NCBI RefSeq assembly: GCF_000021945.1
Contig: NC_011831.1
Coordinates: 620,001-684,000 of the forward strand
Origin: Chloroflexus aggregans DSM 9485
Lineage (GTDB): Bacteria; Chloroflexota; Chloroflexia; Chloroflexales; Chloroflexaceae
Direction of reading: 5' to 3'
DNA: 64,000 nt
How positions within the stretch are numbered: the stretch's first letter is position 1; every line of letters begins with the position of its first letter. Made by a program: the position numbers and the translations under genes. Below are positions 1-64,000 of this stretch, in pieces. Under the pieces are notes generated by a model. The model ran no database searches. It was not told the origin of the DNA and saw only the letters and a program-made list of their open reading frames with translations.

Positions 1-1
1 T

Positions 2-514
2 TACTACAAGGGCAATCCCGATGCACCGGTAAAAGTGATTGCCTTTGAAGATTACCAGTGCCCTGGGTGTGCGTTCTTTACCCGTAATCTCGAACCGATC
101 CTCGAACGCGATTATATCAATACCGGAAAAGTGCAGTTTATCTACCACGAACTGCCACTCACCAACATTCATCCCAACGCCCTACCGGCTGCCGAAGCGG
201 CCCGTTGTGCCGGTGATCAAGGCAAGTTCTGGGAAATGCACGGCCAGCTCTTTGCGAACCAGAGTATCTGGTCGCAACTAAATTCACCGTTGAATACTTT
301 TAGTGGTTACGCCGGCATTATCGGGATTGACCGCGCAGCGTTCGATTCGTGTATGCAGGCCGCTACTCACCGTGAAGCTATCTTGGCTGCTGCTCAATCG
401 GCAGCCGAACTTGGCGTGCAGGCGACTCCATCGTTTAGCGTCAACGGTCAGATCGTTGACTCGAACCGTTTGTTTACTGCAATCGACGCAGCACTACGTG
501 CAGCCGGTCGTTAA
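2..514 (+). CDS. DsbA-family thioredoxin-fold oxidoreductase (5' end outside window)
   Basis: The frame is open from base 2, so the gene begins upstream of the window; 170 residues are visible. The fragment opens with a GNPDAPV motif that usually precedes the first beta strand in DsbA/Com1-like proteins, followed by the redox motif CPGC (fragment residues 20-23). A QATPSF segment near residue 141 supplies the cis-proline loop, and SVNGQIVDS follows as in this family. Such proteins make or shuffle disulfides outside the cytoplasm; the export signal must lie in the missing N-terminus. It is clearly related to the lipoprotein at 20555-21310, so this genome carries at least two copies. Partner and substrate cannot be told from here. 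The stop is TAA at 512-514. Confidence 0.88.
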   Translation, partial: YYKGNPDAPVKVIAFEDYQCPGCAFFTRNLEPILERDYINTGKVQFIYHELPLTNIHPNALPAAEAARCAGDQGKFWEMHGQLFANQSIWSQLNSPLNTFSGYAGIIGIDRAAFDSCMQAATHREAILAAAQSAAELGVQATPSFSVNGQIVDSNRLFTAIDAALRAAGR

Positions 515-556
515 CTAGAGACGTATGACCTGCGGGAGTGAAGCGAAGTATCGACT

Positions 557-674
557 GCGGCAGTCCCCCTGCTGTCCTACATCCTACCAGTGTGGACTGC
601 GGCAGTCCCCCTGCCGCCCAGCGTCCTGGCAGTGTGGCAGCCCGTCATATGGACTGCGGTAGTCCCACTGCCGC
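557..674. repeat. Three spaced copies of a GC-rich hairpin repeat
   Basis: Three near-identical copies of GGACTGCGGCAGTCCC followed by CTGCCG occur at about 553-575, 595-617 and 652-674. Each folds into a 7-bp stem (GCGGCAG with CTGCCGC) around a 5-nt loop: 557-575, 599-617 and 656-674. The first and third carry G-U wobbles that keep the pairing. They fill the gap between the DsbA-like gene and secD. They may end transcription of the former or be a small dispersed repeat; no T-rich tail follows. Confidence 0.7.
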
Positions 675-746
675 CAATAATTGACGACCCGCCGTTTCCG
701 GCTTATAATGAGCCGGTTTTTCAACATCGTGAGGAGTGCTGTCGCC

Positions 747-2135
747 GTGCAAAACCGAAATCTGTCTGCACTCATTTTGATCATTGTTGTCTTGGGATTA
801 GCTCTTGCCATCAACTTCGCCCCCAACAACAACTTTCTTGGCCGTGATGTCAGTGTCCGCCTTGGTCTCGACCTGCAAGGTGGGATTCAAGTCTTATTGC
901 GTGCGGCCGATCCAAATGCCACCGCTGAACAGATCGCTACCGCTGCCGGTGTGATCGAGCAGCGTGTCAATGCACTCGGTGTCGGTGAAACGGTTGTCCA
1001 ACGCGCCGGCAACGACCGAATCATTGTCGAATTGCCCGGCGTCGCTAATCCCGAACAGGCGATTGAAACCTTACGCGGCACCGGACGACTAGAGTTCATC
1101 GACTCGCAAGGCCAATATCTGGCTGAGGGTACTATCGTCCGCACGTCAAACAGTCCTAATCCGCCGCAATTACTCGAAACCGATACCATAACCGACCCCA
1201 ACAGCCTTGGCCCGATCTATCAGAGTATTACCGATGGCGCCGACCTTGATACGGGAGCCGTCCAACCCACTTTCTCGCAAGGTGGCGCGCTTGGCAGCCG
1301 CCCCGCCGTCTCGTTTGCCTTCCGTGGCGCTTCGGCTCAGCGGCTGGCTTCGTTTACCGCCGCTAATGTTGGCAAACCAATGTGCATCGTCCTGGATAAT
1401 GTGGTGGTGAGCTGCCCGGTGATCAATGCAGCTCTGACCGATGGTTCAGGCGTGATCGAAGTGACGACCGAAGCCGAGCGTAATCAGATTTTTAATAAGT
1501 TAAAGTATGGTGCCTTGCCGGTACCGCTGGTGGTCGAGACGAGCCGTACCGTGACCGCTACACTCGGACAAGAGAGTGTATCTGCGAGTATTGTGGCCGG
1601 TATCATCGGGCTATCGGTGGTCGCAATCTTTATGATCCTCTTTTACCGCGGCCCTGGCCTGATTGCGACCATCGCTTTGCTGATCTACACGGCCATCAGT
1701 TTCGCTATTTACCGACTCATCCCGGTAACGCTCACCCTACCGGGTATTGCCGGCTTTATCCTCTCGATCGGTTTGGCCGTCGATGCCAATGTGCTGATCT
1801 TTGCGCGTCTGCGCGAAGAGTACCGCCGCGGTCGCGATATTCGCAATGCGCTTGAGTTGGCGTTTGTCGAATCTTGGCCGGCTATTCGCGACTCGAGCGT
1901 TTCAACATTGATCACCAGTATTGTGCTATTTATGTTCGGCAACAGCTTCGGTGTTAGCTTGATCAAGGGCTTTGCCCTAACCCTTGGGTTGGGTATTGTG
2001 ATCAGCCTGTTTACCGCGGTTATCGTCACCCGTACCTTTATGCGCATAGTGTTACCGCTGTTTAGCGATGAGCGGGCATGGTGGTTTGGTGTTGACCGGC
2101 GCAATCCAGAAACGGCGGTAACGGCAATATCGTGA
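747..2135 (+). CDS. secD: Protein translocase subunit SecD
   Basis: SecD with SecF forms the membrane complex that uses the proton-motive force to pull secreted proteins through SecYEG. The 462-residue product starts with one membrane helix (ILIIVVLGLALAINF) and the SecD signature RLGLDLQGG. The periplasmic part lies in the middle, and five further helices in the last 190 residues include SIGLAVDANVLIFARLREE. I chose the GTG at 747 because GAGGAG sits 10 bases before it. The frame is open up to ATG 681 and 708, but those extra codons run into the hairpin repeat. secF follows 60 bases later, so the pair is probably one transcript. It is short for SecD, as in many Gram-positive and Chloroflexota proteins. 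Confidence 0.93.
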   Translation: MQNRNLSALILIIVVLGLALAINFAPNNNFLGRDVSVRLGLDLQGGIQVLLRAADPNATAEQIATAAGVIEQRVNALGVGETVVQRAGNDRIIVELPGVANPEQAIETLRGTGRLEFIDSQGQYLAEGTIVRTSNSPNPPQLLETDTITDPNSLGPIYQSITDGADLDTGAVQPTFSQGGALGSRPAVSFAFRGASAQRLASFTAANVGKPMCIVLDNVVVSCPVINAALTDGSGVIEVTTEAERNQIFNKLKYGALPVPLVVETSRTVTATLGQESVSASIVAGIIGLSVVAIFMILFYRGPGLIATIALLIYTAISFAIYRLIPVTLTLPGIAGFILSIGLAVDANVLIFARLREEYRRGRDIRNALELAFVESWPAIRDSSVSTLITSIVLFMFGNSFGVSLIKGFALTLGLGIVISLFTAVIVTRTFMRIVLPLFSDERAWWFGVDRRNPETAVTAIS

Positions 2136-2195
2136 CAACACCCGATGCAGATGAAGAAAACCGAACTCGCGCCATAATACCGGAGTAACATTTGT

Positions 2196-3197
2196 ATGGA
2201 ACACCTCGTTCGCCGTCGCTACTGGTGGTTTGCCTTTTCACTGCTGGTAATCTTGCCGGGCCTTTACATGCTTTTCTTGCATCCGCTCATTACCACCGGA
2301 CGGTTTGCCATTGGGTTGAAGCCGAGCATTGATTTTGCCGGTGGCGCACTATGGGAACTGCGCTTTCCCGATACAGCGCCGGAGAAGCTTACTACCGATC
2401 AGATCGCACAGGCGTTTGCCACCGCCGGCTTTGAAAACGCCCAAGTCCAACTGAGTCCAACCGTTATCAATGGGCAAACGGTAGCCGCAGCCCTGGTCCG
2501 CACTCGTCCGCTCAGTGAGTCGGATCCCAACCGCGAAATCGAGGCCGTTACGAACGCATTGACCGCAACATTTGGTACGGTCAGCCGTGAACGCCTCGAG
2601 AGCGTTGGCCCCACCGTGAGCGCCGAATCGACGCGCAGCGCCGTGATCGCCGTACTCGGCGCTTCACTCGTGATCTTGCTGTACTTGACATGGGCGTTCC
2701 GTAAAGCGCCCCATCCGGTGCGCTACGGCGTCTGTGCGCTGATCTCAATGCTGCACGATGTGCTCGTGGTACTCGGTATCGCCGCTATTCTCGGTGCTAC
2801 TATCGGGCTAGAGGTTGATGCCCTTTTCCTGACTGCGCTGCTCACCACGTTGAGCTTTTCGGTACATGACACCATTGTGGTGTTCGACCGTATTCGTGAA
2901 AATCTGCTCAATCGCCACCCTGCTGAAACGTTTGATGATATTGTCAATCACAGCCTTGTCCAGACCCTGCCGCGCTCGATCAATACCCAATTGACAACGT
3001 TCTTTACGCTGACTGCCCTGCTTCTTTTCGGCGGTGATACCATTCGTAATTTCGTGTTGATGTTGCTGATCGGGTTAATCAGCGGTACCTATTCGTCGAT
3101 CTTCAACGCTGCCCAGCTTTTGGTCGTTTGGGAACACCGCGAATGGCGGAATTGGTTTGGTCGCGGTCGCCGCGACGAAGCTGCCCAAGCAGCGTGA
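2196..3197 (+). CDS. secF: Protein translocase subunit SecF
   Basis: Membrane partner of SecD in the SecDF export motor. The 333-residue product has an N-terminal helix (YWWFAFSLLVILPGLYMLF) and the SecF signature DFAGGALWELRF near residue 48. A short extracytoplasmic part and five C-terminal helices follow, including VDALFLTALLTTLSFSVHDT and the FDRIRENL loop typical of SecF. ATG 2196 is preceded by GGAG about ten bases upstream. The gene is separate from secD and not fused as in some Firmicutes. A strong hairpin follows at 3222-3246. Confidence 0.95.
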   Translation: MEHLVRRRYWWFAFSLLVILPGLYMLFLHPLITTGRFAIGLKPSIDFAGGALWELRFPDTAPEKLTTDQIAQAFATAGFENAQVQLSPTVINGQTVAAALVRTRPLSESDPNREIEAVTNALTATFGTVSRERLESVGPTVSAESTRSAVIAVLGASLVILLYLTWAFRKAPHPVRYGVCALISMLHDVLVVLGIAAILGATIGLEVDALFLTALLTTLSFSVHDTIVVFDRIRENLLNRHPAETFDDIVNHSLVQTLPRSINTQLTTFFTLTALLLFGGDTIRNFVLMLLIGLISGTYSSIFNAAQLLVVWEHREWRNWFGRGRRDEAAQAA

Positions 3198-3221
3198 TCA
3201 TAGGCTGATGCCATATCAACG

Positions 3222-3246
3222 AGGGGCAGGTTTCTCACCTGCCCCT
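3222..3246. terminator. Perfect hairpin between convergent secF and DUF427 gene
   Basis: AGGGGCAGGT (3222-3231) pairs without mismatch with ACCTGCCCCT (3237-3246) around a TTCTC loop. It lies between two genes that point at each other and probably ends transcription from both sides. Only a weak T-rich stretch follows on the plus strand (GTATGTTGTT). Confidence 0.75.
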
Positions 3247-3254
3247 GTATGTTG

Positions 3255-3539
3255 TTACGCTTCTACCTTCACTCCTCGCCAAAACGCAATGTAACCGGCT
3301 ATCTGCTTAGCTGCGTCCTTCGGCGCCGGATAATACCACGCCGTATCGCGATTCACCTCACCGTTCACCACGACATCGTAATAGCTGGCCGTCCCTTTCC
3401 AAGAACACACGGTATGTGTTTGGCTCTCGCGCAGATACTCGCGCCGCACCGAATCAGGCGGAAAGTAGTGATTCCCTTCAACGACAATTGTTGCATCGCT
3501 TTCGGCGATGATCGCACCATTCCAAATTGCTCGTGGCAT
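3255..3539 (-). CDS. DUF427 family protein
   Basis: A 94-residue protein of the DUF427 family, whose members are about this size and fold as a small beta barrel. Family hallmarks are RAIWNGAIIAESD at the start, VVEGNHYFPPDSV, and the later CSWKGTASYYDVVV and AWYYPAPKDAAKQIAGYIAFW. The biochemical role is not established. The ATG at 3539 has GAGGAGGG a few bases upstream, so I prefer it to the ATG 39 bases further out. It stands alone, convergent with secF and divergent from dprA. Confidence 0.88.
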   Translation of the reverse strand: MPRAIWNGAIIAESDATIVVEGNHYFPPDSVRREYLRESQTHTVCSWKGTASYYDVVVNGEVNRDTAWYYPAPKDAAKQIAGYIAFWRGVKVEA

Positions 3540-3682
3540 CCGACCCTCCTCAATACAATGCATACTTCCCATAAGCATTATGACTCGATTTGCGCATCTT
3601 TTGCCCTACCAAAACGGTTTATTTATAGACACGATGAGCTGATCGCCACGGTGCAGCACTCACCAATATTGCCGAAGACACC

Positions 3683-4771
3683 ATGATCGACGATACTATT
3701 CGCTACTATATCGGGTTTAACTTGACACCGGGAATTGGTCCACTGCGACTGAGCCGTCTGATCGAGCGATGTGGTTCGGTGGCTGCGGCCTGGCATGCCG
3801 ACGACGCCACCATGGTAGCTGCCGGTCTCGATGCACGGAGTATTGCCAACCTACGCACTGCCCGCCAAACCCTTGATCTCGACGTCGAAGTGGCACGTCT
3901 GCGGGCGCACGGTATCACCCCACTGGCAATTACCGATCCGGCCTATCCACCCTTACTACGAATGATCGCTGCCCCACCCCCATTGCTGTATGTGCGTGGG
4001 ACAATGACTGCCTCGGATCAACGAGCCATCGCCATTGTTGGTACACGCCATCCTACACCCTACGGACGGGAAGTGACCCGACGCTTGGCGCGCGATTTAG
4101 CGGTTGTCGGTATCACGATTGTCAGCGGCTTAGCCTTGGGTGTCGACACAATTGCCCATACAGCGGCCCTCGAAGCCGGTGGGCGTACACTGGCCGTGTT
4201 AGCCTGTGGCGCTGACCGCGTGTATCCAGAACGGAATCGCATCCTCGCCGAGCAGATCGTTACTGCCGGTGCCCTGATCAGCGATTACCCGCTCGGCACG
4301 CCACCGGCTCCGCTCAACTTTCCACCGCGTAATCGGATTATTGCCGGCTTAAGCCTGGCAACACTGGTTGTAGAAGCACGTGAAGACAGTGGTGCGCTCA
4401 TCACTGTGCAATTCGCCCTCGATCAAGGGCGTGACGTGATGGCAGTTCCAGGGTCGATCTTCAACCCGCTGAGTGCCGGTCCTCATCGGTTGATCCGCGA
4501 GGGTGCGGCGATTATCACCAGCGCGCAGGATGTGCTGGGCGTGCTCAACCTCGAAGGACGTAGTGATCTCCACGAACCACCGCTTGAGTTAGCACTTACG
4601 GCTGAGGAAGAGGCCATCTACCGCGTGGTCGAAAGTGAACCGCAGCATATTGATGTCATTGGGCGTGCTGCCGGACAGGCAGCCGCAACAACGGCAGCGG
4701 CATTAGCGTTACTGGAACTGAAAGGACTTGTGCGGCAAGTCGCACCACTCTACTATGCACGGGGTCGCTGA
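3683..4771 (+). CDS. dprA: DNA processing protein DprA/Smf
   Basis: DprA binds incoming single-stranded DNA and loads RecA during natural transformation. The 362-residue product has the usual order. An N-terminal helical region contains two helix-hairpin-helix-like stretches (GIGPLRLSRLIERCG). The Rossmann-like core follows, with IAIVGTRHPTPYGRE near residue 115, SGLALGVDTIAH near 150, ACGADRVYPERN, and FPPRNRIIAGLS with EDSGALITVQFALDQGRDV after it. A small C-terminal winged-helix region lies from about residue 300. It is full length and lies alone between a DUF427 gene and a convergent Nudix gene. Confidence 0.95.
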   Translation: MIDDTIRYYIGFNLTPGIGPLRLSRLIERCGSVAAAWHADDATMVAAGLDARSIANLRTARQTLDLDVEVARLRAHGITPLAITDPAYPPLLRMIAAPPPLLYVRGTMTASDQRAIAIVGTRHPTPYGREVTRRLARDLAVVGITIVSGLALGVDTIAHTAALEAGGRTLAVLACGADRVYPERNRILAEQIVTAGALISDYPLGTPPAPLNFPPRNRIIAGLSLATLVVEAREDSGALITVQFALDQGRDVMAVPGSIFNPLSAGPHRLIREGAAIITSAQDVLGVLNLEGRSDLHEPPLELALTAEEEAIYRVVESEPQHIDVIGRAAGQAAATTAAALALLELKGLVRQVAPLYYARGR

Positions 4772-4884
4772 GACGTGATATTGCTGAACCTGCTGTGACC
4801 GCTTCACCTGTCCAGACTTTTCTGGCACGTTACGGCGCTAAGACGTGCTACTGCTGAACCTGCCTTAACGCCTCATCACCGGTC
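4766..4884. repeat. Imperfect direct repeat spanning the dprA/Nudix convergent ends
   Basis: Two similar stretches of about 45 bases, starting at 4766 (CGCTGAGACGTG) and 4836 (CGCTAAGACGTG), share GCTGAACCTGC and a following C-rich TCA/CC segment. The first copy contains the dprA stop and the second runs into the 3' end of the Nudix gene. It looks like a local duplication of an intergenic tail. A short CCAGA/TCTGG hairpin lies between the copies. Confidence 0.5.
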
Positions 4885-5349
4885 AAACGTAGCTTCAGGC
4901 CGGTCGGCGAAGGCATCGACCAACATCCGGCGTGTGCGGTTGAGTAATGGTGGTAGATGGTCGGGCGCAAAAAAGCCAACGTTAACGTTCTCGTGACCGG
5001 CTTGTTGCAATTCACCACCGACGATCCGCGCTGCAAAAAAGATGGCTAAAATCTGTGATTGGTCACCGTTGGGATAGCTCCATGCGAAATCGGGACCGCT
5101 GTAGATACCGATCAACTTAAATGGCTCTAAAATCAGACCGGTCTCTTCCTGTACTTCGCGAACTAAAGCCCGTGCCGGTGATTCATCGAGGCTAATCGTC
5201 CCACCCGGCACATCCCACAACATCACATCGGCCCGCCGGCACAACAAGATACGGCCCGTTTCATCACGAACAAAGCCACTCGCCCGTACCTGTAAAATTC
5301 GTTGGTGGCCGACGTAGCTCCGTAGCCAGCGCGTATATTTGACGGTCAT
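4876..5349 (-). CDS. Nudix hydrolase
   Basis: A 157-residue Nudix-fold hydrolase. The Nudix box is complete: G-x5-E-x7-REVQEETGL beginning at GTISLDE (about residues 50-72), which supplies the metal-binding glutamates. WDVPGG before it is typical. Family members split nucleoside diphosphates joined to another group; the substrate here is unknown. The N-terminal stretch (YTRWLRSYVGHQRILQVRASGFV) resembles the ADP-ribose/NADH-type subgroup, but that is only suggestive. ATG 5349 has GGAG 12 bases upstream. The gene converges on dprA and is followed upstream by the LysR gene on the same strand, 66 bases away. Confidence 0.9.
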   Translation of the reverse strand: MTVKYTRWLRSYVGHQRILQVRASGFVRDETGRILLCRRADVMLWDVPGGTISLDESPARALVREVQEETGLILEPFKLIGIYSGPDFAWSYPNGDQSQILAIFFAARIVGGELQQAGHENVNVGFFAPDHLPPLLNRTRRMLVDAFADRPEATFDR

Positions 5350-5415
5350 ACCCTATACTCCTTATGTGTATGACACCGCCAATTATATCATTACTCAACC
5401 ACGACGCCGGCACAA

Positions 5416-6297
5416 TCATCCCTTCCCCTTCAACCAAGCGGTCAATGCCTGACTCTGCGGTCGTTCAATCAAGCGGACACGACTCAATCGGCGCTGGATC
5501 ATCAAACTTGGGATGCGTAGAATTGTCAACCGACCGGCGATGATCTCCATCTGGATAGCTACCTTCGAGACAATGCTCAACCCCAAGCCGGCACTGACCG
5601 CATGCTTCACCGCTTCAGTACTCCCCAACTCCATCACCGGCTGTACTGTAATCCCCCGCTCAGCCAGTGCTTGCTCCATCACCTCGCGCGTCCCCGAACC
5701 CGGTTCACGTAAGACAAACGGTGCCCCGATAATATCGGCCTCGGTCAGATGAGCACGACGGGCCAGCGGGTGATCAGGCGCTGCGATCACCACTAACTCA
5801 TCGTCACGCCACAGCGTGATTTGTAACCGTTCGTCCGGCGTCACCGGCCCCTCAACATACGCCACTTCAATGCGATACTCCAGCAGATGTTCCATCACCT
5901 GCTGGGTATTCCCAATGTTGAGGAATAACTCGATCCCTGGATACTGGCGATGGTAGGCGCCGAGCAGCGGCGGTAAGAGATAGGTGCCGATCGTACTACT
6001 TGCACCAATCGCCAACCGACCTCGTTGCAAACCGCGTAGTTCGTTTAGCGACTCGATAGCCAGCCGTTCGTGAGCAAAGATGCGCCGAGCGTGTTCACCG
6101 AGAATCACCCCCGCCTCGGTAGGAGCGACACCGCGCGGTCTCCGTTCAAGCAGTACCGTCCCTAATTGGCGCTCTAGTTCTTGTACGGCCCGCGACACTG
6201 CCGATTGACTCATCGTCAGCGCTTCTGCCGCACGAGTAAAGCTACCATGGTCGAGGACAGCTACGTAGATGCGCAGCAGATGAAGGTTGAGCGTCAA
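5416..6297 (-). CDS. LysR-family transcriptional regulator
   Basis: A 293-residue LysR-type regulator. The N-terminal winged helix-turn-helix is clear (HGSFTRAAEALTMSQSAVSR, about residues 17-36, then LERQLG and LLERRPRGVAPTEAG). It is followed by a two-lobed effector domain with RGRLAIGASSTIGTYLLPPLL and the hinge region APFVLREPGSGTRE. The effector domain resembles the CysL/CbbR-like branch, but the ligand cannot be read from sequence. LysR genes are often autoregulated and control a neighbour; here the upstream neighbour is the noncoding array, so the target is not obvious. It ends 66 bases from the Nudix start. Confidence 0.92.
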   Translation of the reverse strand: MTLNLHLLRIYVAVLDHGSFTRAAEALTMSQSAVSRAVQELERQLGTVLLERRPRGVAPTEAGVILGEHARRIFAHERLAIESLNELRGLQRGRLAIGASSTIGTYLLPPLLGAYHRQYPGIELFLNIGNTQQVMEHLLEYRIEVAYVEGPVTPDERLQITLWRDDELVVIAAPDHPLARRAHLTEADIIGAPFVLREPGSGTREVMEQALAERGITVQPVMELGSTEAVKHAVSAGLGLSIVSKVAIQMEIIAGRLTILRIPSLMIQRRLSRVRLIERPQSQALTAWLKGKG

Positions 6298-6390
6298 GCT
6301 CTCCTCCTTACAATTTATTGCAGTTAAGAGAGAATTGCTCCCATTCTACCATAAATGTAGTTCGTACCGTTCACACGAGCTTCCTTACTG

Positions 6391-8482
6391 TTCAACCGGC
6401 GTGAACCGGATAGCAAGATTACTCGCTGCGCTCGCAATGACACGAGGAGTCACCGAACCTGGGCACCGCGAACACCGCGCACCGTCCCCTTTCCGGTCAC
6501 CGCGAACACCGCGCACCATCCCCTTTCCGGTCACCGCGAACACCGCGCACCGTCCCCTTTTCTGTCATGTCGAGCGGAGCGAGACATCCTCAACAACCAA
6601 TGGTCACCGAACCCTATCACGTCAACCGGCGTGAACCGGATGGCAAGATTACTCGCTGCGCTCGCAATGACACGAGGAGTCACCGAACCTAGGCACCGCG
6701 AACACCGCGCACCGTCCCCTTTCCGGTCACCGCGAACACCGCGCACCGTCCCCTTTCCGGTCACCGCGAACACCGCGCACCATCCCCTTTCCGGTCACCG
6801 CGAACACCGCGCACCGTCCCCTTTTCTGTCATGTCGAGCGGAGCGAGACATCCTCAACAACCAATGGTCACCGAACCCTATCACGTCAACCGGCGTGAAC
6901 CGGATAGCAAGATTACTCGCTGCGCTCGCAATGACACGAGGAGTCACCGAACCTAGGCACCGCGAACACCGCGCACCGTCCCCTTTCCGGTCACCGCGAA
7001 CACCGCGCACCATCCCCTTTCCGGTCACCGCGAACACCGCGCACCGTCCCCTTTTCTGTCATGTCGAGCGGAGCGAGACATCCTCAACAACCAATGGTCA
7101 CCGAACCCTATCACGTCAACCGGCGTGAACCGGATAGCAGGATTGCTCGCTGCGCTCGCAATGACACGAGGAGTCACCGAGCCTGGGCACCGCGAACACC
7201 GCGCACCGTCCCCTTTTCTGTCATGTCGAGCGGAGCGAGACATCTTCAACAACCAATGGTCACCGAACCCTATCACGTCAACCGGCGTGAACCGGATAGC
7301 AGGATTGCTCGCTGCGCTCGCAATGACACGAGGAGTCACCGAGCCTGGGCACCGCGAACACCGCGCACCGTCCCCTTTCCGGTCACCGCGACCGCAGCGC
7401 ACCATCCCCTTTCCGGTCACCGCGACCGCAGCGCACCATCCCCTTTTCGGTCATGTCGAGCGGAGCGAGACATCTTCAACAACCAATGGTCACCGAACTC
7501 TATCACGTCAACCGGCGTGAACCGGATAGCAGGATTGCTCGCTGCGCTCGCAATGACACGAGGAGTCACCGAACCTAGGCACCGCGAACACCGCGCACCG
7601 TCCCCTTTTCGGGCACCGCGACCGCAGCGCACCATCCCCTTTTCGGTCATGTCGAGCGGAGCGAGACATCTTCAACAACCAATGGTCACCGAACCCTATC
7701 ACGTCAACCGGCGTGAACCGGATAGCAAGATTACTCGCTGCGCTCGCAATGACACGAGGAGTCACCGAACCTAGGCACCGCGAACACCGCGCACCGTCCC
7801 CTTTTCTGTCATGTCGAGCGGAGCGAGACATCTTCAACAACCAATGGTCACCGAACCCTATCACGTCAACCGGCGTGAACCGGATAGCAGGATTGCTCGC
7901 TGCGCTCGCAATGACACGAGGAGTCACCGAACCTAGGCACCGCGAACACCGCGCACCGTCCCCTTTCCGGTCACCGCGACCGCAGCGCACCATCCCCTTT
8001 CCGGTCACCGCGACCGCAGCGCACCATCCCCTTTTCTGTCATGTCGAGCGGAGCGAGACATCTTCAACAACCAATGGTCACCGAACTCTATCACGTCAAC
8101 CGGCGTGAACCGGATAGCAAGATTACTCGCTGCGCTCGCAATGACACGAGAGGTCACCGAGCCTGGGCACCGCGAACACCGCGCACCGTCCCCTTTTCTG
8201 TCATGTCGAGCGGAGCGAGACATCTTCAACAACCAATGGTCACCGAACCCTATCACGTCAACCGGCGTGAACCGGATAGCAAGATTACTCGCTGCGCTCG
8301 CAATGACACGAGGAGTCACCGAACCTGGTCACCGCGAACACCGCGCACCGTCCCCTTTCCGGTCACCGCGAACACCGCGCACCATCCCCTTTTCTGTCAT
8401 GTCGAGCGGAGCGAGACATCTTCAACAACCAATGGTCACCGAACCCTATCACGTCAACCGGCGTGAACCGGATGGCAAGATT
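6391..8482. repeat. Nested tandem repeat array (10 units plus a partial eleventh)
   Basis: Eleven copies of TCAACCGGCGTGAACCGG start at about 6391, 6621, 6885, 7115, 7277, 7507, 7703, 7865, 8095, 8257 and 8453. The spacings are 230, 264, 230, 162, 230, 196, 162, 230, 162 and 196, that is 162 + 34k. The variable part is a 34-base block (CACCGCGAACACCGCGCACC and neighbours) present one to four times per unit, 23 copies in all. Each unit also holds two 25-base inverted arms. Units 5, 6 and 8 carry a variant block with CGACCGCAGCGC. Open frames exist on both strands but shift between units, so I call none of them genes. Confidence 0.95.
6564..6671. repeat. Inverted-arm module of the array (representative copy)
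   Basis: The 25-base arm at 6564-6588 (GTCATGTCGAGCGGAGCGAG plus ACATC) and the reverse complement of 6647-6671 match at 20 of 25 positions, separated by 58 bases. The core GAGCG-n-AGCGAG is itself nearly palindromic. The same pair recurs in every full unit. Similar GTCAT-GCGAGCG-AGCGA repeats are common as dispersed noncoding elements in many bacteria. This module may be the original mobile-like element that was then amplified in tandem. Confidence 0.75.
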
Positions 8483-8604
8483 GATACCGACCAAGGTGTA
8501 CTGTACTATTCGCCCGAACCGCCCTGTTGCATTCCGTAGTGTTGCCAACAGCAGTCGCTGCCGACTCTTCTAGCATTGATTTTTTATGCATAAAACTGAT
8601 GTAT

Positions 8605-8634
8605 GTTATCGAAAATATCTGCTTGTTCGATAAC
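8605..8634. promoter_or_regulatory. 9-bp palindrome, likely operator of the molybdoenzyme operon
   Basis: GTTATCGAA (8605-8613) and TTCGATAAC (8626-8634) are perfect inverted repeats separated by 12 bases. The right arm overlaps the predicted -35 box at 8623-8628, so a dimeric protein bound here would block RNA polymerase. It is not an FNR site. The protein that binds is unknown. Confidence 0.65.
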
Positions 8635-8651
8635 CGGCTTTATGCTAGTAT
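8623..8651 (+). promoter_or_regulatory. Predicted sigma-70-type promoter for the molybdoenzyme operon
   Basis: TTGTTC (8623-8628), a 17-base spacer and TAGTAT (8646-8651) with a TGC extension just before the -10. Transcription would start near 8658, about 43 bases before the first gene. Confidence 0.55.
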
Positions 8652-8700
8652 GCAATAAGGCTAAGATCGTTTAATCCATAATAGCCAGAAAGAGCTGGTC

Positions 8701-10380
8701 ATGACAAACTACGGCTTCCTCATCGATCAGCGGAAGTGTATTGGCTGCCATGCATGCAGTACCGCCTGCAAGTCGGAAAACGAAGTACCACTTGGGGTGT
8801 ACCGCACATGGGTCAAGTACGTTGAAACCGGAACCTTCCCCAACACCCGCCGACACTTCCAAGTTACCCGCTGCAACCATTGCGCCAACCCACCTTGTGT
8901 CCGCATCTGTCCGGTCACGGCCATGTATCAGCGTACCGACGGAATTGTCGAGTTCGACCCGAAGGTGTGTATCGGATGCAAGGCCTGTATGCAAGCCTGT
9001 CCCTACGATGCAATCTACATCGATCCTGAAACACACAACGCCGCAAAGTGTCACTTCTGCGCCCACCGGATCGATCAAGGTCTCAAACCGGCTTGCGAGA
9101 TTGTTTGTCCCGAACAGGCAATCATCTCTGGCGACCTCGATAATCCCAACAGCTTGATCAGCCAATTGATCGCCCGTGAACCGATATCGGTGCGCAAACC
9201 CGAACAAGGCACTGCGCCTAAGCTGTTCTACATCGATGCCGACCAAACAACACTTACTCCCACTGCTGCCCCGGTGGCATCCACCTTCATGTGGGCCGAT
9301 GTTGTCAGCGAGCAGTTGGTTGGTCACCACAACGGGAACGGCAAGCCCAAAGCAACGCGCGAAGTGATCCCGCTCACCGCCGCTTCTGGCGCTACCATTC
9401 GTGCGCCGCGCGAGCAAGGGATGGGTAGTGGCAGTAGCGCGTTGATGTTGGGTGGGCGCGTCGCCGGCCATATGGTACAGACCGGCTATAATGCCCAGCA
9501 TAAGATTCCGTGGCACTGGCCGGTACCGGCCTATCTGGTCACGAAAGGGATCGGCAGCGGGATCTTTATGGCGATCGCTGCCGCTGTTGGTCTCGGTCTG
9601 GCCCAGTTGTCTGCCCTATTACTGGCAACCGCTCTCTTCGTTAGCCTGCTCTTTATCGCAATTACGACCGGTTTGCTGGTCTTCGATCTCGATAAGCCGC
9701 TCATGTTCTATACCATTCTCACGCGCCCACAGTGGCGCAGTTGGCTTACCCGTGGTGCGTTTGTGTTGATTGGCTTCTCGGCTGTTGGTGGGCTTTGGTT
9801 CCTCGCCGAGGCCGGTGCAGCTCTCAACTTCTGGTCAGAAGCAACGATTACCGGCTTGCGACTAGTGCTGGCATGGCTCGGTATGCCGTTAGCCGTCTTG
9901 GCTGCGGTTTACACGGCGTTCCTCTTCGCTCAAGCCGAAGGGCGCGATCTCTGGCAAAGCCCGCTCTTGCCTGCCCACCTGCTGGTACAGGCACTTATGG
10001 TCGGTTCTGGAACGCTGCTGCTCTTTGTACCACTTATGTCAATGCCGACCGAATTTGTGAACTTGCTCCTGTGGCTCTTCGCCGGCAGCTTAATACTCGA
10101 CCTCTTTATGATCCTGGTCGGTGAATTCGGTATTCCGCACGCTAGCGAAGTCGCTGCCCGCGCCGCGCACGATATTAGCCACGGTCGCTATCGCAGCCAC
10201 TTCTGGCAAGGTGCAATTGGCCTTGGACACATTGTGCCGGTGATCTTGATCGGACTAGCCCTCCTCGCTCCGGCACTGGCCGCGCCGCTGTTGGCCGTGG
10301 CCGGGATAGCAACCATCGCCGGGTTGTACGCCTTCGAATACGCTTTCGTCATGGCGCCGCAACACGTGCCGAACAGTTAA
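8701..10380 (+). CDS. Fused four-[4Fe-4S] ferredoxin / NrfD-type membrane subunit
   Basis: Electron-transfer and membrane-anchor subunit of a molybdopterin oxidoreductase, with PsrB- and PsrC-like halves fused in 559 residues. The N-terminal part holds 16 cysteines in four clusters' worth of motifs: C13/C16/C19/C23, then CNHCANPPC, CIGCKACMQAC, and CHFC with the later CEIVC. A linker of about 100 residues follows. From about residue 275 come eight membrane helices of the NrfD/PsrC family, beginning IPWHWPVPAYLVTKGIGSG, which would exchange electrons with quinone. The product has no signal peptide. The catalytic subunit follows 13 bases later. Separate genes are the usual arrangement. Substrate direction (reductase or dehydrogenase) is not decided by this subunit. 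Confidence 0.9.
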   Translation: MTNYGFLIDQRKCIGCHACSTACKSENEVPLGVYRTWVKYVETGTFPNTRRHFQVTRCNHCANPPCVRICPVTAMYQRTDGIVEFDPKVCIGCKACMQACPYDAIYIDPETHNAAKCHFCAHRIDQGLKPACEIVCPEQAIISGDLDNPNSLISQLIAREPISVRKPEQGTAPKLFYIDADQTTLTPTAAPVASTFMWADVVSEQLVGHHNGNGKPKATREVIPLTAASGATIRAPREQGMGSGSSALMLGGRVAGHMVQTGYNAQHKIPWHWPVPAYLVTKGIGSGIFMAIAAAVGLGLAQLSALLLATALFVSLLFIAITTGLLVFDLDKPLMFYTILTRPQWRSWLTRGAFVLIGFSAVGGLWFLAEAGAALNFWSEATITGLRLVLAWLGMPLAVLAAVYTAFLFAQAEGRDLWQSPLLPAHLLVQALMVGSGTLLLFVPLMSMPTEFVNLLLWLFAGSLILDLFMILVGEFGIPHASEVAARAAHDISHGRYRSHFWQGAIGLGHIVPVILIGLALLAPALAAPLLAVAGIATIAGLYAFEYAFVMAPQHVPNS

Positions 10381-10393
10381 GAAAGGTGTGGTC

Positions 10394-13378
10394 ATGGCGA
10401 CGTCATTACTCAACCGTTTGTTAGGAACCCTTGGACAACAGACAGCAAAGCGGGTCGAACCGCTTGCACCACCGGTCGAGCGTTATGTCACGAACGCTGC
10501 ACCGACGACCACTCCGGTAAGCAGCGAACTCCGTGATTATCCACCGGTCGAACGTTGGAACGATTGGACGGAGTACGATCCGAAGCATTGGCCGCGCAAG
10601 GTGCCCCGCCGTTATACCCTTGTGCCCACCGTCTGCTTCAACTGTGAGAGCGCTTGTGGGCTGCTCGCGTATGTCGACGTCGAAACGCTTAAGATCAAGA
10701 AGTTTGAGGGAAACCCGCTCCATCCCGGTAGCCGCGGTCGCAATTGCGCGAAGGGGCCGGCCACCCTTAATCAGGTCTACGATCCAGATCGGATTCTCTA
10801 CCCGCTGAAGCGCGCCGGCAAGCGTGGCGAAGGGAAATGGGTGCGCGTTTCATGGGACGAAGCCCTTAACGAGATCGCTGCGCGCATCCGGAAGGCAATT
10901 ATTGAGAAACGTCAGACAGAGATTATCTACCACGTGGGCCGTCCCGGCCACGATGGGATTATGGAGTGGGTGCTGCCCGCTTGGGGCGTCGACGCTCACA
11001 ATTCGCATACTAATGTCTGTTCGTCGGGTGCGCGCTGCGGCCAGGCGATGTGGATGGGCTACGACCGACCCTCGCCCGATCATGCGAATGCACGTGTTAT
11101 TCTCCTGATCAGCTCGCACCTCGAAACCGGTCACTACTTCAACCCCCATGCTCAGCGCATTATGGAGGGTAAAATGGCCGGTGCAAAGTTGATTGTGCTC
11201 GATACTCGCCTCTCGAACACAGCGTCGATGGCCGATGAGTGGCTTTCACCGTGGCCGGGCAGCGAGGCGGCAATTCTGTTAGCGATTGCCAATTATCTTA
11301 TCCGTACCGGTCAGTATAATCGCGATTTCGTGCGACGCTGGACGAACTGGGCCGATTATCTCCGCGCCGAGCACCCTAATGTACCGGTCAGCTTTGAACA
11401 TTTTGAGATGAAGCTCCAAGAGCTGTACGCCCAGTATACGTTCGAGTTCGCTGCTCAAGAGAGTGGCGTCAGTGCTGAACAGATCGAGCGCGTCGCCAAA
11501 ATAATCGCTCGTTGCGATGGGAAGCTGGCGACGCATAGTTGGCGTAGCGCAACCAGCGCTAACCTCGGCGGCTGGATGATCGCGCGCTGCCTCTGGTTCC
11601 TCAATGTATTAACCGGTTCGATTGGCGTTGAGGGCGGTACCTCGGCTAATGTCTGGGATAAGTGGGTTCCCCGCCATCCCAATATGGCGCCACACGTAAA
11701 GGTGTGGAATGAATTGACATGGCCGCAAGAGTATCCGCTGACGTTCTACGAGCTTAGCATTCTCCTGCCACACTTCCTCAAAGAAGGTCGGGGGAAGGTT
11801 GACACCTATTTCACCCGTGTTTACAACCCACTGTGGACCAACCCTGACGGGATGAGCTGGCTCGAAGTGCTGACCGACGAGAGTAAGATCGGCCTGCACG
11901 TTCACCTCTCACCAACGTGGAGCGAAACGGGTTGGTTCGCCGACTATATCTTGCCGATGGGAGTCGGTGCCGAACGTCACGACCTCATGAGTCAAGAGAC
12001 CCACGCCGGCTGCTGGATCGCGTTCCGCCAGCCTGTGTTGCGTGAAGCGATGCGTCGCTTGGGCAAGCCGGTGAAGGATACGCGCGAGGCGAATCCTGGC
12101 GAAGTTTGGGAAGAGACCGAGTTCTGGATCGAGTTGTCGTGGCGGATTGATCCCGACGGTAAGCTTGGTATTCGCAAGACGTTCGAGAGTCCTTACCGGC
12201 CAGGTCAGAAGATTACCGTCGATGAGCTGTACGGCTGGATGTTCGAGAATCACGTTCCCGGCCTGCCAGAAGCAGCGGCGAAAGAGGGCCTCACGCCACT
12301 TGAATATATGCGGAAGTATGGCGCATTTGAGTTGCGCAAAGGCGTGATGCCAACGTTCGATAAACCACTTGCTGCGAATGAACTGGCGAATGCGACTGTC
12401 GACCCGGAGACCGGTATCGTCTATACGAAGGCCTCTGCTGCCCCATCGTCGAATATTACACCGGTTCCTTATTTCGAGCCTGACCCTGAACGCGGACGTC
12501 CGATCGGGGTAAAGCTTGAGGATGGGTCGTTAGTTACCGGATTCCCCACGCCGTCGCGTAAACTCGAGTTCTATTCAACAACGCTGCGCGATTGGGGTTG
12601 GCCGGAGTACGCAATCCCGACCTACATCCATAGCCACGTCCATCCCAGCAAGATCGACCGTAGCAAGAATGAGGCAGTGCTCCTCTCGACGTTCCGGCTC
12701 CCAACCCTGATCCATACGCGCAGTGGCAACGCAAAGTGGTTATACGAGATCAGCCACAAGAACCCGGTCTGGATCCATACCAGCGATGCCGAACGGTTGG
12801 GGGTGCGTACCGGTGATCTGATTAAGGTTGTTACCGAAATCGGGTATTTCGTTGATCGGGTGTGGGTCACAGAGGGTATTCGTCCCGGTGTCATCGCATG
12901 TTCGCACCATCTGGGGCGCTGGCGCCTCCAAGAAGACGGCGGTGGCCGGCTGTCTACAGCGCTTGTTGAGCTGAAGCAAGAAGGTGATGGTCAATGGAAG
13001 ATGCGGCAGATCCACGGTATTCAACCCTACAAGAGCGAGGATCCCGACACGTCACGGATCTGGTGGGAAGATGCCGGCGTTCACCAGAACCTCACCTTCC
13101 CTGTACATCCTGACCCGATCAGTGGTATGCACTGCTGGCACCAGAAAGTGCGCCTTGAACGGGCGGGGCCGAACGATCGCTACGGTGACATTTATGTCGA
13201 TACGAAACGTGCGCATGAAGTCTACCGTGAATGGTTGGCAATGACCCGACCGGCATCGCAGGTGTCACCGAATGGTTTCCGCCGACCACACTGGTTGTTG
13301 CGGCCCTTCCGCCCGGATCGCGAAGCATACGTACTGCCACAATGGAAGGGTGCTAAGGTAGTGGAGAAAAAATCGTGA
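10394..13378 (+). CDS. Molybdopterin oxidoreductase, catalytic subunit (Psr/Phs/Ttr/Arr-like)
   Basis: A 994-residue enzyme of the DMSO-reductase superfamily, expected to hold Mo- or W-bis-PGD and one [4Fe-4S] cluster. Cluster ligands are C81, C84, C88 and C118 (CFNCESACG, then GRNCAKG). C209 in NSHTNVCSSGARCG is where the Mo-ligating cysteine lies in polysulfide, thiosulfate, tetrathionate and arsenate reductases. The C-terminal dinucleotide-binding domain is present (VWIHTSDAERLGVRTGDLIKV). ATG 10394 has GAAAGG seven bases before it. No twin-arginine signal is visible at the N-terminus, which is unusual for this group and suggests a cytoplasm-facing enzyme. It sits between its Fe-S/membrane partner and a TorD-like chaperone. 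Substrate unknown; sulfur compounds or arsenate are reasonable guesses. Confidence 0.88.
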   Translation: MATSLLNRLLGTLGQQTAKRVEPLAPPVERYVTNAAPTTTPVSSELRDYPPVERWNDWTEYDPKHWPRKVPRRYTLVPTVCFNCESACGLLAYVDVETLKIKKFEGNPLHPGSRGRNCAKGPATLNQVYDPDRILYPLKRAGKRGEGKWVRVSWDEALNEIAARIRKAIIEKRQTEIIYHVGRPGHDGIMEWVLPAWGVDAHNSHTNVCSSGARCGQAMWMGYDRPSPDHANARVILLISSHLETGHYFNPHAQRIMEGKMAGAKLIVLDTRLSNTASMADEWLSPWPGSEAAILLAIANYLIRTGQYNRDFVRRWTNWADYLRAEHPNVPVSFEHFEMKLQELYAQYTFEFAAQESGVSAEQIERVAKIIARCDGKLATHSWRSATSANLGGWMIARCLWFLNVLTGSIGVEGGTSANVWDKWVPRHPNMAPHVKVWNELTWPQEYPLTFYELSILLPHFLKEGRGKVDTYFTRVYNPLWTNPDGMSWLEVLTDESKIGLHVHLSPTWSETGWFADYILPMGVGAERHDLMSQETHAGCWIAFRQPVLREAMRRLGKPVKDTREANPGEVWEETEFWIELSWRIDPDGKLGIRKTFESPYRPGQKITVDELYGWMFENHVPGLPEAAAKEGLTPLEYMRKYGAFELRKGVMPTFDKPLAANELANATVDPETGIVYTKASAAPSSNITPVPYFEPDPERGRPIGVKLEDGSLVTGFPTPSRKLEFYSTTLRDWGWPEYAIPTYIHSHVHPSKIDRSKNEAVLLSTFRLPTLIHTRSGNAKWLYEISHKNPVWIHTSDAERLGVRTGDLIKVVTEIGYFVDRVWVTEGIRPGVIACSHHLGRWRLQEDGGGRLSTALVELKQEGDGQWKMRQIHGIQPYKSEDPDTSRIWWEDAGVHQNLTFPVHPDPISGMHCWHQKVRLERAGPNDRYGDIYVDTKRAHEVYREWLAMTRPASQVSPNGFRRPHWLLRPFRPDREAYVLPQWKGAKVVEKKS

Positions 13379-14316
13379 ACACGGACGCCGATCTGGTAGC
13401 CCGCTATGCGTTGGCAGACCTGATCGGCCGCCAGTTGTTGGCGCCGCCGACCGTCGCTGATGTGGCGGAGGCGGCGTCGTTGCCGGAATTGGTGGCTGTG
13501 ATGGCTGACGGGCCAGAAGCGTTGGCGATTGCTTACGAATATCTGTTCGGTCGCAATGTCTATCCTTATGAATCGATCTATCGCGATGAGGAGTTAATGC
13601 TCAATACGGCTGCGGCTGAACAGGTTGCTCATTTTTATGCTGAGTGTGGATTTACTCCTGAATATACCATCGGTGCCCCCGATCATATCGGGCTAGAACT
13701 GATGCTGCTGGCACGCCTCATTGCTACCGAGCACACCGCGTTGGCACAACATGATCATGCGCTAGTGCGCTGGGCGCGCCAACGCACGGCTACATTTCTC
13801 CACCGTCATATCGCCGCCTGGGCGCCAATCTGGGCACGTGCCGTTCAACGTATTCCGGCTCACCCCTTTTACCAAACACTTACCACACTCCTGCTGGAAC
13901 TGCTCGGTAGTGAACTCGAACGGCTGGCAGGTGAGCAGGTATCGCATACGACCTACATCCCTTTACAACCGGCGAATCCTACCGCCGACGAGACCGATCT
14001 GAGTGCGCTTATCCGCTATTTGATCACCCCGACTAAATCGGGTATTTTTCTCAGTCGCGCAGATTATTCGATGCTCGCCCGTCGACTCGGTTTTAGCATT
14101 CCCATCGCTGACCGATTTACGATGGCGCGTACCTTGTTTGAAACGGCCGGTCAATTCGATCAGGTCGGTGAATTGATCGGTATGCTACGTGAGCTGTTCG
14201 CCACCGAGCTTGCGGAGTTACACCGCCTCAGCGACACGCAACCGTTGTGGCAACCATTGCTGGAACCGTGGGTAGTACGCCTGGCCGATACCAACCGGTT
14301 AACAACCGAACAATAG
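13375..14316 (+). CDS. TorD/DmsD-family molybdoenzyme chaperone
   Basis: A 313-residue all-helical protein of the TorD/DmsD/NarJ family, which holds the apo-enzyme until the molybdenum cofactor is inserted. Family marks are AYEYLFGRNVYPYESIY (about residues 53-69) and PDHIGLELMLLARLIATEH (about 102-120). Typical members have 200-240 residues; the extra C-terminal 90 residues are predicted helical and unassigned. The GTG start at 13375 overlaps the stop of the catalytic gene by four bases (GTGA), which implies translational coupling and supports a dedicated chaperone. Confidence 0.85.
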   Translation: MNTDADLVARYALADLIGRQLLAPPTVADVAEAASLPELVAVMADGPEALAIAYEYLFGRNVYPYESIYRDEELMLNTAAAEQVAHFYAECGFTPEYTIGAPDHIGLELMLLARLIATEHTALAQHDHALVRWARQRTATFLHRHIAAWAPIWARAVQRIPAHPFYQTLTTLLLELLGSELERLAGEQVSHTTYIPLQPANPTADETDLSALIRYLITPTKSGIFLSRADYSMLARRLGFSIPIADRFTMARTLFETAGQFDQVGELIGMLRELFATELAELHRLSDTQPLWQPLLEPWVVRLADTNRLTTEQ

Positions 14317-14355
14317 CTTGCCGCTCACAACGTGGATGGTCGGCGGGTTGTACAT

Positions 14356-15165
14356 CTATTCACGAACCGGCTCATGACTACCCATCCACCGCTGCTGCAA
14401 TACTTGTAGCTCACCGCGTTCTTCCAAGCGGGCCAACACCCGGTTGATTTCAGACTCAAGTTGAAACGCCGCCGCCGGCATCGCTAACACATACGGTTCG
14501 TAGCTCAATGCAGCCGCGATCCGCAGATCGCCGGCAGCTATTGCTCCCAACGCCGCCACATGATCGAGAATGGCAGCATCAATCGTACCGGTACGCAACC
14601 CTTGCACCAATGGCGCAATCTCATCGGTTTCAACAAGTGTCACCGGTGTCTGCAATGCAAAACGGCGGGCTAATGAGTCACCTTCGCTGCCCAATACAAC
14701 TCCCAAACGTCGATCTTGCAGATCGGCAAGCTGACCGATCGTGCTGTCGACCGGCGTCACTAACATCAACCCGCCATCGAAATAGGGACGCGAAAAGCGG
14801 GCACGATAGCCCTGTTCAGGAGCATACGGTAACGCTGCTGCGATCAGATCGGCTTGTTGACCGGTTAGTTGATCGTACAGCGCATCGAAACCACTACGGA
14901 TAAAAACCACATCGACCCCAAGCTCACGTCCGATTGCACGCCCTAAGTCGATATCAAACCCTACCAATTCGCCGGCACGCTCTTCGGCAAATGGGCGATA
15001 GCCGACATCGACGGCAACACGCAGGACACCGCGCGCGCGAATATCGGCATACACCGGATCGATCGGCGTCACGGCCTGATTCACATTCCACGCAAGCCAA
15101 GCGTAAGCAAGCAGCACCACAATCGCGAACCCATCAAGCCAGCGTTGCCATTGACCGGTATTCAT
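14356..15165 (-). CDS. Family 3 extracellular solute-binding protein
   Basis: A 269-residue periplasmic-binding-protein fold of the amino-acid (family 3) type. One N-terminal membrane helix (FAIVVLLAYAWLAWNV) acts as anchor or uncleaved signal; there is no lipobox. Family marks are VLRVAVDVGYRPFAEERAGELVGFDIDLGRAIGREL cut across residues 49-84, DLIAAALPYAPEQ, and the second-lobe LADLQDRRLGVVLGSEGD. No ABC permease or ATPase gene lies nearby, so it either works with a transporter encoded elsewhere or is a stand-alone sensor-like protein. It converges on the chaperone gene, with a 39-base gap, and is divergent from the FtsH-like gene. Confidence 0.85.
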   Translation of the reverse strand: MNTGQWQRWLDGFAIVVLLAYAWLAWNVNQAVTPIDPVYADIRARGVLRVAVDVGYRPFAEERAGELVGFDIDLGRAIGRELGVDVVFIRSGFDALYDQLTGQQADLIAAALPYAPEQGYRARFSRPYFDGGLMLVTPVDSTIGQLADLQDRRLGVVLGSEGDSLARRFALQTPVTLVETDEIAPLVQGLRTGTIDAAILDHVAALGAIAAGDLRIAAALSYEPYVLAMPAAAFQLESEINRVLARLEERGELQVLQQRWMGSHEPVRE

Positions 15166-15361
15166 TGTGTCATCCCTGTAGCGTACAGCCTGACCGCATT
15201 ACGCACCTACATTTCCTTAGAGCTTTCTCATTTTCGTGCCTTGACCGCTCATTTATCCATCGGTATACTTGAAATAGCAAGCAGAAATCATAGCACAAAG
15301 CCATTCCCTCTGTTAGCGCAAATTGCGCAGCCGTATTTCAATTCACAAACGGGAGTCGCGC

Positions 15362-17335
15362 ATGGCAATTGAGCCTTACCGTCCAACCCCTGAACCAACC
15401 TCCAACCAACGAGAGCAAGAGCTTGAGAAGAAAATTAGCAAACTTTTCGAGCGGTGGAACTGGAAGTTATTCCGGTTTCTCCGATTCATGCTCTTCCTCG
15501 GTATTGGTATTTGGCTGGCGGTTAATCTGCTACCCGGCATTTTCGAGATCATTATCACCGGCGAAATCGGTAACCTGATTCTACAAATCATTCCGGTTGC
15601 CGTCTACCTCTTCTTCTTCATTGGGTTCCAGTTCTGGCTGATGTACTTTTTCATGGCCCGCACCCGAATCTACTGGGTCAAGCCGGGTGAAACAGGCGTC
15701 AGCTTTAAAGACTATCGCGGTAACCCTGAAGTGCTCGAAGCTGCACGTCGCGTCGTTACCCTGCTCAAGGGTGCGAAAGAGTTCAAGCAAATGGGTGGTG
15801 AAGTCACCCGCGGCATTTTATTGATTGGCCCACCCGGTACCGGGAAAAGCTACCTTGCCCAAGCCATCTCGACGGAAGCCGGTGTACCGTTTGGCTATCT
15901 GAGCGCACCTTCACTCCTCTCGGCATGGATGGGAATGGGCAATATCAAGGTCATGAACCTTTACCGCAAAGCTCGCCGTCTGGCTCGTGAGTACGGTGCC
16001 TGCATCTTGTTCATTGATGAAATTGATGCGATTGGGGCCGCCCGTAGCCCAAATCTGATGGGCACAGGCGCAGCCGGCGCCGGCATGAATAATCGGGAGA
16101 ATGTGGTGATGGGTGTTGGCGGGATGATGGGTGGTGGAAGCAGCTTGCTGAATGAACTATTGCTTCAGATGGACCCACCGCCGCAAGAGCAGACATGGTG
16201 GGGCAAGCTCCTGCGCCTCGTCGGCCTCCGCCGTGGAAAAGCCGATATGCCTCCCGTGCTGACGATGGCTGCAACTAACCTCGCCGAGACGCTTGATGCT
16301 GCGCTGTTGCGTCCCGGTCGCTTCGACCGCAAGATCGCCGTCGAGCCACCCGATGCCGATGGGCGTCGCGAGGTAATCGAATACTACCTGAGTAAGGTCA
16401 AGCACGAACCGATGCCGATTGACCGTATGGTTGCCGATACAATTGGGTATACACCGGTGGCGATCAAGTATGTGATAAACGAAGCGACGATTCACGCTCA
16501 CTTCGATGGCCGCTCGGCGATTAACTATTGGGACTTCACACAGGCTCGCGAGATCCATGAATGGGGATTGAAGCAGCCGATCCGTAGTATGTCGTATGAA
16601 GAGCGCCGACGTATTGCCTACCATGAGGCCGGTCACGCCTACGCAGCAGTTAAGCTGTTGAAGAAAGAACGTCTCACCAAAGTGACGATCGTTCGCCACG
16701 GCAATGCGCTTGGTTTTGCAGCGTGGAAGCCAGAAGAGGAGATCCATACCCGTACCCGTGAAGAGCTGCTTGACCGGATCAAGATCGCACTGGCGAGCCG
16801 TGCTGCCGAAGAGCTATTCCTCGGCACACAAATGAGTGGAGTAACCGGTGATCTGCAGAGCGCAACCGGCATTGCTGCAATGATGGTCGGTGCGTATGGC
16901 ATGGATAATAGTTTCTTCTCGTACCTGCTCTTCGGTATGCAGGGCCTTTCGGCGCCAGATGTGAAGCCACGGGTTGAAGCGATCTTGCAAGAGCAGTACC
17001 GAATCGTCAAGCAAATGCTTGAACGGAACCGAATGGCGGTGATTGCAATTGCTGAAGCGCTGATCTTACGCAACGAGCTGACCGACATTGATGTGAAAGA
17101 GATCTTGGCGCGCGTTGAGGCCGAACATCCCTACTTACCACCGAACGAGAAGCCTGAGCGACCGGCCTTTGGCTTTGCGGCTGCATTAACGCCATCGAAC
17201 ACGACCCTGGTTCGCCGACGGCGCGAGCAGGTGGTGTTGCCGCCACCCAAACAACCTGCACCAGAAATTACGATCATCGATGCACAACGGCGTGACGCCA
17301 ACGATCCCCAACCTGATCCTAATACTCAGGCATAG
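15362..17335 (+). CDS. FtsH-like membrane AAA+ zinc protease (divergent)
   Basis: A 657-residue membrane protease of the FtsH (M41) type. Two helices lie at about residues 36-66 and 72-98, and a short coiled stretch precedes them. The AAA+ domain has Walker A GPPGTGKS (156-163), Walker B ILFIDEIDAIG (215-225) and the second region of homology LRPGRFDRK (316-324). The zinc site is HEAGH (421-425), with GVTGDLQSAT supplying the third ligand. Between Walker B and the arginine finger there is an unusual Gly/Met-rich insertion (about 231-260) and a second one around 272-297. These and the very short extracytoplasmic part set it apart from housekeeping FtsH. ATG 15362 has GGGAG six bases upstream; a terminator follows. 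Confidence 0.9.
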   Translation: MAIEPYRPTPEPTSNQREQELEKKISKLFERWNWKLFRFLRFMLFLGIGIWLAVNLLPGIFEIIITGEIGNLILQIIPVAVYLFFFIGFQFWLMYFFMARTRIYWVKPGETGVSFKDYRGNPEVLEAARRVVTLLKGAKEFKQMGGEVTRGILLIGPPGTGKSYLAQAISTEAGVPFGYLSAPSLLSAWMGMGNIKVMNLYRKARRLAREYGACILFIDEIDAIGAARSPNLMGTGAAGAGMNNRENVVMGVGGMMGGGSSLLNELLLQMDPPPQEQTWWGKLLRLVGLRRGKADMPPVLTMAATNLAETLDAALLRPGRFDRKIAVEPPDADGRREVIEYYLSKVKHEPMPIDRMVADTIGYTPVAIKYVINEATIHAHFDGRSAINYWDFTQAREIHEWGLKQPIRSMSYEERRRIAYHEAGHAYAAVKLLKKERLTKVTIVRHGNALGFAAWKPEEEIHTRTREELLDRIKIALASRAAEELFLGTQMSGVTGDLQSATGIAAMMVGAYGMDNSFFSYLLFGMQGLSAPDVKPRVEAILQEQYRIVKQMLERNRMAVIAIAEALILRNELTDIDVKEILARVEAEHPYLPPNEKPERPAFGFAAALTPSNTTLVRRRREQVVLPPPKQPAPEITIIDAQRRDANDPQPDPNTQA

Positions 17336-17370
17336 CTCGTAAGACTTCGTTGCCCTGCTTGTTGTTACAG

Positions 17371-17406
17371 GCCCCCTTACCATACGGTAACAGGGGGCTT
17401 TGTTTT
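17371..17406 (+). terminator. Rho-independent terminator after the FtsH-like gene
   Basis: GCCCCCTTACC and GGTAACAGGGGGC form an imperfect stem (7 bp outer, 4 bp inner, small bulge) around an ATAC loop, followed by TTTGTTTT. Confidence 0.8.
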
Positions 17407-17453
17407 CGCTTAGACATAGCTGCATACTGCCACGTTTTGCTAAATAAACCGTG

Positions 17454-17459
17454 TATAAT
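17454..17459 (+). promoter_or_regulatory. -10 box upstream of the nitroreductase gene
   Basis: A perfect TATAAT lies 38 bases before the ATG at 17497. No convincing -35 box is visible at the right distance, so this rests on the -10 alone. Confidence 0.4.
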
Positions 17460-17496
17460 CAGCACATAGGATTGGCCATCCGTATTGAGGAGCATT

Positions 17497-18327
17497 ATGA
17501 CCAACTCTGTACTCACCACGCAAGAGCTACTACATCAGCGATACGGTGCAGATATACCTGCCACGATTATCAGCCACCCCGTCGTCGATCTGCTGTTGAG
17601 CCACCGCTCGGTGCGTTCCTACAGCAATGAACCGTTGCCGGAAGGGGTGCTCGAAACAATGATAGCTGCTGCTCAGTCAGCCTCTACGTCATCAAACTTG
17701 CAAACATGGAGCGTTGTGGCAGTGACCGATCCTGAGCGTAAAGATCGGTTGGCAACTTTGGCCGGCAATCAAAACCAGATCCGACGTGCTCCGCTCTTCC
17801 TCGTCTGGCTGGCCGACCTCGCCCGGCTTGCCCATGCTGCCGAAACGCGCCAAATGCCACATGAGGGACTCGATTATCTTGAAATGTGGCTTGTCGGCGT
17901 TATCGATGCTGCTCTCGCTGCCCAGAATGCGGCGATTGCAGCCGAGGCACTCGGTCTTGGCATTGTGTACATTGGCGCAATCCGTAATCATCCGCTTGAA
18001 GTCGCCGGCGAACTCCAATTGCCGCCAATGGTGATGCCTGTCTTCGGTATGTGCGTTGGTTGGCCCAATCCGGCCCGTCCGGTAGCTATTAAGCCGCGAC
18101 TACCGCAAGCGGCGGTTTTGCATCGAGAAGTGTACCACCCAGAACAGATACCGCCGGCGGTTGAGCACTATAATGCGACAATGAACGCATTCTACACCGC
18201 TCAACAGATGAACGTGGAGGGCGATTGGGTAGATCATTCGTCACGACGTGTTGCCGGTCCGCAAAGCCTTTCTGGCCGCCATGTGCTGCGTGAAGTCCTG
18301 CACCGACTCGGTTTTCAGTTGAAATAG
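17497..18327 (+). CDS. Nitroreductase-family FMN oxidoreductase (NfsA/FRP-like)
   Basis: A 276-residue flavin oxidoreductase of the oxygen-insensitive nitroreductase family, expected to reduce nitroaromatics, quinones or flavins with NADPH. The FMN phosphate-binding segment HRSVRSYSNEPLPE lies at about residues 37-50, followed by AAQSASTSSNLQTWSV, and the dimer helix with GLGIVYIGAIRN near residue 150. The C-terminal CVGWPNPARPVAIKPRLP matches NfsA/FRP rather than NfsB. I take ATG 17497, with GAGGAG just upstream, instead of an in-frame TTG twelve bases earlier. Physiological substrate unknown. Confidence 0.88.
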   Translation: MTNSVLTTQELLHQRYGADIPATIISHPVVDLLLSHRSVRSYSNEPLPEGVLETMIAAAQSASTSSNLQTWSVVAVTDPERKDRLATLAGNQNQIRRAPLFLVWLADLARLAHAAETRQMPHEGLDYLEMWLVGVIDAALAAQNAAIAAEALGLGIVYIGAIRNHPLEVAGELQLPPMVMPVFGMCVGWPNPARPVAIKPRLPQAAVLHREVYHPEQIPPAVEHYNATMNAFYTAQQMNVEGDWVDHSSRRVAGPQSLSGRHVLREVLHRLGFQLK

Positions 18328-18354
18328 TACAACTGTGTTAATGATCGTGCCCCT

Positions 18355-18388
18355 TCTCCCGCCGCCCTGACTATTGGGTGGCGGGAGA
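18355..18388. terminator. 13-bp hairpin after the nitroreductase gene
   Basis: TCTCCCGCCGCCC (18355-18367) pairs with GGGTGGCGGGAGA (18376-18388), one G-T pair, 8-base loop. No T-tract follows, so it is either a weak terminator or an mRNA 3'-end stabiliser. It immediately precedes the next gene's promoter. Confidence 0.6.
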
Positions 18389-18390
18389 TA

Positions 18391-18399
18391 TGTTATACT
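18391..18399 (+). promoter_or_regulatory. Extended -10 promoter for the HTH/PucC pair
   Basis: TGT followed by TATACT (18394-18399) is a good extended -10. A transcript from about 18406 would have a leader of only some 23 bases before GTG 18429, which supports that start. Confidence 0.5.
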
Positions 18400-18428
18400 A
18401 AGATTTAGTTAGCTTTATAAAGATTCTT

Positions 18429-19130
18429 GTGTCGAAACCGCACGCGGTTCAAACCGGAGCAACGTATCGTTCAGTAACGTTTTTGGCCGACAATGACTAC
18501 AACCGTATGCGTGAGAAAGACCCACCAGCTTACCTTTCTCTATCGGCGGCCAGCCAATTACTCGGTGTACATAGTTCAACGCTACGCCGCTGGGCTGATG
18601 AAGGAGCCATACCGGTTTACATCACCCCCGGCGGTCACCGTCGCTTTGCCCGTGCCGACATTCTAGCGTTGGCCGCTCGCCGACCAATGCCGGCCCAATC
18701 GATCAGTAGCGTACTCGCTAGCAAGGCGCTCGCCCAAACCCGCAGCGACTTGACCAATCCAACGGCAACACCGGCGTGGATGCAAAAGATGAGCGACAAC
18801 GAGCGATTGGCGTGGCGGCGGGTTGGACAACAATTGATGGGGGTGGTGCTTCGCTACGTAAGTTCACATGATGAACATAGCCCACTGCTCGATGAAGCTC
18901 GCGCTATCGGGAGAAGCTATGCACAGCTTGCCCGTGCAAGTGGGCTGCCACTCAGCGATGCCATTGCTGCTGCTCTATTCTTCCGTGATTCGTTGGTCGA
19001 AGCAGCGATGGATTTACCCGAAGAAGCACATGTGCGTCCTGCCGAAAGCGCTCGCCTCTTACGGCGGATTAGTCGCGTAGCTAACGAGGTGCAATTGGCA
19101 GTTGTTGCCGGTTATGAAGCAGAGGAGTAA
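18429..19130 (+). CDS. MerR/excisionase-like helix-turn-helix regulator beside pucC
   Basis: A 233-residue DNA-binding protein. Residues about 36-82 form a MerR/excisionase-type winged HTH (LSLSAASQLLGVHSSTLRRW, then GGHRRFARADILAL). After a Pro/Ser/Thr-rich linker comes a helical domain of about 115 residues (from MSDNERLAWRRVGQQLMGVV) with no recognised motif. The start is uncertain: GTG 18429 fits the promoter but has no Shine-Dalgarno, and ATG 18507 would remove 26 residues. The gene ends three bases before pucC, so the two are almost certainly one transcript. That suggests a role in controlling photosynthetic genes; this is inference from context. Confidence 0.78.
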   Translation: MSKPHAVQTGATYRSVTFLADNDYNRMREKDPPAYLSLSAASQLLGVHSSTLRRWADEGAIPVYITPGGHRRFARADILALAARRPMPAQSISSVLASKALAQTRSDLTNPTATPAWMQKMSDNERLAWRRVGQQLMGVVLRYVSSHDEHSPLLDEARAIGRSYAQLARASGLPLSDAIAAALFFRDSLVEAAMDLPEEAHVRPAESARLLRRISRVANEVQLAVVAGYEAEE

Positions 19131-19133
19131 ACT

Positions 19134-20483
19134 GTGAAACCAACAAATGAGCAACGCCTCAACCTACCGCGCACACTGAAGCTTGGCACCTTTCATATCG
19201 GTTCATCCTTTATCGATTTGTTGACCTCTGGGGTTCTTAATCGGATTCTCATTACCGATCTCGCCCTGGCGGCGACCCCGGTAGCATTACTATCGGCATT
19301 ACGCTATCTGCTAGCCCCGTTGAGCGTCTGGGCCGGTTATCGCTCGGATTTACGTCCACCCGGTACCCTGCGCCGCTTACCCTTTATTTGGGGTGGACGG
19401 TTACCGATGCTGCTCTCACTGCCGATCTTGCCCTTCGTCACAGCTTTGCTGGCCGAAGACCCCGGCTCGGTCTTGGGATGGTCGCTCGCCTTTTTCGCTT
19501 TCTTGATTTACGGTATCGGTACCTTGATCTCAGGGGCTACGTACCTGAGTCTGGTACGCGATAGTGCGCCACCGGCTCGGCGTGGGCAAGCGTTGGCGAT
19601 TGTGCAAGTGTTTCTCGTCATTAGCTTCCCGTTGGCCGGTGTGATCTACGGACGATTGATGCCGGTCTACGATCAGGCCAGTTTCTGGCGCTTGGTTTTG
19701 ATCGGCATGACCATCGCGTTTGCGTTTATCGCGTTTGCCCTGTGGGGTGCCGAACGACCGGCAGAAACAACGGCAGCGGTCGACCCGACACCGCCCGAGC
19801 CATTTTTGCCCCTCTTACGGCAGATGTGGTCTGACCCGCGAGCACGCTGGTTCTTCATGTTTCTCGCTCTTGGCGCCGTCAGTGCCTTTGCCCAAGATGC
19901 AGTGCTCGAACCGTTTGGCGGTGATGTATTTGGTCTCGATAACGGTCAAACCACCCGCTTCAATGCATATTGGGGGGCGGGAGTAGTGTTGAGCCTCCTC
20001 GGCACAGTCTATATGACCCGTCATCGTGCAGCCCACGAGCAGACCGGCGTGGCTAAGATCGGTCTAGCGCTAACGGGGATACCGTTGTTCTTGCTGAGTG
20101 TCATTGCGCTGACCGAATGGCAAGCTCTGTTGATCCCGGTGTTGGTTCTGTTTGGGCTAGGGTTCGGTATCTATACGGTGGGAGCCGTCTCATTACTGGC
20201 TGCAATGACGACCGAGCGGCATGCGGCGGCGTACCTCGGCTTGTGGTCGATGACTCAACTGCTCTTCCGCGGCTTAGGTATCTTTGCCGGTGGTGCGATA
20301 CGTGATATTGCGCTATTCGTCAGCGGATCGTATACTATAGCGTATGCTGGCGTCTTCTTACTCGAAGCGCTAGGGCTGTTTGTGTGCATTGCCATCTTGC
20401 AACGGGTAGATGTGCCTGGCTTTGTGCGTGGTGAAAGTCGCCCGTTAGGCGCATCGGCTACCCTCGCGGCAGCAGATGGGTAA
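19134..20483 (+). CDS. pucC: PucC/LhaA-family bacteriochlorophyll carrier (BCD-type MFS)
   Basis: A 449-residue membrane protein with 12 predicted helices, of the PucC/LhaA/Bch2 group in the major facilitator superfamily. These proteins are needed for assembling light-harvesting antenna and are thought to handle bacteriochlorophyll. Family marks are the N-terminal LNLPRTLKLGTFHIGSSFID, LLTSGVLNRILITDL, LSVWAGYRSD, and the later DAVLEPFGGDVFGLDNGQTT with FNAYWGAGV. Its presence marks the organism as a phototroph. The gene starts with GTG three bases after the HTH regulator's stop. Which antenna it serves (chlorosome or B808-866) cannot be told. Confidence 0.9.
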   Translation: MKPTNEQRLNLPRTLKLGTFHIGSSFIDLLTSGVLNRILITDLALAATPVALLSALRYLLAPLSVWAGYRSDLRPPGTLRRLPFIWGGRLPMLLSLPILPFVTALLAEDPGSVLGWSLAFFAFLIYGIGTLISGATYLSLVRDSAPPARRGQALAIVQVFLVISFPLAGVIYGRLMPVYDQASFWRLVLIGMTIAFAFIAFALWGAERPAETTAAVDPTPPEPFLPLLRQMWSDPRARWFFMFLALGAVSAFAQDAVLEPFGGDVFGLDNGQTTRFNAYWGAGVVLSLLGTVYMTRHRAAHEQTGVAKIGLALTGIPLFLLSVIALTEWQALLIPVLVLFGLGFGIYTVGAVSLLAAMTTERHAAAYLGLWSMTQLLFRGLGIFAGGAIRDIALFVSGSYTIAYAGVFLLEALGLFVCIAILQRVDVPGFVRGESRPLGASATLAAADG

Positions 20484-20554
20484 GTGAGAGCATATAGTCG
20501 CCGATTGATCATTGCCGTTGGCAGCACATCATCAGCCACCGGCAACCAAATGTT

Positions 20555-21310
20555 ATGATGCGTATATCACCATTATGGATTGTCGTCTTGGTTGTGCTCT
20601 TCGTCGGTTGCGGTAGTGCGGCACCACCAGCCCCCACACGTTCACCGGTCGAAATTCGGCAAACCCAAGTAGCTCTGCAAGGGTTACCGACCGTTCCACC
20701 GGCGCCCACCGAACTGACACAGCCCACCTCAATTCCCCGACCGACACCGGATGTGGTAGCGCTGCTGAACCTCACGCCTGATGATCCACGTGCATTAGGC
20801 GACCCCAACGCACCGGTGTTGATGATCGAATTCACCGACTATGAATGCCCCTTCTGCGCGCGGTTTGTGAGCGAGACACGCTCTCGCCTCATCAGCGAGT
20901 TTGTCGAGGCCGGTATAGTACGACTCGTCGTGCGTGACTTTCCGCTTACCTCGATCCACGCTTCGGCGGTACTGGCAGCCAGCGTCGCCCACTGTGCTGC
21001 GGCCCAAGATCGGTTTTGGCCGGTGTATGAGATGTTGTTTCAGACCCATAACGTTGAGTGGGGCGGTGTCCCCCGGCGCGATCGACCCGTTTTAGTCGAA
21101 TTAGCCGGCAAGCTAGGTGTTGATACTGCTCAACTCGCGACGTGCCTCGATGATCCGGCCACCGAAGCTGCGGTTCTGAATGAGGTGGCATTGGCGACGC
21201 AATTGGGGATCAATTCGACTCCGAACTTCTTGATCAACGGTCAGATCGTGCGTGGTGCTTTACCGTTCGAGAACTTCGCGAGTCTGATCCGACAATTGGC
21301 AAAACCCTAG
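20555..21310 (+). CDS. DsbA-family thioredoxin-fold lipoprotein
   Basis: A 251-residue exported thiol oxidoreductase. The signal peptide ends in a lipobox LFVGC, so the mature protein should be a lipoprotein. A Pro/Thr-rich spacer of about 55 residues follows, then GDPNAPV and the redox motif CPFC within DYECPFCARF. The loop NSTPNFLINGQIV near the C-terminus supplies the cis-proline. It likely oxidises or isomerises cysteines in secreted proteins at the outer face of the membrane. It resembles the partial gene at the left end of the window and has no partner gene next to it. Two adjacent ATGs (20555, 20558) cannot be told apart. Confidence 0.9.
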   Translation: MMRISPLWIVVLVVLFVGCGSAAPPAPTRSPVEIRQTQVALQGLPTVPPAPTELTQPTSIPRPTPDVVALLNLTPDDPRALGDPNAPVLMIEFTDYECPFCARFVSETRSRLISEFVEAGIVRLVVRDFPLTSIHASAVLAASVAHCAAAQDRFWPVYEMLFQTHNVEWGGVPRRDRPVLVELAGKLGVDTAQLATCLDDPATEAAVLNEVALATQLGINSTPNFLINGQIVRGALPFENFASLIRQLAKP

Positions 21311-21361
21311 CCCGCCATAAGCACCCTACCTACCTTTTACGCTCGCCGGGGCTTTGCGTTT

Positions 21362-22411
21362 TTAAGCACTCCGTTCGCGGACAAAACGCAAGGCCACCGC
21401 AACCCCCACTATCATACCGACTAAAACAACCAACCGACCGGCAATATCCGGGAAGGTTGCACCACGCTGCACCAACGCGATCACCGGATCAACCATATAA
21501 AACGTTGGGAAGATTTGGGCGATCCACTGAGGTAGTTCAGGGAAAAGGGCAATCAAAGCCGGTGCATAGAGCACCAAACCGAGCGCTTTTACAGTAGCGA
21601 AGAGCGAATTAATGTCACGAACCAGTGCGCCGATCAGAATACCAAACTCCGCCGACAACACTGCACCGAGGAACAGCACCAGCAGCACTAAGCCTATCTG
21701 ATCGCTCCATGCCCCATTCAGCGCCAGCACAAGTACCGCCATCACTACGCTCAACCCGACACCGAAGACCCCTTTCGCAATATAAATCTCGCCACGGGTA
21801 GCCGGCGTAACCAACAACGCCGTCAGAGTACGGTGCTGCTTCTCACTCACCAGCGAAGATGCCGGCAACATCAATGACCCAAAGACAACCGTCATCAATA
21901 CCAACAACGGCAACAAACGCTGCTGCCATGTCAGCGTATTGTTTGCACCGAGCAGCGTAGTCTTGATCGTCACCGGCGGCTCATGGCCGGCCAATATGCG
22001 CAACCAATCGGCCAATGCAGTGCCGATCAAAATGCGATCGCGGAGCAAACTCTCGCCCCAAACAAAGACGGTCAAGTCACTTGTTGCGTTATGAGCCAAC
22101 TGCTGATCGAAACCGACGGGTATGACCACTCCCACATCCACAGCACCCCGTGCGGTCGCGTCACGTAATTCGGCTTCGGTTGAATAGTGTCGCACGATCA
22201 ACCCCGGTACGGCTTCGGCGAGTTGGATCAACCGCGACTGATCGGCAGCGACGATCCCAAGGCGGGGCTTACCGCTAAAAAATGTGCCAAAGATCAGGCC
22301 AAGCGCCAGACTCAACCCTAATGGGACGACGATCGTAAAGATGAAAATGAAATTCTTAGGCCCTTGCACCACCTCACGAGAGAGTAAGGCCAAAATGCGG
22401 CGTAGACTCAT
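21362..22411 (-). CDS. ABC-2 type transporter permease (second of pair)
   Basis: A 349-residue permease with one N-terminal helix (NFIFIFTIVVPLGLSLALGLIFG), a soluble extracytoplasmic part of about 140 residues and five C-terminal helices, the layout of ABC-2/NatB-type exporters. SEKQHRTLTALLVTPATRGEIYIAK is the conserved cytoplasmic loop. It overlaps the preceding permease gene by four bases and shares its architecture, so the pair likely forms a heterodimer. Substrate unknown; related systems export drugs, sodium or peptides. Confidence 0.88.
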   Translation of the reverse strand: MSLRRILALLSREVVQGPKNFIFIFTIVVPLGLSLALGLIFGTFFSGKPRLGIVAADQSRLIQLAEAVPGLIVRHYSTEAELRDATARGAVDVGVVIPVGFDQQLAHNATSDLTVFVWGESLLRDRILIGTALADWLRILAGHEPPVTIKTTLLGANNTLTWQQRLLPLLVLMTVVFGSLMLPASSLVSEKQHRTLTALLVTPATRGEIYIAKGVFGVGLSVVMAVLVLALNGAWSDQIGLVLLVLFLGAVLSAEFGILIGALVRDINSLFATVKALGLVLYAPALIALFPELPQWIAQIFPTFYMVDPVIALVQRGATFPDIAGRLVVLVGMIVGVAVALRFVRERSA

Positions 22412-23466
22412 ACAAACCTCCGTTGGAGAATACCCATACCCAAGCCGAGCAAGAGCAGGGCTGAGCCAGCCAGGGGGAGCAGATTCGCACCCACCTCAGA
22501 CCATCCCGCGTTGAAATTGAGCGAGCGATAGATCGTATCGACCAGATAATGGGTTGGAATAAACTGAACCCAAGCCGCGGCCAGACCCGGCGTCAGGATA
22601 GTCAAGGTCGGTAAGGCCATAATCAGCAGCGCCAACATCCCCCAACCCATAACCGACATCAGATCACGACCGAGGGCAGCAATGAGAAACGCCGCTCCCG
22701 TCATCAGCACTGAACCGATCAACAGCGCAGTCAGGTTCAAGAGCGGTGCTTTCACCAAACCGCCGGTAATCGCCAAGAGTAACGCGGCCTGCACGAACGC
22801 AAACAACGAGCCAAACAAGCTCTTGGCAACAAACAGACCACGCATCGTTAGGGGAGTGACCAACAAGGCCCGGATCGTCCCCTGTTCGACCTCAGCCGCC
22901 ATAAGACTGGCCAGACCTAGACACTCAACCATTAACACCAATACGGCAAAGAGCGGCAACATCCGTTGTCGTGGTGCGATTTGCGCCCCGGCCAGATCGG
23001 GGCCGAAGATGACCTCGTTGATCATCACCGGCAACTCTTGCCCGATCAGACTAAAACTTAGCTCACGAGCAGCCGCTTCATAGACACCGACAACATCAGG
23101 TGTCACTGTTGGCGCCAACAGCAATTCAACCGTTGGCCGCGCACCTTGCCGGAGCTGATCGTACAGGTCGGGAGGGAAGGCAAATCCAACCGTCACCTCA
23201 CCGGCAGCAACAGCCGCCCGCAATTCTTCGATCGACGCAAATTGGGTGATCACAACGGCCTCATCGTTCAGTATCTCGGCCATTGCCGGTGGTAGATCGG
23301 GAATGATCAGACCGATCGGAAGCGTCTCATCAATGGTTGATGGCAAAAGAAAATAGATGACAGTATAGGCCACCAAGCCTAATATCGTCACCAGAGCAAA
23401 CAACCGGTTGGCAAAATAGAGCCGGGCATCCTTACGGATCAGTGCCCAAATAGCAGCAGCACTCAT
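22408..23466 (-). CDS. ABC-2 type transporter permease (first of pair)
   Basis: A 352-residue ABC-2 permease with the same layout as its downstream neighbour: N-terminal helix (LFALVTILGLVAYTVIYFLL), an extracytoplasmic region (about residues 42-155), then helices from about 165. The loop VEQGTIRALLVTPLTMRGLF carries the family signature. It lies 40 bases after the ATPase gene and overlaps the next permease by four bases. Confidence 0.88.
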   Translation of the reverse strand: MSAAAIWALIRKDARLYFANRLFALVTILGLVAYTVIYFLLPSTIDETLPIGLIIPDLPPAMAEILNDEAVVITQFASIEELRAAVAAGEVTVGFAFPPDLYDQLRQGARPTVELLLAPTVTPDVVGVYEAAARELSFSLIGQELPVMINEVIFGPDLAGAQIAPRQRMLPLFAVLVLMVECLGLASLMAAEVEQGTIRALLVTPLTMRGLFVAKSLFGSLFAFVQAALLLAITGGLVKAPLLNLTALLIGSVLMTGAAFLIAALGRDLMSVMGWGMLALLIMALPTLTILTPGLAAAWVQFIPTHYLVDTIYRSLNFNAGWSEVGANLLPLAGSALLLLGLGMGILQRRFV

Positions 23467-23506
23467 AGGAGTTCCCCAAGCAATATCAGCGATCGGTAAC
23501 GGTGGA

Positions 23507-24370
23507 TCACGCCAAGCCGCGACCGGTTAAGCGAATAAAAATATCTTCGAGGGTTGCCTCTTCGCTATGCAATGTCACCACGTGCTCATGGGCCAGCAAA
23601 TCGGCAAGCTCAGTCGGCGTCTCAGGGCGGTCGAGTACAATCTCACGGGTATATAACGTCCCATCGGGACCAACGAGTTCGGCACGCACCATTCGTTTAC
23701 CGTACTGTTGCTTCAGGTTATGCGGAGTATCAAGTGCGACAATCTTGCCGCTATTGATAAACGCAACCCGATGACACAGACGGTCGGCCTCGTACATATC
23801 GTGGGTGGTGAGAAAGATGGTTGCCCCCCGTTGCTGCTCTTCGACAATCACCCGCCGAATTGCCTCGGCAGAGGTTGGATCAAGACCCTCGGTTGGTTCA
23901 TCGAGAAAGAGAATATCGGGGCGATTCACCAATGCGCGCGCGATCATGAGGCGCTGTTTCATGCCCTTGGAATAGCGTCCAACGAGATCGGTACCGCGAC
24001 CATCCAGACCGACTCGGCGCAGTAATCCTTGCAGATCGACATCACGCACGCCAAAGAGACGGGCAAATAACTGGAGATTTTCAACCCCGCTCAACTCTTC
24101 GTAGAGATTGGGCTGCTCGAAGCATACCCCAATCCGCGCTTGCACCTGTTTTGGGTGGCGAGCCACATCAATTCCTAGCAACAATGCACGCCCGCTAACA
24201 GGGCGAAGTTGGCCGGTCAGCATCTTGACGGTCGTCGATTTACCGGCACCGTTGGGGCCAAGAAACCCGAGGATTTCACCACGTTCGACGGTAAAGCTGA
24301 TGTGATCGACGGCGAGCAAGTCACCGTAGCGATACACCAGCTCTTCAGCGATAATTGCAGGTTCGGACAT
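23507..24370 (-). CDS. ABC transporter ATP-binding protein
   Basis: A 287-residue ATPase that drives the two downstream permeases. Walker A is GPNGAGKST (about residues 38-46), the signature motif appears as YSKGMKQRLMIARAL, and Walker B as DILFLDEPTEGLDP with the switch histidine in LTTHD. The C-terminal 70 residues (VRAELVGPDGTLYTREIV and onward) are the extra domain typical of drug/NatA-type ATPases. ATG 24370 has GAGG six bases upstream and is preferred to ATG 24403. The operon order is ATPase-permease-permease. Confidence 0.93.
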   Translation of the reverse strand: MSEPAIIAEELVYRYGDLLAVDHISFTVERGEILGFLGPNGAGKSTTVKMLTGQLRPVSGRALLLGIDVARHPKQVQARIGVCFEQPNLYEELSGVENLQLFARLFGVRDVDLQGLLRRVGLDGRGTDLVGRYSKGMKQRLMIARALVNRPDILFLDEPTEGLDPTSAEAIRRVIVEEQQRGATIFLTTHDMYEADRLCHRVAFINSGKIVALDTPHNLKQQYGKRMVRAELVGPDGTLYTREIVLDRPETPTELADLLAHEHVVTLHSEEATLEDIFIRLTGRGLA

Positions 24371-24479
24371 AGCAACCTCACACAAGACAGAAACCGCCGA
24401 CACAACGCCGGCGGCTTATGTGGCTATGGTGTCATTATATTACCATCTTCATAACATGTAAGGGAACACGGATTGGAGT

Positions 24480-24725
24480 AAGGGGACACGGATTGAACGG
24501 ATGGACAAGAGGACACGGATTAAACGGATTGGACGGATGACCACGGATCGGATAGATAACCATTATCGCAAATCCGTGTCCATCCGTCACATCCGTACTC
24601 ATCCGTGTGCCCTGAAGAAGAGAACACGGATGCAACGGATGCAACGGATGACCGCGGATCGGACGGATAACCGTTATCACAAATCCGTGTCCATCCGTCA
24701 CATCCGTACTCATCCGTGTCCCCTG
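24480..24725. repeat. Palindromic ACGGAT-rich dispersed repeat, copy 1
   Basis: Two tandem units of about 110 bases (from about 24510 and 24620), each made of a left arm rich in ACACGGAT and ACGGATG and a right arm rich in ATCCGTGT and CATCCGTCA, so each unit folds back on itself. A partial left arm precedes them from about 24466. The intergenic stretch 24371-24830 holds nothing else I can identify. A related copy lies at 37848-38080. Confidence 0.88.
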
Positions 24726-24830
24726 AGGAAGCCGCAGATTAAAGAGACAAAATGTTGACAGTTATACCTTACATATCCTACACTACATACACAAGGGACA
24801 TCCTGAGAAGCGGAAGAAAGGGAACAGGTT

Positions 24831-25346
24831 ATGACAATCGAGCGCCCAGAAGCGTTCGTCTTCTTCGGCCCACAGACAGTCGTCGGCCCGGAGTTAAAGC
24901 CCGGTGACAAAGCACCTGATTTCAAACTCGTGAACAACAAAATGCAAGAGGTAACGCTGGCCGACTTTGCCGGCAAACCACTGCTGATCAGCGTTGTTCC
25001 CTCGCTCGACACCGGCGTATGCAGCAAGCAGACCACGCGCTTCAACGAAGAGGCTGCACGGCTGGCCGGTCAAGCAAACTTCATCACCGTCAGCGCCGAT
25101 CTGCCGTTTGCCCAGGCACGCTGGTGCGGCGATCACCATGCCGACGCCATTCAAACACTGTCCGATCATCGTGATATGAACTTCGGCATGGCTTACGGTA
25201 CCTATGTGCCGGCCTATCGCATCGAACAACGTGCCGTCTTTGTCGTTGACGGCGATGGAATAATTCGCTACAGCGAATACGTGCCGGTGGCCGGTCAAGA
25301 GCCGAATTACGATGCAGCCCTGGTAGCACTCAAAGCGTTGCTGTAA
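24831..25346 (+). CDS. tpx: Thiol peroxidase (Tpx-type peroxiredoxin)
   Basis: A 171-residue atypical two-cysteine peroxiredoxin that reduces hydrogen and organic peroxides using thioredoxin. The peroxidatic cysteine lies in VPSLDTGVCSKQTTRFNEEA (the family motif usually reads DTPVC), and the likely resolving cysteine in ARWCGDHH about 34 residues later, the Tpx spacing. The N-terminal GDKAPDFKLVN is standard. It is a single gene between the repeat and a terminator, and the start has a purine-rich GGGAAC upstream. Confidence 0.92.
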   Translation: MTIERPEAFVFFGPQTVVGPELKPGDKAPDFKLVNNKMQEVTLADFAGKPLLISVVPSLDTGVCSKQTTRFNEEAARLAGQANFITVSADLPFAQARWCGDHHADAIQTLSDHRDMNFGMAYGTYVPAYRIEQRAVFVVDGDGIIRYSEYVPVAGQEPNYDAALVALKALL

Positions 25347-25400
25347 GCGACGGCAAACATTCCCTCACGACACCGACATCTCTTCACAAAGAACACTGTA

Positions 25401-25425
25401 GGGAGCGCTTGCCGCCAGCGCTCCC
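25401..25425 (+). terminator. Hairpin terminator after tpx
   Basis: GGGAGCGCT (25401-25409) pairs perfectly with AGCGCTCCC (25417-25425) around a 7-base loop, then TTATG. The loop contains the -35 box of the next promoter. Confidence 0.65.
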
Positions 25426-25437
25426 TTATGCTATACT
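25409..25437 (+). promoter_or_regulatory. Predicted promoter of the rpsB operon
   Basis: TTGCCG (25409-25414), a 17-base spacer and TATACT (25432-25437). The transcript would start near 25444 and have a leader of about 125 bases before rpsB. Confidence 0.6.
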
Positions 25438-25444
25438 GCCCGTC

Positions 25445-25517
25445 GGCATTGTGGAATGCCAAATACACACACCCTATGGCGCAGTCGCTCCTGCCGGTGA
25501 TACCGGTCTAGACTGCG
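25445..25517 (+). promoter_or_regulatory. Structured rpsB leader (two hairpins)
   Basis: GGCATT/AATGCC (25445-25460) forms a first hairpin. CGCAGTC (25480-25486) pairs with GACTGCG (25511-25517) and encloses an inner CCGGT-GAT-ACCGG hairpin. Ribosomal protein S2 operons are often autoregulated through their leader. Whether this structure is the S2 target is inference. Confidence 0.45.
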
Positions 25518-25567
25518 AGATACGATGGGTGGAGGCGGCCTTGACCAGATAAGGAGCAAAAGAGGGT

Positions 25568-26284
25568 ATGACAAACCAATTACCGCGCGTCGTAACAATT
25601 CGAGAACTGTTAGAAGCAGGCGCTCACTTCGGTCACCCAACGAATCGCTGGAATCCGAAGATGAAGCCGTACATCTTCACTGCCCGCAACGGCATTCACA
25701 TCATCGACCTTCAGAAAACGGTTGCCGGGTTGAGCCAAGCGTATCAGTTCATTACTGAAGTTACAGCGCGCGGCGAGAAAATTCTCTTCGTCGGCACCAA
25801 AAAGCAGGCCCAAGAGGCAGTGATGGAAGAGGCGATCCGCGCCGGTCAGTTCTATATTAATCGGCGATGGCTCGGTGGAACGTTAACCAACTTTGCGACA
25901 ATGAAGCGTCGGCTCAAGCTGCTCAGCGATTTAGAGGAGCAGCGCGATCGTGGGGATTTCGCTCGCCTCACCAAAGCAGAAGCGGCGAAACTCGAAGAGA
26001 AGATTGATCGTCTTAATCGAGTCTTTGCCGGCTTAAAGGGTATGGATCGACTGCCCGGCGCGATCTTTATCGTCGATCCACGCAAGGAAGAGTTAGCGGT
26101 GCGGGAAGCGGACAAAGAGGGAATCCCGATTGTGGCAATGGTTGACACCAACTGTGATCCCGACCCAATCGATTACGTCATCCCGTGCAACGACGACGCT
26201 ATCCGCGGTATCCGACTGATGACCAGCAAAATTGCCGATGCTGCCATTGAGGGTATGCGGCGGCGCGAATCGTCGCAAGAATAA
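25568..26284 (+). CDS. rpsB: 30S ribosomal protein S2
   Basis: A 238-residue S2, a late-assembling protein of the small ribosomal subunit. The S2 signatures are intact: [19 protein letters not shown] at residues about 13-31, [15 protein letters not shown] near 97, and the C-terminal [20 protein letters not shown] with [15 protein letters not shown]. It heads the translation/lipid operon that continues with tsf, pyrH, frr, uppS and cdsA. Confidence 0.98.
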
Positions 26285-26369
26285 CCCCTACCCAAGCGAT
26301 CACTCACAACAATAGATGAGTTGCTCGTTTGTCAAGATGGGGGAACAGACCGGCGCAAACCGACGGAGC

Positions 26370-26393
26370 ACGGGGGGGCGCATGCCCCTCCGT
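26370..26393 (+). terminator. Hairpin in the rpsB-tsf gap
   Basis: ACGGGGGGGC (26370-26379) pairs with GCCCCTCCGT (26384-26393) with one G-U pair and a GCAT loop. There is no T-tract, so it may attenuate transcription or mark a processing site rather than fully terminate. Such an element would let S2 and EF-Ts be made in different amounts. Confidence 0.5.
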
Positions 26394-26447
26394 AGCACGA
26401 TCCGGAGATGAACGATAGCGGAAACAGTAGCTTCATCCAGAGGGAGT

Positions 26448-26981
26448 ATGACCGTGGCGGTACCAATCGAATTAGTTAAGGAACTACGCGAACGCACCGG
26501 AGCCGGCATCAAAGAGTGCCGGGATATTCTCGAGCAGACCGGTGGTGACATCAACAAGGCTATCGAGATTTTACGGGAGCGTGGGATTGAGGCAGCAGCC
26601 AAGAAGGCCTCGCGCGAAGCCAACGAAGGTCTCATTGGCGTATATGTCCACTACGGTTCACGAATTGCCGCAATGGTTGAGCTGAGCTGTGAGACCGACT
26701 TCGTCGCGCGCACGGCCGAGTTCAGCCAGTTGGCGAACGATCTAGCCCAACATATCGTTGCGCTCAACCCGCGCTTTATTAGCGTCAACGAAGTCACCGA
26801 CGAGATGATCGCCGAGAGCGGCCAATCGCGTCAAGCGTTCATCGAAGAGACGGTGCTGCTCGAGCAGAAGTTTATTAAGGACCCGGCCCGCACTATCGAA
26901 GAGAAGATCAAAGAGGCTATCGCCAAATTGGGTGAAAACATCGTTGTCCGGCGTTTTGTTCGCTACGAAGTTGGCGCATAA
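26448..26981 (+). CDS. tsf: Elongation factor Ts (short form)
   Basis: EF-Ts exchanges GDP for GTP on EF-Tu. The 177-residue product has the N-terminal UBA-like domain (LVKELRERTGAGIKECRDIL) and the core signature (VELSCETDFVARTAEF, about residues 79-94). It lacks the second half of the core found in the 283-residue E. coli protein; short EF-Ts is normal in several lineages such as Thermus. An 11-bp hairpin follows the stop. Confidence 0.96.
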   Translation: MTVAVPIELVKELRERTGAGIKECRDILEQTGGDINKAIEILRERGIEAAAKKASREANEGLIGVYVHYGSRIAAMVELSCETDFVARTAEFSQLANDLAQHIVALNPRFISVNEVTDEMIAESGQSRQAFIEETVLLEQKFIKDPARTIEEKIKEAIAKLGENIVVRRFVRYEVGA

Positions 26982-26994
26982 CGAGACTCTTGAC

Positions 26995-27022
26995 AGGCGG
27001 TTTGCACAATGGCAAACCGCCT
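26995..27022 (+). terminator. Hairpin between tsf and pyrH
   Basis: AGGCGGTTTGC (26995-27005) pairs perfectly with GCAAACCGCCT (27012-27022) around a 6-base loop, followed by TGTTC. It lies upstream of the pyrH start I choose, which argues against the ATG at 27009 inside its loop. Confidence 0.65.
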
Positions 27023-27050
27023 TGTTCACGACACCATAGTGGGATGCTCC

Positions 27051-27791
27051 ATGCAACAACCAAAATATCGCCGGATCTTAATTAAATTGAGTGGTGAGCA
27101 AATCAAGGGGACTGATGGCGAGGTCGTCAGTTACGACATGCTCGATTTTCTCGCCCAAGAGATCGGTCGTGTTCATCGGCACGGGGTAGAGATCGCGATT
27201 GTCGTTGGGGGTGGGAATATCTGGCGCGGTCACCGGGCCATTGAACGTGGTATGGATGCAGCGCAGTCGCATTACATGGGCATGCTGGCCACCATTATTA
27301 ATGCGCTCGCCATGCAAGATGCACTCGAACGGCACGGCCTCGACACACGCGCCATGACGGCCATCAAGATGGATGAAGTGGCCGAGCCGTACATCCGACG
27401 CCGCGCAACGCATCATCTCGAAAAAGGGCGCGTCATCATTCTCGCCGCCGGTACCGGCAATCCCTACTTCACCACCGACTCGGCAGCCGCACTACGCGCT
27501 GCTGAAATTCACGCCGAAGTGATTTTGATGGCAAAAAATGGCGTCGATGGTGTCTACGACGATGACCCACGCCGTAATCCGGCAGCAACGCGCTTCGATC
27601 ATATCCACTATCTTGAAGCGATTAATCGCGGTCTGACCGTGATGGATAGCACAGCGCTAACGTTCTGCATGGATAATAATCTACCAATTATCGTCTTTAA
27701 TGCGCTCGAACCGGGGACAATCGAACGGATTGTTATGGGTGAACATGTTGGGACACTTGTGAGCAATCAGCGAGGAGACGCACGATGCTGA
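27051..27791 (+). CDS. pyrH: UMP kinase
   Basis: UMP kinase phosphorylates UMP to UDP in pyrimidine synthesis. The 246-residue product has the amino-acid-kinase fold with [14 protein letters not shown] at the start, [13 protein letters not shown] near residue 48, [19 protein letters not shown] in the middle and [16 protein letters not shown] start at ATG 27051, since ATG 27009 is in the loop of a hairpin and would add residues no homologue needs. The 3' end overlaps frr by seven bases. Confidence 0.96.
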
Positions 27792-28342
27792 ACGATGTCA
27801 TTAACGAATATGAGGCGCATCTGAAGAAGGCGACCGAAGCGCTCCGTCATCATCTGGCGTCGATCCGGACCGGACGCGCCTCGGCGGCGTTGGTCGAACA
27901 TCTGCATGTAGAAGCCTATGGAACGAACATGCCGCTGAACCAATTGGCGAACATTAGTGTGCCCGAACCCCGCATGATCATCATCCAACCCTACGATACC
28001 GGTATGATTAAGGCAATCGAAAAGGCGATTCAGCAATCGGATCTCGGCCTTAACCCTAGCAACGATGGTCGGATCATTCGTCTACCGGTACCGCCACTGA
28101 CCGAGGAGCGTCGTCGTGAGTTGGTAAAAATGGTGCGACACCGGGTAGAAGAGGTGAAAGTATCGGTGCGTAATCAGCGCCGTGATGCGATTGATGATCT
28201 GAAAAAATTGGAAGCAGACAAACTGATCAGTGAAGACGAGTTACATCGTGGTCAAGAACGGATTCAGCAACTGACCGACCGCTGCAACCGTGAACTCGAT
28301 CAAATCGGTGCAGAAAAAGAAGCGGAAGTGATGGCGATATAA
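27785..28342 (+). CDS. frr: Ribosome recycling factor
   Basis: RRF splits the ribosome after termination together with EF-G. The 185-residue product is full length, with [21 protein letters not shown] near residue 27, [23 protein letters not shown], and [21 protein letters not shown] followed by RNQRRDA. ATG 27785 lies within the end of pyrH and has GAGGAG upstream, so translation is probably coupled. Confidence 0.97.
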
Positions 28343-28367
28343 CGCTGTCGCTGAGAGGCGCTATCGT

Positions 28368-29093
28368 ATGAGTCAGGATGGTGTACCGTCCGGCACAAAG
28401 ATTCCGCAACACATCGCGGTGATAATGGATGGTAACGGACGCTGGGCCCAACAACGGGGCTTACCACGACTGGCCGGTCATCGTGCTGGGACCGAGAATA
28501 TTCGTCCAATCGTCACGGAATGCGCACGGCTCGGAGTGCGTGTATTAACCTTGTACGCCTTTTCAACCGAGAACTGGAACCGGCCATCGGTGGAAGTACA
28601 GGGGTTAATGCAGATTCTAAGCGAATTTATCGACCGCGAAATCCGGAATCTGCATGCCCAGAATGTGCATCTGCGACACCTTGGCCGGCTCGACGGTCTC
28701 AGCCCCCATTTGCGCGAAAAGGTAAAATACGCGATTGATCTGACCCGTAACAATACTGGGCTGATTTTGGCGATTGCCTTCAACTACGGCGGAAGAGCCG
28801 ATATTGTCGATGCAGTGCGTGCCATTGTCGCCAGTGGTATTCCCGCCGATCAAATTACCGACGAGGTGATAAGTGCGCACCTGTCAACCCATGGCCTACC
28901 CGACCCGGATATGATCATCCGTACCAGTGGCGAGCGGCGCCTCTCGAATTTCTTAATCTGGCAGTCGGCTTACAGCGAATACTGGTTTACGCCGGTGTTC
29001 TGGCCCGATTTTCGGCCCGAACATCTGCATCAGGCAATTCTTGACTATGGACGGCGCGAACGCCGCTTCGGCGGGCTCCCCGAGTCGAGCTAA
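28368..29093 (+). CDS. uppS: Isoprenyl transferase (undecaprenyl diphosphate synthase type)
   Basis: A 241-residue cis-prenyltransferase that builds the lipid carrier for cell-wall and surface-sugar synthesis. The substrate-binding motif HIAVIMDGNGRWA (about residues 16-28) and RLAGHRAG are present, along with LTLYAFSTENWNRP near residue 61, and the C-terminal RTSGERRLSNFLIWQSAYSE holding the second pyrophosphate site. It starts 25 bases after frr, and cdsA begins inside its 3' end. Confidence 0.95.
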   Translation: MSQDGVPSGTKIPQHIAVIMDGNGRWAQQRGLPRLAGHRAGTENIRPIVTECARLGVRVLTLYAFSTENWNRPSVEVQGLMQILSEFIDREIRNLHAQNVHLRHLGRLDGLSPHLREKVKYAIDLTRNNTGLILAIAFNYGGRADIVDAVRAIVASGIPADQITDEVISAHLSTHGLPDPDMIIRTSGERRLSNFLIWQSAYSEYWFTPVFWPDFRPEHLHQAILDYGRRERRFGGLPESS

Positions 29094-29937
29094 TACGTTG
29101 GCGACACGGATCGCCAGTGTTGTGGTGTTACTCCCACTGATTATCGCCGCCGTGTGGTGGCCGCCAACGACTGCCTTACTGGCCGGTCTCGCAATCGCAC
29201 TGGCGATCGGTGAGTTGTTTGCCATCTTTCGCCACGGTGGCTATGCGCCACGCACGGTGGAAGGGATTACCATCGGGTTAGCGATCTGTGCGGCAACCTT
29301 TTTTCAGCCTTTGACCACCATTGATCTGATGTTGGTGGTGATTTTTGGCTCAATCATCGGGGCCCTGATCGTTGAGATTGCGCGTCATGAGCGCCAAACT
29401 AGTTTGCTTAGTTGGGCATTGACTTTTGCCGGTGCGTACTACGTCGGTGGTTTGCTGAGTAGTTATTTGTTATTACGTCAACTTGACATGCCTCTCCAGA
29501 ACGGTTGGTTGGCATTTGCCGGTATCCCCCCCGGTGCAGCTTGGGTCTTTTTTACCTTAGCGATTACGTGGTTGCAAGATACCGGTGCTTTTTTTGTCGG
29601 TCGCAAGTTGGGTCGTACCAAGATGGCACCTATCCTTAGTCCCAAAAAGAGCTGGGAAGGTTTTTTTGGTGGTATGGCAGCGGCGATCGCGACCGCCTTG
29701 TTCTGTGTGCCACTACTCGGCCTGCCAATTACGCTCTGGCAAGCAGCGATCCTCGGTGTCGTTGCCGGTATCTTTGGGCCGCTTGGAGATCTTGCCGAGT
29801 CGTTGATCAAACGACAAGTTGGGGTGAAGGATTCAGGCTTTATTATCCCCGGTCATGGTGGTATTCTTGATCGGATTGATAGTATCTTGTTTACCGGACC
29901 GGTGGTTTATTATTTCATCGTACTCTTTACCCGTTGA
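29047..29937 (+). CDS. cdsA: Phosphatidate cytidylyltransferase (CDP-diglyceride synthase)
   Basis: CdsA makes CDP-diacylglycerol, the precursor of acidic phospholipids, in the membrane. The 296-residue product has about eight helices and the C-terminal signature spread over SLIKRQVGVKDSGFIIPGHG and ILDRIDSILF, with ILSPKKSWEGFFGG before it. ATG 29047 overlaps uppS by 47 bases. A TTG six bases earlier and later starts near 29098 are also possible, so the N-terminus is unsure. In many genomes dxr and rseP follow directly; here unrelated genes do. Confidence 0.93.
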   Translation: MDGANAASAGSPSRANTLATRIASVVVLLPLIIAAVWWPPTTALLAGLAIALAIGELFAIFRHGGYAPRTVEGITIGLAICAATFFQPLTTIDLMLVVIFGSIIGALIVEIARHERQTSLLSWALTFAGAYYVGGLLSSYLLLRQLDMPLQNGWLAFAGIPPGAAWVFFTLAITWLQDTGAFFVGRKLGRTKMAPILSPKKSWEGFFGGMAAAIATALFCVPLLGLPITLWQAAILGVVAGIFGPLGDLAESLIKRQVGVKDSGFIIPGHGGILDRIDSILFTGPVVYYFIVLFTR

Positions 29938-29979
29938 GATACAACGCCGATTCGTTGGTGTAGAACAAGGCAAAATCCA

Positions 29980-30942
29980 ATGATTACAGCGGTACTAACT
30001 CAACAACAATGGAAACCCGACGTAGCCTTAGCCGGCTTCGAGATGCGCCAACTCGATGTAGCCGGTGGTCGTGCCGTCCTGGTGCGCCGACCGCATCCGA
30101 ATGCAGCAGCGCGGGCGGTGTTGTATGTGCATGGCTACTCCGATTACTTTTTTCAAACGCACCTTGCCGAAGTGTTTCAGGCTCACGGCTACGCCTTCTA
30201 CGCCATTGATCTGCCGGGCCACGGCCGCGCGATGCAGCCTCACCAAATCCCCTGTTTCTACCGCGATATTACCGAGTTCTATCCGTTCATCGATGCGGCG
30301 ATTGAGATCATCGATGCAGAACAACACCGGCCATGGCTCATGTTGCACGGCCATTCGGCAGGGGGGTTGATTGCGGCGATGTATGCCGGAGAAGGGCAAC
30401 ACCGTGATCGGCTTGGCGCGTTGGTGTTGAACAGTCCGTTTTTCGATTTCTTTATCGATCCACTCACACGAGCATCAATCCCACTGGTGATGCTGCTTGG
30501 GCGTTGGCAACCCTCTCGAATCGTCGGTAAGCTCTCATCGGTATACGGCGAGACGATTTATCGGGGGGCACGTGGTGAATGGGATTTTGACCAGCGTTGG
30601 AAGCCGATCAACGGTATTCCGATGCGAGCCGGTACGGCACGAGCGATTTTGCTGGCCCAACGCCGATTACGACGCGGCCTTGGTATTCGCTGTCCGATTT
30701 TGATTGCCCACTCGGCACGCTCGGCATGGCCTATTCCCGGTAGTGCTGAGATTACCAAAGCCGATATTGTGCTTGACGTTGCGCATATGCGCCGTGATGG
30801 CCCACGGCTCGGTGATGATGTGACGATGATCGCGATTGAGGGCGGTTTGCACGATCTCGCGTTATCAACGGCGCCGGTGCGTGAACGCTACTTTGCCGAG
30901 ATGATGGAGTGGTTGGATGAGGTAGTGCGTCAGAAACAATAG
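29980..30942 (+). CDS. Alpha/beta hydrolase (serine aminopeptidase S33 / lysophospholipase-like)
   Basis: A 320-residue alpha/beta hydrolase. The nucleophile elbow is GHSAGG (about residues 124-129), the oxyanion region is YVHGYSDYFFQ, and IDLPGHGRAM matches the monoglyceride lipase/lysophospholipase-like group. The catalytic histidine is probably in IEGGLHDLALS near the C-terminus. There is no signal peptide, so it acts in the cytoplasm. It begins 42 bases after cdsA and ends five bases before the rhamnosidase-like gene. Substrate unknown; a lipid ester is plausible. Confidence 0.85.
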   Translation: MITAVLTQQQWKPDVALAGFEMRQLDVAGGRAVLVRRPHPNAAARAVLYVHGYSDYFFQTHLAEVFQAHGYAFYAIDLPGHGRAMQPHQIPCFYRDITEFYPFIDAAIEIIDAEQHRPWLMLHGHSAGGLIAAMYAGEGQHRDRLGALVLNSPFFDFFIDPLTRASIPLVMLLGRWQPSRIVGKLSSVYGETIYRGARGEWDFDQRWKPINGIPMRAGTARAILLAQRRLRRGLGIRCPILIAHSARSAWPIPGSAEITKADIVLDVAHMRRDGPRLGDDVTMIAIEGGLHDLALSTAPVRERYFAEMMEWLDEVVRQKQ

Positions 30943-30947
30943 AGTCA

Positions 30948-33758
30948 ATGCAGCGATCGTTCATCACCTTCTGGCTTATTACGGCTTTACTTTGCCTCTT
31001 CTGGCCAAAACCGACTCAAGCATCCGATCTCTGTTTTTGCGTTGCTACTCCGATCTGGTGGCATAGCTCTACACCGGCAGCCCATGAAGTTGCGCTCTTC
31101 CGCCTTGTCATCGAGCGCGATACACTCGCCCCGAACGCAATCCTCTCTATCTTCGCCGATACACGTTACGAAGTCTACCTCAACGGCAAGTTCGTTGGGC
31201 GTGGTCCGGCACGATTCTCGCGTCAACATCGTGAATACGATCAACTCTCGCTTGGCGATCTCACACCGGGCAGGCACGTGTTGATCGTCCGTGTCCAATG
31301 GGCGCCCAATTTTCGGCGGAGCGAATCGGAGCGCCCGTTTTTATGGGCGCTTCTCCAGAGTGAGGGTCAAACGCTCGCCACCAGTGGTCCGCATTGGCAA
31401 ACCCAACCGCTCCTCGCCTACCGTAGTGATGCGGCTCCTGTTCATCGCTGGGGGCTAATTGGGCCGACCGAAATCGTTGATTTGCGTTTGTTACCACCCG
31501 ATTGGTCACTTATGGGAACAGAGTCCCCATGGCAACCGGCAGTTGCCGTCGAGGTGACGCCGGCTCGGTTTACCGCCCGCTCGATACCCTTAACGGTTGA
31601 AGTTGATATACCGATTCAGCGTATTAGCACCGGTTGGCTGGGGGAAGACTTCGTCCCGATTGAGTTATTGAGTAGCGAAGATCAGACGCTCGTCCAGCTT
31701 CAAATAAAGCACCAGACAATGCTTACACTGGTAAGTTTACAAGACGAACTTACCACAAATATAACGATAAACGGAAATCAACTCATCTGGCAACCCGCAT
31801 CCGAACGACCACCGGGCATTGTTACTGCTTCGTATCCGGCAACTGTTGGGACGCATACGCTGCGCGTCACCGGACTCAGTGAGCGACCAGAAGGCTGGAC
31901 GATATTCATCTCGCGAGACGGGTTAGCAAGCATACCGACATTGAACGCTACAGCCCACGCCGGACGGCGAGTATTGCTGGCGCCACCACATCCCGATCCA
32001 CAAGCAGTCACTGTATCCGAGACACCCTCACCGACCCTATCCTTCCAACCACCGGCCAGTTATGCCGTTCTTGACTTGGGGCGAACCGTGCATGGCAGGT
32101 TATACGCAGAGGTAGCAGGACCGGACGGGGCCACGGTTGACATTGGTTGGGATGAACGATTATGGCAACAAACTATTCCACTCCCATTTCCCGGCGAGTT
32201 ACACCCAGAATGGAACCAGGTCGATTCGTGGCGGCTTGATGGGCGCGAACAGCGTCTAACCACTATCGATACTCGAGCCGGGCGGTACATCGTCATTGCG
32301 GTCTGGAGTAATGAACCGGTGGAGATACGCAATATCCAGGTGCGTGAGGAACGGTATCCGGTTACTCAAATTGGGTCATTTGCGAGTGACGATCCGTTGT
32401 TAAATCGGATTTGGCAGGTCGGCGTCGATAGCTTACTGCCAAATATGACAGATGCCTACACCGATACGCCCTGGCGTGAACGAGGGCAATGGTGGGGCGA
32501 CGCATTTGTATCCTATCACATCAATCAAGTTGCCTTCGGCGACCAATTATTGCTCCGGCGCGGGGTGCGGCAGCTTGCCGATGCGTTTACCGCCGAAGGA
32601 GCGCCGGCAGCGATGGCCCCACACGATGGTGGACGAATGCTCGATTATGGGATGCTTTGGGTCCAAGCGATTGCTGAAGATTTGCAGCGAACCGATGATC
32701 CGGCCTTGGCGCGTGAGTTGTGGCCGACCATCATTCGTTTTCTCAACCACCTTGCAACGTACCGCCGTAACGATACTGGCCTGCTCGACCTGCCGGCAGG
32801 GCATTGGTCACAAACGACTTATCTCGACAGCAGTGTGACCGTTGCGCGCTATGGCCAGTCCACACCGGTGAATGCAATGTATTACGGCACCCTGCGCGCC
32901 GCAGCCGCGATCGCTATTGCGCTTGGCGAGACAGAAGCGGCAAACGATTGGGAAAGCGAAGCGGCATTGCTGCGCAATCGAATCAACCAGTACCTCTATG
33001 ACCAACCAAGACGTCGCTACATTACCACGATCATCAATAGCCAACCGATAGCAGCCGACCCATATGCGCAGGCCTTCGCGCTCGCGTATGATCTCGTGCC
33101 GCCTACCGAAATCTCGGCGGTGGCCGATGCTTTATTGAGCCTGATCTCGCGCGATCTCACCCATCCCAATCTCCAGCTCTACGGGATGTTTTGGGCGTTA
33201 GAAGGATTGCGCCGGGCTGGCCGGATCAACGAAGCAATTCAATTGATCAAAGAGTTCTACGGCTGGCAATTGGCACAGGGAGCCACTACGTGGTGGGAAC
33301 ATCTGAACAGCGATCGGTTTTGGTACGCGAGCCGTTCGCATAGCTGGAGTGGCGCGCCGACGTGGTTTCTGACCACCGCTATTGTGGGAGCGCGCCAAAC
33401 CGGTCCAACGACATGGGAGGTTATCCCGGCTTGGGAGAGTATGAATCATGCAACGGGAATAATACCCTTGCTAACCGGCTCGCTCACTGTAACATGGGAA
33501 AAGACCGATTGTAGCTCCAGCAGGGTGAGAATTCAGGCGTCTGAAGGGACACAAGGAGCATTGCTGCTTCCGCCACCAACCGATTCAACGGTGATCACCC
33601 ACAACGGGGAAGAAGTATGGTCACCAAATTATCACAACGCTGCTATTAGCCAGATGGTAGACAGACGTATTCGGATACCGCTCGGCGGTGGGCAAGCGCA
33701 CATCATCGAACGACAGCAGGCGTGTTTTATGATCTGGATACCTACGGTTCAGCACTGA
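30948..33758 (+). CDS. Secreted alpha-L-rhamnosidase-like glycosidase (GH78-type)
   Basis: A 936-residue exported protein with a signal peptide (FITFWLITALLCLFWPKPTQA). Residues about 40-450 are beta-rich accessory domains, including YEVYLNGKFVGRGPARFSR, a typical GH78 N-terminal domain motif. From about 470 comes a six-hairpin (alpha/alpha)6 domain with TDTPWRERGQWWGDAFVSY, matching the GH78 catalytic region (usual form DCPQREERGWTGD) with the general acid region intact. It ends in a small beta domain. Rhamnose removal from plant or bacterial polymers is the family activity. It lies 19 bases before another glycosidase gene and points to use or trimming of extracellular polysaccharide. Confidence 0.82.
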   Translation: MQRSFITFWLITALLCLFWPKPTQASDLCFCVATPIWWHSSTPAAHEVALFRLVIERDTLAPNAILSIFADTRYEVYLNGKFVGRGPARFSRQHREYDQLSLGDLTPGRHVLIVRVQWAPNFRRSESERPFLWALLQSEGQTLATSGPHWQTQPLLAYRSDAAPVHRWGLIGPTEIVDLRLLPPDWSLMGTESPWQPAVAVEVTPARFTARSIPLTVEVDIPIQRISTGWLGEDFVPIELLSSEDQTLVQLQIKHQTMLTLVSLQDELTTNITINGNQLIWQPASERPPGIVTASYPATVGTHTLRVTGLSERPEGWTIFISRDGLASIPTLNATAHAGRRVLLAPPHPDPQAVTVSETPSPTLSFQPPASYAVLDLGRTVHGRLYAEVAGPDGATVDIGWDERLWQQTIPLPFPGELHPEWNQVDSWRLDGREQRLTTIDTRAGRYIVIAVWSNEPVEIRNIQVREERYPVTQIGSFASDDPLLNRIWQVGVDSLLPNMTDAYTDTPWRERGQWWGDAFVSYHINQVAFGDQLLLRRGVRQLADAFTAEGAPAAMAPHDGGRMLDYGMLWVQAIAEDLQRTDDPALARELWPTIIRFLNHLATYRRNDTGLLDLPAGHWSQTTYLDSSVTVARYGQSTPVNAMYYGTLRAAAAIAIALGETEAANDWESEAALLRNRINQYLYDQPRRRYITTIINSQPIAADPYAQAFALAYDLVPPTEISAVADALLSLISRDLTHPNLQLYGMFWALEGLRRAGRINEAIQLIKEFYGWQLAQGATTWWEHLNSDRFWYASRSHSWSGAPTWFLTTAIVGARQTGPTTWEVIPAWESMNHATGIIPLLTGSLTVTWEKTDCSSSRVRIQASEGTQGALLLPPPTDSTVITHNGEEVWSPNYHNAAISQMVDRRIRIPLGGGQAHIIERQQACFMIWIPTVQH

Positions 33759-33777
33759 TCTTTGGGAGAAAACCATC

Positions 33778-35223
33778 ATGCATCATCTCATCCTAGCCCT
33801 CCTCGCCATTGTATTGCTTGCGACTGCATTACCAACAGCGGCACAGACACCGGCCATTACCACAACCCTCTATGTACCGATCGTTGCTTCGCATGCGATT
33901 CGACCGCTCGGGTTTGAGACAAATACAGGTTGGCTGTACAGTTCACAAGTTAAACCACGCGCCCAAGCTCTCAATGCGCACTGGGTACGACTCAACACGC
34001 TGAGTTGGCGGGAAGCGCAACCTACTCCAACCAGCCCGATCAATTGGAGTGCGCCTAGCTTTCAACGATTCGAGCAAGAAGTCTTGGCTGCCAATGAGCT
34101 AGGGCTGCAAGTAATGGCGATCATTGACGATCACCCATCGTGGGCGACCGGGAGCAGCCATATCTGCGCGGCCATTCTTGACGAATACCATGATGAATTT
34201 GCCATATTTGTACGAGAAGTTGTTGCAAAATACAGCCAAGCTCCATATTTAGTCCGTTACTGGGAACTAGGTAATGAACCAGATGTTGATCCTATTCTTG
34301 TTCCTACTAACTCTCAATTCGGCTGTTGGGGCAATATTGCCGATGAGTATTATGGTGGTGAGCGGTATGGTAGGATGCTAAAGGTTGTAATCCCAGCAAT
34401 TCGGGCTGCCGATCCGGGTGCAAAAGTTGTTTTCGGCGGTTTGTTACTAGCACGTCCTGAGAATCAGCCAACGAATACAGATGGCAAACCGTTCAATTTC
34501 TTAGAGGGTGCTCTACGCGCCGGTGCCGGCCCATATTTTGACATTTTAGCGTTTCATAGCTATCCGAGCTATATTGCCAATGTTCCGGGAGTCCCTAATG
34601 TTGATTTTGATCTCCATGAATATAGTCTCAACGGTGCTTGGAAAAATCGAGGAGGGACAACGATCGGCAAAATTCGCTTCCTCCGTGACGTGATGCAACG
34701 CTACGGCATTAACAAACCACTCTTTCTGAATGAGACCGGTTTACGATGTATGAATGAATATTTCGATTGTAATTCTATACTGCCCCAATTTGAACAGGCA
34801 AAAGCCAACCATCTGATCCGTACATCGATGCGGGCGATGGCTGAAGGGGTTGAAGCGTATATCTGGTATACCTTGCAAGGTCCCGGGTGGAGCTATACGA
34901 GCTTACTGAACGACAGTCAGCAGCCAAAGCCGGCCTACAATGCGATGCAATTCGCCATTCAACGTCTCAATGAAGTACGGATACCACCGCAAGCGTTTAA
35001 TGGTTATGGAAGTGGCCTGGAAGCCTATCGCTTCCAAGGGAACGGCTTTGTGCTTGATGTGATCTGGTCAACTGATGGGACACCGCGCCAGATTACGTTA
35101 CCGGCCACATCGGTTATTGCCGCTTATACGCGCGATGGCACACCGATTATTCCGACCATCAGCGGCTCAACAGCAATCTTTAATGTTGGGTTTGAAAACA
35201 TTTATCTGAAACGACAACCGTAA
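33778..35223 (+). CDS. Secreted clan GH-A glycosidase (GH39/GH5-like TIM barrel)
   Basis: A 481-residue exported protein. After a signal peptide ending near TAAQT comes the short TLYVPIVAS segment seen in many Chloroflexota secreted proteins. The TIM barrel shows the clan GH-A pair: acid/base Glu in WELGNEPDVD (about residue 165) and nucleophile Glu in LFLNETG (about 320). A C-terminal beta domain follows. Substrate class is not decided; GH39 (xylosidase/iduronidase) and GH5-like cellulase are both possible. The central part (about 34180-34800) is clearly more AT-rich than its surroundings and uses different codons, suggesting transfer or recombination. It pairs with the upstream GH78-type gene. 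Confidence 0.8.
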   Translation: MHHLILALLAIVLLATALPTAAQTPAITTTLYVPIVASHAIRPLGFETNTGWLYSSQVKPRAQALNAHWVRLNTLSWREAQPTPTSPINWSAPSFQRFEQEVLAANELGLQVMAIIDDHPSWATGSSHICAAILDEYHDEFAIFVREVVAKYSQAPYLVRYWELGNEPDVDPILVPTNSQFGCWGNIADEYYGGERYGRMLKVVIPAIRAADPGAKVVFGGLLLARPENQPTNTDGKPFNFLEGALRAGAGPYFDILAFHSYPSYIANVPGVPNVDFDLHEYSLNGAWKNRGGTTIGKIRFLRDVMQRYGINKPLFLNETGLRCMNEYFDCNSILPQFEQAKANHLIRTSMRAMAEGVEAYIWYTLQGPGWSYTSLLNDSQQPKPAYNAMQFAIQRLNEVRIPPQAFNGYGSGLEAYRFQGNGFVLDVIWSTDGTPRQITLPATSVIAAYTRDGTPIIPTISGSTAIFNVGFENIYLKRQP

Positions 35224-35251
35224 CTTACCGACGGATCAATATTTGAATCCC

Positions 35252-35280
35252 TTGACTTGACCGAGTCGATCCGGTACACT
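35252..35280 (+). promoter_or_regulatory. Strong predicted promoter of the rseP operon
   Basis: TTGACT (35252-35257), a 17-base spacer and TACACT (35275-35280), a near-consensus housekeeping promoter. It gives rseP and the following genes their own start, independent of the rpsB operon. Confidence 0.65.
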
Positions 35281-35355
35281 ATCTGTAGACACGAGCGGCG
35301 GCGGGCGGTTGGCTCGTCGCCGTTATTACTCTTACCGATCTGATCGGAGCATGGT

Positions 35356-36522
35356 ATGCTCGCTACAACCTTGAACTCGCTTTGGCAACAGCTTATCAGC
35401 GGGATTTTCGATCCACTGGTAACAATTCTGGTCTTTCTGATTATGCTCAGCCTGCTGGTGTTCGTCCACGAATTAGGGCACTTGTGGGTTGGCTTGCGTA
35501 TGGGGATCAAAGTCGAGGAGTTTGGGATTGGCTTTCCGCCGCGCGCATTGGTATTATTTGAACGAAACGGGATCAAATACACTCTCAACTGGCTACCGCT
35601 AGGCGGTTTTGTCCGCTTTGCCGGTATGGACGGTGAAAAAGATGCAGTGTACGGTAGTGGTAGTCTGGCCACAGCGCCACCGTGGCGTAAGATACCGGTG
35701 ATGCTGGCCGGTCCGCTGATGAATTTTATCTTAGCAGTGGTGATCTTTGCCGTCCTCTTCGCTACTACCGGCATTCCAACGCCGACCGGACGGATGGAGA
35801 TCGGTAACGTTTTTCCGAATACCCCGGCGGCGATGGCCGGCTTTCAGCCCGGCGATGAGTTGGTGTCGCTTGATGGTCAACCGGTTACGAGCGAGCAGGT
35901 CATCCGTGATGTCGCCCGCAAACGGTTAGGATCAACAATTGAAGCGGTGGTGGTGCGGAATGGGTCGGAACTGACGCTGAACGTTACCCCAGGGCCATGG
36001 ACAGCGCCCGACGGACGCGAGTTTAGTGCCGGGTTTGGGTTCAGTTACGGGCCACAAGTCGTGAATCAGCCGATTCATCCGCTGGCTGCAGTCGGTGCCG
36101 GGTTGATGCATAGTTTTGAACTGACCGGGCGGATGGTAATGATGCTGGCCGATCTACCGGCAGCGATTGCCGGACTGTTTAGCCCAACGCCACCACCTAC
36201 CGGTGAGCCGCTGGGTCCGGTCGGAATCGCCCGTGCGACCGGTGAAGTGATTCGCCAGCCCGACGGTTTCATCTCATTCTGGTCGCTCACGGCAGTGTTA
36301 AGCCTGAACCTGTTTATCCTCAATTTGCTACCTATCCCGGCGCTCGACGGTAGCCATATTATGTTCGCATTGATTGAATGGGTGCGAGGGAAGAAGCTAC
36401 CACCTGAAAAAGAAGCGCTGGTGCATACGTTTGGCTTTATGGCGTTGATGGGTCTGATGTTGCTCTTGACGGTAAACGACGTGATCAATGCCGTACAAGG
36501 CACACCGATCTTTGGACGCTGA
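35356..36522 (+). CDS. rseP: RIP metalloprotease RseP (site-2 protease, M50)
   Basis: A 388-residue intramembrane zinc protease that cuts membrane-bound anti-sigma factors and leftover signal peptides. The zinc motif HELGH is at residues 38-42 in the first helix. A PDZ domain (about 145-215) lies in the loop (VFPNTPAAMAGFQPGDELVS). The third ligand motif NLLPIPALDGSH is near residue 320, and two more helices close the protein. The stop overlaps the ATG of the Cas4-like gene (TGATG). In this genome rseP is separated from cdsA by three hydrolase genes. Confidence 0.95.
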   Translation: MLATTLNSLWQQLISGIFDPLVTILVFLIMLSLLVFVHELGHLWVGLRMGIKVEEFGIGFPPRALVLFERNGIKYTLNWLPLGGFVRFAGMDGEKDAVYGSGSLATAPPWRKIPVMLAGPLMNFILAVVIFAVLFATTGIPTPTGRMEIGNVFPNTPAAMAGFQPGDELVSLDGQPVTSEQVIRDVARKRLGSTIEAVVVRNGSELTLNVTPGPWTAPDGREFSAGFGFSYGPQVVNQPIHPLAAVGAGLMHSFELTGRMVMMLADLPAAIAGLFSPTPPPTGEPLGPVGIARATGEVIRQPDGFISFWSLTAVLSLNLFILNLLPIPALDGSHIMFALIEWVRGKKLPPEKEALVHTFGFMALMGLMLLLTVNDVINAVQGTPIFGR

Positions 36523-36752
36523 TGGAGATTATTCGGGCAAGTGAATTAGGCGAGTACTACTACTGCGCCCGTTCGTGGTGGTTACGTCGAGTTGTTGGTC
36601 GCGAACCCGAAGGTGCGGAACGACGCGCCTTCGGGACGATAAGCCATGTTCGTCACGGGCGATTAGTAGTATTCAGCCAGCGTCTGCTTTGGCTTGGCTT
36701 TGCGCTGCTGATCGGTGGGATTGGACTCGTGGTTTGGGCAGGCGCATGGTAG
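36522..36752 (+). CDS. Cas4/RecB-like nuclease, N-terminal part (split gene)
   Basis: A 76-residue frame that starts like Cas4 or Dna2-type nucleases: IIRASELGEYYYCARSWWLR, with C15 in the place of the first iron-sulfur ligand. It then runs into a membrane helix (LLWLGFALLIGGIGLVVWAG) and stops with TAG at 36750. The remaining nuclease parts lie in another frame starting at ATG 36746, seven bases overlapping. So one protein appears to be split, by a frameshift or into two coupled genes. On its own this piece has no catalytic residues. It overlaps the rseP stop by one base. No cas1 or cas2 is nearby. Confidence 0.7.
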   Translation: MEIIRASELGEYYYCARSWWLRRVVGREPEGAERRAFGTISHVRHGRLVVFSQRLLWLGFALLIGGIGLVVWAGAW

Positions 36753-37258
36753 GGCTAGGGTTCGTACTAATCCTCTGCGCGGTAACAATGCTTGTCCTTG
36801 CGGTTGTGATCCGACGCCGCAGCGGTTTGCCATGGGCACGAGTGATCGAGATGGATACCGGCCCGACCCGCACATTGGCGAAGCCACTGTATAGCGCGCG
36901 ACTTGGCCTGACCGGTAAGCCTGACTACTTGTTGCAGCAAGGGCAGGCGCTGATCCCGGTGGAGGTGAAACCAAACCGGCAGGCTAGCCAGCCTTATCTG
37001 TCCGATTTGATGCAATTAGCGGCGTATCTCGTGTTGTTGGAAGAGACTACCGGTAACGCTCCACCCTACGGCCTCCTACGATACGCTAATGACACCTTTC
37101 GGCTACGCTATACCGATGAGGTACGGAACGAGGTGTTGAATTCGTTGGCCGAGATGCGTGATCTCCTCACCGCTACGGATGTGGCTCGTAACCACGATGA
37201 AATCGCACGCTGCCGCGGTTGCGGTTTTCGCAGTCAGTGTGAAGAGGCGCTTAGCTGA
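36746..37258 (+). CDS. Cas4/RecB-like PD-(D/E)XK nuclease, C-terminal part (split gene)
   Basis: A 170-residue product starting at ATG 36746, which overlaps the stop of the preceding frame. It begins with a second membrane helix (LGFVLILCAVTMLVLAVVI), then the RecB/Cas4 nuclease core: GKPD with D60, EVK with E73 and K75, and the helix motif QLAAY (Q90, Y94). It ends with three cysteines, C156, C159 and C165 (CRGCGFRSQC), the C-terminal iron-sulfur ligands of Cas4. All catalytic residues are thus here, while the fourth cysteine is on the other frame. The frame is also open upstream of 36746, but that stretch only shadows the first part. Role unknown; DNA end processing at the membrane is inference. 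Confidence 0.72.
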   Translation: MVGLGFVLILCAVTMLVLAVVIRRRSGLPWARVIEMDTGPTRTLAKPLYSARLGLTGKPDYLLQQGQALIPVEVKPNRQASQPYLSDLMQLAAYLVLLEETTGNAPPYGLLRYANDTFRLRYTDEVRNEVLNSLAEMRDLLTATDVARNHDEIARCRGCGFRSQCEEALS

Positions 37259-37297
37259 CGACGATCTTCTCGTGCTGCTGAGAAAGCGAGGATGGCA

Positions 37298-37549
37298 ATG
37301 GAGTTTTCGTGCGATGATCTCGTGTCGGCGATTGCCGAACATCTAGCCGGTCGCCTCTCGCGCAAACAACTGGCTGCATGGGCATTTGACCGGTTTTACG
37401 AGTTAGAGCAGGGTGAGATCATCGTGCCTCCTGAAGAAGAAGCTGTGATTCGCGACGCTCTCGACGATCTTATGTTCGCCGACGATGCGCCGTTTGTATT
37501 ATCCGAAGGTGAGCTACGGCAATTAATGGAACGGTTAGCACAGGTATGA
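37298..37549 (+). CDS. Small acidic protein of unknown function
   Basis: An 83-residue acidic protein I do not recognise. The first half has a helical SRKQLAAWAFDRFYELEQGE, the second is rich in Glu and Asp (PPEEEAVIRDALDDLMFADD). GCGAGG sits six bases before ATG 37298, which I prefer to the ATG six bases earlier. It lies 39 bases after the nuclease part and overlaps the next gene by four bases (ATGA), so it belongs to the rseP-nuclease transcript. The pattern of alternating helices and acidic residues would suit a small regulatory or antitoxin-like protein, but there is no direct evidence. Confidence 0.65.
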   Translation: MEFSCDDLVSAIAEHLAGRLSRKQLAAWAFDRFYELEQGEIIVPPEEEAVIRDALDDLMFADDAPFVLSEGELRQLMERLAQV

Positions 37550-37857
37550 AAATTCAACCGCATCCCCGTCTGCACGGCATGATGATCGGTGACGAGGTGT
37601 ATTCGTACCATTACCATCTAGCCGCCCGCGTAGCCGATATTTTTCCCGCTGCCGTTTGTGTTCGGATCGGTGTGCTGACAACTGAGGCACCGATGGAGTT
37701 AAGCCAGACACCCCAGTTGTGGCGCGCTGATGAGATCGCAAATCTGTCGGTGTGTCGGTATTGTGGTACGCGCGATAATGTACGTGTGATGAGTGAAAAT
37801 GGGATCCCTTTTCGGGTGTGTACAACGTGCGTACCGTACCAGGGGGACACGGATTAG
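37546..37857 (+). CDS. Small protein with a zinc-ribbon-like cysteine pattern
   Basis: A 103-residue protein I cannot name. The C-terminal third holds CRYCGTRDNVRV and then CTTC, a C-x2-C...C-x2-C spacing expected for a zinc ribbon. The N-terminal part (HPRLHGMMIGDEVYSYHYHL) has four histidines but no known motif. It overlaps the preceding gene by four bases and is the last gene of the rseP operon. Its stop lies inside the start of the second ACGGAT-rich repeat, whose first ACACGGAT supplies the last codons, so the original C-terminus may have been altered. Confidence 0.65.
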   Translation: MKIQPHPRLHGMMIGDEVYSYHYHLAARVADIFPAAVCVRIGVLTTEAPMELSQTPQLWRADEIANLSVCRYCGTRDNVRVMSENGIPFRVCTTCVPYQGDTD

Positions 37858-38080
37858 TTTATAGAGGACACGGATGAGACGGATGAGACGGATGACCACG
37901 GATCGGAAGGGATAAGTCAGGGGACACGGATTGGACGGATTGGACGGATGACCACGGATCGGACGGATAACTATTGTCTCAAATCCGTGTGCATCCGTCA
38001 CATCCGTCAGGATCCGTGTCCTATTGCATCCGTGTGTATCCGTCACATCCGTTATTATCCGTGTCCTATTGCATCCGTGC
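37848..38080. repeat. Palindromic ACGGAT-rich dispersed repeat, copy 2
   Basis: Same family as 24480-24725. Left arms (ACACGGAT, GACGGATGA, ACCACGGATCGG) occur twice between 37848 and 37965, and right arms (AATCCGTGT, CATCCGTCACATCCGT, ATCCGTGTCCTATTGC) from 37980 to 38077. It fills the gap between the zinc-ribbon protein and the convergent bioY gene and touches the ends of both. The whole block can fold as one long imperfect hairpin. Confidence 0.85.
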
Positions 38081-38083
38081 TCA

Positions 38084-38695
38084 CTACCGACGCTCCCGCA
38101 GCCACTTGAGGAATTGCCAACCGCCCGGCAGAGCAACAGCGGCAAGAACGATCTTGATTGCGTCACCGAGCAGGAAGGGGAGCACGCCCTTAAGGATGGC
38201 ATTTTCGGCACCGATAAAGAATGCCAACCATGTTGCCCCAATCAGATAAATAACTATGTTGGCCAACACCATTGACGCTACAGCAGTCAAAAAACGCCGA
38301 TCCCAACCACGTGTTGCCAGCCAACCGGTCAAAGCAGCAGCGATAGGAAATGAGATCAGATAGCCACCGGTTGCCCCAAAAATGTGCGTGTAACCTGCGG
38401 CGCCACCGGCAAAGAACGGCAACCCGATTGCACCCTCGAGCAAATAGAGCACAAGTGCCAACCCACCAAGCCGCGGCCCTAACAGACTACCTGCCACCAG
38501 TACACCCAGCGTCTGGCCGGTAATCGGTACTGGTGAGAAGGGCATAAGCGAAATACGGATTTGTGCCGTCAGTGCAACGAATAGGCTACCCAATACCACC
38601 AGCAGTGCATCGGCCACTAATGGGTAAGCCAGCCAGCCACGACGCGGCAAAACTGCTTGGGCCAACGTCTCGGTTGTGGTCAATGTCCGGTTCAT
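38084..38695 (-). CDS. bioY: Biotin transporter BioY
   Basis: A 203-residue membrane S-component of the energy-coupling-factor family that binds and imports biotin. It has six helices, with the BioY signature around ISLMPFSPVPITGQTLGVLV (residues about 48-67) and LYLLEGAIGLPFFAGGAAGY (about 83-102), and a conserved GGYLISFP. There is no EcfA or EcfT gene nearby, so it uses a shared energising module or works alone, as some BioY proteins can. GGGGAAG lies upstream of ATG 38695. Its 3' end abuts the ACGGAT repeat. Confidence 0.93.
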   Translation of the reverse strand: MNRTLTTTETLAQAVLPRRGWLAYPLVADALLVVLGSLFVALTAQIRISLMPFSPVPITGQTLGVLVAGSLLGPRLGGLALVLYLLEGAIGLPFFAGGAAGYTHIFGATGGYLISFPIAAALTGWLATRGWDRRFLTAVASMVLANIVIYLIGATWLAFFIGAENAILKGVLPFLLGDAIKIVLAAVALPGGWQFLKWLRERR

Positions 38696-38785
38696 GACAC
38701 TTCCCCTGTTATCTATCGGTGATTCACCCTGATGAAGTAAAGTATAGCCGATCTTTGATTTGTGTAGTACAAGTACTGACCGGTA

Positions 38786-39973
38786 TCATTCTTCATTCAC
38801 CCAGATACAACGTGACGGTTCTCCTTCTAGCTCAGTCGCTTCTTCAGCACTGAGCTGACGCAAGCCGAGATTAACTTGCCAAAAGGTATCGACCGTGGTT
38901 GCTACCGCAGCCGTTGGTGGGTTCACTATCGCCAACAACTCCGTCGGATCTGAAGCGCGTAAAGCCGGATGTTGATTGCGCAAGACGGCAAACGGCACAG
39001 CAATCGTCCCGTTAGGTTGGACTTCGGCCAAACTCACACTCGACGACGGTAAAATCAGCGTCTGATCGTTGACCAATTCGGTGAGCGTCGTGTGCAAGCT
39101 ACGGAAGAGTAGCTCAGTCCACGCGACCGAATGCCCGGCGAGGTCGGTACGGCCACAGCCGGATAACAACAACGCATCGCCGGTAAGCAAATAGCGTTCA
39201 CCGTTGGGCGCAATCACCCGATAGACGAGATGTCCGGGAGTATGACCAGGGAACCAGTGGGCTTCAATAAGCAAATGACCAAGCGGTAGGCGTTCGCCAC
39301 CAAGCAACGGCATATAGTCAAGGCGGGCCGGCAACAATGTGCGCGGATGGAGAGCATCATACGGATGCATGTACAGCAAGGTATGGCGTGTACCGGCAAG
39401 CAATGTCCCACCCGATAAACGACCGGCAGCGAGGTGGGTAAGTAACACACGGGTAACATCGGCTTGCGCCGCAGCAGCAATCTCCTGGTAGAGGTGAATC
39501 TGGAGACCGGGATCGATCACGGCGGCCTCGCCAGCGCTGATGATCACATAGCTCAGATCACCGCGAGACGGTCGAAACACTTGCACGATACGACCCCATG
39601 GCGCATTGACAACTTCGTTGACGACGTGAAAATCAAGCCAGGCGCGGAATCCACCCATCAGGTAGCGTGCAACAATACCACGGGCTATCAACAATTCGGC
39701 TACATACTGCGATGAACCCTCTTTGGCACAAATCACCGTTATCGGCCGATCGGCAGGTACACGCGCAATTGCCTGCTCTTCGTCCTCGATAAACTCAAAA
39801 TAAGGGATATTTAGGGTGGGAATAGGTTGACGGCCACGCACTCGATTGCGGGCATTTTCCACCTCATTGCGAACGTCAAGAATCATTAACGGGCGCTCGG
39901 CTAGCAGCTCGGCATACAACTCTGCCGGACTAAGCACGCCAACGCCGGTTTGCAAGTGTTCGAGTGTCGTCAT
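38786..39973 (-). CDS. Rhodanese / metallo-beta-lactamase-fold fusion with degenerate metal site
   Basis: A 395-residue fusion. Residues 10-115 form a rhodanese domain with active-site C82 in VICAKEGSSQYVAEL, able to carry a persulfide. Residues 125-330 form a metallo-beta-lactamase fold like persulfide dioxygenases, with GHTPGH (H244, H248) and TGDALLL (D266) retained. The first metal motif, normally HxHxDH, reads H180-LAAGR, so the second His, the Asp and the third His are missing, and the usual late histidine is replaced by SSS. The fold is probably kept for a structural or changed role. The domain order is opposite to many rhodanese/persulfide dioxygenase fusions. Confidence 0.82.
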   Translation of the reverse strand: MTTLEHLQTGVGVLSPAELYAELLAERPLMILDVRNEVENARNRVRGRQPIPTLNIPYFEFIEDEEQAIARVPADRPITVICAKEGSSQYVAELLIARGIVARYLMGGFRAWLDFHVVNEVVNAPWGRIVQVFRPSRGDLSYVIISAGEAAVIDPGLQIHLYQEIAAAAQADVTRVLLTHLAAGRLSGGTLLAGTRHTLLYMHPYDALHPRTLLPARLDYMPLLGGERLPLGHLLIEAHWFPGHTPGHLVYRVIAPNGERYLLTGDALLLSGCGRTDLAGHSVAWTELLFRSLHTTLTELVNDQTLILPSSSVSLAEVQPNGTIAVPFAVLRNQHPALRASDPTELLAIVNPPTAAVATTVDTFWQVNLGLRQLSAEEATELEGEPSRCIWVNEE

Positions 39974-40023
39974 TGGCCACTCCTTTGCGGTGATGGTGCC
40001 TCTTTGCGAAACTATAAAAACAG

Positions 40024-40066
40024 TTTACCCGCCGCAACTTGGTGAAACAAGCGCAAGGCGGGTAAA
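40024..40066 (-). terminator. Terminator after the ferric-reductase-like gene
   Basis: TTTACCCGCC (40024-40033) pairs with GGCGGGTAAA (40057-40066). The loop holds an inner CTTG/CAAG pair. Read on the minus strand the stem is followed by CTGTTTTTATAG, a good T-tract. It ends the 43848-40099 gene group. Confidence 0.75.
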
Positions 40067-40098
40067 TTGAGTTGCGATTTATTTCTCAATGAGAGACA

Positions 40099-40947
40099 TT
40101 ACTCGGTGGCACGCGCCGGACGTGGCTTGGTCGGTTGGAATGAGACCAAGACTCGATAGATGGTCAAAAACAGCACACTACCGCCACTCAGCCAGTACAA
40201 TCCGGTGAGAATATCGAGGTCGCTACCGCTGTAAACGGCATGCAGGAGGCTCAAAATCCAGATGACAAAGCTGAGGAAGTGAATCAGCCGCCACATCGTT
40301 CGCCCAATCCACTGCTTGATGTAGAAGCTGAGGCCAACCACCGCCATACCGTACAGTGCAAGCTGACCTAAACCAACCCACAACGGTTCATAACCGACGT
40401 AGCCGAAGGGTGTCAGAACTTCTGCCAACGTCGCACTGATGTAGCGGTCGCCAAGCAGGATGAGGGCGTGGAAAATGGCGAAAGCGAGACCCAATAAACT
40501 GGTATGCTGATGCAGATCGAAAGCGCCCGGACCTCCCGGCCATAGCCGTGCCATGCGGTTGGTCATGAGCAAGCCAAAGACCATCGATAACCAGAGTAGC
40601 GCATACGCGACAACAGCACTACTGCGCGAGAGATACCAGTAGGCTTTCGGCTCATCACCGGTCAACGACCAGCCCAGACCCGGCAACCACGCCGGCAAGA
40701 TGATGACTGCAGCGAATGCACCAAGGATAGCACCGAGCAGAATGGTGAAAAGCGCCGGTAATGACATCGCCGGTGGTAAATCGACCAGATCGGGATTGGC
40801 GGTGAGCGTGCGTTGTGGCCGTGCTGCCGGCTGCGCCGACTGAGCTGCTGCACGCGCCGGTCGAGGTGGACGAGACGGTGCAACCGGTTCCGCCTGAACG
40901 ACTTCGGCTGAGGTTGGTTGGTTGTTAGCGAGTGGTTCAGTGCTCAT
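40099..40947 (-). CDS. Ferric-reductase-like transmembrane haem protein
   Basis: A 282-residue membrane protein of the ferric reductase/MsrQ-like transmembrane family. The first 60 residues are Pro/Ala-rich and cytoplasmic. Six or seven helices follow with paired histidines suited to haem b: HQHTSLLGL, FHALILL, IHFLSF and LHAVYSG. No flavin or NAD domain is attached, so electrons must come from the quinone pool or a partner. It lies 13 bases after apbE on the same strand. With the flavin transferase, PepSY and haem proteins upstream it suggests an electron path across the membrane. Confidence 0.82.
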   Translation of the reverse strand: MSTEPLANNQPTSAEVVQAEPVAPSRPPRPARAAAQSAQPAARPQRTLTANPDLVDLPPAMSLPALFTILLGAILGAFAAVIILPAWLPGLGWSLTGDEPKAYWYLSRSSAVVAYALLWLSMVFGLLMTNRMARLWPGGPGAFDLHQHTSLLGLAFAIFHALILLGDRYISATLAEVLTPFGYVGYEPLWVGLGQLALYGMAVVGLSFYIKQWIGRTMWRLIHFLSFVIWILSLLHAVYSGSDLDILTGLYWLSGGSVLFLTIYRVLVSFQPTKPRPARATE

Positions 40948-40960
40948 AATCTATGTCTCC

Positions 40961-41902
40961 TCATGCAGTTGGGATTGCCGTTGGTTGCCAGCAATAGCGG
41001 GCAAGATTCGGCGTGCGAATGATCGTACCGTCAAGCCGTATCAATAGAGCAGCCAGTTGAGGACGAGTCGCGAGCCAGGGCAAACCTGCCTCAGAGCCGA
41101 GGATGACGACCGTTTTGGCCGCCATTTCGGCAATGGTAAGGCTGGGCGCAACCACAGTTGCGGCCAAAATATCGGTGGCAGCAGGCGAACCGGTACGCGG
41201 ATCAATCAGATGGTGCTGCCATCGATCACCTTGTTGCCAACGCCGATAATCGATACCGGAGGTAGCGACCCCGCCACGCCGGAGTAAGAGAAGTTCGAGA
41301 CCATTGTCGGGATTGTGCGGATCGGCTACCTCAATTGGCCAAGGCGCACCGTTGCGCTGTGGACCGCTGATGGCAATATCGCCACCGGCGTCGACGAGCG
41401 TGGGAAAGCGACGCCCTAAGCGACGGGCAACGATAGCCGCCGTCCAACCCTTGGCACTCCCTCCTAGATCGAGCTGTACCCCGGCGGGGAGAGTGATAGT
41501 ACGTCGATGCGGATCAAGCCGAATGTGTCGCCAATCGGGAGAAGGATGGGCAGCGGCTAACCGATGCACGACCCCATTGGTGAGGGTAGCAAAATCGCGA
41601 TCGTAGCCAGCAGCGACCAGTGCGGCACCGACTGTCGGCGTAACAATACCATTGCTGGCAGACGCAGCCTGCAAGGCATGCTGCACGGCACGCCACAGCG
41701 TGTATCCAACCCGCACCGGCCCACGACCGGCACGTCGGTTGAGCGCCGACAGTTCACTGTGCGAACGAAAGCGGCTCAGAATCTGCTCGTAGCGCAGAAA
41801 GGTTTGCCGGGCGACGTTGAGTGCTGGGCGAGCTGTCGGATCATCGCTATCGATCACGATCGTGATCGTTGAACCCATCGCGCGAAACTGTAGCCGCTGC
41901 AT
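40961..41902 (-). CDS. apbE: ApbE-type FAD:protein FMN transferase
   Basis: A 313-residue ApbE that attaches FMN through a phosphodiester bond to Ser/Thr of exported redox proteins. Family motifs are present: FRAMGSTITIVI at the start, the flavin-binding DLGGSAKGWTAAIVARRL, DAGGDIAISG, and the metal-binding WQHHLIDPRTGSPAAT. There is no clear signal peptide or lipobox at the N-terminus, which is unusual since most ApbE act outside the cytoplasm. No FMN-binding domain with the target motif is encoded in this cluster, so the acceptor protein is not known. It lies between the anchored Pro/Ala protein and the ferric-reductase-like gene. Confidence 0.9.
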   Translation of the reverse strand: MQRLQFRAMGSTITIVIDSDDPTARPALNVARQTFLRYEQILSRFRSHSELSALNRRAGRGPVRVGYTLWRAVQHALQAASASNGIVTPTVGAALVAAGYDRDFATLTNGVVHRLAAAHPSPDWRHIRLDPHRRTITLPAGVQLDLGGSAKGWTAAIVARRLGRRFPTLVDAGGDIAISGPQRNGAPWPIEVADPHNPDNGLELLLLRRGGVATSGIDYRRWQQGDRWQHHLIDPRTGSPAATDILAATVVAPSLTIAEMAAKTVVILGSEAGLPWLATRPQLAALLIRLDGTIIRTPNLARYCWQPTAIPTA

Positions 41903-41916
41903 GATGCTTCCTCCAT

Positions 41917-42351
41917 TTACCGTGACGAACGAGTGCGAGCCGCCGGAGCGGGGCGAGGAGCCGATGCCGGCACCGAGACTTCACGGAGAGCAGGGGCAGG
42001 AGCCGCCGCCGGTGCAGGAGCCGCCGCCGGCGCTGGTGCCGCTACCGGTGCAGGAGCCGCCGCCGGCGCTGGTGCCGCCGCCGGCGCTGGTGCCGGACGG
42101 TCGGGAATGTTCAGGGGTGCGACTGTCGGGACTACCGGTATTGCAGGCGACTGGTTCAACCACCCTGGTAGCGACTGGCGCTCAACGATTGGCGACTCGA
42201 CCACAATATTGGGAGTAGTTGCCGCTACCTCAGGCGGGTTTTGGGAAGTTAACCAGCCCCAACCGCCGATAGTGATGGCGAAGGCGGCAGTACTAATTGC
42301 CCATTTAAGACCGGTTACATCCATTCGAGCCGGTTTGCGATGCTGTTGCAT
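41917..42351 (-). CDS. Membrane-anchored Pro/Ala-rich protein
   Basis: A 144-residue protein with one N-terminal membrane helix (KWAISTAAFAITIGGWGWLT), then about 60 residues without a known domain, and a low-complexity tail built from repeats of PAPAAA ending in PAPAARTRSSR. The tail should be an extended, stiff segment in the cell wall or periplasm. No enzyme motif is present. It lies 14 bases before apbE, so it is co-transcribed, and shares its Pro/Ala style with the PepSY protein upstream. It may act as a spacer or scaffold for the electron-transfer proteins; that is inference. Confidence 0.7.
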   Translation of the reverse strand: MQQHRKPARMDVTGLKWAISTAAFAITIGGWGWLTSQNPPEVAATTPNIVVESPIVERQSLPGWLNQSPAIPVVPTVAPLNIPDRPAPAPAAAPAPAAAPAPVAAPAPAAAPAPAAAPAPALREVSVPASAPRPAPAARTRSSR

Positions 42352-42386
42352 AGTTACCCTCTCTGTGTGTAGATTACTAGCGACGG

Positions 42387-42422
42387 GGGCTACCTAGTGG
42401 GGGATTACCCACCGGGTAGCCC
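42387..42422 (-). terminator. Long hairpin between the PepSY and Pro/Ala genes
   Basis: GGGCTACC (42387-42394) pairs with GGTAGCCC (42415-42422), and an inner GTGGG/CCCAC adds five pairs. On the minus strand no T-tract follows, so it may attenuate or stabilise mRNA rather than stop transcription fully. Confidence 0.5.
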
Positions 42423-42477
42423 TACCGATCTAATCGTCCTCGTCTTTGTCCTTCTTGTCGTCGTCGTGATTATCCTT

Positions 42478-43341
42478 CTACTTGTCGTCGTCGTGGTCAT
42501 CACCACCAGCATTCTTGACTTTGGCGTAGACTACTTGACCGTTGTATGCGTCGACGTAGACTTCACTGCCGTCGGTGAATTTGACCTCGTATACGTCAAC
42601 ACCATGCTCATATTCACGCTTAACCTTCGCGACTGTACCGCCACCAAGGTAGCTTACTGCAGCAGCGATGGCTTGGTCTTCGCCGATCGGATTAGCGGCT
42701 TGCGCGACTTCAACGATGGTGTTGGCTAAAATCGCACCGGTTTGCGCATCGATGTAGATGGCGCCACGATCAAAGACGACTTCATACGCCGGTGTACCCT
42801 GTAAGCTGACCAACTCAGGGGCGCGCATCAAGGTTGCGCCACCGGCATTAGCGATAGCAATGGCTTGGGCTTGCTCAGGCGATACTGCATAGGTCGGCGC
42901 AGGAGGTGCCGCCGGTGCCGGTGCCGCCGCCGGTGCCGCTGCTGCCGGTGCCGCTGCTGCCGGTGCCGCTGCTGCCGCCGGTGCTGCTGCCGGCGCGGGA
43001 GCTGCTGCCGCCGGTGCCGCTGCTGCCGGTGCCGCTGCTGCCGGTGCCGCTGCTGCCTGGGCCGAAAGTTCTTGCTGAGCAATCACAAGTCGCCGATTCG
43101 CTTCGGCCAGACGCTGATTGGCTTCGGCAAGAGCAGCTTGATATGCCGCTTCACGCTCACGGATCAACGCTTCCGCAGTTGGATCGATCGCCGGAACGGT
43201 AACGGGCGTAGCCTCAACGACAATCTCGGTGGGTACCGGTTCGGTAAACATCGTCAGACTGAGTTGACCGGCAACACCACCAATCACGACAAGTACGAAG
43301 GCAGTCAATGCAGCCGAGATGAGAAACATCGTGCGATTCAT
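42478..43341 (-). CDS. Exported double-PepSY protein with Ala/Pro linker
   Basis: A 287-residue protein with one N-terminal helix (about 6-28), a helical region (55-95), an Ala/Pro linker (95-150) and two PepSY domains (about 152-210 and 218-278). The second contains VYEVKFTDGSEVYVDAYNGQ. The tail is acidic (DDHDDDK). PepSY domains are found in peptidase inhibitors and in redox-linked membrane proteins. The linker is encoded by a 15-base DNA repeat and could vary in length by slippage. After the TAG stop, 15 more in-frame codons repeat the acidic HDDDK pattern before a second TAG, so the present stop may be recent. The second PepSY resembles the sensor domain of the kinase at 44864-46447. Confidence 0.85.
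   Translation of the reverse strand: MNRTMFLISAALTAFVLVVIGGVAGQLSLTMFTEPVPTEIVVEATPVTVPAIDPTAEALIREREAAYQAALAEANQRLAEANRRLVIAQQELSAQAAAAPAAAAPAAAAPAAAAPAPAAAPAAAAAPAAAAPAAAAPAAAPAPAAPPAPTYAVSPEQAQAIAIANAGGATLMRAPELVSLQGTPAYEVVFDRGAIYIDAQTGAILANTIVEVAQAANPIGEDQAIAAAVSYLGGGTVAKVKREYEHGVDVYEVKFTDGSEVYVDAYNGQVVYAKVKNAGGDDHDDDK
42905..43062. repeat. Low-complexity 15-base tandem repeat inside the PepSY gene
   Basis: Repeats of GCTGCTGCCGGTGCC, encoding APAAA on the minus strand, interrupted by a GCGCGGGAG segment. It is prone to copy-number change in multiples of five residues. A shorter related stretch lies at about 41998-42100 in the neighbouring gene. Confidence 0.8.
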
Positions 43342-43380
43342 ATGGTTTACTCCTCCTTATCAGATAAGATTCTGGTATGT

Positions 43381-43848
43381 TTAGTCGTCGTCGTGTTCTG
43401 TTGTGAATTGACCGCCGGTAAAGCCGGGTGTACCGGCAATCAGTGCCTGCACTTCTTGTGGAGTTAGTTTTGCGTCAGGATGGGTCAGTAGATACTGGCG
43501 GGGCGGCATTTCACCCTCAAGTACGACCTCGGCAATCTCTTGGGCTAACTCAGCCGGTTCACGGAGCGGAAGTGAGAAGTTCAGATGATTCCGCCCCTTA
43601 ATTACGTCGTAGGTAACCAACCACGAGACCGGTGCGATTTTGCTATACCACGGCCAGACCGTCTCGTTGCTGTGGCAGTCATAGCACGCGCGGCGGGCAA
43701 TACTCGCTGCTTCGGGTGTTGTCCACGCCACATCCGTCACGACCGGCGGATTGGTTTGCCATGCCCATACCGGCACGGCCTGGATAGCGACAAACAGGAT
43801 CACGATGGCAATTGCTACATTGCGAGGCCGGAATAGTCGCTTCAACAT
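43381..43848 (-). CDS. Membrane-anchored haem-binding (c-type) protein
   Basis: A 155-residue protein with an N-terminal helix (VAIAIVILFVAIQAVPVWAW) and one haem c motif, CYDCH, at about residues 54-58, followed by SNETVWPWYSKIAPVSWLV. This pattern belongs to the small haem-binding domain family. The C-terminal EHDDD echoes the acidic tail of the next protein. It is the first gene of the minus-strand cluster and lies 39 bases before the PepSY gene. It likely passes electrons at the outer face of the membrane. GGAGATGACATT precedes ATG 43848. Confidence 0.85.
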   Translation of the reverse strand: MLKRLFRPRNVAIAIVILFVAIQAVPVWAWQTNPPVVTDVAWTTPEAASIARRACYDCHSNETVWPWYSKIAPVSWLVTYDVIKGRNHLNFSLPLREPAELAQEIAEVVLEGEMPPRQYLLTHPDAKLTPQEVQALIAGTPGFTGGQFTTEHDDD

Positions 43849-44190
43849 AATGTCATCTCCATTGCGTTGTTCAGGTTCCGCCTATAACCATACCGGTGCT
43901 CGCTCAAAAGAGTCTTAAAATGAAATGCAGATATTCCAATCTTTTTCCAAGGTTGGGAGGGTATAACAAGCATGACGCGAATCAGCAGGGGTAACGCGAG
44001 CCGAGACCTGCGAAACTCACCGGCGAATGAGGCTCTTCTTACTTAGAAGCGGAGATGACCGCAGCTATAAGAGGGTCTAGCAAGATAGGATATTGGATCG
44101 TCGATTTCTCATCCTTAGCAAAAAATGCTCGGCCTGACATAGAGCGCTGCTAGCTGTTCCTATGTCTTATGACTATCTTGAGGAGTAAGC
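43849..44190. promoter_or_regulatory. Divergent intergenic region between the haem/PepSY cluster and its two-component system
   Basis: This 342-base gap must hold the promoters of both units. I see no long repeat, RNA gene or open frame in it. Purine-rich ribosome sites lie at both ends (GGAGATG on the minus strand, TTGAGGAG before 44191). On the minus strand a TTATAGG-like -10 lies near 43880. Binding sites for the response regulator are expected here but I cannot point to one with confidence. Confidence 0.4.
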
Positions 44191-44871
44191 ATGCGCATTT
44201 TGATAGTGGAAGATGACAAACGGCTAGCCCGCCTGATCGAGCGTGTGTTACGCGAAGAGCGCCATACCGTCGATGTTGCCCACGACGGTGAGAGCGGGCT
44301 TGATATGCTGTTGCAGGGCGTGTACGACGTAGCAGTGATTGACTGGATGCTGCCAGGACGAGATGGGCCATCGTTGTGCCGAGCAGCACGAGCAGCACGG
44401 TTGCCGACTGCATTGCTTTTGCTCACGGCACGCGGGCAAATTGAAGATAAAATGTTGGGATTTGAAAGCGGCGCCGACGATTATCTCGTCAAACCGTTCG
44501 CTTTTGAGGAATTGTTGGCCCGTGTGCGCGCATTGGGACGACGCTTTAACCCGAATCTTGGCAATGACGAGCTACGGATCGGCACTATCGTTCTCGATTT
44601 GCGCAGCTACACGGCCCGTCGTGGCGAACGCCGACTCGATCTGACGCCAACCGAATGGCGGCTACTCGAATATCTGATGCGAAACGCCGGGCAGACGCTC
44701 ACCCGTCAGCAGATCCTTGATTATGTCTGGTCGTTTGAGCACGACGTGCAACCGCAGATGGTTGATGTCTACGTTTCGTATTTGCGGCGCAAACTCAACG
44801 CACCGGGTGAGGCTGACCCGATTGTGACGGTGCGCGGCATCGGTTACCGGCTGGAGGCAGAACGTGCTTAA
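44191..44871 (+). CDS. OmpR/PhoB-family response regulator
   Basis: A 226-residue response regulator. The receiver domain has the acidic pair in VEDDKR, the phospho-acceptor Asp in VAVIDWMLPGRDGP (about residue 51), Thr in LLLTARG and Lys in DYLVKPF. The C-terminal winged-helix DNA-binding domain is complete (LTPTEWRLLEYLMRNAGQTL, then MVDVYVSYLRRKL and TVRGIGYRLE). The 3' end overlaps the kinase gene by eight bases. It is divergent from the haem/PepSY cluster, its most likely target. Confidence 0.94.
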   Translation: MRILIVEDDKRLARLIERVLREERHTVDVAHDGESGLDMLLQGVYDVAVIDWMLPGRDGPSLCRAARAARLPTALLLLTARGQIEDKMLGFESGADDYLVKPFAFEELLARVRALGRRFNPNLGNDELRIGTIVLDLRSYTARRGERRLDLTPTEWRLLEYLMRNAGQTLTRQQILDYVWSFEHDVQPQMVDVYVSYLRRKLNAPGEADPIVTVRGIGYRLEAERA

Positions 44872-46447
44872 ACTCCTGATGAAGAGCGTGACCCAATCGA
44901 CCTCAAGCGCGAAGCCAGGTATCGATTGGAGACGGAACGTACTTAAACCACTGCGTTGGCAATTTACCTTTCTCTATACCCTTGCCGCTATCGTGATCAT
45001 CGTTTTGATCGGTGGTGGTGCCTACACGATTGTTAACCGCTACTTCGAGCAGATCACCGATCTTGCTTTACAGCATAAAATGGTGCATGAGTTTCATTCG
45101 CTCAATGCGCCACTTCCGCCGGAATTGGCAACGGCTGACGTAGATTGGTCGGTGTTACGGACAGAGGGGATGAGCAATCGCGGCCGTCTGTTAACACCGC
45201 AAGAAGCGAGGCGGATTGCCCTTGCGGCGCGCAACGGTGAGATTAAGAGCGTGAAGCTGAAGGAAAAAGACAATGAATACGAAATAAAATTCCGTGATGA
45301 TAGTGAAATCATCGTTGATGCGTATAGTGGTAGGATTCTTGAGATCGAGATCAAGGGCGAACACCTGAATCCGCCGACAACGACTTTACTGCCGGCAGCT
45401 TATGATGCCGAACTAGCCTCGATCTTCGTGCTACCACTCGACGAGCAAGGCCGCATTCTGTTTAATCCTAACCCAGCAGCATTACCAATGCCTGCGCATC
45501 AAGAAGCGCTAGCGGCTGCCCTACGGAACGGTTCGGACCTACGCACAATTACGACGATCAACGGGGAACGGGTACGGTTATTGACCTACCGGCTTACACG
45601 GTCTGACGGACCGGCGGCACTGCAACTAGGCCGTGTTCTCAACGATCAAGAGCAGGTTCTGTATCAGTTGCTGACGGGTTTGGTAGGGTTTGGGATAGTC
45701 GGCGCAGTCATGATCGGTATTGCGAGCTGGTGGCTCGCCGGACGAGCACTGCGTCCGGCGGAGGAGGCATGGACGCGCCAATTGCGCTTCATCTCAAGTG
45801 CCAGCCACGAATTGCGCGCGCCGCTAACGCTCATCCGGGCTAGCGCTGAAGTCGCGCTGCGCAATGCAAAAGACGAGGATCAGCGCGAACTCTTGACCGA
45901 TGTGCTGAGCGAAAGCGATCACATGCGCCGGCTGGTTGACGATCTGCTCACACTCTCTCGGCTCGACAGCGGGTCGTTGACTTTACAACGCCAACCGATA
46001 ACACTTAACGATTTTTTGGCCGATCTTCACCGTCACGTCAGTCGGCTCGGTGAAGAACGTGGAATAACCATCACCCTAGCGCAGGCCAGAGGTACGGTGA
46101 TTGCCGATCCCGACCGGTTGCGGCAGATTCTGTTGATCCTGATCGACAACGCCCTCCGCTACACGCCTACCGGCGGCACGATTACGCTCAACGCTGAGCT
46201 AGCCGGCAAACAGGTGCGGATCAGCGTGCGTGATACCGGTTGCGGCATCACGCCTGAACACCTGCCCCACCTGTTCGAGCGGTTTTACCGGGCGGATCAG
46301 GCACGCAACCGATCGAGTAACACCAATAATGCCGGCCTTGGACTCTCGATTGCCAAGGGCTTAGTTGAGGCCCATGGCGGCACGATAGGGATCGAGAGTG
46401 AGGTGAACAAAGGTACTCTGGTGTGGTTTACCATCCCGACGGCATAA
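44864..46447 (+). CDS. Sensor histidine kinase with an extracytoplasmic PepSY domain
   Basis: A 527-residue membrane sensor kinase. Helix 1 is at about 34-57 and helix 2 at about 267-290. The loop between them (about 210 residues) contains a PepSY-like segment at 108-165 (EYEIKFRDDSEIIVDAYSGR). The kinase core follows without an obvious HAMP: H-box SHELRAPL with H315, N-box LIDNALRYTP, G1 DTGCGITPEHLP and G2 GLGLSIAKGL. The PepSY segment matches the second PepSY domain of the divergent cluster's protein (42478-43341) closely. So sensor and presumed target share a module. The start is GTG 44864 inside the regulator gene. Confidence 0.92.
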   Translation: MLKLLMKSVTQSTSSAKPGIDWRRNVLKPLRWQFTFLYTLAAIVIIVLIGGGAYTIVNRYFEQITDLALQHKMVHEFHSLNAPLPPELATADVDWSVLRTEGMSNRGRLLTPQEARRIALAARNGEIKSVKLKEKDNEYEIKFRDDSEIIVDAYSGRILEIEIKGEHLNPPTTTLLPAAYDAELASIFVLPLDEQGRILFNPNPAALPMPAHQEALAAALRNGSDLRTITTINGERVRLLTYRLTRSDGPAALQLGRVLNDQEQVLYQLLTGLVGFGIVGAVMIGIASWWLAGRALRPAEEAWTRQLRFISSASHELRAPLTLIRASAEVALRNAKDEDQRELLTDVLSESDHMRRLVDDLLTLSRLDSGSLTLQRQPITLNDFLADLHRHVSRLGEERGITITLAQARGTVIADPDRLRQILLILIDNALRYTPTGGTITLNAELAGKQVRISVRDTGCGITPEHLPHLFERFYRADQARNRSSNTNNAGLGLSIAKGLVEAHGGTIGIESEVNKGTLVWFTIPTA

Positions 46448-46455
46448 CTGCCGGC

Positions 46456-47475
46456 TCACCACGTCACGCTCATCATCGAACAATTTAGGCCCGAACCAAT
46501 CCCCAATAAGCCAACGTGATCGCCGGGCCGCAACCGGCCCGCTTCCACGGCTTGGGCCAGCGAGATCGGCAAGGCAGCCGGCCCAATGTTGCCAAGGGTT
46601 GGAAAGTTGAGAAAGAGCTTAGACGGCGTAATTCCCAGCGCTTTGGTGACCGCCGCCATGTGGCGCGCACCAACCTGATGCGGCGCATAGAGCGCGATCT
46701 GGCGATCGCTCCAGTTTGGCAGTGTCTCTTGGGCCAACCGCCACGTCGCTGTCGCCAACTCAACCCCGGCATGCATCAGCGCGCCGGCATCGGTCTTCAT
46801 ATAATCGGGCTGACCGAGGCAAAGGTGATTGTATTGGGTCGCCGCCAGTGTGACCACACCGTTTAAGCGATGGCCGCTGCGTGAGAGGCACTCATGGGTG
46901 AGCAACATCGCGGCACCGCCCGACCCCAAGGTGAGGGTCGCGAAATTGTCGCGCAAATCTTGCTTGGTGGTTTCGGGCCGGCGCAAGCGGCGGATCGTCG
47001 CCATCACCGCATCTTGCGACCCTTCGCCATCCACAATCAGCGCATACTCGATCGTGCCGGCTTCGATCATCATCCCGGCAATTGCCATTCCATTCAAGAA
47101 ACCAAGGCATGCATTACGCACATCGAAATTGATTGCGCGCGGTGACAGGCCGAGGTTACGGTGAACAAAGCAAGCCGTTGAGGGTTCGAGATAGTCTTGA
47201 CACACCGAAGTATTAATAAGTAGCCCGATCCGGTCACGATCAACGGATACCTGCTGGAGCAGTTGTTCAGCCGCCATCGTTGCCACCGTGCTGGGCAGCG
47301 TTCCTTCATCCCAGAACCGGCGCTCGCGGATACCTGAAAGAGCTTCTAGCTTACCGCGCGGAAAACGCAAACGCTCCATTGTTTCGGCGATCTGATCCTC
47401 GATCCAAGCCGATGTAATACGATGGGGAGCTAATACATAACTAACTGCTTCGATCATGACATGCTTGAAGAGCAC
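46456..47475 (-). CDS. oleA: OleA, head-to-head fatty acyl condensing enzyme
   Basis: A 339-residue thiolase-fold enzyme that joins two fatty acyl-CoA chains to a 2-alkyl-3-ketoacid, the first step of long-chain olefin synthesis. The nucleophile is C123 in NACLGFLNG, and E97 in LEPSTA lies 26 residues before it, the same spacing I recall for Glu117 and Cys143 of Xanthomonas OleA. The other family residues are in YAPHQVG (His) and FPTLGNIGPAALP (Asn). These set it apart from FabH. It is the last gene of the minus-strand ole set and converges with the sensor kinase. Confidence 0.9.
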   Translation of the reverse strand: MLFKHVMIEAVSYVLAPHRITSAWIEDQIAETMERLRFPRGKLEALSGIRERRFWDEGTLPSTVATMAAEQLLQQVSVDRDRIGLLINTSVCQDYLEPSTACFVHRNLGLSPRAINFDVRNACLGFLNGMAIAGMMIEAGTIEYALIVDGEGSQDAVMATIRRLRRPETTKQDLRDNFATLTLGSGGAAMLLTHECLSRSGHRLNGVVTLAATQYNHLCLGQPDYMKTDAGALMHAGVELATATWRLAQETLPNWSDRQIALYAPHQVGARHMAAVTKALGITPSKLFLNFPTLGNIGPAALPISLAQAVEAGRLRPGDHVGLLGIGSGLNCSMMSVTW

Positions 47476-47557
47476 GTAAGCCTCCGTGTTGTATTGACCT
47501 CGCGGCAGGTGAACGTATTTTTGCGGTAGTGAAACTGTTGCATTCTAGACCGCTGCG

Positions 47558-48547
47558 TTACATTGCTTGCCGGGCAAACGTTCGCCTAAGCCCTTCTTCA
47601 ATGCTAATCCGCGGCGTATAGCCAAAATCGCGTTCGGCAGCAGCATGGCTAAACCAATGCGAATGACTGAGTTCATGCACCATCAGCCGGGTAAGTGGTG
47701 GTTCACCGGGCAACCGTAACCCGGCATAGAGGAATTCAAGTACAGTTGCGAGTTGATAAGCAACCGTAGCCGGTAGTTTGCCACGTACCGGTGGGCAACC
47801 GGCATGGGTAAGAATCTCGCCGATAAACTGCCAGAGATTGACCGGGCGCTCTTGGCCGATAAAGTAGGCCCGTCCACGCAGCGGGGAGCGGTCGTCGAGG
47901 GCGGCCGCAGCCAGAATATGAGCCTCGGCGACATTTTCGACGTAACAGACATCGACCAGGTTCGTACCATCACCGATCTGAAACAGCATCCGACGACGTG
48001 CTCGCCGTAAGAGTCGCGGCAAGATATGTGGATCGCGTGGACCCCAGATCAGATGAGGCCGCAACGCGACCGTGGCAATCTCGGTCTGAGCAAGCACGTA
48101 ACGCTCGGCAAGCGCTTTCGTCTGCGGATAAGGCGCCAGGTAGCGGGTTGGGTACGGTGTTTGTTCATCAACGCCGTGCAAGTCATCCATGCCAATCACA
48201 ACCGACGGTGTGGATGTGTAGATAAACTTAGGCACGCCGGCACGAAGAGCAGCCTTCATCACCCGCTGCGTAGCACTGACATTGGCGCGGTAAAACTCAT
48301 CGTAACGGCCCCACAGACCGGCTTTGGCCGCCACATGAAAGACAGCCGTCACGCCGCGCATCGCGCGGGCCAAGACCGGTGCCGATTCGGGCGTCGCCAG
48401 ATCGGCACAGAACGTCTCAACGCCGAGCGCCTGCAATTCAGGATACTCACCCCTCCCCACGACGCGCACGTGGTCGCCGCGGGCTACGAGTTGTTCAACC
48501 AGATAGCGGCCAACAAAGCCGTTGCCGCCGGTAACGAGAGCGATCAT
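47558..48547 (-). CDS. oleD: OleD, NADPH-dependent 2-alkyl-3-ketoacid reductase
   Basis: A 329-residue short-chain dehydrogenase of the extended, 3-beta-HSD-like type. The cofactor motif is TGGNGFVGRYL at residues 6-16, and the active site YPQTK with a preceding YTSTPSVV. OleD reduces the OleA product to the beta-hydroxy acid. Its place between oleC and oleA supports this over a generic sugar epimerase. It is 82 bases from oleA. Confidence 0.88.
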   Translation of the reverse strand: MIALVTGGNGFVGRYLVEQLVARGDHVRVVGRGEYPELQALGVETFCADLATPESAPVLARAMRGVTAVFHVAAKAGLWGRYDEFYRANVSATQRVMKAALRAGVPKFIYTSTPSVVIGMDDLHGVDEQTPYPTRYLAPYPQTKALAERYVLAQTEIATVALRPHLIWGPRDPHILPRLLRRARRRMLFQIGDGTNLVDVCYVENVAEAHILAAAALDDRSPLRGRAYFIGQERPVNLWQFIGEILTHAGCPPVRGKLPATVAYQLATVLEFLYAGLRLPGEPPLTRLMVHELSHSHWFSHAAAERDFGYTPRISIEEGLRRTFARQAM

Positions 48548-48753
48548 TGGATAACACCAGGCTGACTATGCATTTTGCCCCGTATTCTGCTCGCACTCGC
48601 AGACGCATGCCGCGAGAGGGCATCGTGATGGGCTGACTGATGGTCAATCGCCGGTTATGCAGCAGTCAAACCGTTGCATGCCACACGATGACCGCATTCT
48701 ATCACTTTCAACGGAACATGACACATCGAAGCATTGTTTTTTACGCCACATGC

Positions 48754-50448
48754 TCACCCTGGCACGCGCAACTGCTTGGCCGCCCAAACCGCCAATTGCT
48801 CGCGAAAGATTTTGGCATTATGGCGAATGTCGACCGGAAACGCAGGATGGATCAAAAAATCGTGGATTGACGCGGTCATTTCTGTCGTAGCGGCGAGTTG
48901 ACGCAGTTCGGCGATAAGTTGGGTTGGCGCGATAGTGATCTGTGGCCGTCGCTCGACAACGACCACCGGCAACTGAGCACCGCTCGGCCCAACACCGACC
49001 AGCGCCGAGCGCGCCACCGCCGGGTGCTGGTTGAAGAGCAACTCGACCGGCTCGGTGAAGAGCGTTCTATGGGCCGTGATCACGCGCTGACTTTTTCGCC
49101 CATAGAACCACAACCGACCATACTCATCGAAATAACCGAGATCACCCATACGGTGCCAAACCTGATCGCCGTCGGCAATCTTGGCCAATACCGTCGCCTG
49201 TGGTCGACCGACATACTCACGGGTGACAGCCGGCCCACTTACACAAATCTCACCAACGACACCGGGCGGTAATGGCCGGATGTCACTCCATGCCTGAATT
49301 GGCTCATCGCTGATGGGAATAATTGCCACCTTGACCTTTGGCACCGGATAACCAACACACGTACCGGCCATCGGCGAGGGGTACTGCGATCGGGCCGCCA
49401 GCACCTCGCGCCCGCTGATCGACGTGACCGGCAAGGCTTCGGTGGCGCCGTAGGGCGTAAAGCTATCGGCCGGCGGTATGAGGATCTGGTGGAGGCGCTC
49501 GTGTAAGTAGGCCGGTACCGGCGCACCGGCCATTAGTACCCGACGCAATGATGGAAGCTGCATACCGTGCTCAAGACAGTAGGCCGTTACCTTTTCCCAA
49601 ATCGCCGGTGAGCCAAACGTCGAGGTAACACCGAGATCACGGATAAACTCGACCACTGCTGCCGGATCACATTGGGCAGGACGGGTCGGATCGATCGGTG
49701 GGATAGCCGAAGTGACACCGAGCGCAACATTAAAGAGGGCAAAGAGCGGAAAAGCCGGCATCTCGATTTCACCCGGTTCAATACCGAACAATTCACGCAA
49801 TACGTGAATTTGGGCCTCAAACATTCCGTGGGTATACAGCACCCCCTTCGGCGTGCCGGTACTGCCGCTGGTAAAGACGATCGCTGCCGGATCGGTAGGG
49901 GCGACTTCGGCCAACGCAAAGGGAGCATTCACCGTCACCTCTAGCTCGTGCAAAGCCGCCACACCGGGCAACGCCGGACCAACTGACACCGCGTGCTTGA
50001 TCGTCGCGCAGGCACGCGGAAAGATGAGTCGGAGGAGATGCGCACGCGGCACACCAACCAGAGCCTCCGGTGCAGATTCGGCAATACATTGCGCCAAATT
50101 GCGCCGGCCCATCGCCGGATCGATCAAAATGGGAACACAGCCGGCCTTCAGCAGGGCGAAGGTAAGACGGATCAGCGGTTCGCCTGCCGGAACCATCAAC
50201 AATACCCGCATACCCGGGCGAAAGCCGTAGGCCGTCAGCCCCCACGCGAGCCGGTCGCTAGCGGTATTGAGACCGGCGAAACTTTGCCGGCGATAGATCA
50301 CCTTACCGGACCGATCACGGCCCACACCGGTGATAATCGCCGTTTGTGTCGGCATATGTTGTGCCATCCAAGGCAAATAGCGAGCGACGTTCGCGCCGGC
50401 TACTGCCGGCCACACCTCAGTTCCGCCGCGTTGACTAAGATCGCGCAT
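48754..50448 (-). CDS. oleC: OleC, beta-lactone synthetase (AMP-ligase superfamily)
   Basis: A 564-residue member of the acyl-AMP ligase superfamily. It has the ATP motif VFTSGSTGTPKGVLYTHG (near residue 175), YGATEALP, and the hinge RMGDLGYFDEYGRLWFYGRK. OleC converts the beta-hydroxy acid to a beta-lactone with ATP. I start at ATG 50448, about nine bases after AAGAGGA; ATG 50457 is too close to that site. It is separated from oleD by 206 bases in which I see no gene. Context makes OleC far more likely than a fatty acid-CoA ligase. Confidence 0.88.
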   Translation of the reverse strand: MRDLSQRGGTEVWPAVAGANVARYLPWMAQHMPTQTAIITGVGRDRSGKVIYRRQSFAGLNTASDRLAWGLTAYGFRPGMRVLLMVPAGEPLIRLTFALLKAGCVPILIDPAMGRRNLAQCIAESAPEALVGVPRAHLLRLIFPRACATIKHAVSVGPALPGVAALHELEVTVNAPFALAEVAPTDPAAIVFTSGSTGTPKGVLYTHGMFEAQIHVLRELFGIEPGEIEMPAFPLFALFNVALGVTSAIPPIDPTRPAQCDPAAVVEFIRDLGVTSTFGSPAIWEKVTAYCLEHGMQLPSLRRVLMAGAPVPAYLHERLHQILIPPADSFTPYGATEALPVTSISGREVLAARSQYPSPMAGTCVGYPVPKVKVAIIPISDEPIQAWSDIRPLPPGVVGEICVSGPAVTREYVGRPQATVLAKIADGDQVWHRMGDLGYFDEYGRLWFYGRKSQRVITAHRTLFTEPVELLFNQHPAVARSALVGVGPSGAQLPVVVVERRPQITIAPTQLIAELRQLAATTEMTASIHDFLIHPAFPVDIRHNAKIFREQLAVWAAKQLRVPG

Positions 50449-50480
50449 AACACACATTCCTCTTGGGAAACGGTTGAAAC

Positions 50481-52517
50481 CTACGACGCAATTCCCAAGG
50501 CAGTCAAGATAAAAGCATACTCCCACGCAAACTCGGTGAGGCGGGCAAAGCGCCCAGAATGGCCACTATGACCGGCCTGCATATTGGTGCGCAACAGTAA
50601 CATCGTATCATTAGTTTTAACAGTACGCAGCTTAGCCACCCATTTGGCCGGATCCCAGTACGGCACTTGCAAATCGTGGAGACCGGCAGTCGCCAGAATG
50701 TGCGGGTACGGACCCGGCTTCACGTTCAGATAGGGATCGTATGAACGCATCACCCGATATTCAGCTTCGATAGCCGGATTACCCCACTGTTCCCATTCGG
50801 TGACGGTGAGCGGCAGATCGGGTTTGAGCATCGCGATAATCACGTTGGTAAACGGTACCCCGGCGACCACCGCCTGAAAGAGATCGGGACGAGCATTAAC
50901 GACGGCAGCCATCAGCAAACCACCGGCACTCCGCCCACTAATCGCCAATTGACGAGGTGAAGTGTATCCGGCAGCGATCAGGTGTTCGGCGCAGGCAATA
51001 AAGTCACTGAACGTATTGGGCTTATGCAGCATACGCCCCTGCTCATACCACCGTCGCCCTAGTTCTTGACCGCCGCGAATATGGGCAATTGCCACAACAA
51101 AGCCTCGATCGAGAAGGCTGAGGCGCTTACTATCGAATGATGGCTCATAACTGTAGCCATACGAGCCATACCCAACCAAAAGACAAGGCCCACCGTTACG
51201 CGGTCGATCACGCCGGTAAACGAGTGAAATAGGCACCCGTGCTCCATCTGGCGCCGTCGCAGTGAGCCGTTCGCTAACGTAGCGCGATGGATCGTAGCCA
51301 GACGGAATCTCCTCCTGCTTCACCACCTGCCATGAGCCGGTGCGCATATTGTATTCAACCACCGACGGCGGTGTGATGAGTGAACTGTAGCTCAGGCGTA
51401 ACCGGTCAGTTGCGAACTCTTTGTTTTCATGCGGTCCACACGTGTAGACCGGTTCGGGGAACGAAACGTAACGCACCTGATCACCATCGGGAGTGCTGAT
51501 CCGAATCTGGCGTAATCCATCGCGCCGCTCATAGACCACCAAATAGTCGGCGAAACAATCGAAATGGTCGATCAGCACATCAACCCGACCCGGCACGAGT
51601 TCGATCATTGCCGTCGGATCGGAGATCGGTGCGCGGATCAGGCGAAAATTCTCGGCACCGTCATTCGTGCGGATGTAGAAGTAATCGCCGTGATGATCGA
51701 CAAAGTAGTCGATCTTGGGCCGTCGCGGATAGATCACCTGCCAGTCGGCAAATGGGGTGGCAGTTGAAACATAGTGTACTTCTGTCCCACCGTGACTATA
51801 ACTCGTAAGGAGGAGATAGGCTCCCGAACGGGTACGGCGTAGGCTCAGACTAAACCGTTCATCGGTCTCTTCATAGATCAACGCATCGTCGGCAGGTGAG
51901 GTCCCCAGTACATGACGGTAGAGGCGATACGCCCGGTGAGCATCATCGAAGACGGTGTAGAAGAGGGTCCGGTCATCGGCCCACTGCACATCATTCACCC
52001 GCTCGATAGGCGTGTCGAGTAAGGCACCGGTCGTGAGATCTTTGATGAACAGCGTAAAGATAATTGAACCGGTGGTATCTAAGCCATAAGCCAGCAAGTG
52101 CTGGTTCGGTGATGGCTCATAAGCTCCTAACTGACAAAACGCATGCCCGATTGCTAATGTATTCAGATCAAGTACCACCTCTTCCAGTCCATCGTCGCCC
52201 TCGGTACGACACATCACCGGATACTCAGCACTGGCCTCAGTCCGCGAGTAGTAACGATACCGTCCCCGCGGCACCGCCACCGACCGATCCTCCTCTTTGA
52301 TCCGGCCACGCATTTCAGCGTAGAGCTGTTCACGCAGCGGTGCAGCCGGTGCCATCACTGCTTCGGCATAGGTATTTTCGGCTTCGAGATAGGCAATGAC
52401 TGCCGGATCATCACGATTCTCCAGCCACGCAAACTCATCAACGATCTCATCGCCGTGAAGCCGAAGTATCACCGGTTTGCGTTCGGCATGTGGCGGACGG
52501 ACAGCCTCAACGCTCAT
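50481..52517 (-). CDS. S9A prolyl oligopeptidase / oligopeptidase B
   Basis: A 678-residue cytoplasmic serine peptidase. The N-terminal two thirds form a beta-propeller, and the catalytic domain has ISGRSAGGLL for the nucleophile Ser, the usual late Asp, and His in AGHSGHSGRF. HIRGGQELGRRWYEQGRM is the oligopeptidase B signature. It cuts short peptides after basic residues or proline. It sits inside the ole set between oleB and oleC, with 33 bases to oleC and 15 to oleB, and has no known part in olefin synthesis. Confidence 0.92.
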   Translation of the reverse strand: MSVEAVRPPHAERKPVILRLHGDEIVDEFAWLENRDDPAVIAYLEAENTYAEAVMAPAAPLREQLYAEMRGRIKEEDRSVAVPRGRYRYYSRTEASAEYPVMCRTEGDDGLEEVVLDLNTLAIGHAFCQLGAYEPSPNQHLLAYGLDTTGSIIFTLFIKDLTTGALLDTPIERVNDVQWADDRTLFYTVFDDAHRAYRLYRHVLGTSPADDALIYEETDERFSLSLRRTRSGAYLLLTSYSHGGTEVHYVSTATPFADWQVIYPRRPKIDYFVDHHGDYFYIRTNDGAENFRLIRAPISDPTAMIELVPGRVDVLIDHFDCFADYLVVYERRDGLRQIRISTPDGDQVRYVSFPEPVYTCGPHENKEFATDRLRLSYSSLITPPSVVEYNMRTGSWQVVKQEEIPSGYDPSRYVSERLTATAPDGARVPISLVYRRDRPRNGGPCLLVGYGSYGYSYEPSFDSKRLSLLDRGFVVAIAHIRGGQELGRRWYEQGRMLHKPNTFSDFIACAEHLIAAGYTSPRQLAISGRSAGGLLMAAVVNARPDLFQAVVAGVPFTNVIIAMLKPDLPLTVTEWEQWGNPAIEAEYRVMRSYDPYLNVKPGPYPHILATAGLHDLQVPYWDPAKWVAKLRTVKTNDTMLLLRTNMQAGHSGHSGRFARLTEFAWEYAFILTALGIAS

Positions 52518-52532
52518 AACGCCTCACTTTCG

Positions 52533-53417
52533 TTACTCGACCAGTAGCCAGCGGGCAATACGGGCAATCACATCATCAGAGGCATCTTCCAATACGTAGT
52601 GCCCGGCGTCATCAAGTCGGGTCACTTCTGCATCGGGAAACCGTTTGAGCCAGCCGGCCAAAAATCGGTCATCGAAACACCAATCTCGACCACCCCAGAC
52701 GATACGCATTGGCTTGTCACGTAGACAGACCAACTCGCGGTCAATTGCATCGATCAGTGGCCATGTAGGATGCGCAGGGTGTAGTGGAATATCCTGCACA
52801 AACCGCGCAATGGCAATCCGATGAGCCGGTGTATCATAGGGCCACAGATAACCGGCACGAACCTCTGGCGGCAGCGGTCGTTCGACGGCCCATACGGTAG
52901 CAGCCAGCGCGAATGCGTTGAACCGGCGTACAGTCCATTCGCCAAACCGAGGCATTTTCGCTGCGGCAATCCGTAAGGGGATATGCGGTGAGAGAAACGC
53001 TGCCGTATTCAACACGACAATCCGTCGTACCAATTCGGGATGGCGTACAGCCCAGCCCATCCCAATTGCACCACCCCAATCGTGAACAACGAGATCGACC
53101 GGGCCGGTAGCAAGGTGGACAAGCAACTGTTCCAGATTGGCAATATGGTTGGCAAGACAATAGTGATAATTTTGCGGTTTATCCGATAAACCACAGCCGA
53201 GATGGTCGGGAGCGATGACCCGCCGCCGGTTATGGAGCGCGGTAATCAGACGGCGATAAAAGAACGACCATGTCGGGTTACCGTGCAACATAACGACCGG
53301 TGGGCCAACACCTTCATCAACGTAGCGGATCACACCAGACGGTGTCGTATACGCACTGATCTGAAATGGAAACAGGGTACGGATAGGCGAATGGACAAAT
53401 GAAGCAGTCATCGGCAT
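52533..53417 (-). CDS. oleB: OleB, beta-lactone decarboxylase (haloalkane-dehalogenase fold)
   Basis: A 294-residue alpha/beta hydrolase that turns the OleC beta-lactone into the cis-olefin and CO2. It has the dehalogenase-like nucleophile Asp in VVHDWGGAIGMG, HGNPTWSFFYR for the oxyanion hole and halide-site Trp, and His in DDAGHYVLED. Alone it would read as a haloalkane dehalogenase; the ole neighbours decide the call. I start at ATG 53417, about ten bases after GAGGAG, not at the TTG at 53435. The GGDEF/EAL gene ends 14 bases upstream. Confidence 0.87.
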   Translation of the reverse strand: MPMTASFVHSPIRTLFPFQISAYTTPSGVIRYVDEGVGPPVVMLHGNPTWSFFYRRLITALHNRRRVIAPDHLGCGLSDKPQNYHYCLANHIANLEQLLVHLATGPVDLVVHDWGGAIGMGWAVRHPELVRRIVVLNTAAFLSPHIPLRIAAAKMPRFGEWTVRRFNAFALAATVWAVERPLPPEVRAGYLWPYDTPAHRIAIARFVQDIPLHPAHPTWPLIDAIDRELVCLRDKPMRIVWGGRDWCFDDRFLAGWLKRFPDAEVTRLDDAGHYVLEDASDDVIARIARWLLVE

Positions 53418-53431
53418 GCAAGAAATACTCC

Positions 53432-55531
53432 TCAATCCCCGTACAACTCTATCGTCTGCACCATCTGTGTCGCCTCATCTGCCGTTAACGGCAGACCGAT
53501 CAGATAACCTTGTCCATACTGACAACCGACGGCTCGGATCCAATCGAGTTGACCTTGTGTTTCTACCCCTTCGGCTACCACCTCAAGATTAAGGTTATGG
53601 GCCAGATTAACGATCGTATTGACAATCGCCTGTGAATGTTGCTTGCTTTCAAGTTGGACAATAAAGTTTCGATCAATCTTGATCTGATCAATGGGTAACT
53701 GCACCAAATAGCTGAGTGACGAATACCCAACCCCAAAATCGTCAATCGCAATTTGGATACCCTGCTCGCGTAACCGATTTAAGAGTGCCGCCACATCATG
53801 ACTGTATTCCATGAATGTACTCTCGGTCAATTCAAGTTTCAGGGCAGTTGGTGGTACCTGATACTGTGCAAGCAATTGCATAAGACGATCATACAGATTG
53901 GGCTGCATAACCTGTCGTGCCGACAGATTAACACTTACCGACAATGCAGCGGCGCGCGGATTCAGACGCCGCCATACCACCAGTTGCTGGCACACCTGTT
54001 CCAGAACCTGCCACCCGATACTATCATTCAAACCGGCCTCCTCGGCCACATGCAGAAAGGCAGCCGGCAACAAGATGCCACGTGTAGGATGCCGCCAACG
54101 GACTAAAGCTTCAAACCCTACCAATCGCCCGGAAGGCAGGTGAATGATCGGTTGATAATAGACGCAAAACTCGTGATTGGCAACGGCCCGTCGTAGTTCG
54201 TGTTCGAGGTCAAGCCGAATCTGCGCTGCTTCGCGCATTGCCGGCTCAAAGATACGGTACCGCCCTTTGCCGGCCATTTTAGCTTGATACATGGCAATAT
54301 CGGCATCGCGGAGCATCTGAGACGGATCGGTGTAGTTGTTGGCACCAAACACGATCCCAATACTCACCGAGGTATGAAATAATCGGCCATCGATCTCAAA
54401 CGGTAGGCTCACCTGCCGTAAGATACGTTCGACAATCCGTATGGCATCGGTAGGTGATGCAATATCATCGAGCAGAATCACAAATTCATCACCACCTAAC
54501 CTTGCACAGGTATCGACAGTGCGTAAACAACTACTCAACCGTGAAGCAATGGCGACCAAAAGGCGATCACCGAGCGGATGACCAAAGCTATCGTTGATGA
54601 ACTTGAAATGATCGAGATCGAGAAAGAGAAGGGCAAATTGATAATGAAGGTTGCGGTGGCTGCGTTTGATCGCCTGCAATAATCGATCGTTTAACAATAA
54701 GCGGTTAGGTAAGCCGGTCAGCGAGTCGTGCAACATACCGTGTTGTAAACGCAGCTCCATCAACTTCCGCTCGGTAATATCGCGGTAATTGACAATGACC
54801 CCCTGTACTGCCGGATCATCCAGCCAGTTTGAGGCGGTTGCTTCAATCCAGCGCCAGCCACCCTTGGCATGGCGAACACGAAAATCAGCCGTTACCGATG
54901 AGCCGGAGTGCTGGATAAGTTTGTTAAACAACTGACGTACCCGCTCACGATCGGTAGGATGGATGACGGCAAAACCGTTGATCGGCACCGCGAGCATTCC
55001 ATCTACCGCATATCCGATCAGATGACGGGTCGAGGGGCTTGCATACCGGACGCGGCCGGCGCGATCAACGATCGATATTGCATCACTGCTCCGCTCGATC
55101 ATCGCGCGAAAGAGCCGTTCACTTTGACGGAGCGCTTGCTCAGCTTGCCGGCGCTCAACCAGCAAACGACGTTCACGTAAAGCGCGTTCGATAATCCGCG
55201 GCAAATCGCGCAACGAATCCGGCGTTTTGACAATGTAATCAAGGGCACCGGCCTTGAGGGCAGCGACGGCAACCTGCTCATCGCCATAGCCGGTCATCAA
55301 CACAACCGGCAGGGGAAGATCATCATTCGCGTGGGTGAGTAACTCATCACCGCGCCCATCGGACAATACCAGGTCACTCACTATCAGATCGAACGTCTGC
55401 TCGGCGAGAAGGCGTCGAGCCTCGGCTAACGACGACGCTAGTGTGAGGGCAATATGGCTCTGATCACACGAACGCTGCGCCAGTACGAGATGATCTGCGT
55501 TATCTTCGACCAATAAGACGTGAACGTTCAC
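53432..55531 (-). CDS. REC-PAS-GGDEF-EAL cyclic-di-GMP signalling protein
   Basis: About 699 residues. The order is a receiver domain (LLVEDN, phospho-site in DLIVSDLVLSDGRG, Lys in DYIVKTP), a PAS domain, GGDEF (intact LGGDEFVIL), and EAL (intact FEALVRWRHP, NLSARQ, IDDFGVGYSSLSYL, AEGVET). Both cyclase and phosphodiesterase sites look functional, so the net effect on cyclic di-GMP is open. The start is unsure: GTG 55531 has AAGGTG six bases upstream; GTG 55546 and an upstream start at 55645 inside the preceding gene are alternatives. It follows a stand-alone regulator and precedes oleB by 14 bases. Confidence 0.88.
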   Translation of the reverse strand: MNVHVLLVEDNADHLVLAQRSCDQSHIALTLASSLAEARRLLAEQTFDLIVSDLVLSDGRGDELLTHANDDLPLPVVLMTGYGDEQVAVAALKAGALDYIVKTPDSLRDLPRIIERALRERRLLVERRQAEQALRQSERLFRAMIERSSDAISIVDRAGRVRYASPSTRHLIGYAVDGMLAVPINGFAVIHPTDRERVRQLFNKLIQHSGSSVTADFRVRHAKGGWRWIEATASNWLDDPAVQGVIVNYRDITERKLMELRLQHGMLHDSLTGLPNRLLLNDRLLQAIKRSHRNLHYQFALLFLDLDHFKFINDSFGHPLGDRLLVAIASRLSSCLRTVDTCARLGGDEFVILLDDIASPTDAIRIVERILRQVSLPFEIDGRLFHTSVSIGIVFGANNYTDPSQMLRDADIAMYQAKMAGKGRYRIFEPAMREAAQIRLDLEHELRRAVANHEFCVYYQPIIHLPSGRLVGFEALVRWRHPTRGILLPAAFLHVAEEAGLNDSIGWQVLEQVCQQLVVWRRLNPRAAALSVSVNLSARQVMQPNLYDRLMQLLAQYQVPPTALKLELTESTFMEYSHDVAALLNRLREQGIQIAIDDFGVGYSSLSYLVQLPIDQIKIDRNFIVQLESKQHSQAIVNTIVNLAHNLNLEVVAEGVETQGQLDWIRAVGCQYGQGYLIGLPLTADEATQMVQTIELYGD

Positions 55532-55583
55532 TGTTTGCACCTTCACATAGGCGACCAGGGTGATGATTCTAGCGGGCGTAACC

Positions 55584-56054
55584 TTATGGCATTGGTGGCG
55601 ATAGCCGTTCGCGCAACGGCCAATTCCAACCCAACCAGTAATCACCGAGATCGTGCAGCATACGGGTGAATTGCTGAAAATCTACCGGCTTGACTAAATA
55701 GCTGTTTGCATAGTTCCGATATGCGGCAGACACATCGTGCTCAGCATATGAGGTAGATACCACCACAACCGGGATATGACGCATCTCGACGCTACTCTTA
55801 ATCGCCTGCAAAACCTCAAGACCGTTCAGGCGCGGTAACTGGAGATCGAGAAGGATCACGTGCGGTTGCGGATTGGTAGCCGGATCGGCAAATTGTGCCC
55901 GTCGCCAGAGGTAATCCAAGGCCGCTTCACCATCGCTCACATGGATAATCCGGTTCGGAATCTGATGGTCACTCAACGCGCGTATGATGAGTTCGGTATG
56001 ATCAGGATTATCTTCGACCAACAAAATCACCAATGGCTCAGTATGTACATTCAT
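55584..56054 (-). CDS. Stand-alone response regulator (Rcp1-like)
   Basis: A 156-residue single receiver domain with the acidic pair VEDNPDH, phospho-Asp in VILLDLQLPRLNGLEVL, Thr/Ser in VVVSTSYAEHD and Lys in YLVKPVDF. The extra loop (WRRAQFADPATNP) and the C-terminal tail are typical of Rcp1-like regulators that work with phytochrome-like or PAS kinases. It overlaps the stop of the upstream kinase by four bases (ATGA) and so is its likely partner. Confidence 0.93.
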   Translation of the reverse strand: MNVHTEPLVILLVEDNPDHTELIIRALSDHQIPNRIIHVSDGEAALDYLWRRAQFADPATNPQPHVILLDLQLPRLNGLEVLQAIKSSVEMRHIPVVVVSTSYAEHDVSAAYRNYANSYLVKPVDFQQFTRMLHDLGDYWLGWNWPLRERLSPPMP

Positions 56055-57394
56055 AGACGATGATCCTCATTCGCTAATGGCGGCACGGCCGGCAAGGTAA
56101 AATAAAACGTCGTTCCCTGACCCAACCCATCAGATTGCACCCATATCTTACCACCGTGCGCTTCGACGATCTTACGGACTAACGTCAAACCGATACCGGT
56201 TCCTTCGATGCGCTGATCAAGTCGCTCAAACAAACCGAAAATACGCTGGTGATGGCGTGGATCGATACCGATACCATTATCGTGGACACTCACCAAGAGA
56301 AAGTTGGGATTTTCAGCCGGTTGGGCCTCGATCCAGATCTGAGGCGAAGGCTGATCGCCCATAAACTTAGCCGCATTATCGAGCAGATTTTGAAATACCT
56401 CACGTAGGCGGGTGCGATCACCGATGACTTCCGGCAGATTTGGTGGTACATGAAGCAAGACGTTCCGTTCGGCCAATCGCGCACTGACGGCGGCTGCCGC
56501 TTCACCGATGAGTACGCTGAGCTTTATTCGTTCAGGTGTGCTGAGTTGCCTTCCGGCTTGGGCAAGGTGTAAGAGATCTTCGAGCAGTTGGTGCATACGG
56601 TCGGCAGCGGCTATAATGCGTTGCAGATCGTCAGGAATTCGGTCAAGCTTACCGGCCCTCAGGTCCTGTTGAATATAACCGGCAAAGCCTTTAATCGTAA
56701 TCAGGGGACTTTTCAGATCGTGCGAGACAGTGTATGAAAACTGTTCGAGCGTCTCATTACGGGCTGCGAGTTCGGCGATCAACTGCTCACGCTCAATTTC
56801 AGCTCGCTTGCGGTCGGTTATATCAATACCCAACGCTTGATACTCAACCGGCTCGCTATCGGTCGTGAGCAGGAGACGGTTAATCCAACGCTGCCAGCCA
56901 ATCGAACCATCGGGATGAATGACTTCGTGTTCATGCACCATCACCGGCCGGGCTACACTCAGTTGGGCAATACCGGCAGCTACCGCAGCGCGCTGGGACA
57001 GGGGGATAAGGTCATAAAAGTTAAACCCGATCAACTCTGCACGTGATCGTTTGAATGCCTCGCAGTAGAGCTGGTTAACAAAGGTGAGCGTACCATCAGG
57101 GCGAAAGCGGCAGACCATTGCCGGTAGATCCTCGACCAAACTGCGATAATACAGTTCGCTACGTTCGAGTTCAGCTTCAATCTGTTTGCGGGCGGTAATA
57201 TCGATCTGTAAACCGGCGATACCGCGCAGCGAACCATCGGCATTGCGGATTGGCTGTCCAACAGCAAGCAACCATCGGATCGAGCCATCGGGCAACACCA
57301 CCCGGAACTCGACCTCAAAAATTACGCTGCTCGCTAATTGCGTGATCGACGACTGCTTGCAATCGAGCTTGATCGGCGGGATGGATTCGCTCAC
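56051..57394 (-). CDS. PAS-PAS-histidine kinase, C-terminal part of a frameshifted gene
   Basis: This 447-residue frame continues the broken gene at 57315-58163. From about base 57314 downward it encodes the second half of a PAS domain (EVEFRVVLPDGSIRWLLAVG), another PAS domain, then the kinase: VSHDLKSPLITIKGF, NLLDNAAKF, DNGIGIDPRHHQ and GTGIGLTLVRKIVEAHGG. The first 27 or so residues from ATG 57394 are an out-of-frame reading and not a natural start. Removing one base from the A5 run at 57317-57321 joins the two frames into a PAS sequence. If the shift is real, the kinase core has no sensor and may be made poorly or not at all. Confidence 0.85.
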   Translation of the reverse strand: MSESIPPIKLDCKQSSITQLASSVIFEVEFRVVLPDGSIRWLLAVGQPIRNADGSLRGIAGLQIDITARKQIEAELERSELYYRSLVEDLPAMVCRFRPDGTLTFVNQLYCEAFKRSRAELIGFNFYDLIPLSQRAAVAAGIAQLSVARPVMVHEHEVIHPDGSIGWQRWINRLLLTTDSEPVEYQALGIDITDRKRAEIEREQLIAELAARNETLEQFSYTVSHDLKSPLITIKGFAGYIQQDLRAGKLDRIPDDLQRIIAAADRMHQLLEDLLHLAQAGRQLSTPERIKLSVLIGEAAAAVSARLAERNVLLHVPPNLPEVIGDRTRLREVFQNLLDNAAKFMGDQPSPQIWIEAQPAENPNFLLVSVHDNGIGIDPRHHQRIFGLFERLDQRIEGTGIGLTLVRKIVEAHGGKIWVQSDGLGQGTTFYFTLPAVPPLANEDHRL

Positions 57395-58163
57395 GCCACG
57401 TGCGATAGGTCAACCGGTCTTTGCCGGGAACCAATCCCAGCAATGGATAATTTTCCTCAGACCAACGTATCGTGCGTGCGGAGGCATCCCATTCCCACGC
57501 ACCGGCCCGTGCAGCCAAGAGTGCGAAGTGCAATGACTGTTCGGCATATCTGCGTTCACTCATCTCGTCGCGGACACCCTTGAGTGCCGCCGAGAGTTGC
57601 ACATCGACAATCGACAGGATAAGACCAATGAGGATAAAAATAGTACCCAGCATGATAGTGTGCGCCAACGGTGTTGCCAAGAGTGCCGAATCTGGTGGTA
57701 ACATGCTGTTGGTCTCTAAAAACCAAAGCACAACGAGCGTAAGCGTATTGCTCAGAGCAGTTGTTAACGCACCACGGCGACCAAAACTCACCCCGGCCAA
57801 TAGCATCACGATGACGTAATGCAAACTGGCCGAGCTGCGAACACCACCGGTGAACATAGCAGTGGTCGTTACCACCAACCATAGTACACCACAGACAAGC
57901 CAACCGGCGATTTTCACGTTATTGCGTCGCAGGAACCAGACACCACCGGCAAAGGTTACTGCCATTATGAGTGCTGCTAAGGTCGGGATCTGTGGAGCCT
58001 TGTAGAGGGAGGGGGTGACAAGGGCAAATACCACCGATACCACGGTAAGCGTGCTGAGAAGGGGAAACAAGATAACGGCCACTCGTTGCTGCTCATCGGC
58101 AACAAGAAAGGAAAGTTGCTGGCCGGTAGGCCACAATGCTGAAATACACCGGCGCATATGCAT
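57315..58163 (-). CDS. Multi-TM sensor and PAS half of the frameshifted histidine kinase (N-terminal part)
   Basis: A 282-residue frame with six membrane helices (about residues 28-200), such as ILFPLLSTLTVVSVVFALV and IAGWLVCGVLWLVVTTTAMF, and then the first half of a PAS domain (AWEWDASARTIRWSEENY, then RERIHPADQARLQAV). It stops at TGA right after EQRNF, in the middle of the PAS fold. The rest of the fold continues in another frame in the downstream feature. The intact product would have about 702 residues. The signal sensed by the helices is unknown. Start ATG 58163; other in-frame ATGs lie nearby. Confidence 0.85.
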   Translation of the reverse strand: MHMRRCISALWPTGQQLSFLVADEQQRVAVILFPLLSTLTVVSVVFALVTPSLYKAPQIPTLAALIMAVTFAGGVWFLRRNNVKIAGWLVCGVLWLVVTTTAMFTGGVRSSASLHYVIVMLLAGVSFGRRGALTTALSNTLTLVVLWFLETNSMLPPDSALLATPLAHTIMLGTIFILIGLILSIVDVQLSAALKGVRDEMSERRYAEQSLHFALLAARAGAWEWDASARTIRWSEENYPLLGLVPGKDRLTYRTWRERIHPADQARLQAVVDHAISEQRNF

Positions 58164-58381
58164 ATGGAATAACCATAAAAGCCTACGGTTTTAAATGCAT
58201 TAACTATTATAAACCTAACTACGTCCGTTCACAACATGGCGTATACTGAGGAAAATTACCGGCGAGCACATATTCTCGCCTGTATTACCGTCGCGATACA
58301 TAGCATCAGACCCTGCATCTCGTTTTTTGGTGTAAAAAATTGCGCGAAGATACCCTTCTGCCGCTCAACAGAGGCTACGCT

Positions 58382-59530
58382 ATGAGATGGTGCTTGACAA
58401 TTGTCGCCATGGTCGTATTAGCCGGGTGTTCTACCCCTGTACCATCTGCACCTTCCTCACCCGCACCAACATCCTTGAGTGCTGTCGTACAGCCAACGCC
58501 AGGCATGCGGATTTTACCGGCTCCCTTATACATCCTTGATCGTGGTCAAATCGCACGAATTGAAGCAGACGGAGCAACACGCCGTCAACTAACTCGCGAG
58601 CGGATCGAGTTCGCCGGGATACCACCGATTAGCGATATGGATCTCCATCCAACTGCCGGCCTGGTCTACGTGGTTGGGGATGCACAAGGCGACCGACTGG
58701 TGCGTACCTCTCTCGACGGTGATAATCCAGAGACTGTCTTTTTCGAGACTGACTATCAATTGAGTGCCGTGCGTTGGTCACCTGATGCGCAGTTTATCTA
58801 TCTACACCTGCAAAACAACCGCACAACACGCGATCGACCCGATGGTCTGTACCGCGTACCGGCAACCGGTGGGACGCTCGAACTCTTACGCACCGACGAT
58901 CCGGTCGACGATCCGCTCAATCCAAGCCGGTCGGTACGGAGCTATGCACCTTTCTTATGGGAACCATCAGGTGATTCGCTTATTTTGGCATCGACTGCAA
59001 CCTTTTATGATGATTGTGAGTTGGTGTTTTGGCGACCACAGGATGGTGCATTACAGCATCCGGTCTTACCCGACGGTATGCAGAGTTGGTGCGGTGAAGC
59101 GATGTGGCGCAGCGATCAGACCGCGCTGATGCTCATCGGACCGCCGGAGGGTCCCGGTGTTTGGCAAGTTGACACCCGCACGCTGCAAGCGACTCGTTTG
59201 AGTGCCGAGGGGACGCTGGCGCGTGCTCCGTTCTTTAACGGTACTGACCTGCTGTTCATCGCGGTAGATCGGGTTGACGACGGTTTTACCTTTACGCTTA
59301 CCCGCCAATTACCTGATGGGATGGTAACACCGTTGCGACCACCGTTCCGCGAGGTACCACTACTCGTTCGCTGGGCACCTGACGGAAGTGGCATTGTGGC
59401 GTTGGTGCGCACCGAAACCGGTACGAGCTTACGCTGGTACCCGATCGGTGAGCAACCGGCCGTGAACTTACCACAAACTGAAAGTGGCACGACCTGGTTG
59501 ATGTGGGGACCTATCCCACCGCAGGGGTAG
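58382..59530 (+). CDS. TolB-like beta-propeller lipoprotein
   Basis: A 382-residue exported lipoprotein (signal MRWCLTIVAMVVLAGC with the lipobox LAGC). After a Pro/Ser-rich spacer come repeats of a TolB/WD40-like beta propeller, with the recurring VRWSPDAQFIYLHL and VRWAPDGSGIVAL pattern. The role is probably protein-protein contact at the cell surface. I start at ATG 58382, seven bases after AGAGG; an upstream ATG would hide the signal peptide. The peptidase gene follows after 29 bases. Confidence 0.82.
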   Translation: MRWCLTIVAMVVLAGCSTPVPSAPSSPAPTSLSAVVQPTPGMRILPAPLYILDRGQIARIEADGATRRQLTRERIEFAGIPPISDMDLHPTAGLVYVVGDAQGDRLVRTSLDGDNPETVFFETDYQLSAVRWSPDAQFIYLHLQNNRTTRDRPDGLYRVPATGGTLELLRTDDPVDDPLNPSRSVRSYAPFLWEPSGDSLILASTATFYDDCELVFWRPQDGALQHPVLPDGMQSWCGEAMWRSDQTALMLIGPPEGPGVWQVDTRTLQATRLSAEGTLARAPFFNGTDLLFIAVDRVDDGFTFTLTRQLPDGMVTPLRPPFREVPLLVRWAPDGSGIVALVRTETGTSLRWYPIGEQPAVNLPQTESGTTWLMWGPIPPQG

Positions 59531-59559
59531 CGATGAGTAGCCGCAGATGAGGTTACACC

Positions 59560-60483
59560 GTGGCAGGAATTGCACGCTACAGTCTGACCCTCTTGATTGA
59601 ACTGGTCGGTGTTGCCTTACGCTATATCGTGATCGAGCAAACCGGTTCACGATTGTTACCCGTTGCAGCTTCCGAAATACTCGCTCTTATCGGCGGAATT
59701 GGACCACCGTGTTATTCGTTACTGGCATGGTTTGGACCACCCGGTGGTCACTGGATCGTGCGCTGGAAATTGCAGGGACGCCGGCCAACCATCACCGAAC
59801 AAAGTATCCTTACCAATGCCTTGCGCGTACTCGCTAATCGTGGAATTTCTCCCCCAGACTCCATCTATATTCTCGATCAACCGGGGCTAAACGCTGGCGT
59901 AATTGGCCATACCCTATACATTCACCGTGAACTGCTCGACAGTCCGCATTTGGCCGCAGTCTTGGCCCACGAAATGGGTCACTACCACAGCGGCGATGGA
60001 CGGCTCGCACTGGCCCTCCAGCGGCTAACCATTCCTGGCGGCAAGACCCTGGTCAACAGTATTATGCATGGTTATGATCTGATAGGGTGTGGATTGGCAT
60101 TGGTGTTCGGGCTAATGAAAGCGCTAGTGTATGTGTTATTACGGGTAGAATGCAACTTCGGAGTGCGTCTCATCCGATTTGGTCGGCAGTTTGTTCGGGC
60201 AGTACTCTTAACGCTGGTGGGTGGATACGGTATTGTCGTTACCACATACATTTGGCGCGATTATCTACGCCAGCGTGAACTGGCTGCCGACCGATTCGCC
60301 GCCTATCACGGCTTTGCGTACAGTCTTCTCATTTTTCTTGAGCAGACTCGTCTCCTTGAGATGAACCTACCGTGGACAGACGACACCTTCCATCCGGCAT
60401 TCGATGAGCGGATTGCAGCGTTACAATCGTATCTCCGTCACCTATCAGGTAATTCTGTCGAGTACGTTATGTCGAAGCCATGA
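59560..60483 (+). CDS. M48-family membrane zinc metallopeptidase
   Basis: A 307-residue membrane protease of the HtpX/Ste24 type. Zinc motif HEMGH (about residues 138-142) lies after LAAVLA, with the third ligand Glu in QRELAADRFA. Membrane helices lie at the N-terminus and at about 180-205 and 220-240. GTG 59560 has GAGG seven bases upstream. The last 39 bases overlap the 3' end of the convergent DUF2357 gene, so both C-termini are locked together. Likely a quality-control protease; substrate unknown. Confidence 0.87.
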   Translation: MAGIARYSLTLLIELVGVALRYIVIEQTGSRLLPVAASEILALIGGIGPPCYSLLAWFGPPGGHWIVRWKLQGRRPTITEQSILTNALRVLANRGISPPDSIYILDQPGLNAGVIGHTLYIHRELLDSPHLAAVLAHEMGHYHSGDGRLALALQRLTIPGGKTLVNSIMHGYDLIGCGLALVFGLMKALVYVLLRVECNFGVRLIRFGRQFVRAVLLTLVGGYGIVVTTYIWRDYLRQRELAADRFAAYHGFAYSLLIFLEQTRLLEMNLPWTDDTFHPAFDERIAALQSYLRHLSGNSVEYVMSKP

Positions 60484-61929
60484 GTCTAAGTGGTCACATG
60501 ACGCACCTGGCAACAACGGCAAGACGGTCAAACCACTAGCGTAGGTTATCGGTGCGTTGTGGCCGGGAAAGAGCAGCGCCAATACACTGACGGCACGCTC
60601 GCCATACTCACGGCCCAAACCGGCCAGATAGCTATAGCCTTCATCGAGAACATATGCCGGCAGCTCACCTGCTTCGCTACGGTATTTCGCATCAAGGATG
60701 ATCAGGTTGGGAGATCGATTGGGAGCGGCAATCTCGATGGCCAAATCAGGCACCCGCACCCGATCATCGAGGGAACGAAATGGTGTGCTATCAGGTGTAT
60801 AGCGTGGCTGATAGCGGAGGGTAATCGTCGTATTGTTGGGCAGGGCGAGAGCTAAGAGAGGATGTTCGGTAGTTATCTGTAGGGTTGAATCAGCAGCGAG
60901 TAATGTCTGCGTCAATACCTCGCTACCACCGAGTCGCAGCAGGCTCAACGTCACACGTGCAGTACACCACAGCTCGTATAGGCGTGCCACATCTCGCACC
61001 GGAATAGAGAGCAACTCAGGTGTCCACCCTACTCCCAGTTGGCGGCGCAGCAACCGCCGATACGCAGTGAGCACCCGTTCATCAGCACTCTGCGGCGTCC
61101 ACGCCGATGGTGACGGCGGCAAGCGCGCCGGAACATCGAGCCGGATGCGGAGGGCGCGCATTCTCCCCAACACCATCACGAGTGTAGCCCGTGTAGCGTG
61201 AGGAACATCGCGTAATACCACCCACCGTCCGAGGTTGATGAGACGGTCCAGTAAGGAAGCGGCCACTACCAAACCACGGTCAAGCGGATCGGTTTGCGGA
61301 GTAACTACCCACACTCGATCTGGCCAGCCGGTATTCGGTAGTGGCGCGGCAGAGGCAGCAGGCCGCCACCGAGCCGGATCAGGCCGTTCACGCAACGCAC
61401 CTAACTCGTGCCACCCCCCTGCTTGCAACCGTTGTCGGCGCGGGCGGCGGGCCAACCGCTCGATAGTCGTCAACAACCGCCGCGTTGCCGAGCCTGTCAA
61501 CAAGGCAGCGAACGCTGCCGGGTCAGAAACACCATACCCAACACTCCCTGCACCGAACCGACCGCCGTGCAACGCATGGGCTAATGCCGGCGCGATTGCA
61601 GCGAGATCGGCGAGCAGCGATACATACTGTTGAGCATCGAGCAAAGACGGCGCCACCTGCACAACATCGCACCACTCGAACTGTCGATCCGGCCACGTCG
61701 CTGTGAAGCGCACCGTATACTCACCGGCGATGGATGGCACCGACCAGCGCCAACGCCAGATGTGCTCACCGGGCCGTAAAAACGGCTCTAGCGTTACTCC
61801 ATCGATCACAAGTTGCGCCGTCGCCGTCGCAGGCAGCTCACACGACCATTCGACGACACTTCGTTCGAGCACCACTGCACCGACCGGTGGCATACCATCG
61901 AGTAACAACACCGGCTCGCTCACCACCAA
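60445..61929 (-). CDS. DUF2357-type protein with PD-(D/E)XK nuclease core
   Basis: A 494-residue protein. The N-terminal 100 residues are beta-rich (immunoglobulin-like), the middle is helical and Arg-rich, and the C-terminal part has the nuclease pattern: RVPDLAIEI for the Asp, then LIILDAKYR for Asp-x-Lys, followed by LDEGYSYLAGL. This matches DUF2357/McrC-like proteins, which normally partner an McrB-type GTPase or AAA ATPase for restriction. None lies here. The start is uncertain: TTG 61929, or GTG 61926/61923. It overlaps the corA end by about ten bases and the M48 gene by 39 at the other end. Confidence 0.75.
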   Translation of the reverse strand: MVVSEPVLLLDGMPPVGAVVLERSVVEWSCELPATATAQLVIDGVTLEPFLRPGEHIWRWRWSVPSIAGEYTVRFTATWPDRQFEWCDVVQVAPSLLDAQQYVSLLADLAAIAPALAHALHGGRFGAGSVGYGVSDPAAFAALLTGSATRRLLTTIERLARRPRRQRLQAGGWHELGALRERPDPARWRPAASAAPLPNTGWPDRVWVVTPQTDPLDRGLVVAASLLDRLINLGRWVVLRDVPHATRATLVMVLGRMRALRIRLDVPARLPPSPSAWTPQSADERVLTAYRRLLRRQLGVGWTPELLSIPVRDVARLYELWCTARVTLSLLRLGGSEVLTQTLLAADSTLQITTEHPLLALALPNNTTITLRYQPRYTPDSTPFRSLDDRVRVPDLAIEIAAPNRSPNLIILDAKYRSEAGELPAYVLDEGYSYLAGLGREYGERAVSVLALLFPGHNAPITYASGLTVLPLLPGASCDHLDSWLRHNVLDRIT

Positions 61930-62885
61930 TTGCTCCGTTTAAAGTAGATACCCAGACCAACGGCAATGGTCAGCATAAGACCTAAGGCAAAGGGATAGCC
62001 CCATGGCTGTTCAAGTTCGGGCATGAACACGAAATTCATACCGTAGATACCGGCTACGAGCGAGCACGCCATTAAAATAATTGACCAGAGGGTCAGGACT
62101 TTCACCAACTGATTAAGCTGGTTGCCTTGGAGCGACAGATAGCTATCGAGCGCACTCGACAACAGATCGCGGTAGAGGTCAATCGACTCGGTCAAGCGCA
62201 CAAGATGATCGTAGACATCGCGCACATAGGCAAGTTCGCGTGGCTGAAAGATGCGTACCTCTTGACGGAGCAACACATTAAGGATATCACGTTCAGGCGC
62301 AACAATGCGGCGGAAGAGGAGCAAATCTTTCTTGAGCGTGAAAATCTCGCTGGCGACCTCTTGGCGGCCCCGCTGAAAGATCGCTTCCTCGACTTCGTCG
62401 ATCTGCTCGCCGATCTGGTCAAGCACGACAAAGTAGTCATCAACAATAGCATCGATTAGCGCATAGAGCACGCTACTCACCTGATAGCCGGGCACATGGC
62501 TATTCGTCTGCCAGCGGGCCAGCGTCTGCTGGACGTGGCGTACCGGACCACTTCTGATACTGACCAAATAATTTGCACCGACAAACAGCGTGATCGGTAG
62601 AAACTGGAGTGACCGTTCCGAAGCATTGTACCCAACGCTATAGAAAATGATAAGGTAATAGCCGGGATACGTCTCGATCTTTGGCCGTTCATGCTCTTGC
62701 AAGGCATCTTCCAAGGCAAGCGGGTGAAAGCCGAATTCTGCGCGCAAACGTTCGATTTCTGACGCGGTGGGCTGTTCGAGATCGAGCCAGATCAGCGTGC
62801 GTGGCTGCATCAACAAATCGCTGATTTGATCGAGATCGGTCACGGCTTGAAAACCGTGGCGTTGAAAAACGGTCAACGTATGCAC
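61920..62885 (-). CDS. corA: CorA-family magnesium/cobalt transporter
   Basis: A 321-residue CorA. The large cytoplasmic domain is followed by two C-terminal helices (LWSIILMACSLVAGIYGMNF and ALGLMLTIAVGLGIYF) with the selectivity motif GMN and the loop MPELEQPWGYP between them. CorA forms pentamers that admit Mg2+, and some members carry other divalent ions. The GTG start lies one base after the stop of the acetyltransferase gene, and the end overlaps the DUF2357 start. Confidence 0.95.
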   Translation of the reverse strand: MHTLTVFQRHGFQAVTDLDQISDLLMQPRTLIWLDLEQPTASEIERLRAEFGFHPLALEDALQEHERPKIETYPGYYLIIFYSVGYNASERSLQFLPITLFVGANYLVSIRSGPVRHVQQTLARWQTNSHVPGYQVSSVLYALIDAIVDDYFVVLDQIGEQIDEVEEAIFQRGRQEVASEIFTLKKDLLLFRRIVAPERDILNVLLRQEVRIFQPRELAYVRDVYDHLVRLTESIDLYRDLLSSALDSYLSLQGNQLNQLVKVLTLWSIILMACSLVAGIYGMNFVFMPELEQPWGYPFALGLMLTIAVGLGIYFKRSNWW

Positions 62886-62886
62886 G

Positions 62887-63492
62887 TCAGGCTTCCCAAA
62901 TAATCAAGGTAGCGTGGGGATTCTCGCTATCGTGGATATGGTTGTAGATAATCCCGCGCACAGTAAAGCCATTCCGCAACTGAGGAGTCAATGTCGGATC
63001 GGTTAGGCGACCGGCGACTACCGCATCAACATACTCTTCAAAGGTCATCCGGTCGCGGTAGGCCACATAACCGGGGGTCATACCACCGGCGACGATCCCA
63101 CGCATCCCAAGGCGACGCACCAATTCCTTACGTGCATTGTAGAGCATACGGCTTATCCCTCTCCCACGATAATCAGGATGCACACTCATATCAGCGCCGT
63201 ACAACCATTCACCTTCGGCGTCGTGATTACCAAAATTACCATAATCAACAATTTCGTGAAACGTATGGTGGACAAACACTTTTTCGCCACGGATGCGGAA
63301 GGTACTGCTCTGCCCAACTACTCGATCGCCATCAAGTGCGACATGTTGACCTTCAGGAAAGACCCGTAAATGGGCAGCAAAATTATCGGCATCAAAGTGA
63401 TCTTCGGGGGCAAGGTGCGGGAAGCAGATCTTTTGGTGGATGACCAATTGCGGAATATGTTCAGGTCGGGTTTGCACAATGACGATACTCAT
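62887..63492 (-). CDS. GNAT-family N-acetyltransferase
   Basis: A 201-residue GNAT acetyltransferase. The acetyl-CoA motif A is DMSVHPDYRGRGISRMLYNA (about residues 98-117). Other features, such as the long N-terminal part and the C-terminal TLTPQLRNGFTVRGIIYNHI, recall the family of larger GNAT proteins often next to carbon-nitrogen hydrolases. Substrate unknown. ATG 63492 has GAGGATCGT upstream; the ATG at 63525 is less likely. It lies directly upstream of corA and 54 bases from the aminotransferase. Confidence 0.87.
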   Translation of the reverse strand: MSIVIVQTRPEHIPQLVIHQKICFPHLAPEDHFDADNFAAHLRVFPEGQHVALDGDRVVGQSSTFRIRGEKVFVHHTFHEIVDYGNFGNHDAEGEWLYGADMSVHPDYRGRGISRMLYNARKELVRRLGMRGIVAGGMTPGYVAYRDRMTFEEYVDAVVAGRLTDPTLTPQLRNGFTVRGIIYNHIHDSENPHATLIIWEA

Positions 63493-63546
63493 ACGATCCT
63501 CACAATAAAAGCGGCGGACAAACACGTTATTGTCCGCCGCAGTTAT

Positions 63547-64000
63547 TCAACCACGCATAGCACCGATCAACACATCGAGACCCTCATCAAGCTGATCATC
63601 GGTAATCACGAGTGGGACCAACAAGCGGATGCAATTGACATAGAGGCCGGCCCGCATCGCCAGCACACCGCGTTCAAGTGCCCGACCCAGAATCGCCAAT
63701 ACCTCTTCGGCAGCAGCCGGTGTACGTTTGCGGCGATCCTTCACCAACTCAATCCCGATCATCGCGCCCAAGCCACGCACATCACCTACGAGCGGATCGA
63801 GTGAGTCATCGGCAAGCAACGGTTCAAGGCGATCCCTGATACGACGACCAATGATGTGCGCCCGTTCCACCAATCGTTCACGTTCGACAATCTCAAGCGT
63901 AGCCAAGGCAGCAACGCAGGCCAGCGGATTTCCGCCATACGTTCCACCGACCCCGCCGTAATGGGCTTTATCCATTACCCGCGCCCGCCCGATAGTAGCA
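63547..64000 (-). CDS. Class III aminotransferase, GabT-like (N-terminus beyond window)
   Basis: About 150 C-terminal residues of a PLP-dependent class III aminotransferase. The visible part starts ATIGRARVMDKAHYGGVGGT and continues with YGGNPLACVAAL, the stretch that contacts the PLP phosphate across the dimer in 4-aminobutyrate and related aminotransferases. Then come VRGLGAMIGIEL and a typical C-terminal LLVPLVITDDQLDEGLDVL. The PLP lysine lies in the missing part. GabT is the best guess, but acetylornithine or similar enzymes are not excluded. Confidence 0.85.
   Translation of the reverse strand, partial: ATIGRARVMDKAHYGGVGGTYGGNPLACVAALATLEIVERERLVERAHIIGRRIRDRLEPLLADDSLDPLVGDVRGLGAMIGIELVKDRRKRTPAAAEEVLAILGRALERGVLAMRAGLYVNCIRLLVPLVITDDQLDEGLDVLIGAMRG

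Follow-up and report, generated by a model that had tools for sequence, protein, structure and literature searches.

Gene content and order of the locus

The window analysed here, a stretch of 64,000 nucleotides, belongs to a genome assembled as a single contig of 4,684,931 bases. In this window, five minus-strand genes lie opposite a two-component pair, and the seven ORFs reported by the first-pass annotation were all recovered at their positions, with a divergent gap of 342 bases between the two groups. The gene next to the gap (43381..43848, minus strand) encodes a membrane-anchored monohaem c protein with a Haem_bd domain (PF14376, E 5.7e-35), a CYDCH motif and an acidic C-terminus, TEHDDD. 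It is followed by P0004 (42478..43341, minus strand), a single-pass protein composed of a Pro/Ala linker, tandem PepSY domains and an acidic/His C-terminus. PF03413 matched P0004 in two stretches (E 1.3e-17), which the genome profile scan placed at 42529-42690 and 42724-42885 of the window. P0003 (41917..42351, minus strand) is a Pro/Ala-rich anchored protein without a Pfam family, hereafter the arm protein, and a candidate flavin carrier. It ends in ARTRSSR, where the motif TRSSR (T140 to R144; 41920..41934, minus strand) includes S143 as candidate FMN acceptor. P0002 (40961..41902, minus strand) is an ApbE-family flavin transferase (PF02424, E 1.3e-53) without signal peptide and with the metal motif ExxxK, and the last gene (40099..40947, minus strand) encodes a ferric-reductase/NOX-like transmembrane cytochrome b. 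On the other side of the gap are an OmpR/PhoB-family response regulator (44191..44871, plus strand; PF00072 and PF00486) and a sensor histidine kinase (44864..46447, plus strand; PF00512, PF02518) with a PepSY domain inserted in its extracytoplasmic domain. PF03413 was the sole PepSY family found in the cluster by Pfam, PepSY_TM (PF03929/PF16357) being absent, and a PDB sequence search with P0004 gave low-complexity matches to the Pro/Ala linker and nothing else.

The cytochrome of the window matched no Pfam family itself, while 14 of the 26 members of its alignment matched PF01794. Four histidines, H146, H160, H223 and H236, are invariant in the alignment, so that the protein probably carries two b haems. 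Its AlphaFold model (mean pLDDT 83) retrieved bacterial NADPH oxidase and STEAP in a fold search, with probability 1.0 and a best E of 5e-3.

To describe the neighbourhood, 60 stretches around the cytochrome gene were annotated from relatives in the same class. The PepSY protein, ApbE, cytochrome, regulator and kinase are grouped in 28 of these, nearly always in the order kinase-regulator, then divergently (haem protein)-PepSY-Pro/Ala protein-ApbE-cytochrome, the haem protein being optional. The cluster and the two-component pair are thus neighbours in 28 sampled relatives. The combination had been presented as new in a phototroph; it occurs instead throughout the sampled order (families f1-f4) and is not special to the genus. 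Nor is the arrangement novel, since UipA/UipRS and DbfQRS already pair PepSY proteins with two-component systems. Like UipA-UipRS (PMC8963506), the locus has a single-pass tandem-PepSY protein beside a two-component system; unlike that system, the PepSY protein is linked here to ApbE, cytochrome and haem protein, and metal binding is putative. DbfQRS of Vibrio cholerae (PMC12714742) is similar in having a PepSY protein beside a two-component system, with possible direct control of the kinase, and differs in that the kinase here carries a PepSY insertion itself and that no link to biofilms is known.

The sensor kinase, the PepSY domains and the divergent region

The PepSY segment noticed in the kinase from the letters alone has profile support: residues 110-162 (45191..45349, plus strand) match PF03413 with E 9.4e-10 at the protein level and 1.3e-9 in the genome scan. 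The kinase structure model has a mean pLDDT of 86, and a fold search with the sensor gave weak Cache/PAS-like matches only (best E 1.9e-3). Among the sampled kinases the domain is detectable in only 15, and the flanks of the sensor are conserved even in its absence. Judged from these alignments, the PepSY domain of the kinase was inserted in a lineage-specific manner into a conserved sensor. It shares 37% identity with repeat 2 and 28% with repeat 1 of the exported protein. A recent duplication between kinase and exported PepSY was considered and rejected, identity being no higher within a locus than between loci.

The first-pass annotation had further proposed that the sensor shares a ligand with the effector or binds to it directly. 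As stated, this is unsupported, with PepSY sharing varying between loci and detectable in the 15 kinases only. Such sharing is no fixed feature, so that a common ligand or mutual binding is no more than a possibility; a kinase PepSY reading the same ligand as the exported one would be a reasonable, lineage-specific refinement of a known arrangement.

The divergent gap contains the direct repeat TTCCAATCTTTTTCCAA (43934..43950, plus strand), of the form TTCCAA-N5-TTCCAA with repeat starts 11 bp apart, a candidate and probable OmpR-family response-regulator box. Direct repeats spaced by about one helical turn are typical of sites of this family. Two sites of this form exist in the whole genome, and none appeared in 100 shuffles of the window. 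The repeat is kept in the divergent region of 23 of the 28 related loci and found nowhere else in 450 kb, and five related loci carry a further copy on the other strand. No convincing gene adjoins the second genomic site (G000:3025343), and a scan of the 342-base gap for sigma-70 promoters and terminators returned nothing. Because the repeat is conserved in the gap and rare in the genome, it supports control by the response regulator of both its own genes and the operon. This conserved element in the shared promoter region is the best evidence for the earlier suggestion that the two-component pair controls the cluster, which it would do, together with its own expression, through the candidate TTCCAA box.

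The tandem-PepSY protein and the kinase could also be read as the centre of the locus. The cluster would then serve iron or metal handling and sensing, with the flavin and cytochrome parts as minor accessories. The single-pass protein UipA, which has tandem PepSY domains, binds uranyl (and, going by the title of its description, iron) and adjoins UipRS (PMC8963506), the PepSY protein DbfQ acts on a kinase directly (PMC12714742), and the cluster proteins carry acidic/His tails, all of which fit such a function. However, the core conserved across two phyla consists of the C-terminal tail of the arm protein, ApbE and the cytochrome, whereas the PepSY protein, the haem protein and the kinase PepSY are variable. 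We therefore regard the metal-centred function as unlikely. The interest of the locus shifts from the PepSY link to the arm protein and the ApbE subfamily that matches it.

An ApbE subfamily and the absence of FMN_bind from the genome

The genome encodes one ApbE, and no FMN_bind domain was found in the window or in the whole 4.68-Mb genome (profile search, E up to 1). The first-pass annotation had stated that no FMN-binding target domain is encoded here. This holds for FMN_bind, but the C-terminus of the Pro/Ala protein carries a divergent core of the acceptor motif. A genome scan for the motif D-x2-[ST]-G-A-[ST] gave 92 DNA matches versus 76 for the reversed control and hence no useful excess. 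The situation is not peculiar to this genome. In a survey of 150 genomes of the class, ApbE was present in 74 and FMN_bind in 8, so that ApbE without FMN_bind is a class-wide condition. FMN_bind is wholly absent from 27 of the 39 genomes behind the related loci, which are mostly tail-bearing, and in locus L165 a canonical FMN_bind-type protein with SGAT occupies the slot of the arm protein. In their eLife survey, Meheust et al. 2021 left 670 orphan-apbE genomes unexplained and discarded genes without signal peptides (PMC8238504), a filter that would remove a signal-less ApbE.

P0002 begins at the mature domain, as do most of its relatives, judged by hydrophobicity only. To compare these enzymes with canonical ones, the labels canonical and tail-type were assigned by neighbourhood and not by metal site. 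In a tree of 209 ApbEs, one split (support 0.96) has all 36 canonical and none of the 135 tail-type enzymes on one side, and the metal pair DxxxT is found in 33 of the 36 canonical versus 0 of the 135 tail-type proteins, the canonical set being no random sample since it was drawn largely from top-scoring Pfam matches. The tail-type replacements are mostly ExxxK (as in P0002), NxxxT and DxxxK. The Ser of ATSG, the His, the Lys and the Asp of DLGG are nearly invariant in the tail-type enzymes. In Listeria FmnB, D301 coordinates Mg, binding both Mg2+ ions, and alanine swaps at Mg-coordinating residues greatly reduced or abolished activity (PMC8906456). The Asp/Thr metal pair missing from tail-type ApbEs and the motif Asp missing from the tails were both counted against flavinylation of the arm.

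The arm protein and the proposed electron route

Directly upstream of apbE lies a gene for a short protein whose single N-terminal TM helix is followed by an Ala/Pro/Ser/Thr/Gly-rich arm and a C-terminus that is fixed. A counterpart occupies this place in most related loci. The proteins end in TRSSR or TQSSR in Chloroflexales and in RTRSS, RTRTS, TKAS or TTGGSK elsewhere. Forty further ApbE loci of the phylum provided KTGGS, RTSGS, TSGGS, TSGTS, TRAS and other endings, and 68 loci named by a scan of genome contigs extend the arm to Actinomycetota, with SGGS, TGGS, THVS and SSGS. For a selection blind to the motif, the closest upstream ORF on the same strand that contains a hydrophobic stretch was taken for each ApbE, yielding 132 non-redundant proteins from Chloroflexota and Actinomycetota, many of them from MAGs and with related loci that are not independent. 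A serine, or a serine followed by a basic residue, forms the end of 111 of them. The pattern [ST]-x-x-S(R/K) closes 109 of the 132, versus 4 of 350 other family proteins (about 1%) and a background rate of 3.5% among ORFs of at least 150 aa. In several of the apparent exceptions the tail adjoins the cytochrome gene instead. The pattern also follows the type of enzyme: in Actinomycetota it is present in 21 of 27 ORFs upstream of ApbEs without signal peptide and with a cytochrome, versus 0 of 16 upstream of those with a signal peptide (by hydrophobicity) and without a cytochrome.

Of the 111 tails, 109 have T (66) or S (43) at position -4 and 82 have P at position -8. Position -2 is usually S, G, V or A, and position -3 usually R, G, S or K. 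Codons of the fixed residues vary freely, including TCN and AGC for serine, and each of the three stop codons occurs; since the residues are fixed while codons and stops vary, it is the protein that is under selection. The tails tested belong to no Pfam or NCBIfam family. The positive-inside rule for an outside C-terminus is obeyed by 93 of the 111 tails. Ktedonobacteria have a fused form in which FAD_binding_6, NAD_binding_1 and Fer2 domains and a TM helix precede the arm, an order that should place the arm outside and in a redox chain.

Known ApbE acceptors have the motif [S/T]GA[S/T], of which the last residue is modified; swapping the motif aspartate has minor effects only, and artificial flavin tags work best at a protein N or C terminus (PMC12052999). 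With T or S at -4, the spacing of the tails equals that of this motif. The forms SGGS, TGGS, SGGT and SGAS are seen among the upstream proteins, while the aspartate is absent and Gly-Ala often absent, also in the TRSSR group. From these comparisons, the Pro/Ala-rich arm protein is the likely target of ApbE. Alternatively, the enzyme might flavinylate a different member of the cluster, with the Pro/Ala protein as a scaffold only; the most plausible such target is the tandem-PepSY protein, which belongs to the operon in Chloroflexales, has D-A-Q-T-G-A in its first PepSY domain, near the acceptor motif, and shares with its family a consensus DAxTGA resembling D-x-x-[ST]-G-A. Yet the acceptor position is not Ser/Thr in PepSY, and the full motif lies within the domain in 0 of 41 relatives; the one strict match among PepSY, haem and cytochrome orthologs is outside the PepSY domain. 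Moreover, PepSY is undetected in most Actinomycetota and in many Chloroflexota loci which retain ApbE, cytochrome and tail. Flavinylation of such another member is therefore very improbable.

The metal site raises another question, namely whether tail-type ApbEs transfer FMN at all. They could be an FAD redox subunit of the cytochrome or transfer another group, the serine motif being a docking peptide or a site of other modification. The replacement of DxxxT in every tail-type ApbE, by the pairs given above or by others, would agree with this, and an ApbE-cytochrome fusion in locus L073 fits a redox subunit. Against it, the remaining catalytic residues are nearly invariant, and the tail retains the exact [ST]-x-x-S spacing of known acceptors. 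We consider a function other than FMN transfer to the arm unlikely.

Returning to the arm as the flavin carrier, the locus probably encodes a regulated system for electron transfer across the membrane, with an unusual covalent flavin carrier at its centre. The proposed first step, loading of the tail with FMN by a cytosolic ApbE, is strongly suggested, and cytosolic ApbEs are known to exist (PMC12052999). We propose that the enzyme, from the distinct subfamily described above, would shift FMN from FAD onto a serine of the arm, probably S143, at the C-terminal tip. The enzyme being cytosolic and the arm tip outside, modification would have to take place before or during export, and modification before export of the unfolded arm is the simplest idea. 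The arm, held by its N-terminal helix, would then be exported with this anchor and end outside, so that the flavin would sit at the end of a flexible tether. Electrons taken from quinol or from a donor in the cytosol would cross the membrane through the NOX/STEAP-like cytochrome b and reach the flavin, and the arm would swing to its acceptors. These would probably be the monohaem c protein, iron or another metal on the acidic tandem-PepSY protein, or both. The kinase would sense the state outside, where the PepSY insertion that it carries in this family of bacteria may read the same ligand, and through the repeat in the gap the two-component pair would tune the operon as well as its own expression.

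As in the MsrQ-like ApbE-dependent extracytosolic systems (PMC8238504), apbE adjoins a PF01794-type transmembrane cytochrome, and some of the relatives have NAD-binding domains or NuoF-like neighbours. Unlike in those systems, an FMN_bind protein is missing here, ApbE is neither secreted nor lipidated by sequence, and the protein proposed as substrate is an arm without domains, marked by a motif at its C-terminus. The arm shares with the known ApbE substrates (FMN_bind, DUF2271, DUF3570, NqrB/RnfD, Flavodoxin_4, and FMN_red with extensions) a gene adjoining apbE and the [S/T]-x-x-[S/T] spacing, and unstructured C-terminal flavinylation sites occur in the FMN_red extension (PMC11334425). It differs from them in lacking a folded flavin domain and the motif aspartate, and in having its candidate acceptor as last or next-to-last residue. 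No account of such tails was found in the literature searched, with preprints and most subscription papers outside it, and the putative C-terminally flavin-tagged arm seems to be a carrier type not previously described that recurs in two phyla.

Such an arm would suggest a concrete solution to the ‘orphan apbE’ question for two large phyla. It would be a minimal flavoprotein without a flavin-binding domain, an FMN-tipped swinging arm in a design like that of lipoyl or biotinyl arms, and Chloroflexus-type bacteria would gain a regulated extracytosolic electron route. The comparison further marks out a subfamily of ApbE whose metal site is altered. More tentatively, and with less confidence than in the system as a whole, this subfamily might represent a novel subclass of transferases whose metal centre has been rebuilt, possibly with lysine as ligand substitute or with another donor. 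It would load the cofactor onto the extreme C-terminus of a disordered tether in the cytosol before the tether is threaded through the membrane, a general ‘load first, export second’ route to extracytosolic flavin in Chloroflexota and Actinomycetota.

Fusions and neighbours of the tail, ApbE and cytochrome genes in related clusters

Among the relatives of the cluster, L073 has a single ORF (9491-11188) in which ApbE is joined to the transmembrane cytochrome. In other related loci (L162:3920-5428, L193:852-2399 and L208:1178-2845), a protein of the NAD(P)H-reductase type carries FAD, NAD and 2Fe-2S domains followed by a fused tail, the predicted flavin acceptor. Inspection by eye identified a NuoF-like protein directly upstream of the tail-ApbE-cytochrome genes in L086 (4832-6259) and L087 (4990-6650), accompanied in L087 by a ferredoxin also located upstream. 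The NuoF-like protein, together with the ferredoxin in L087, is a likely cytosolic source of electrons.

The clusters of L175 and L176 are closely alike. One lies in a MAG labelled Isosphaeraceae and the other is labelled Chloroflexi; the Isosphaeraceae contig is probably misbinned.

Protein ends and the regulator/kinase junction

Acidic/His runs of the HDDD type form the C-terminal ends of both the haem protein (window 43381-43400) and the PepSY protein (42478-42500). In the latter, the acidic tail is interrupted by an in-frame TAG, beyond which 15 more in-frame codons, KDNHDDDKKDKDEDD, resemble the longer tails seen in relatives (window 42432-42500). In relatives without PepSY (L079, L085 and L177), the protein in the same slot lacks this domain and retains the N-terminal helix and acidic tail.

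At the regulator/kinase junction (window 44836-44950), a near-duplicated stretch, CTGGAGGCAGAACGTGCTTAAA and TTGGAGACGGAACGTACTTAAA, was spotted by eye and lengthens the kinase N-terminus.

Further copies in the genome

A second TTCCAA-N5-TTCCAA copy lies at G000:C1:3025343-3025359 (locus L305), where no convincing adjoining gene was observed. A fourth PepSY domain of the genome, at G000:C1:4264875 (locus L002), is distant from the cluster and belongs to an exported-looking protein of 196 aa with EGPETPDAQ repeats.
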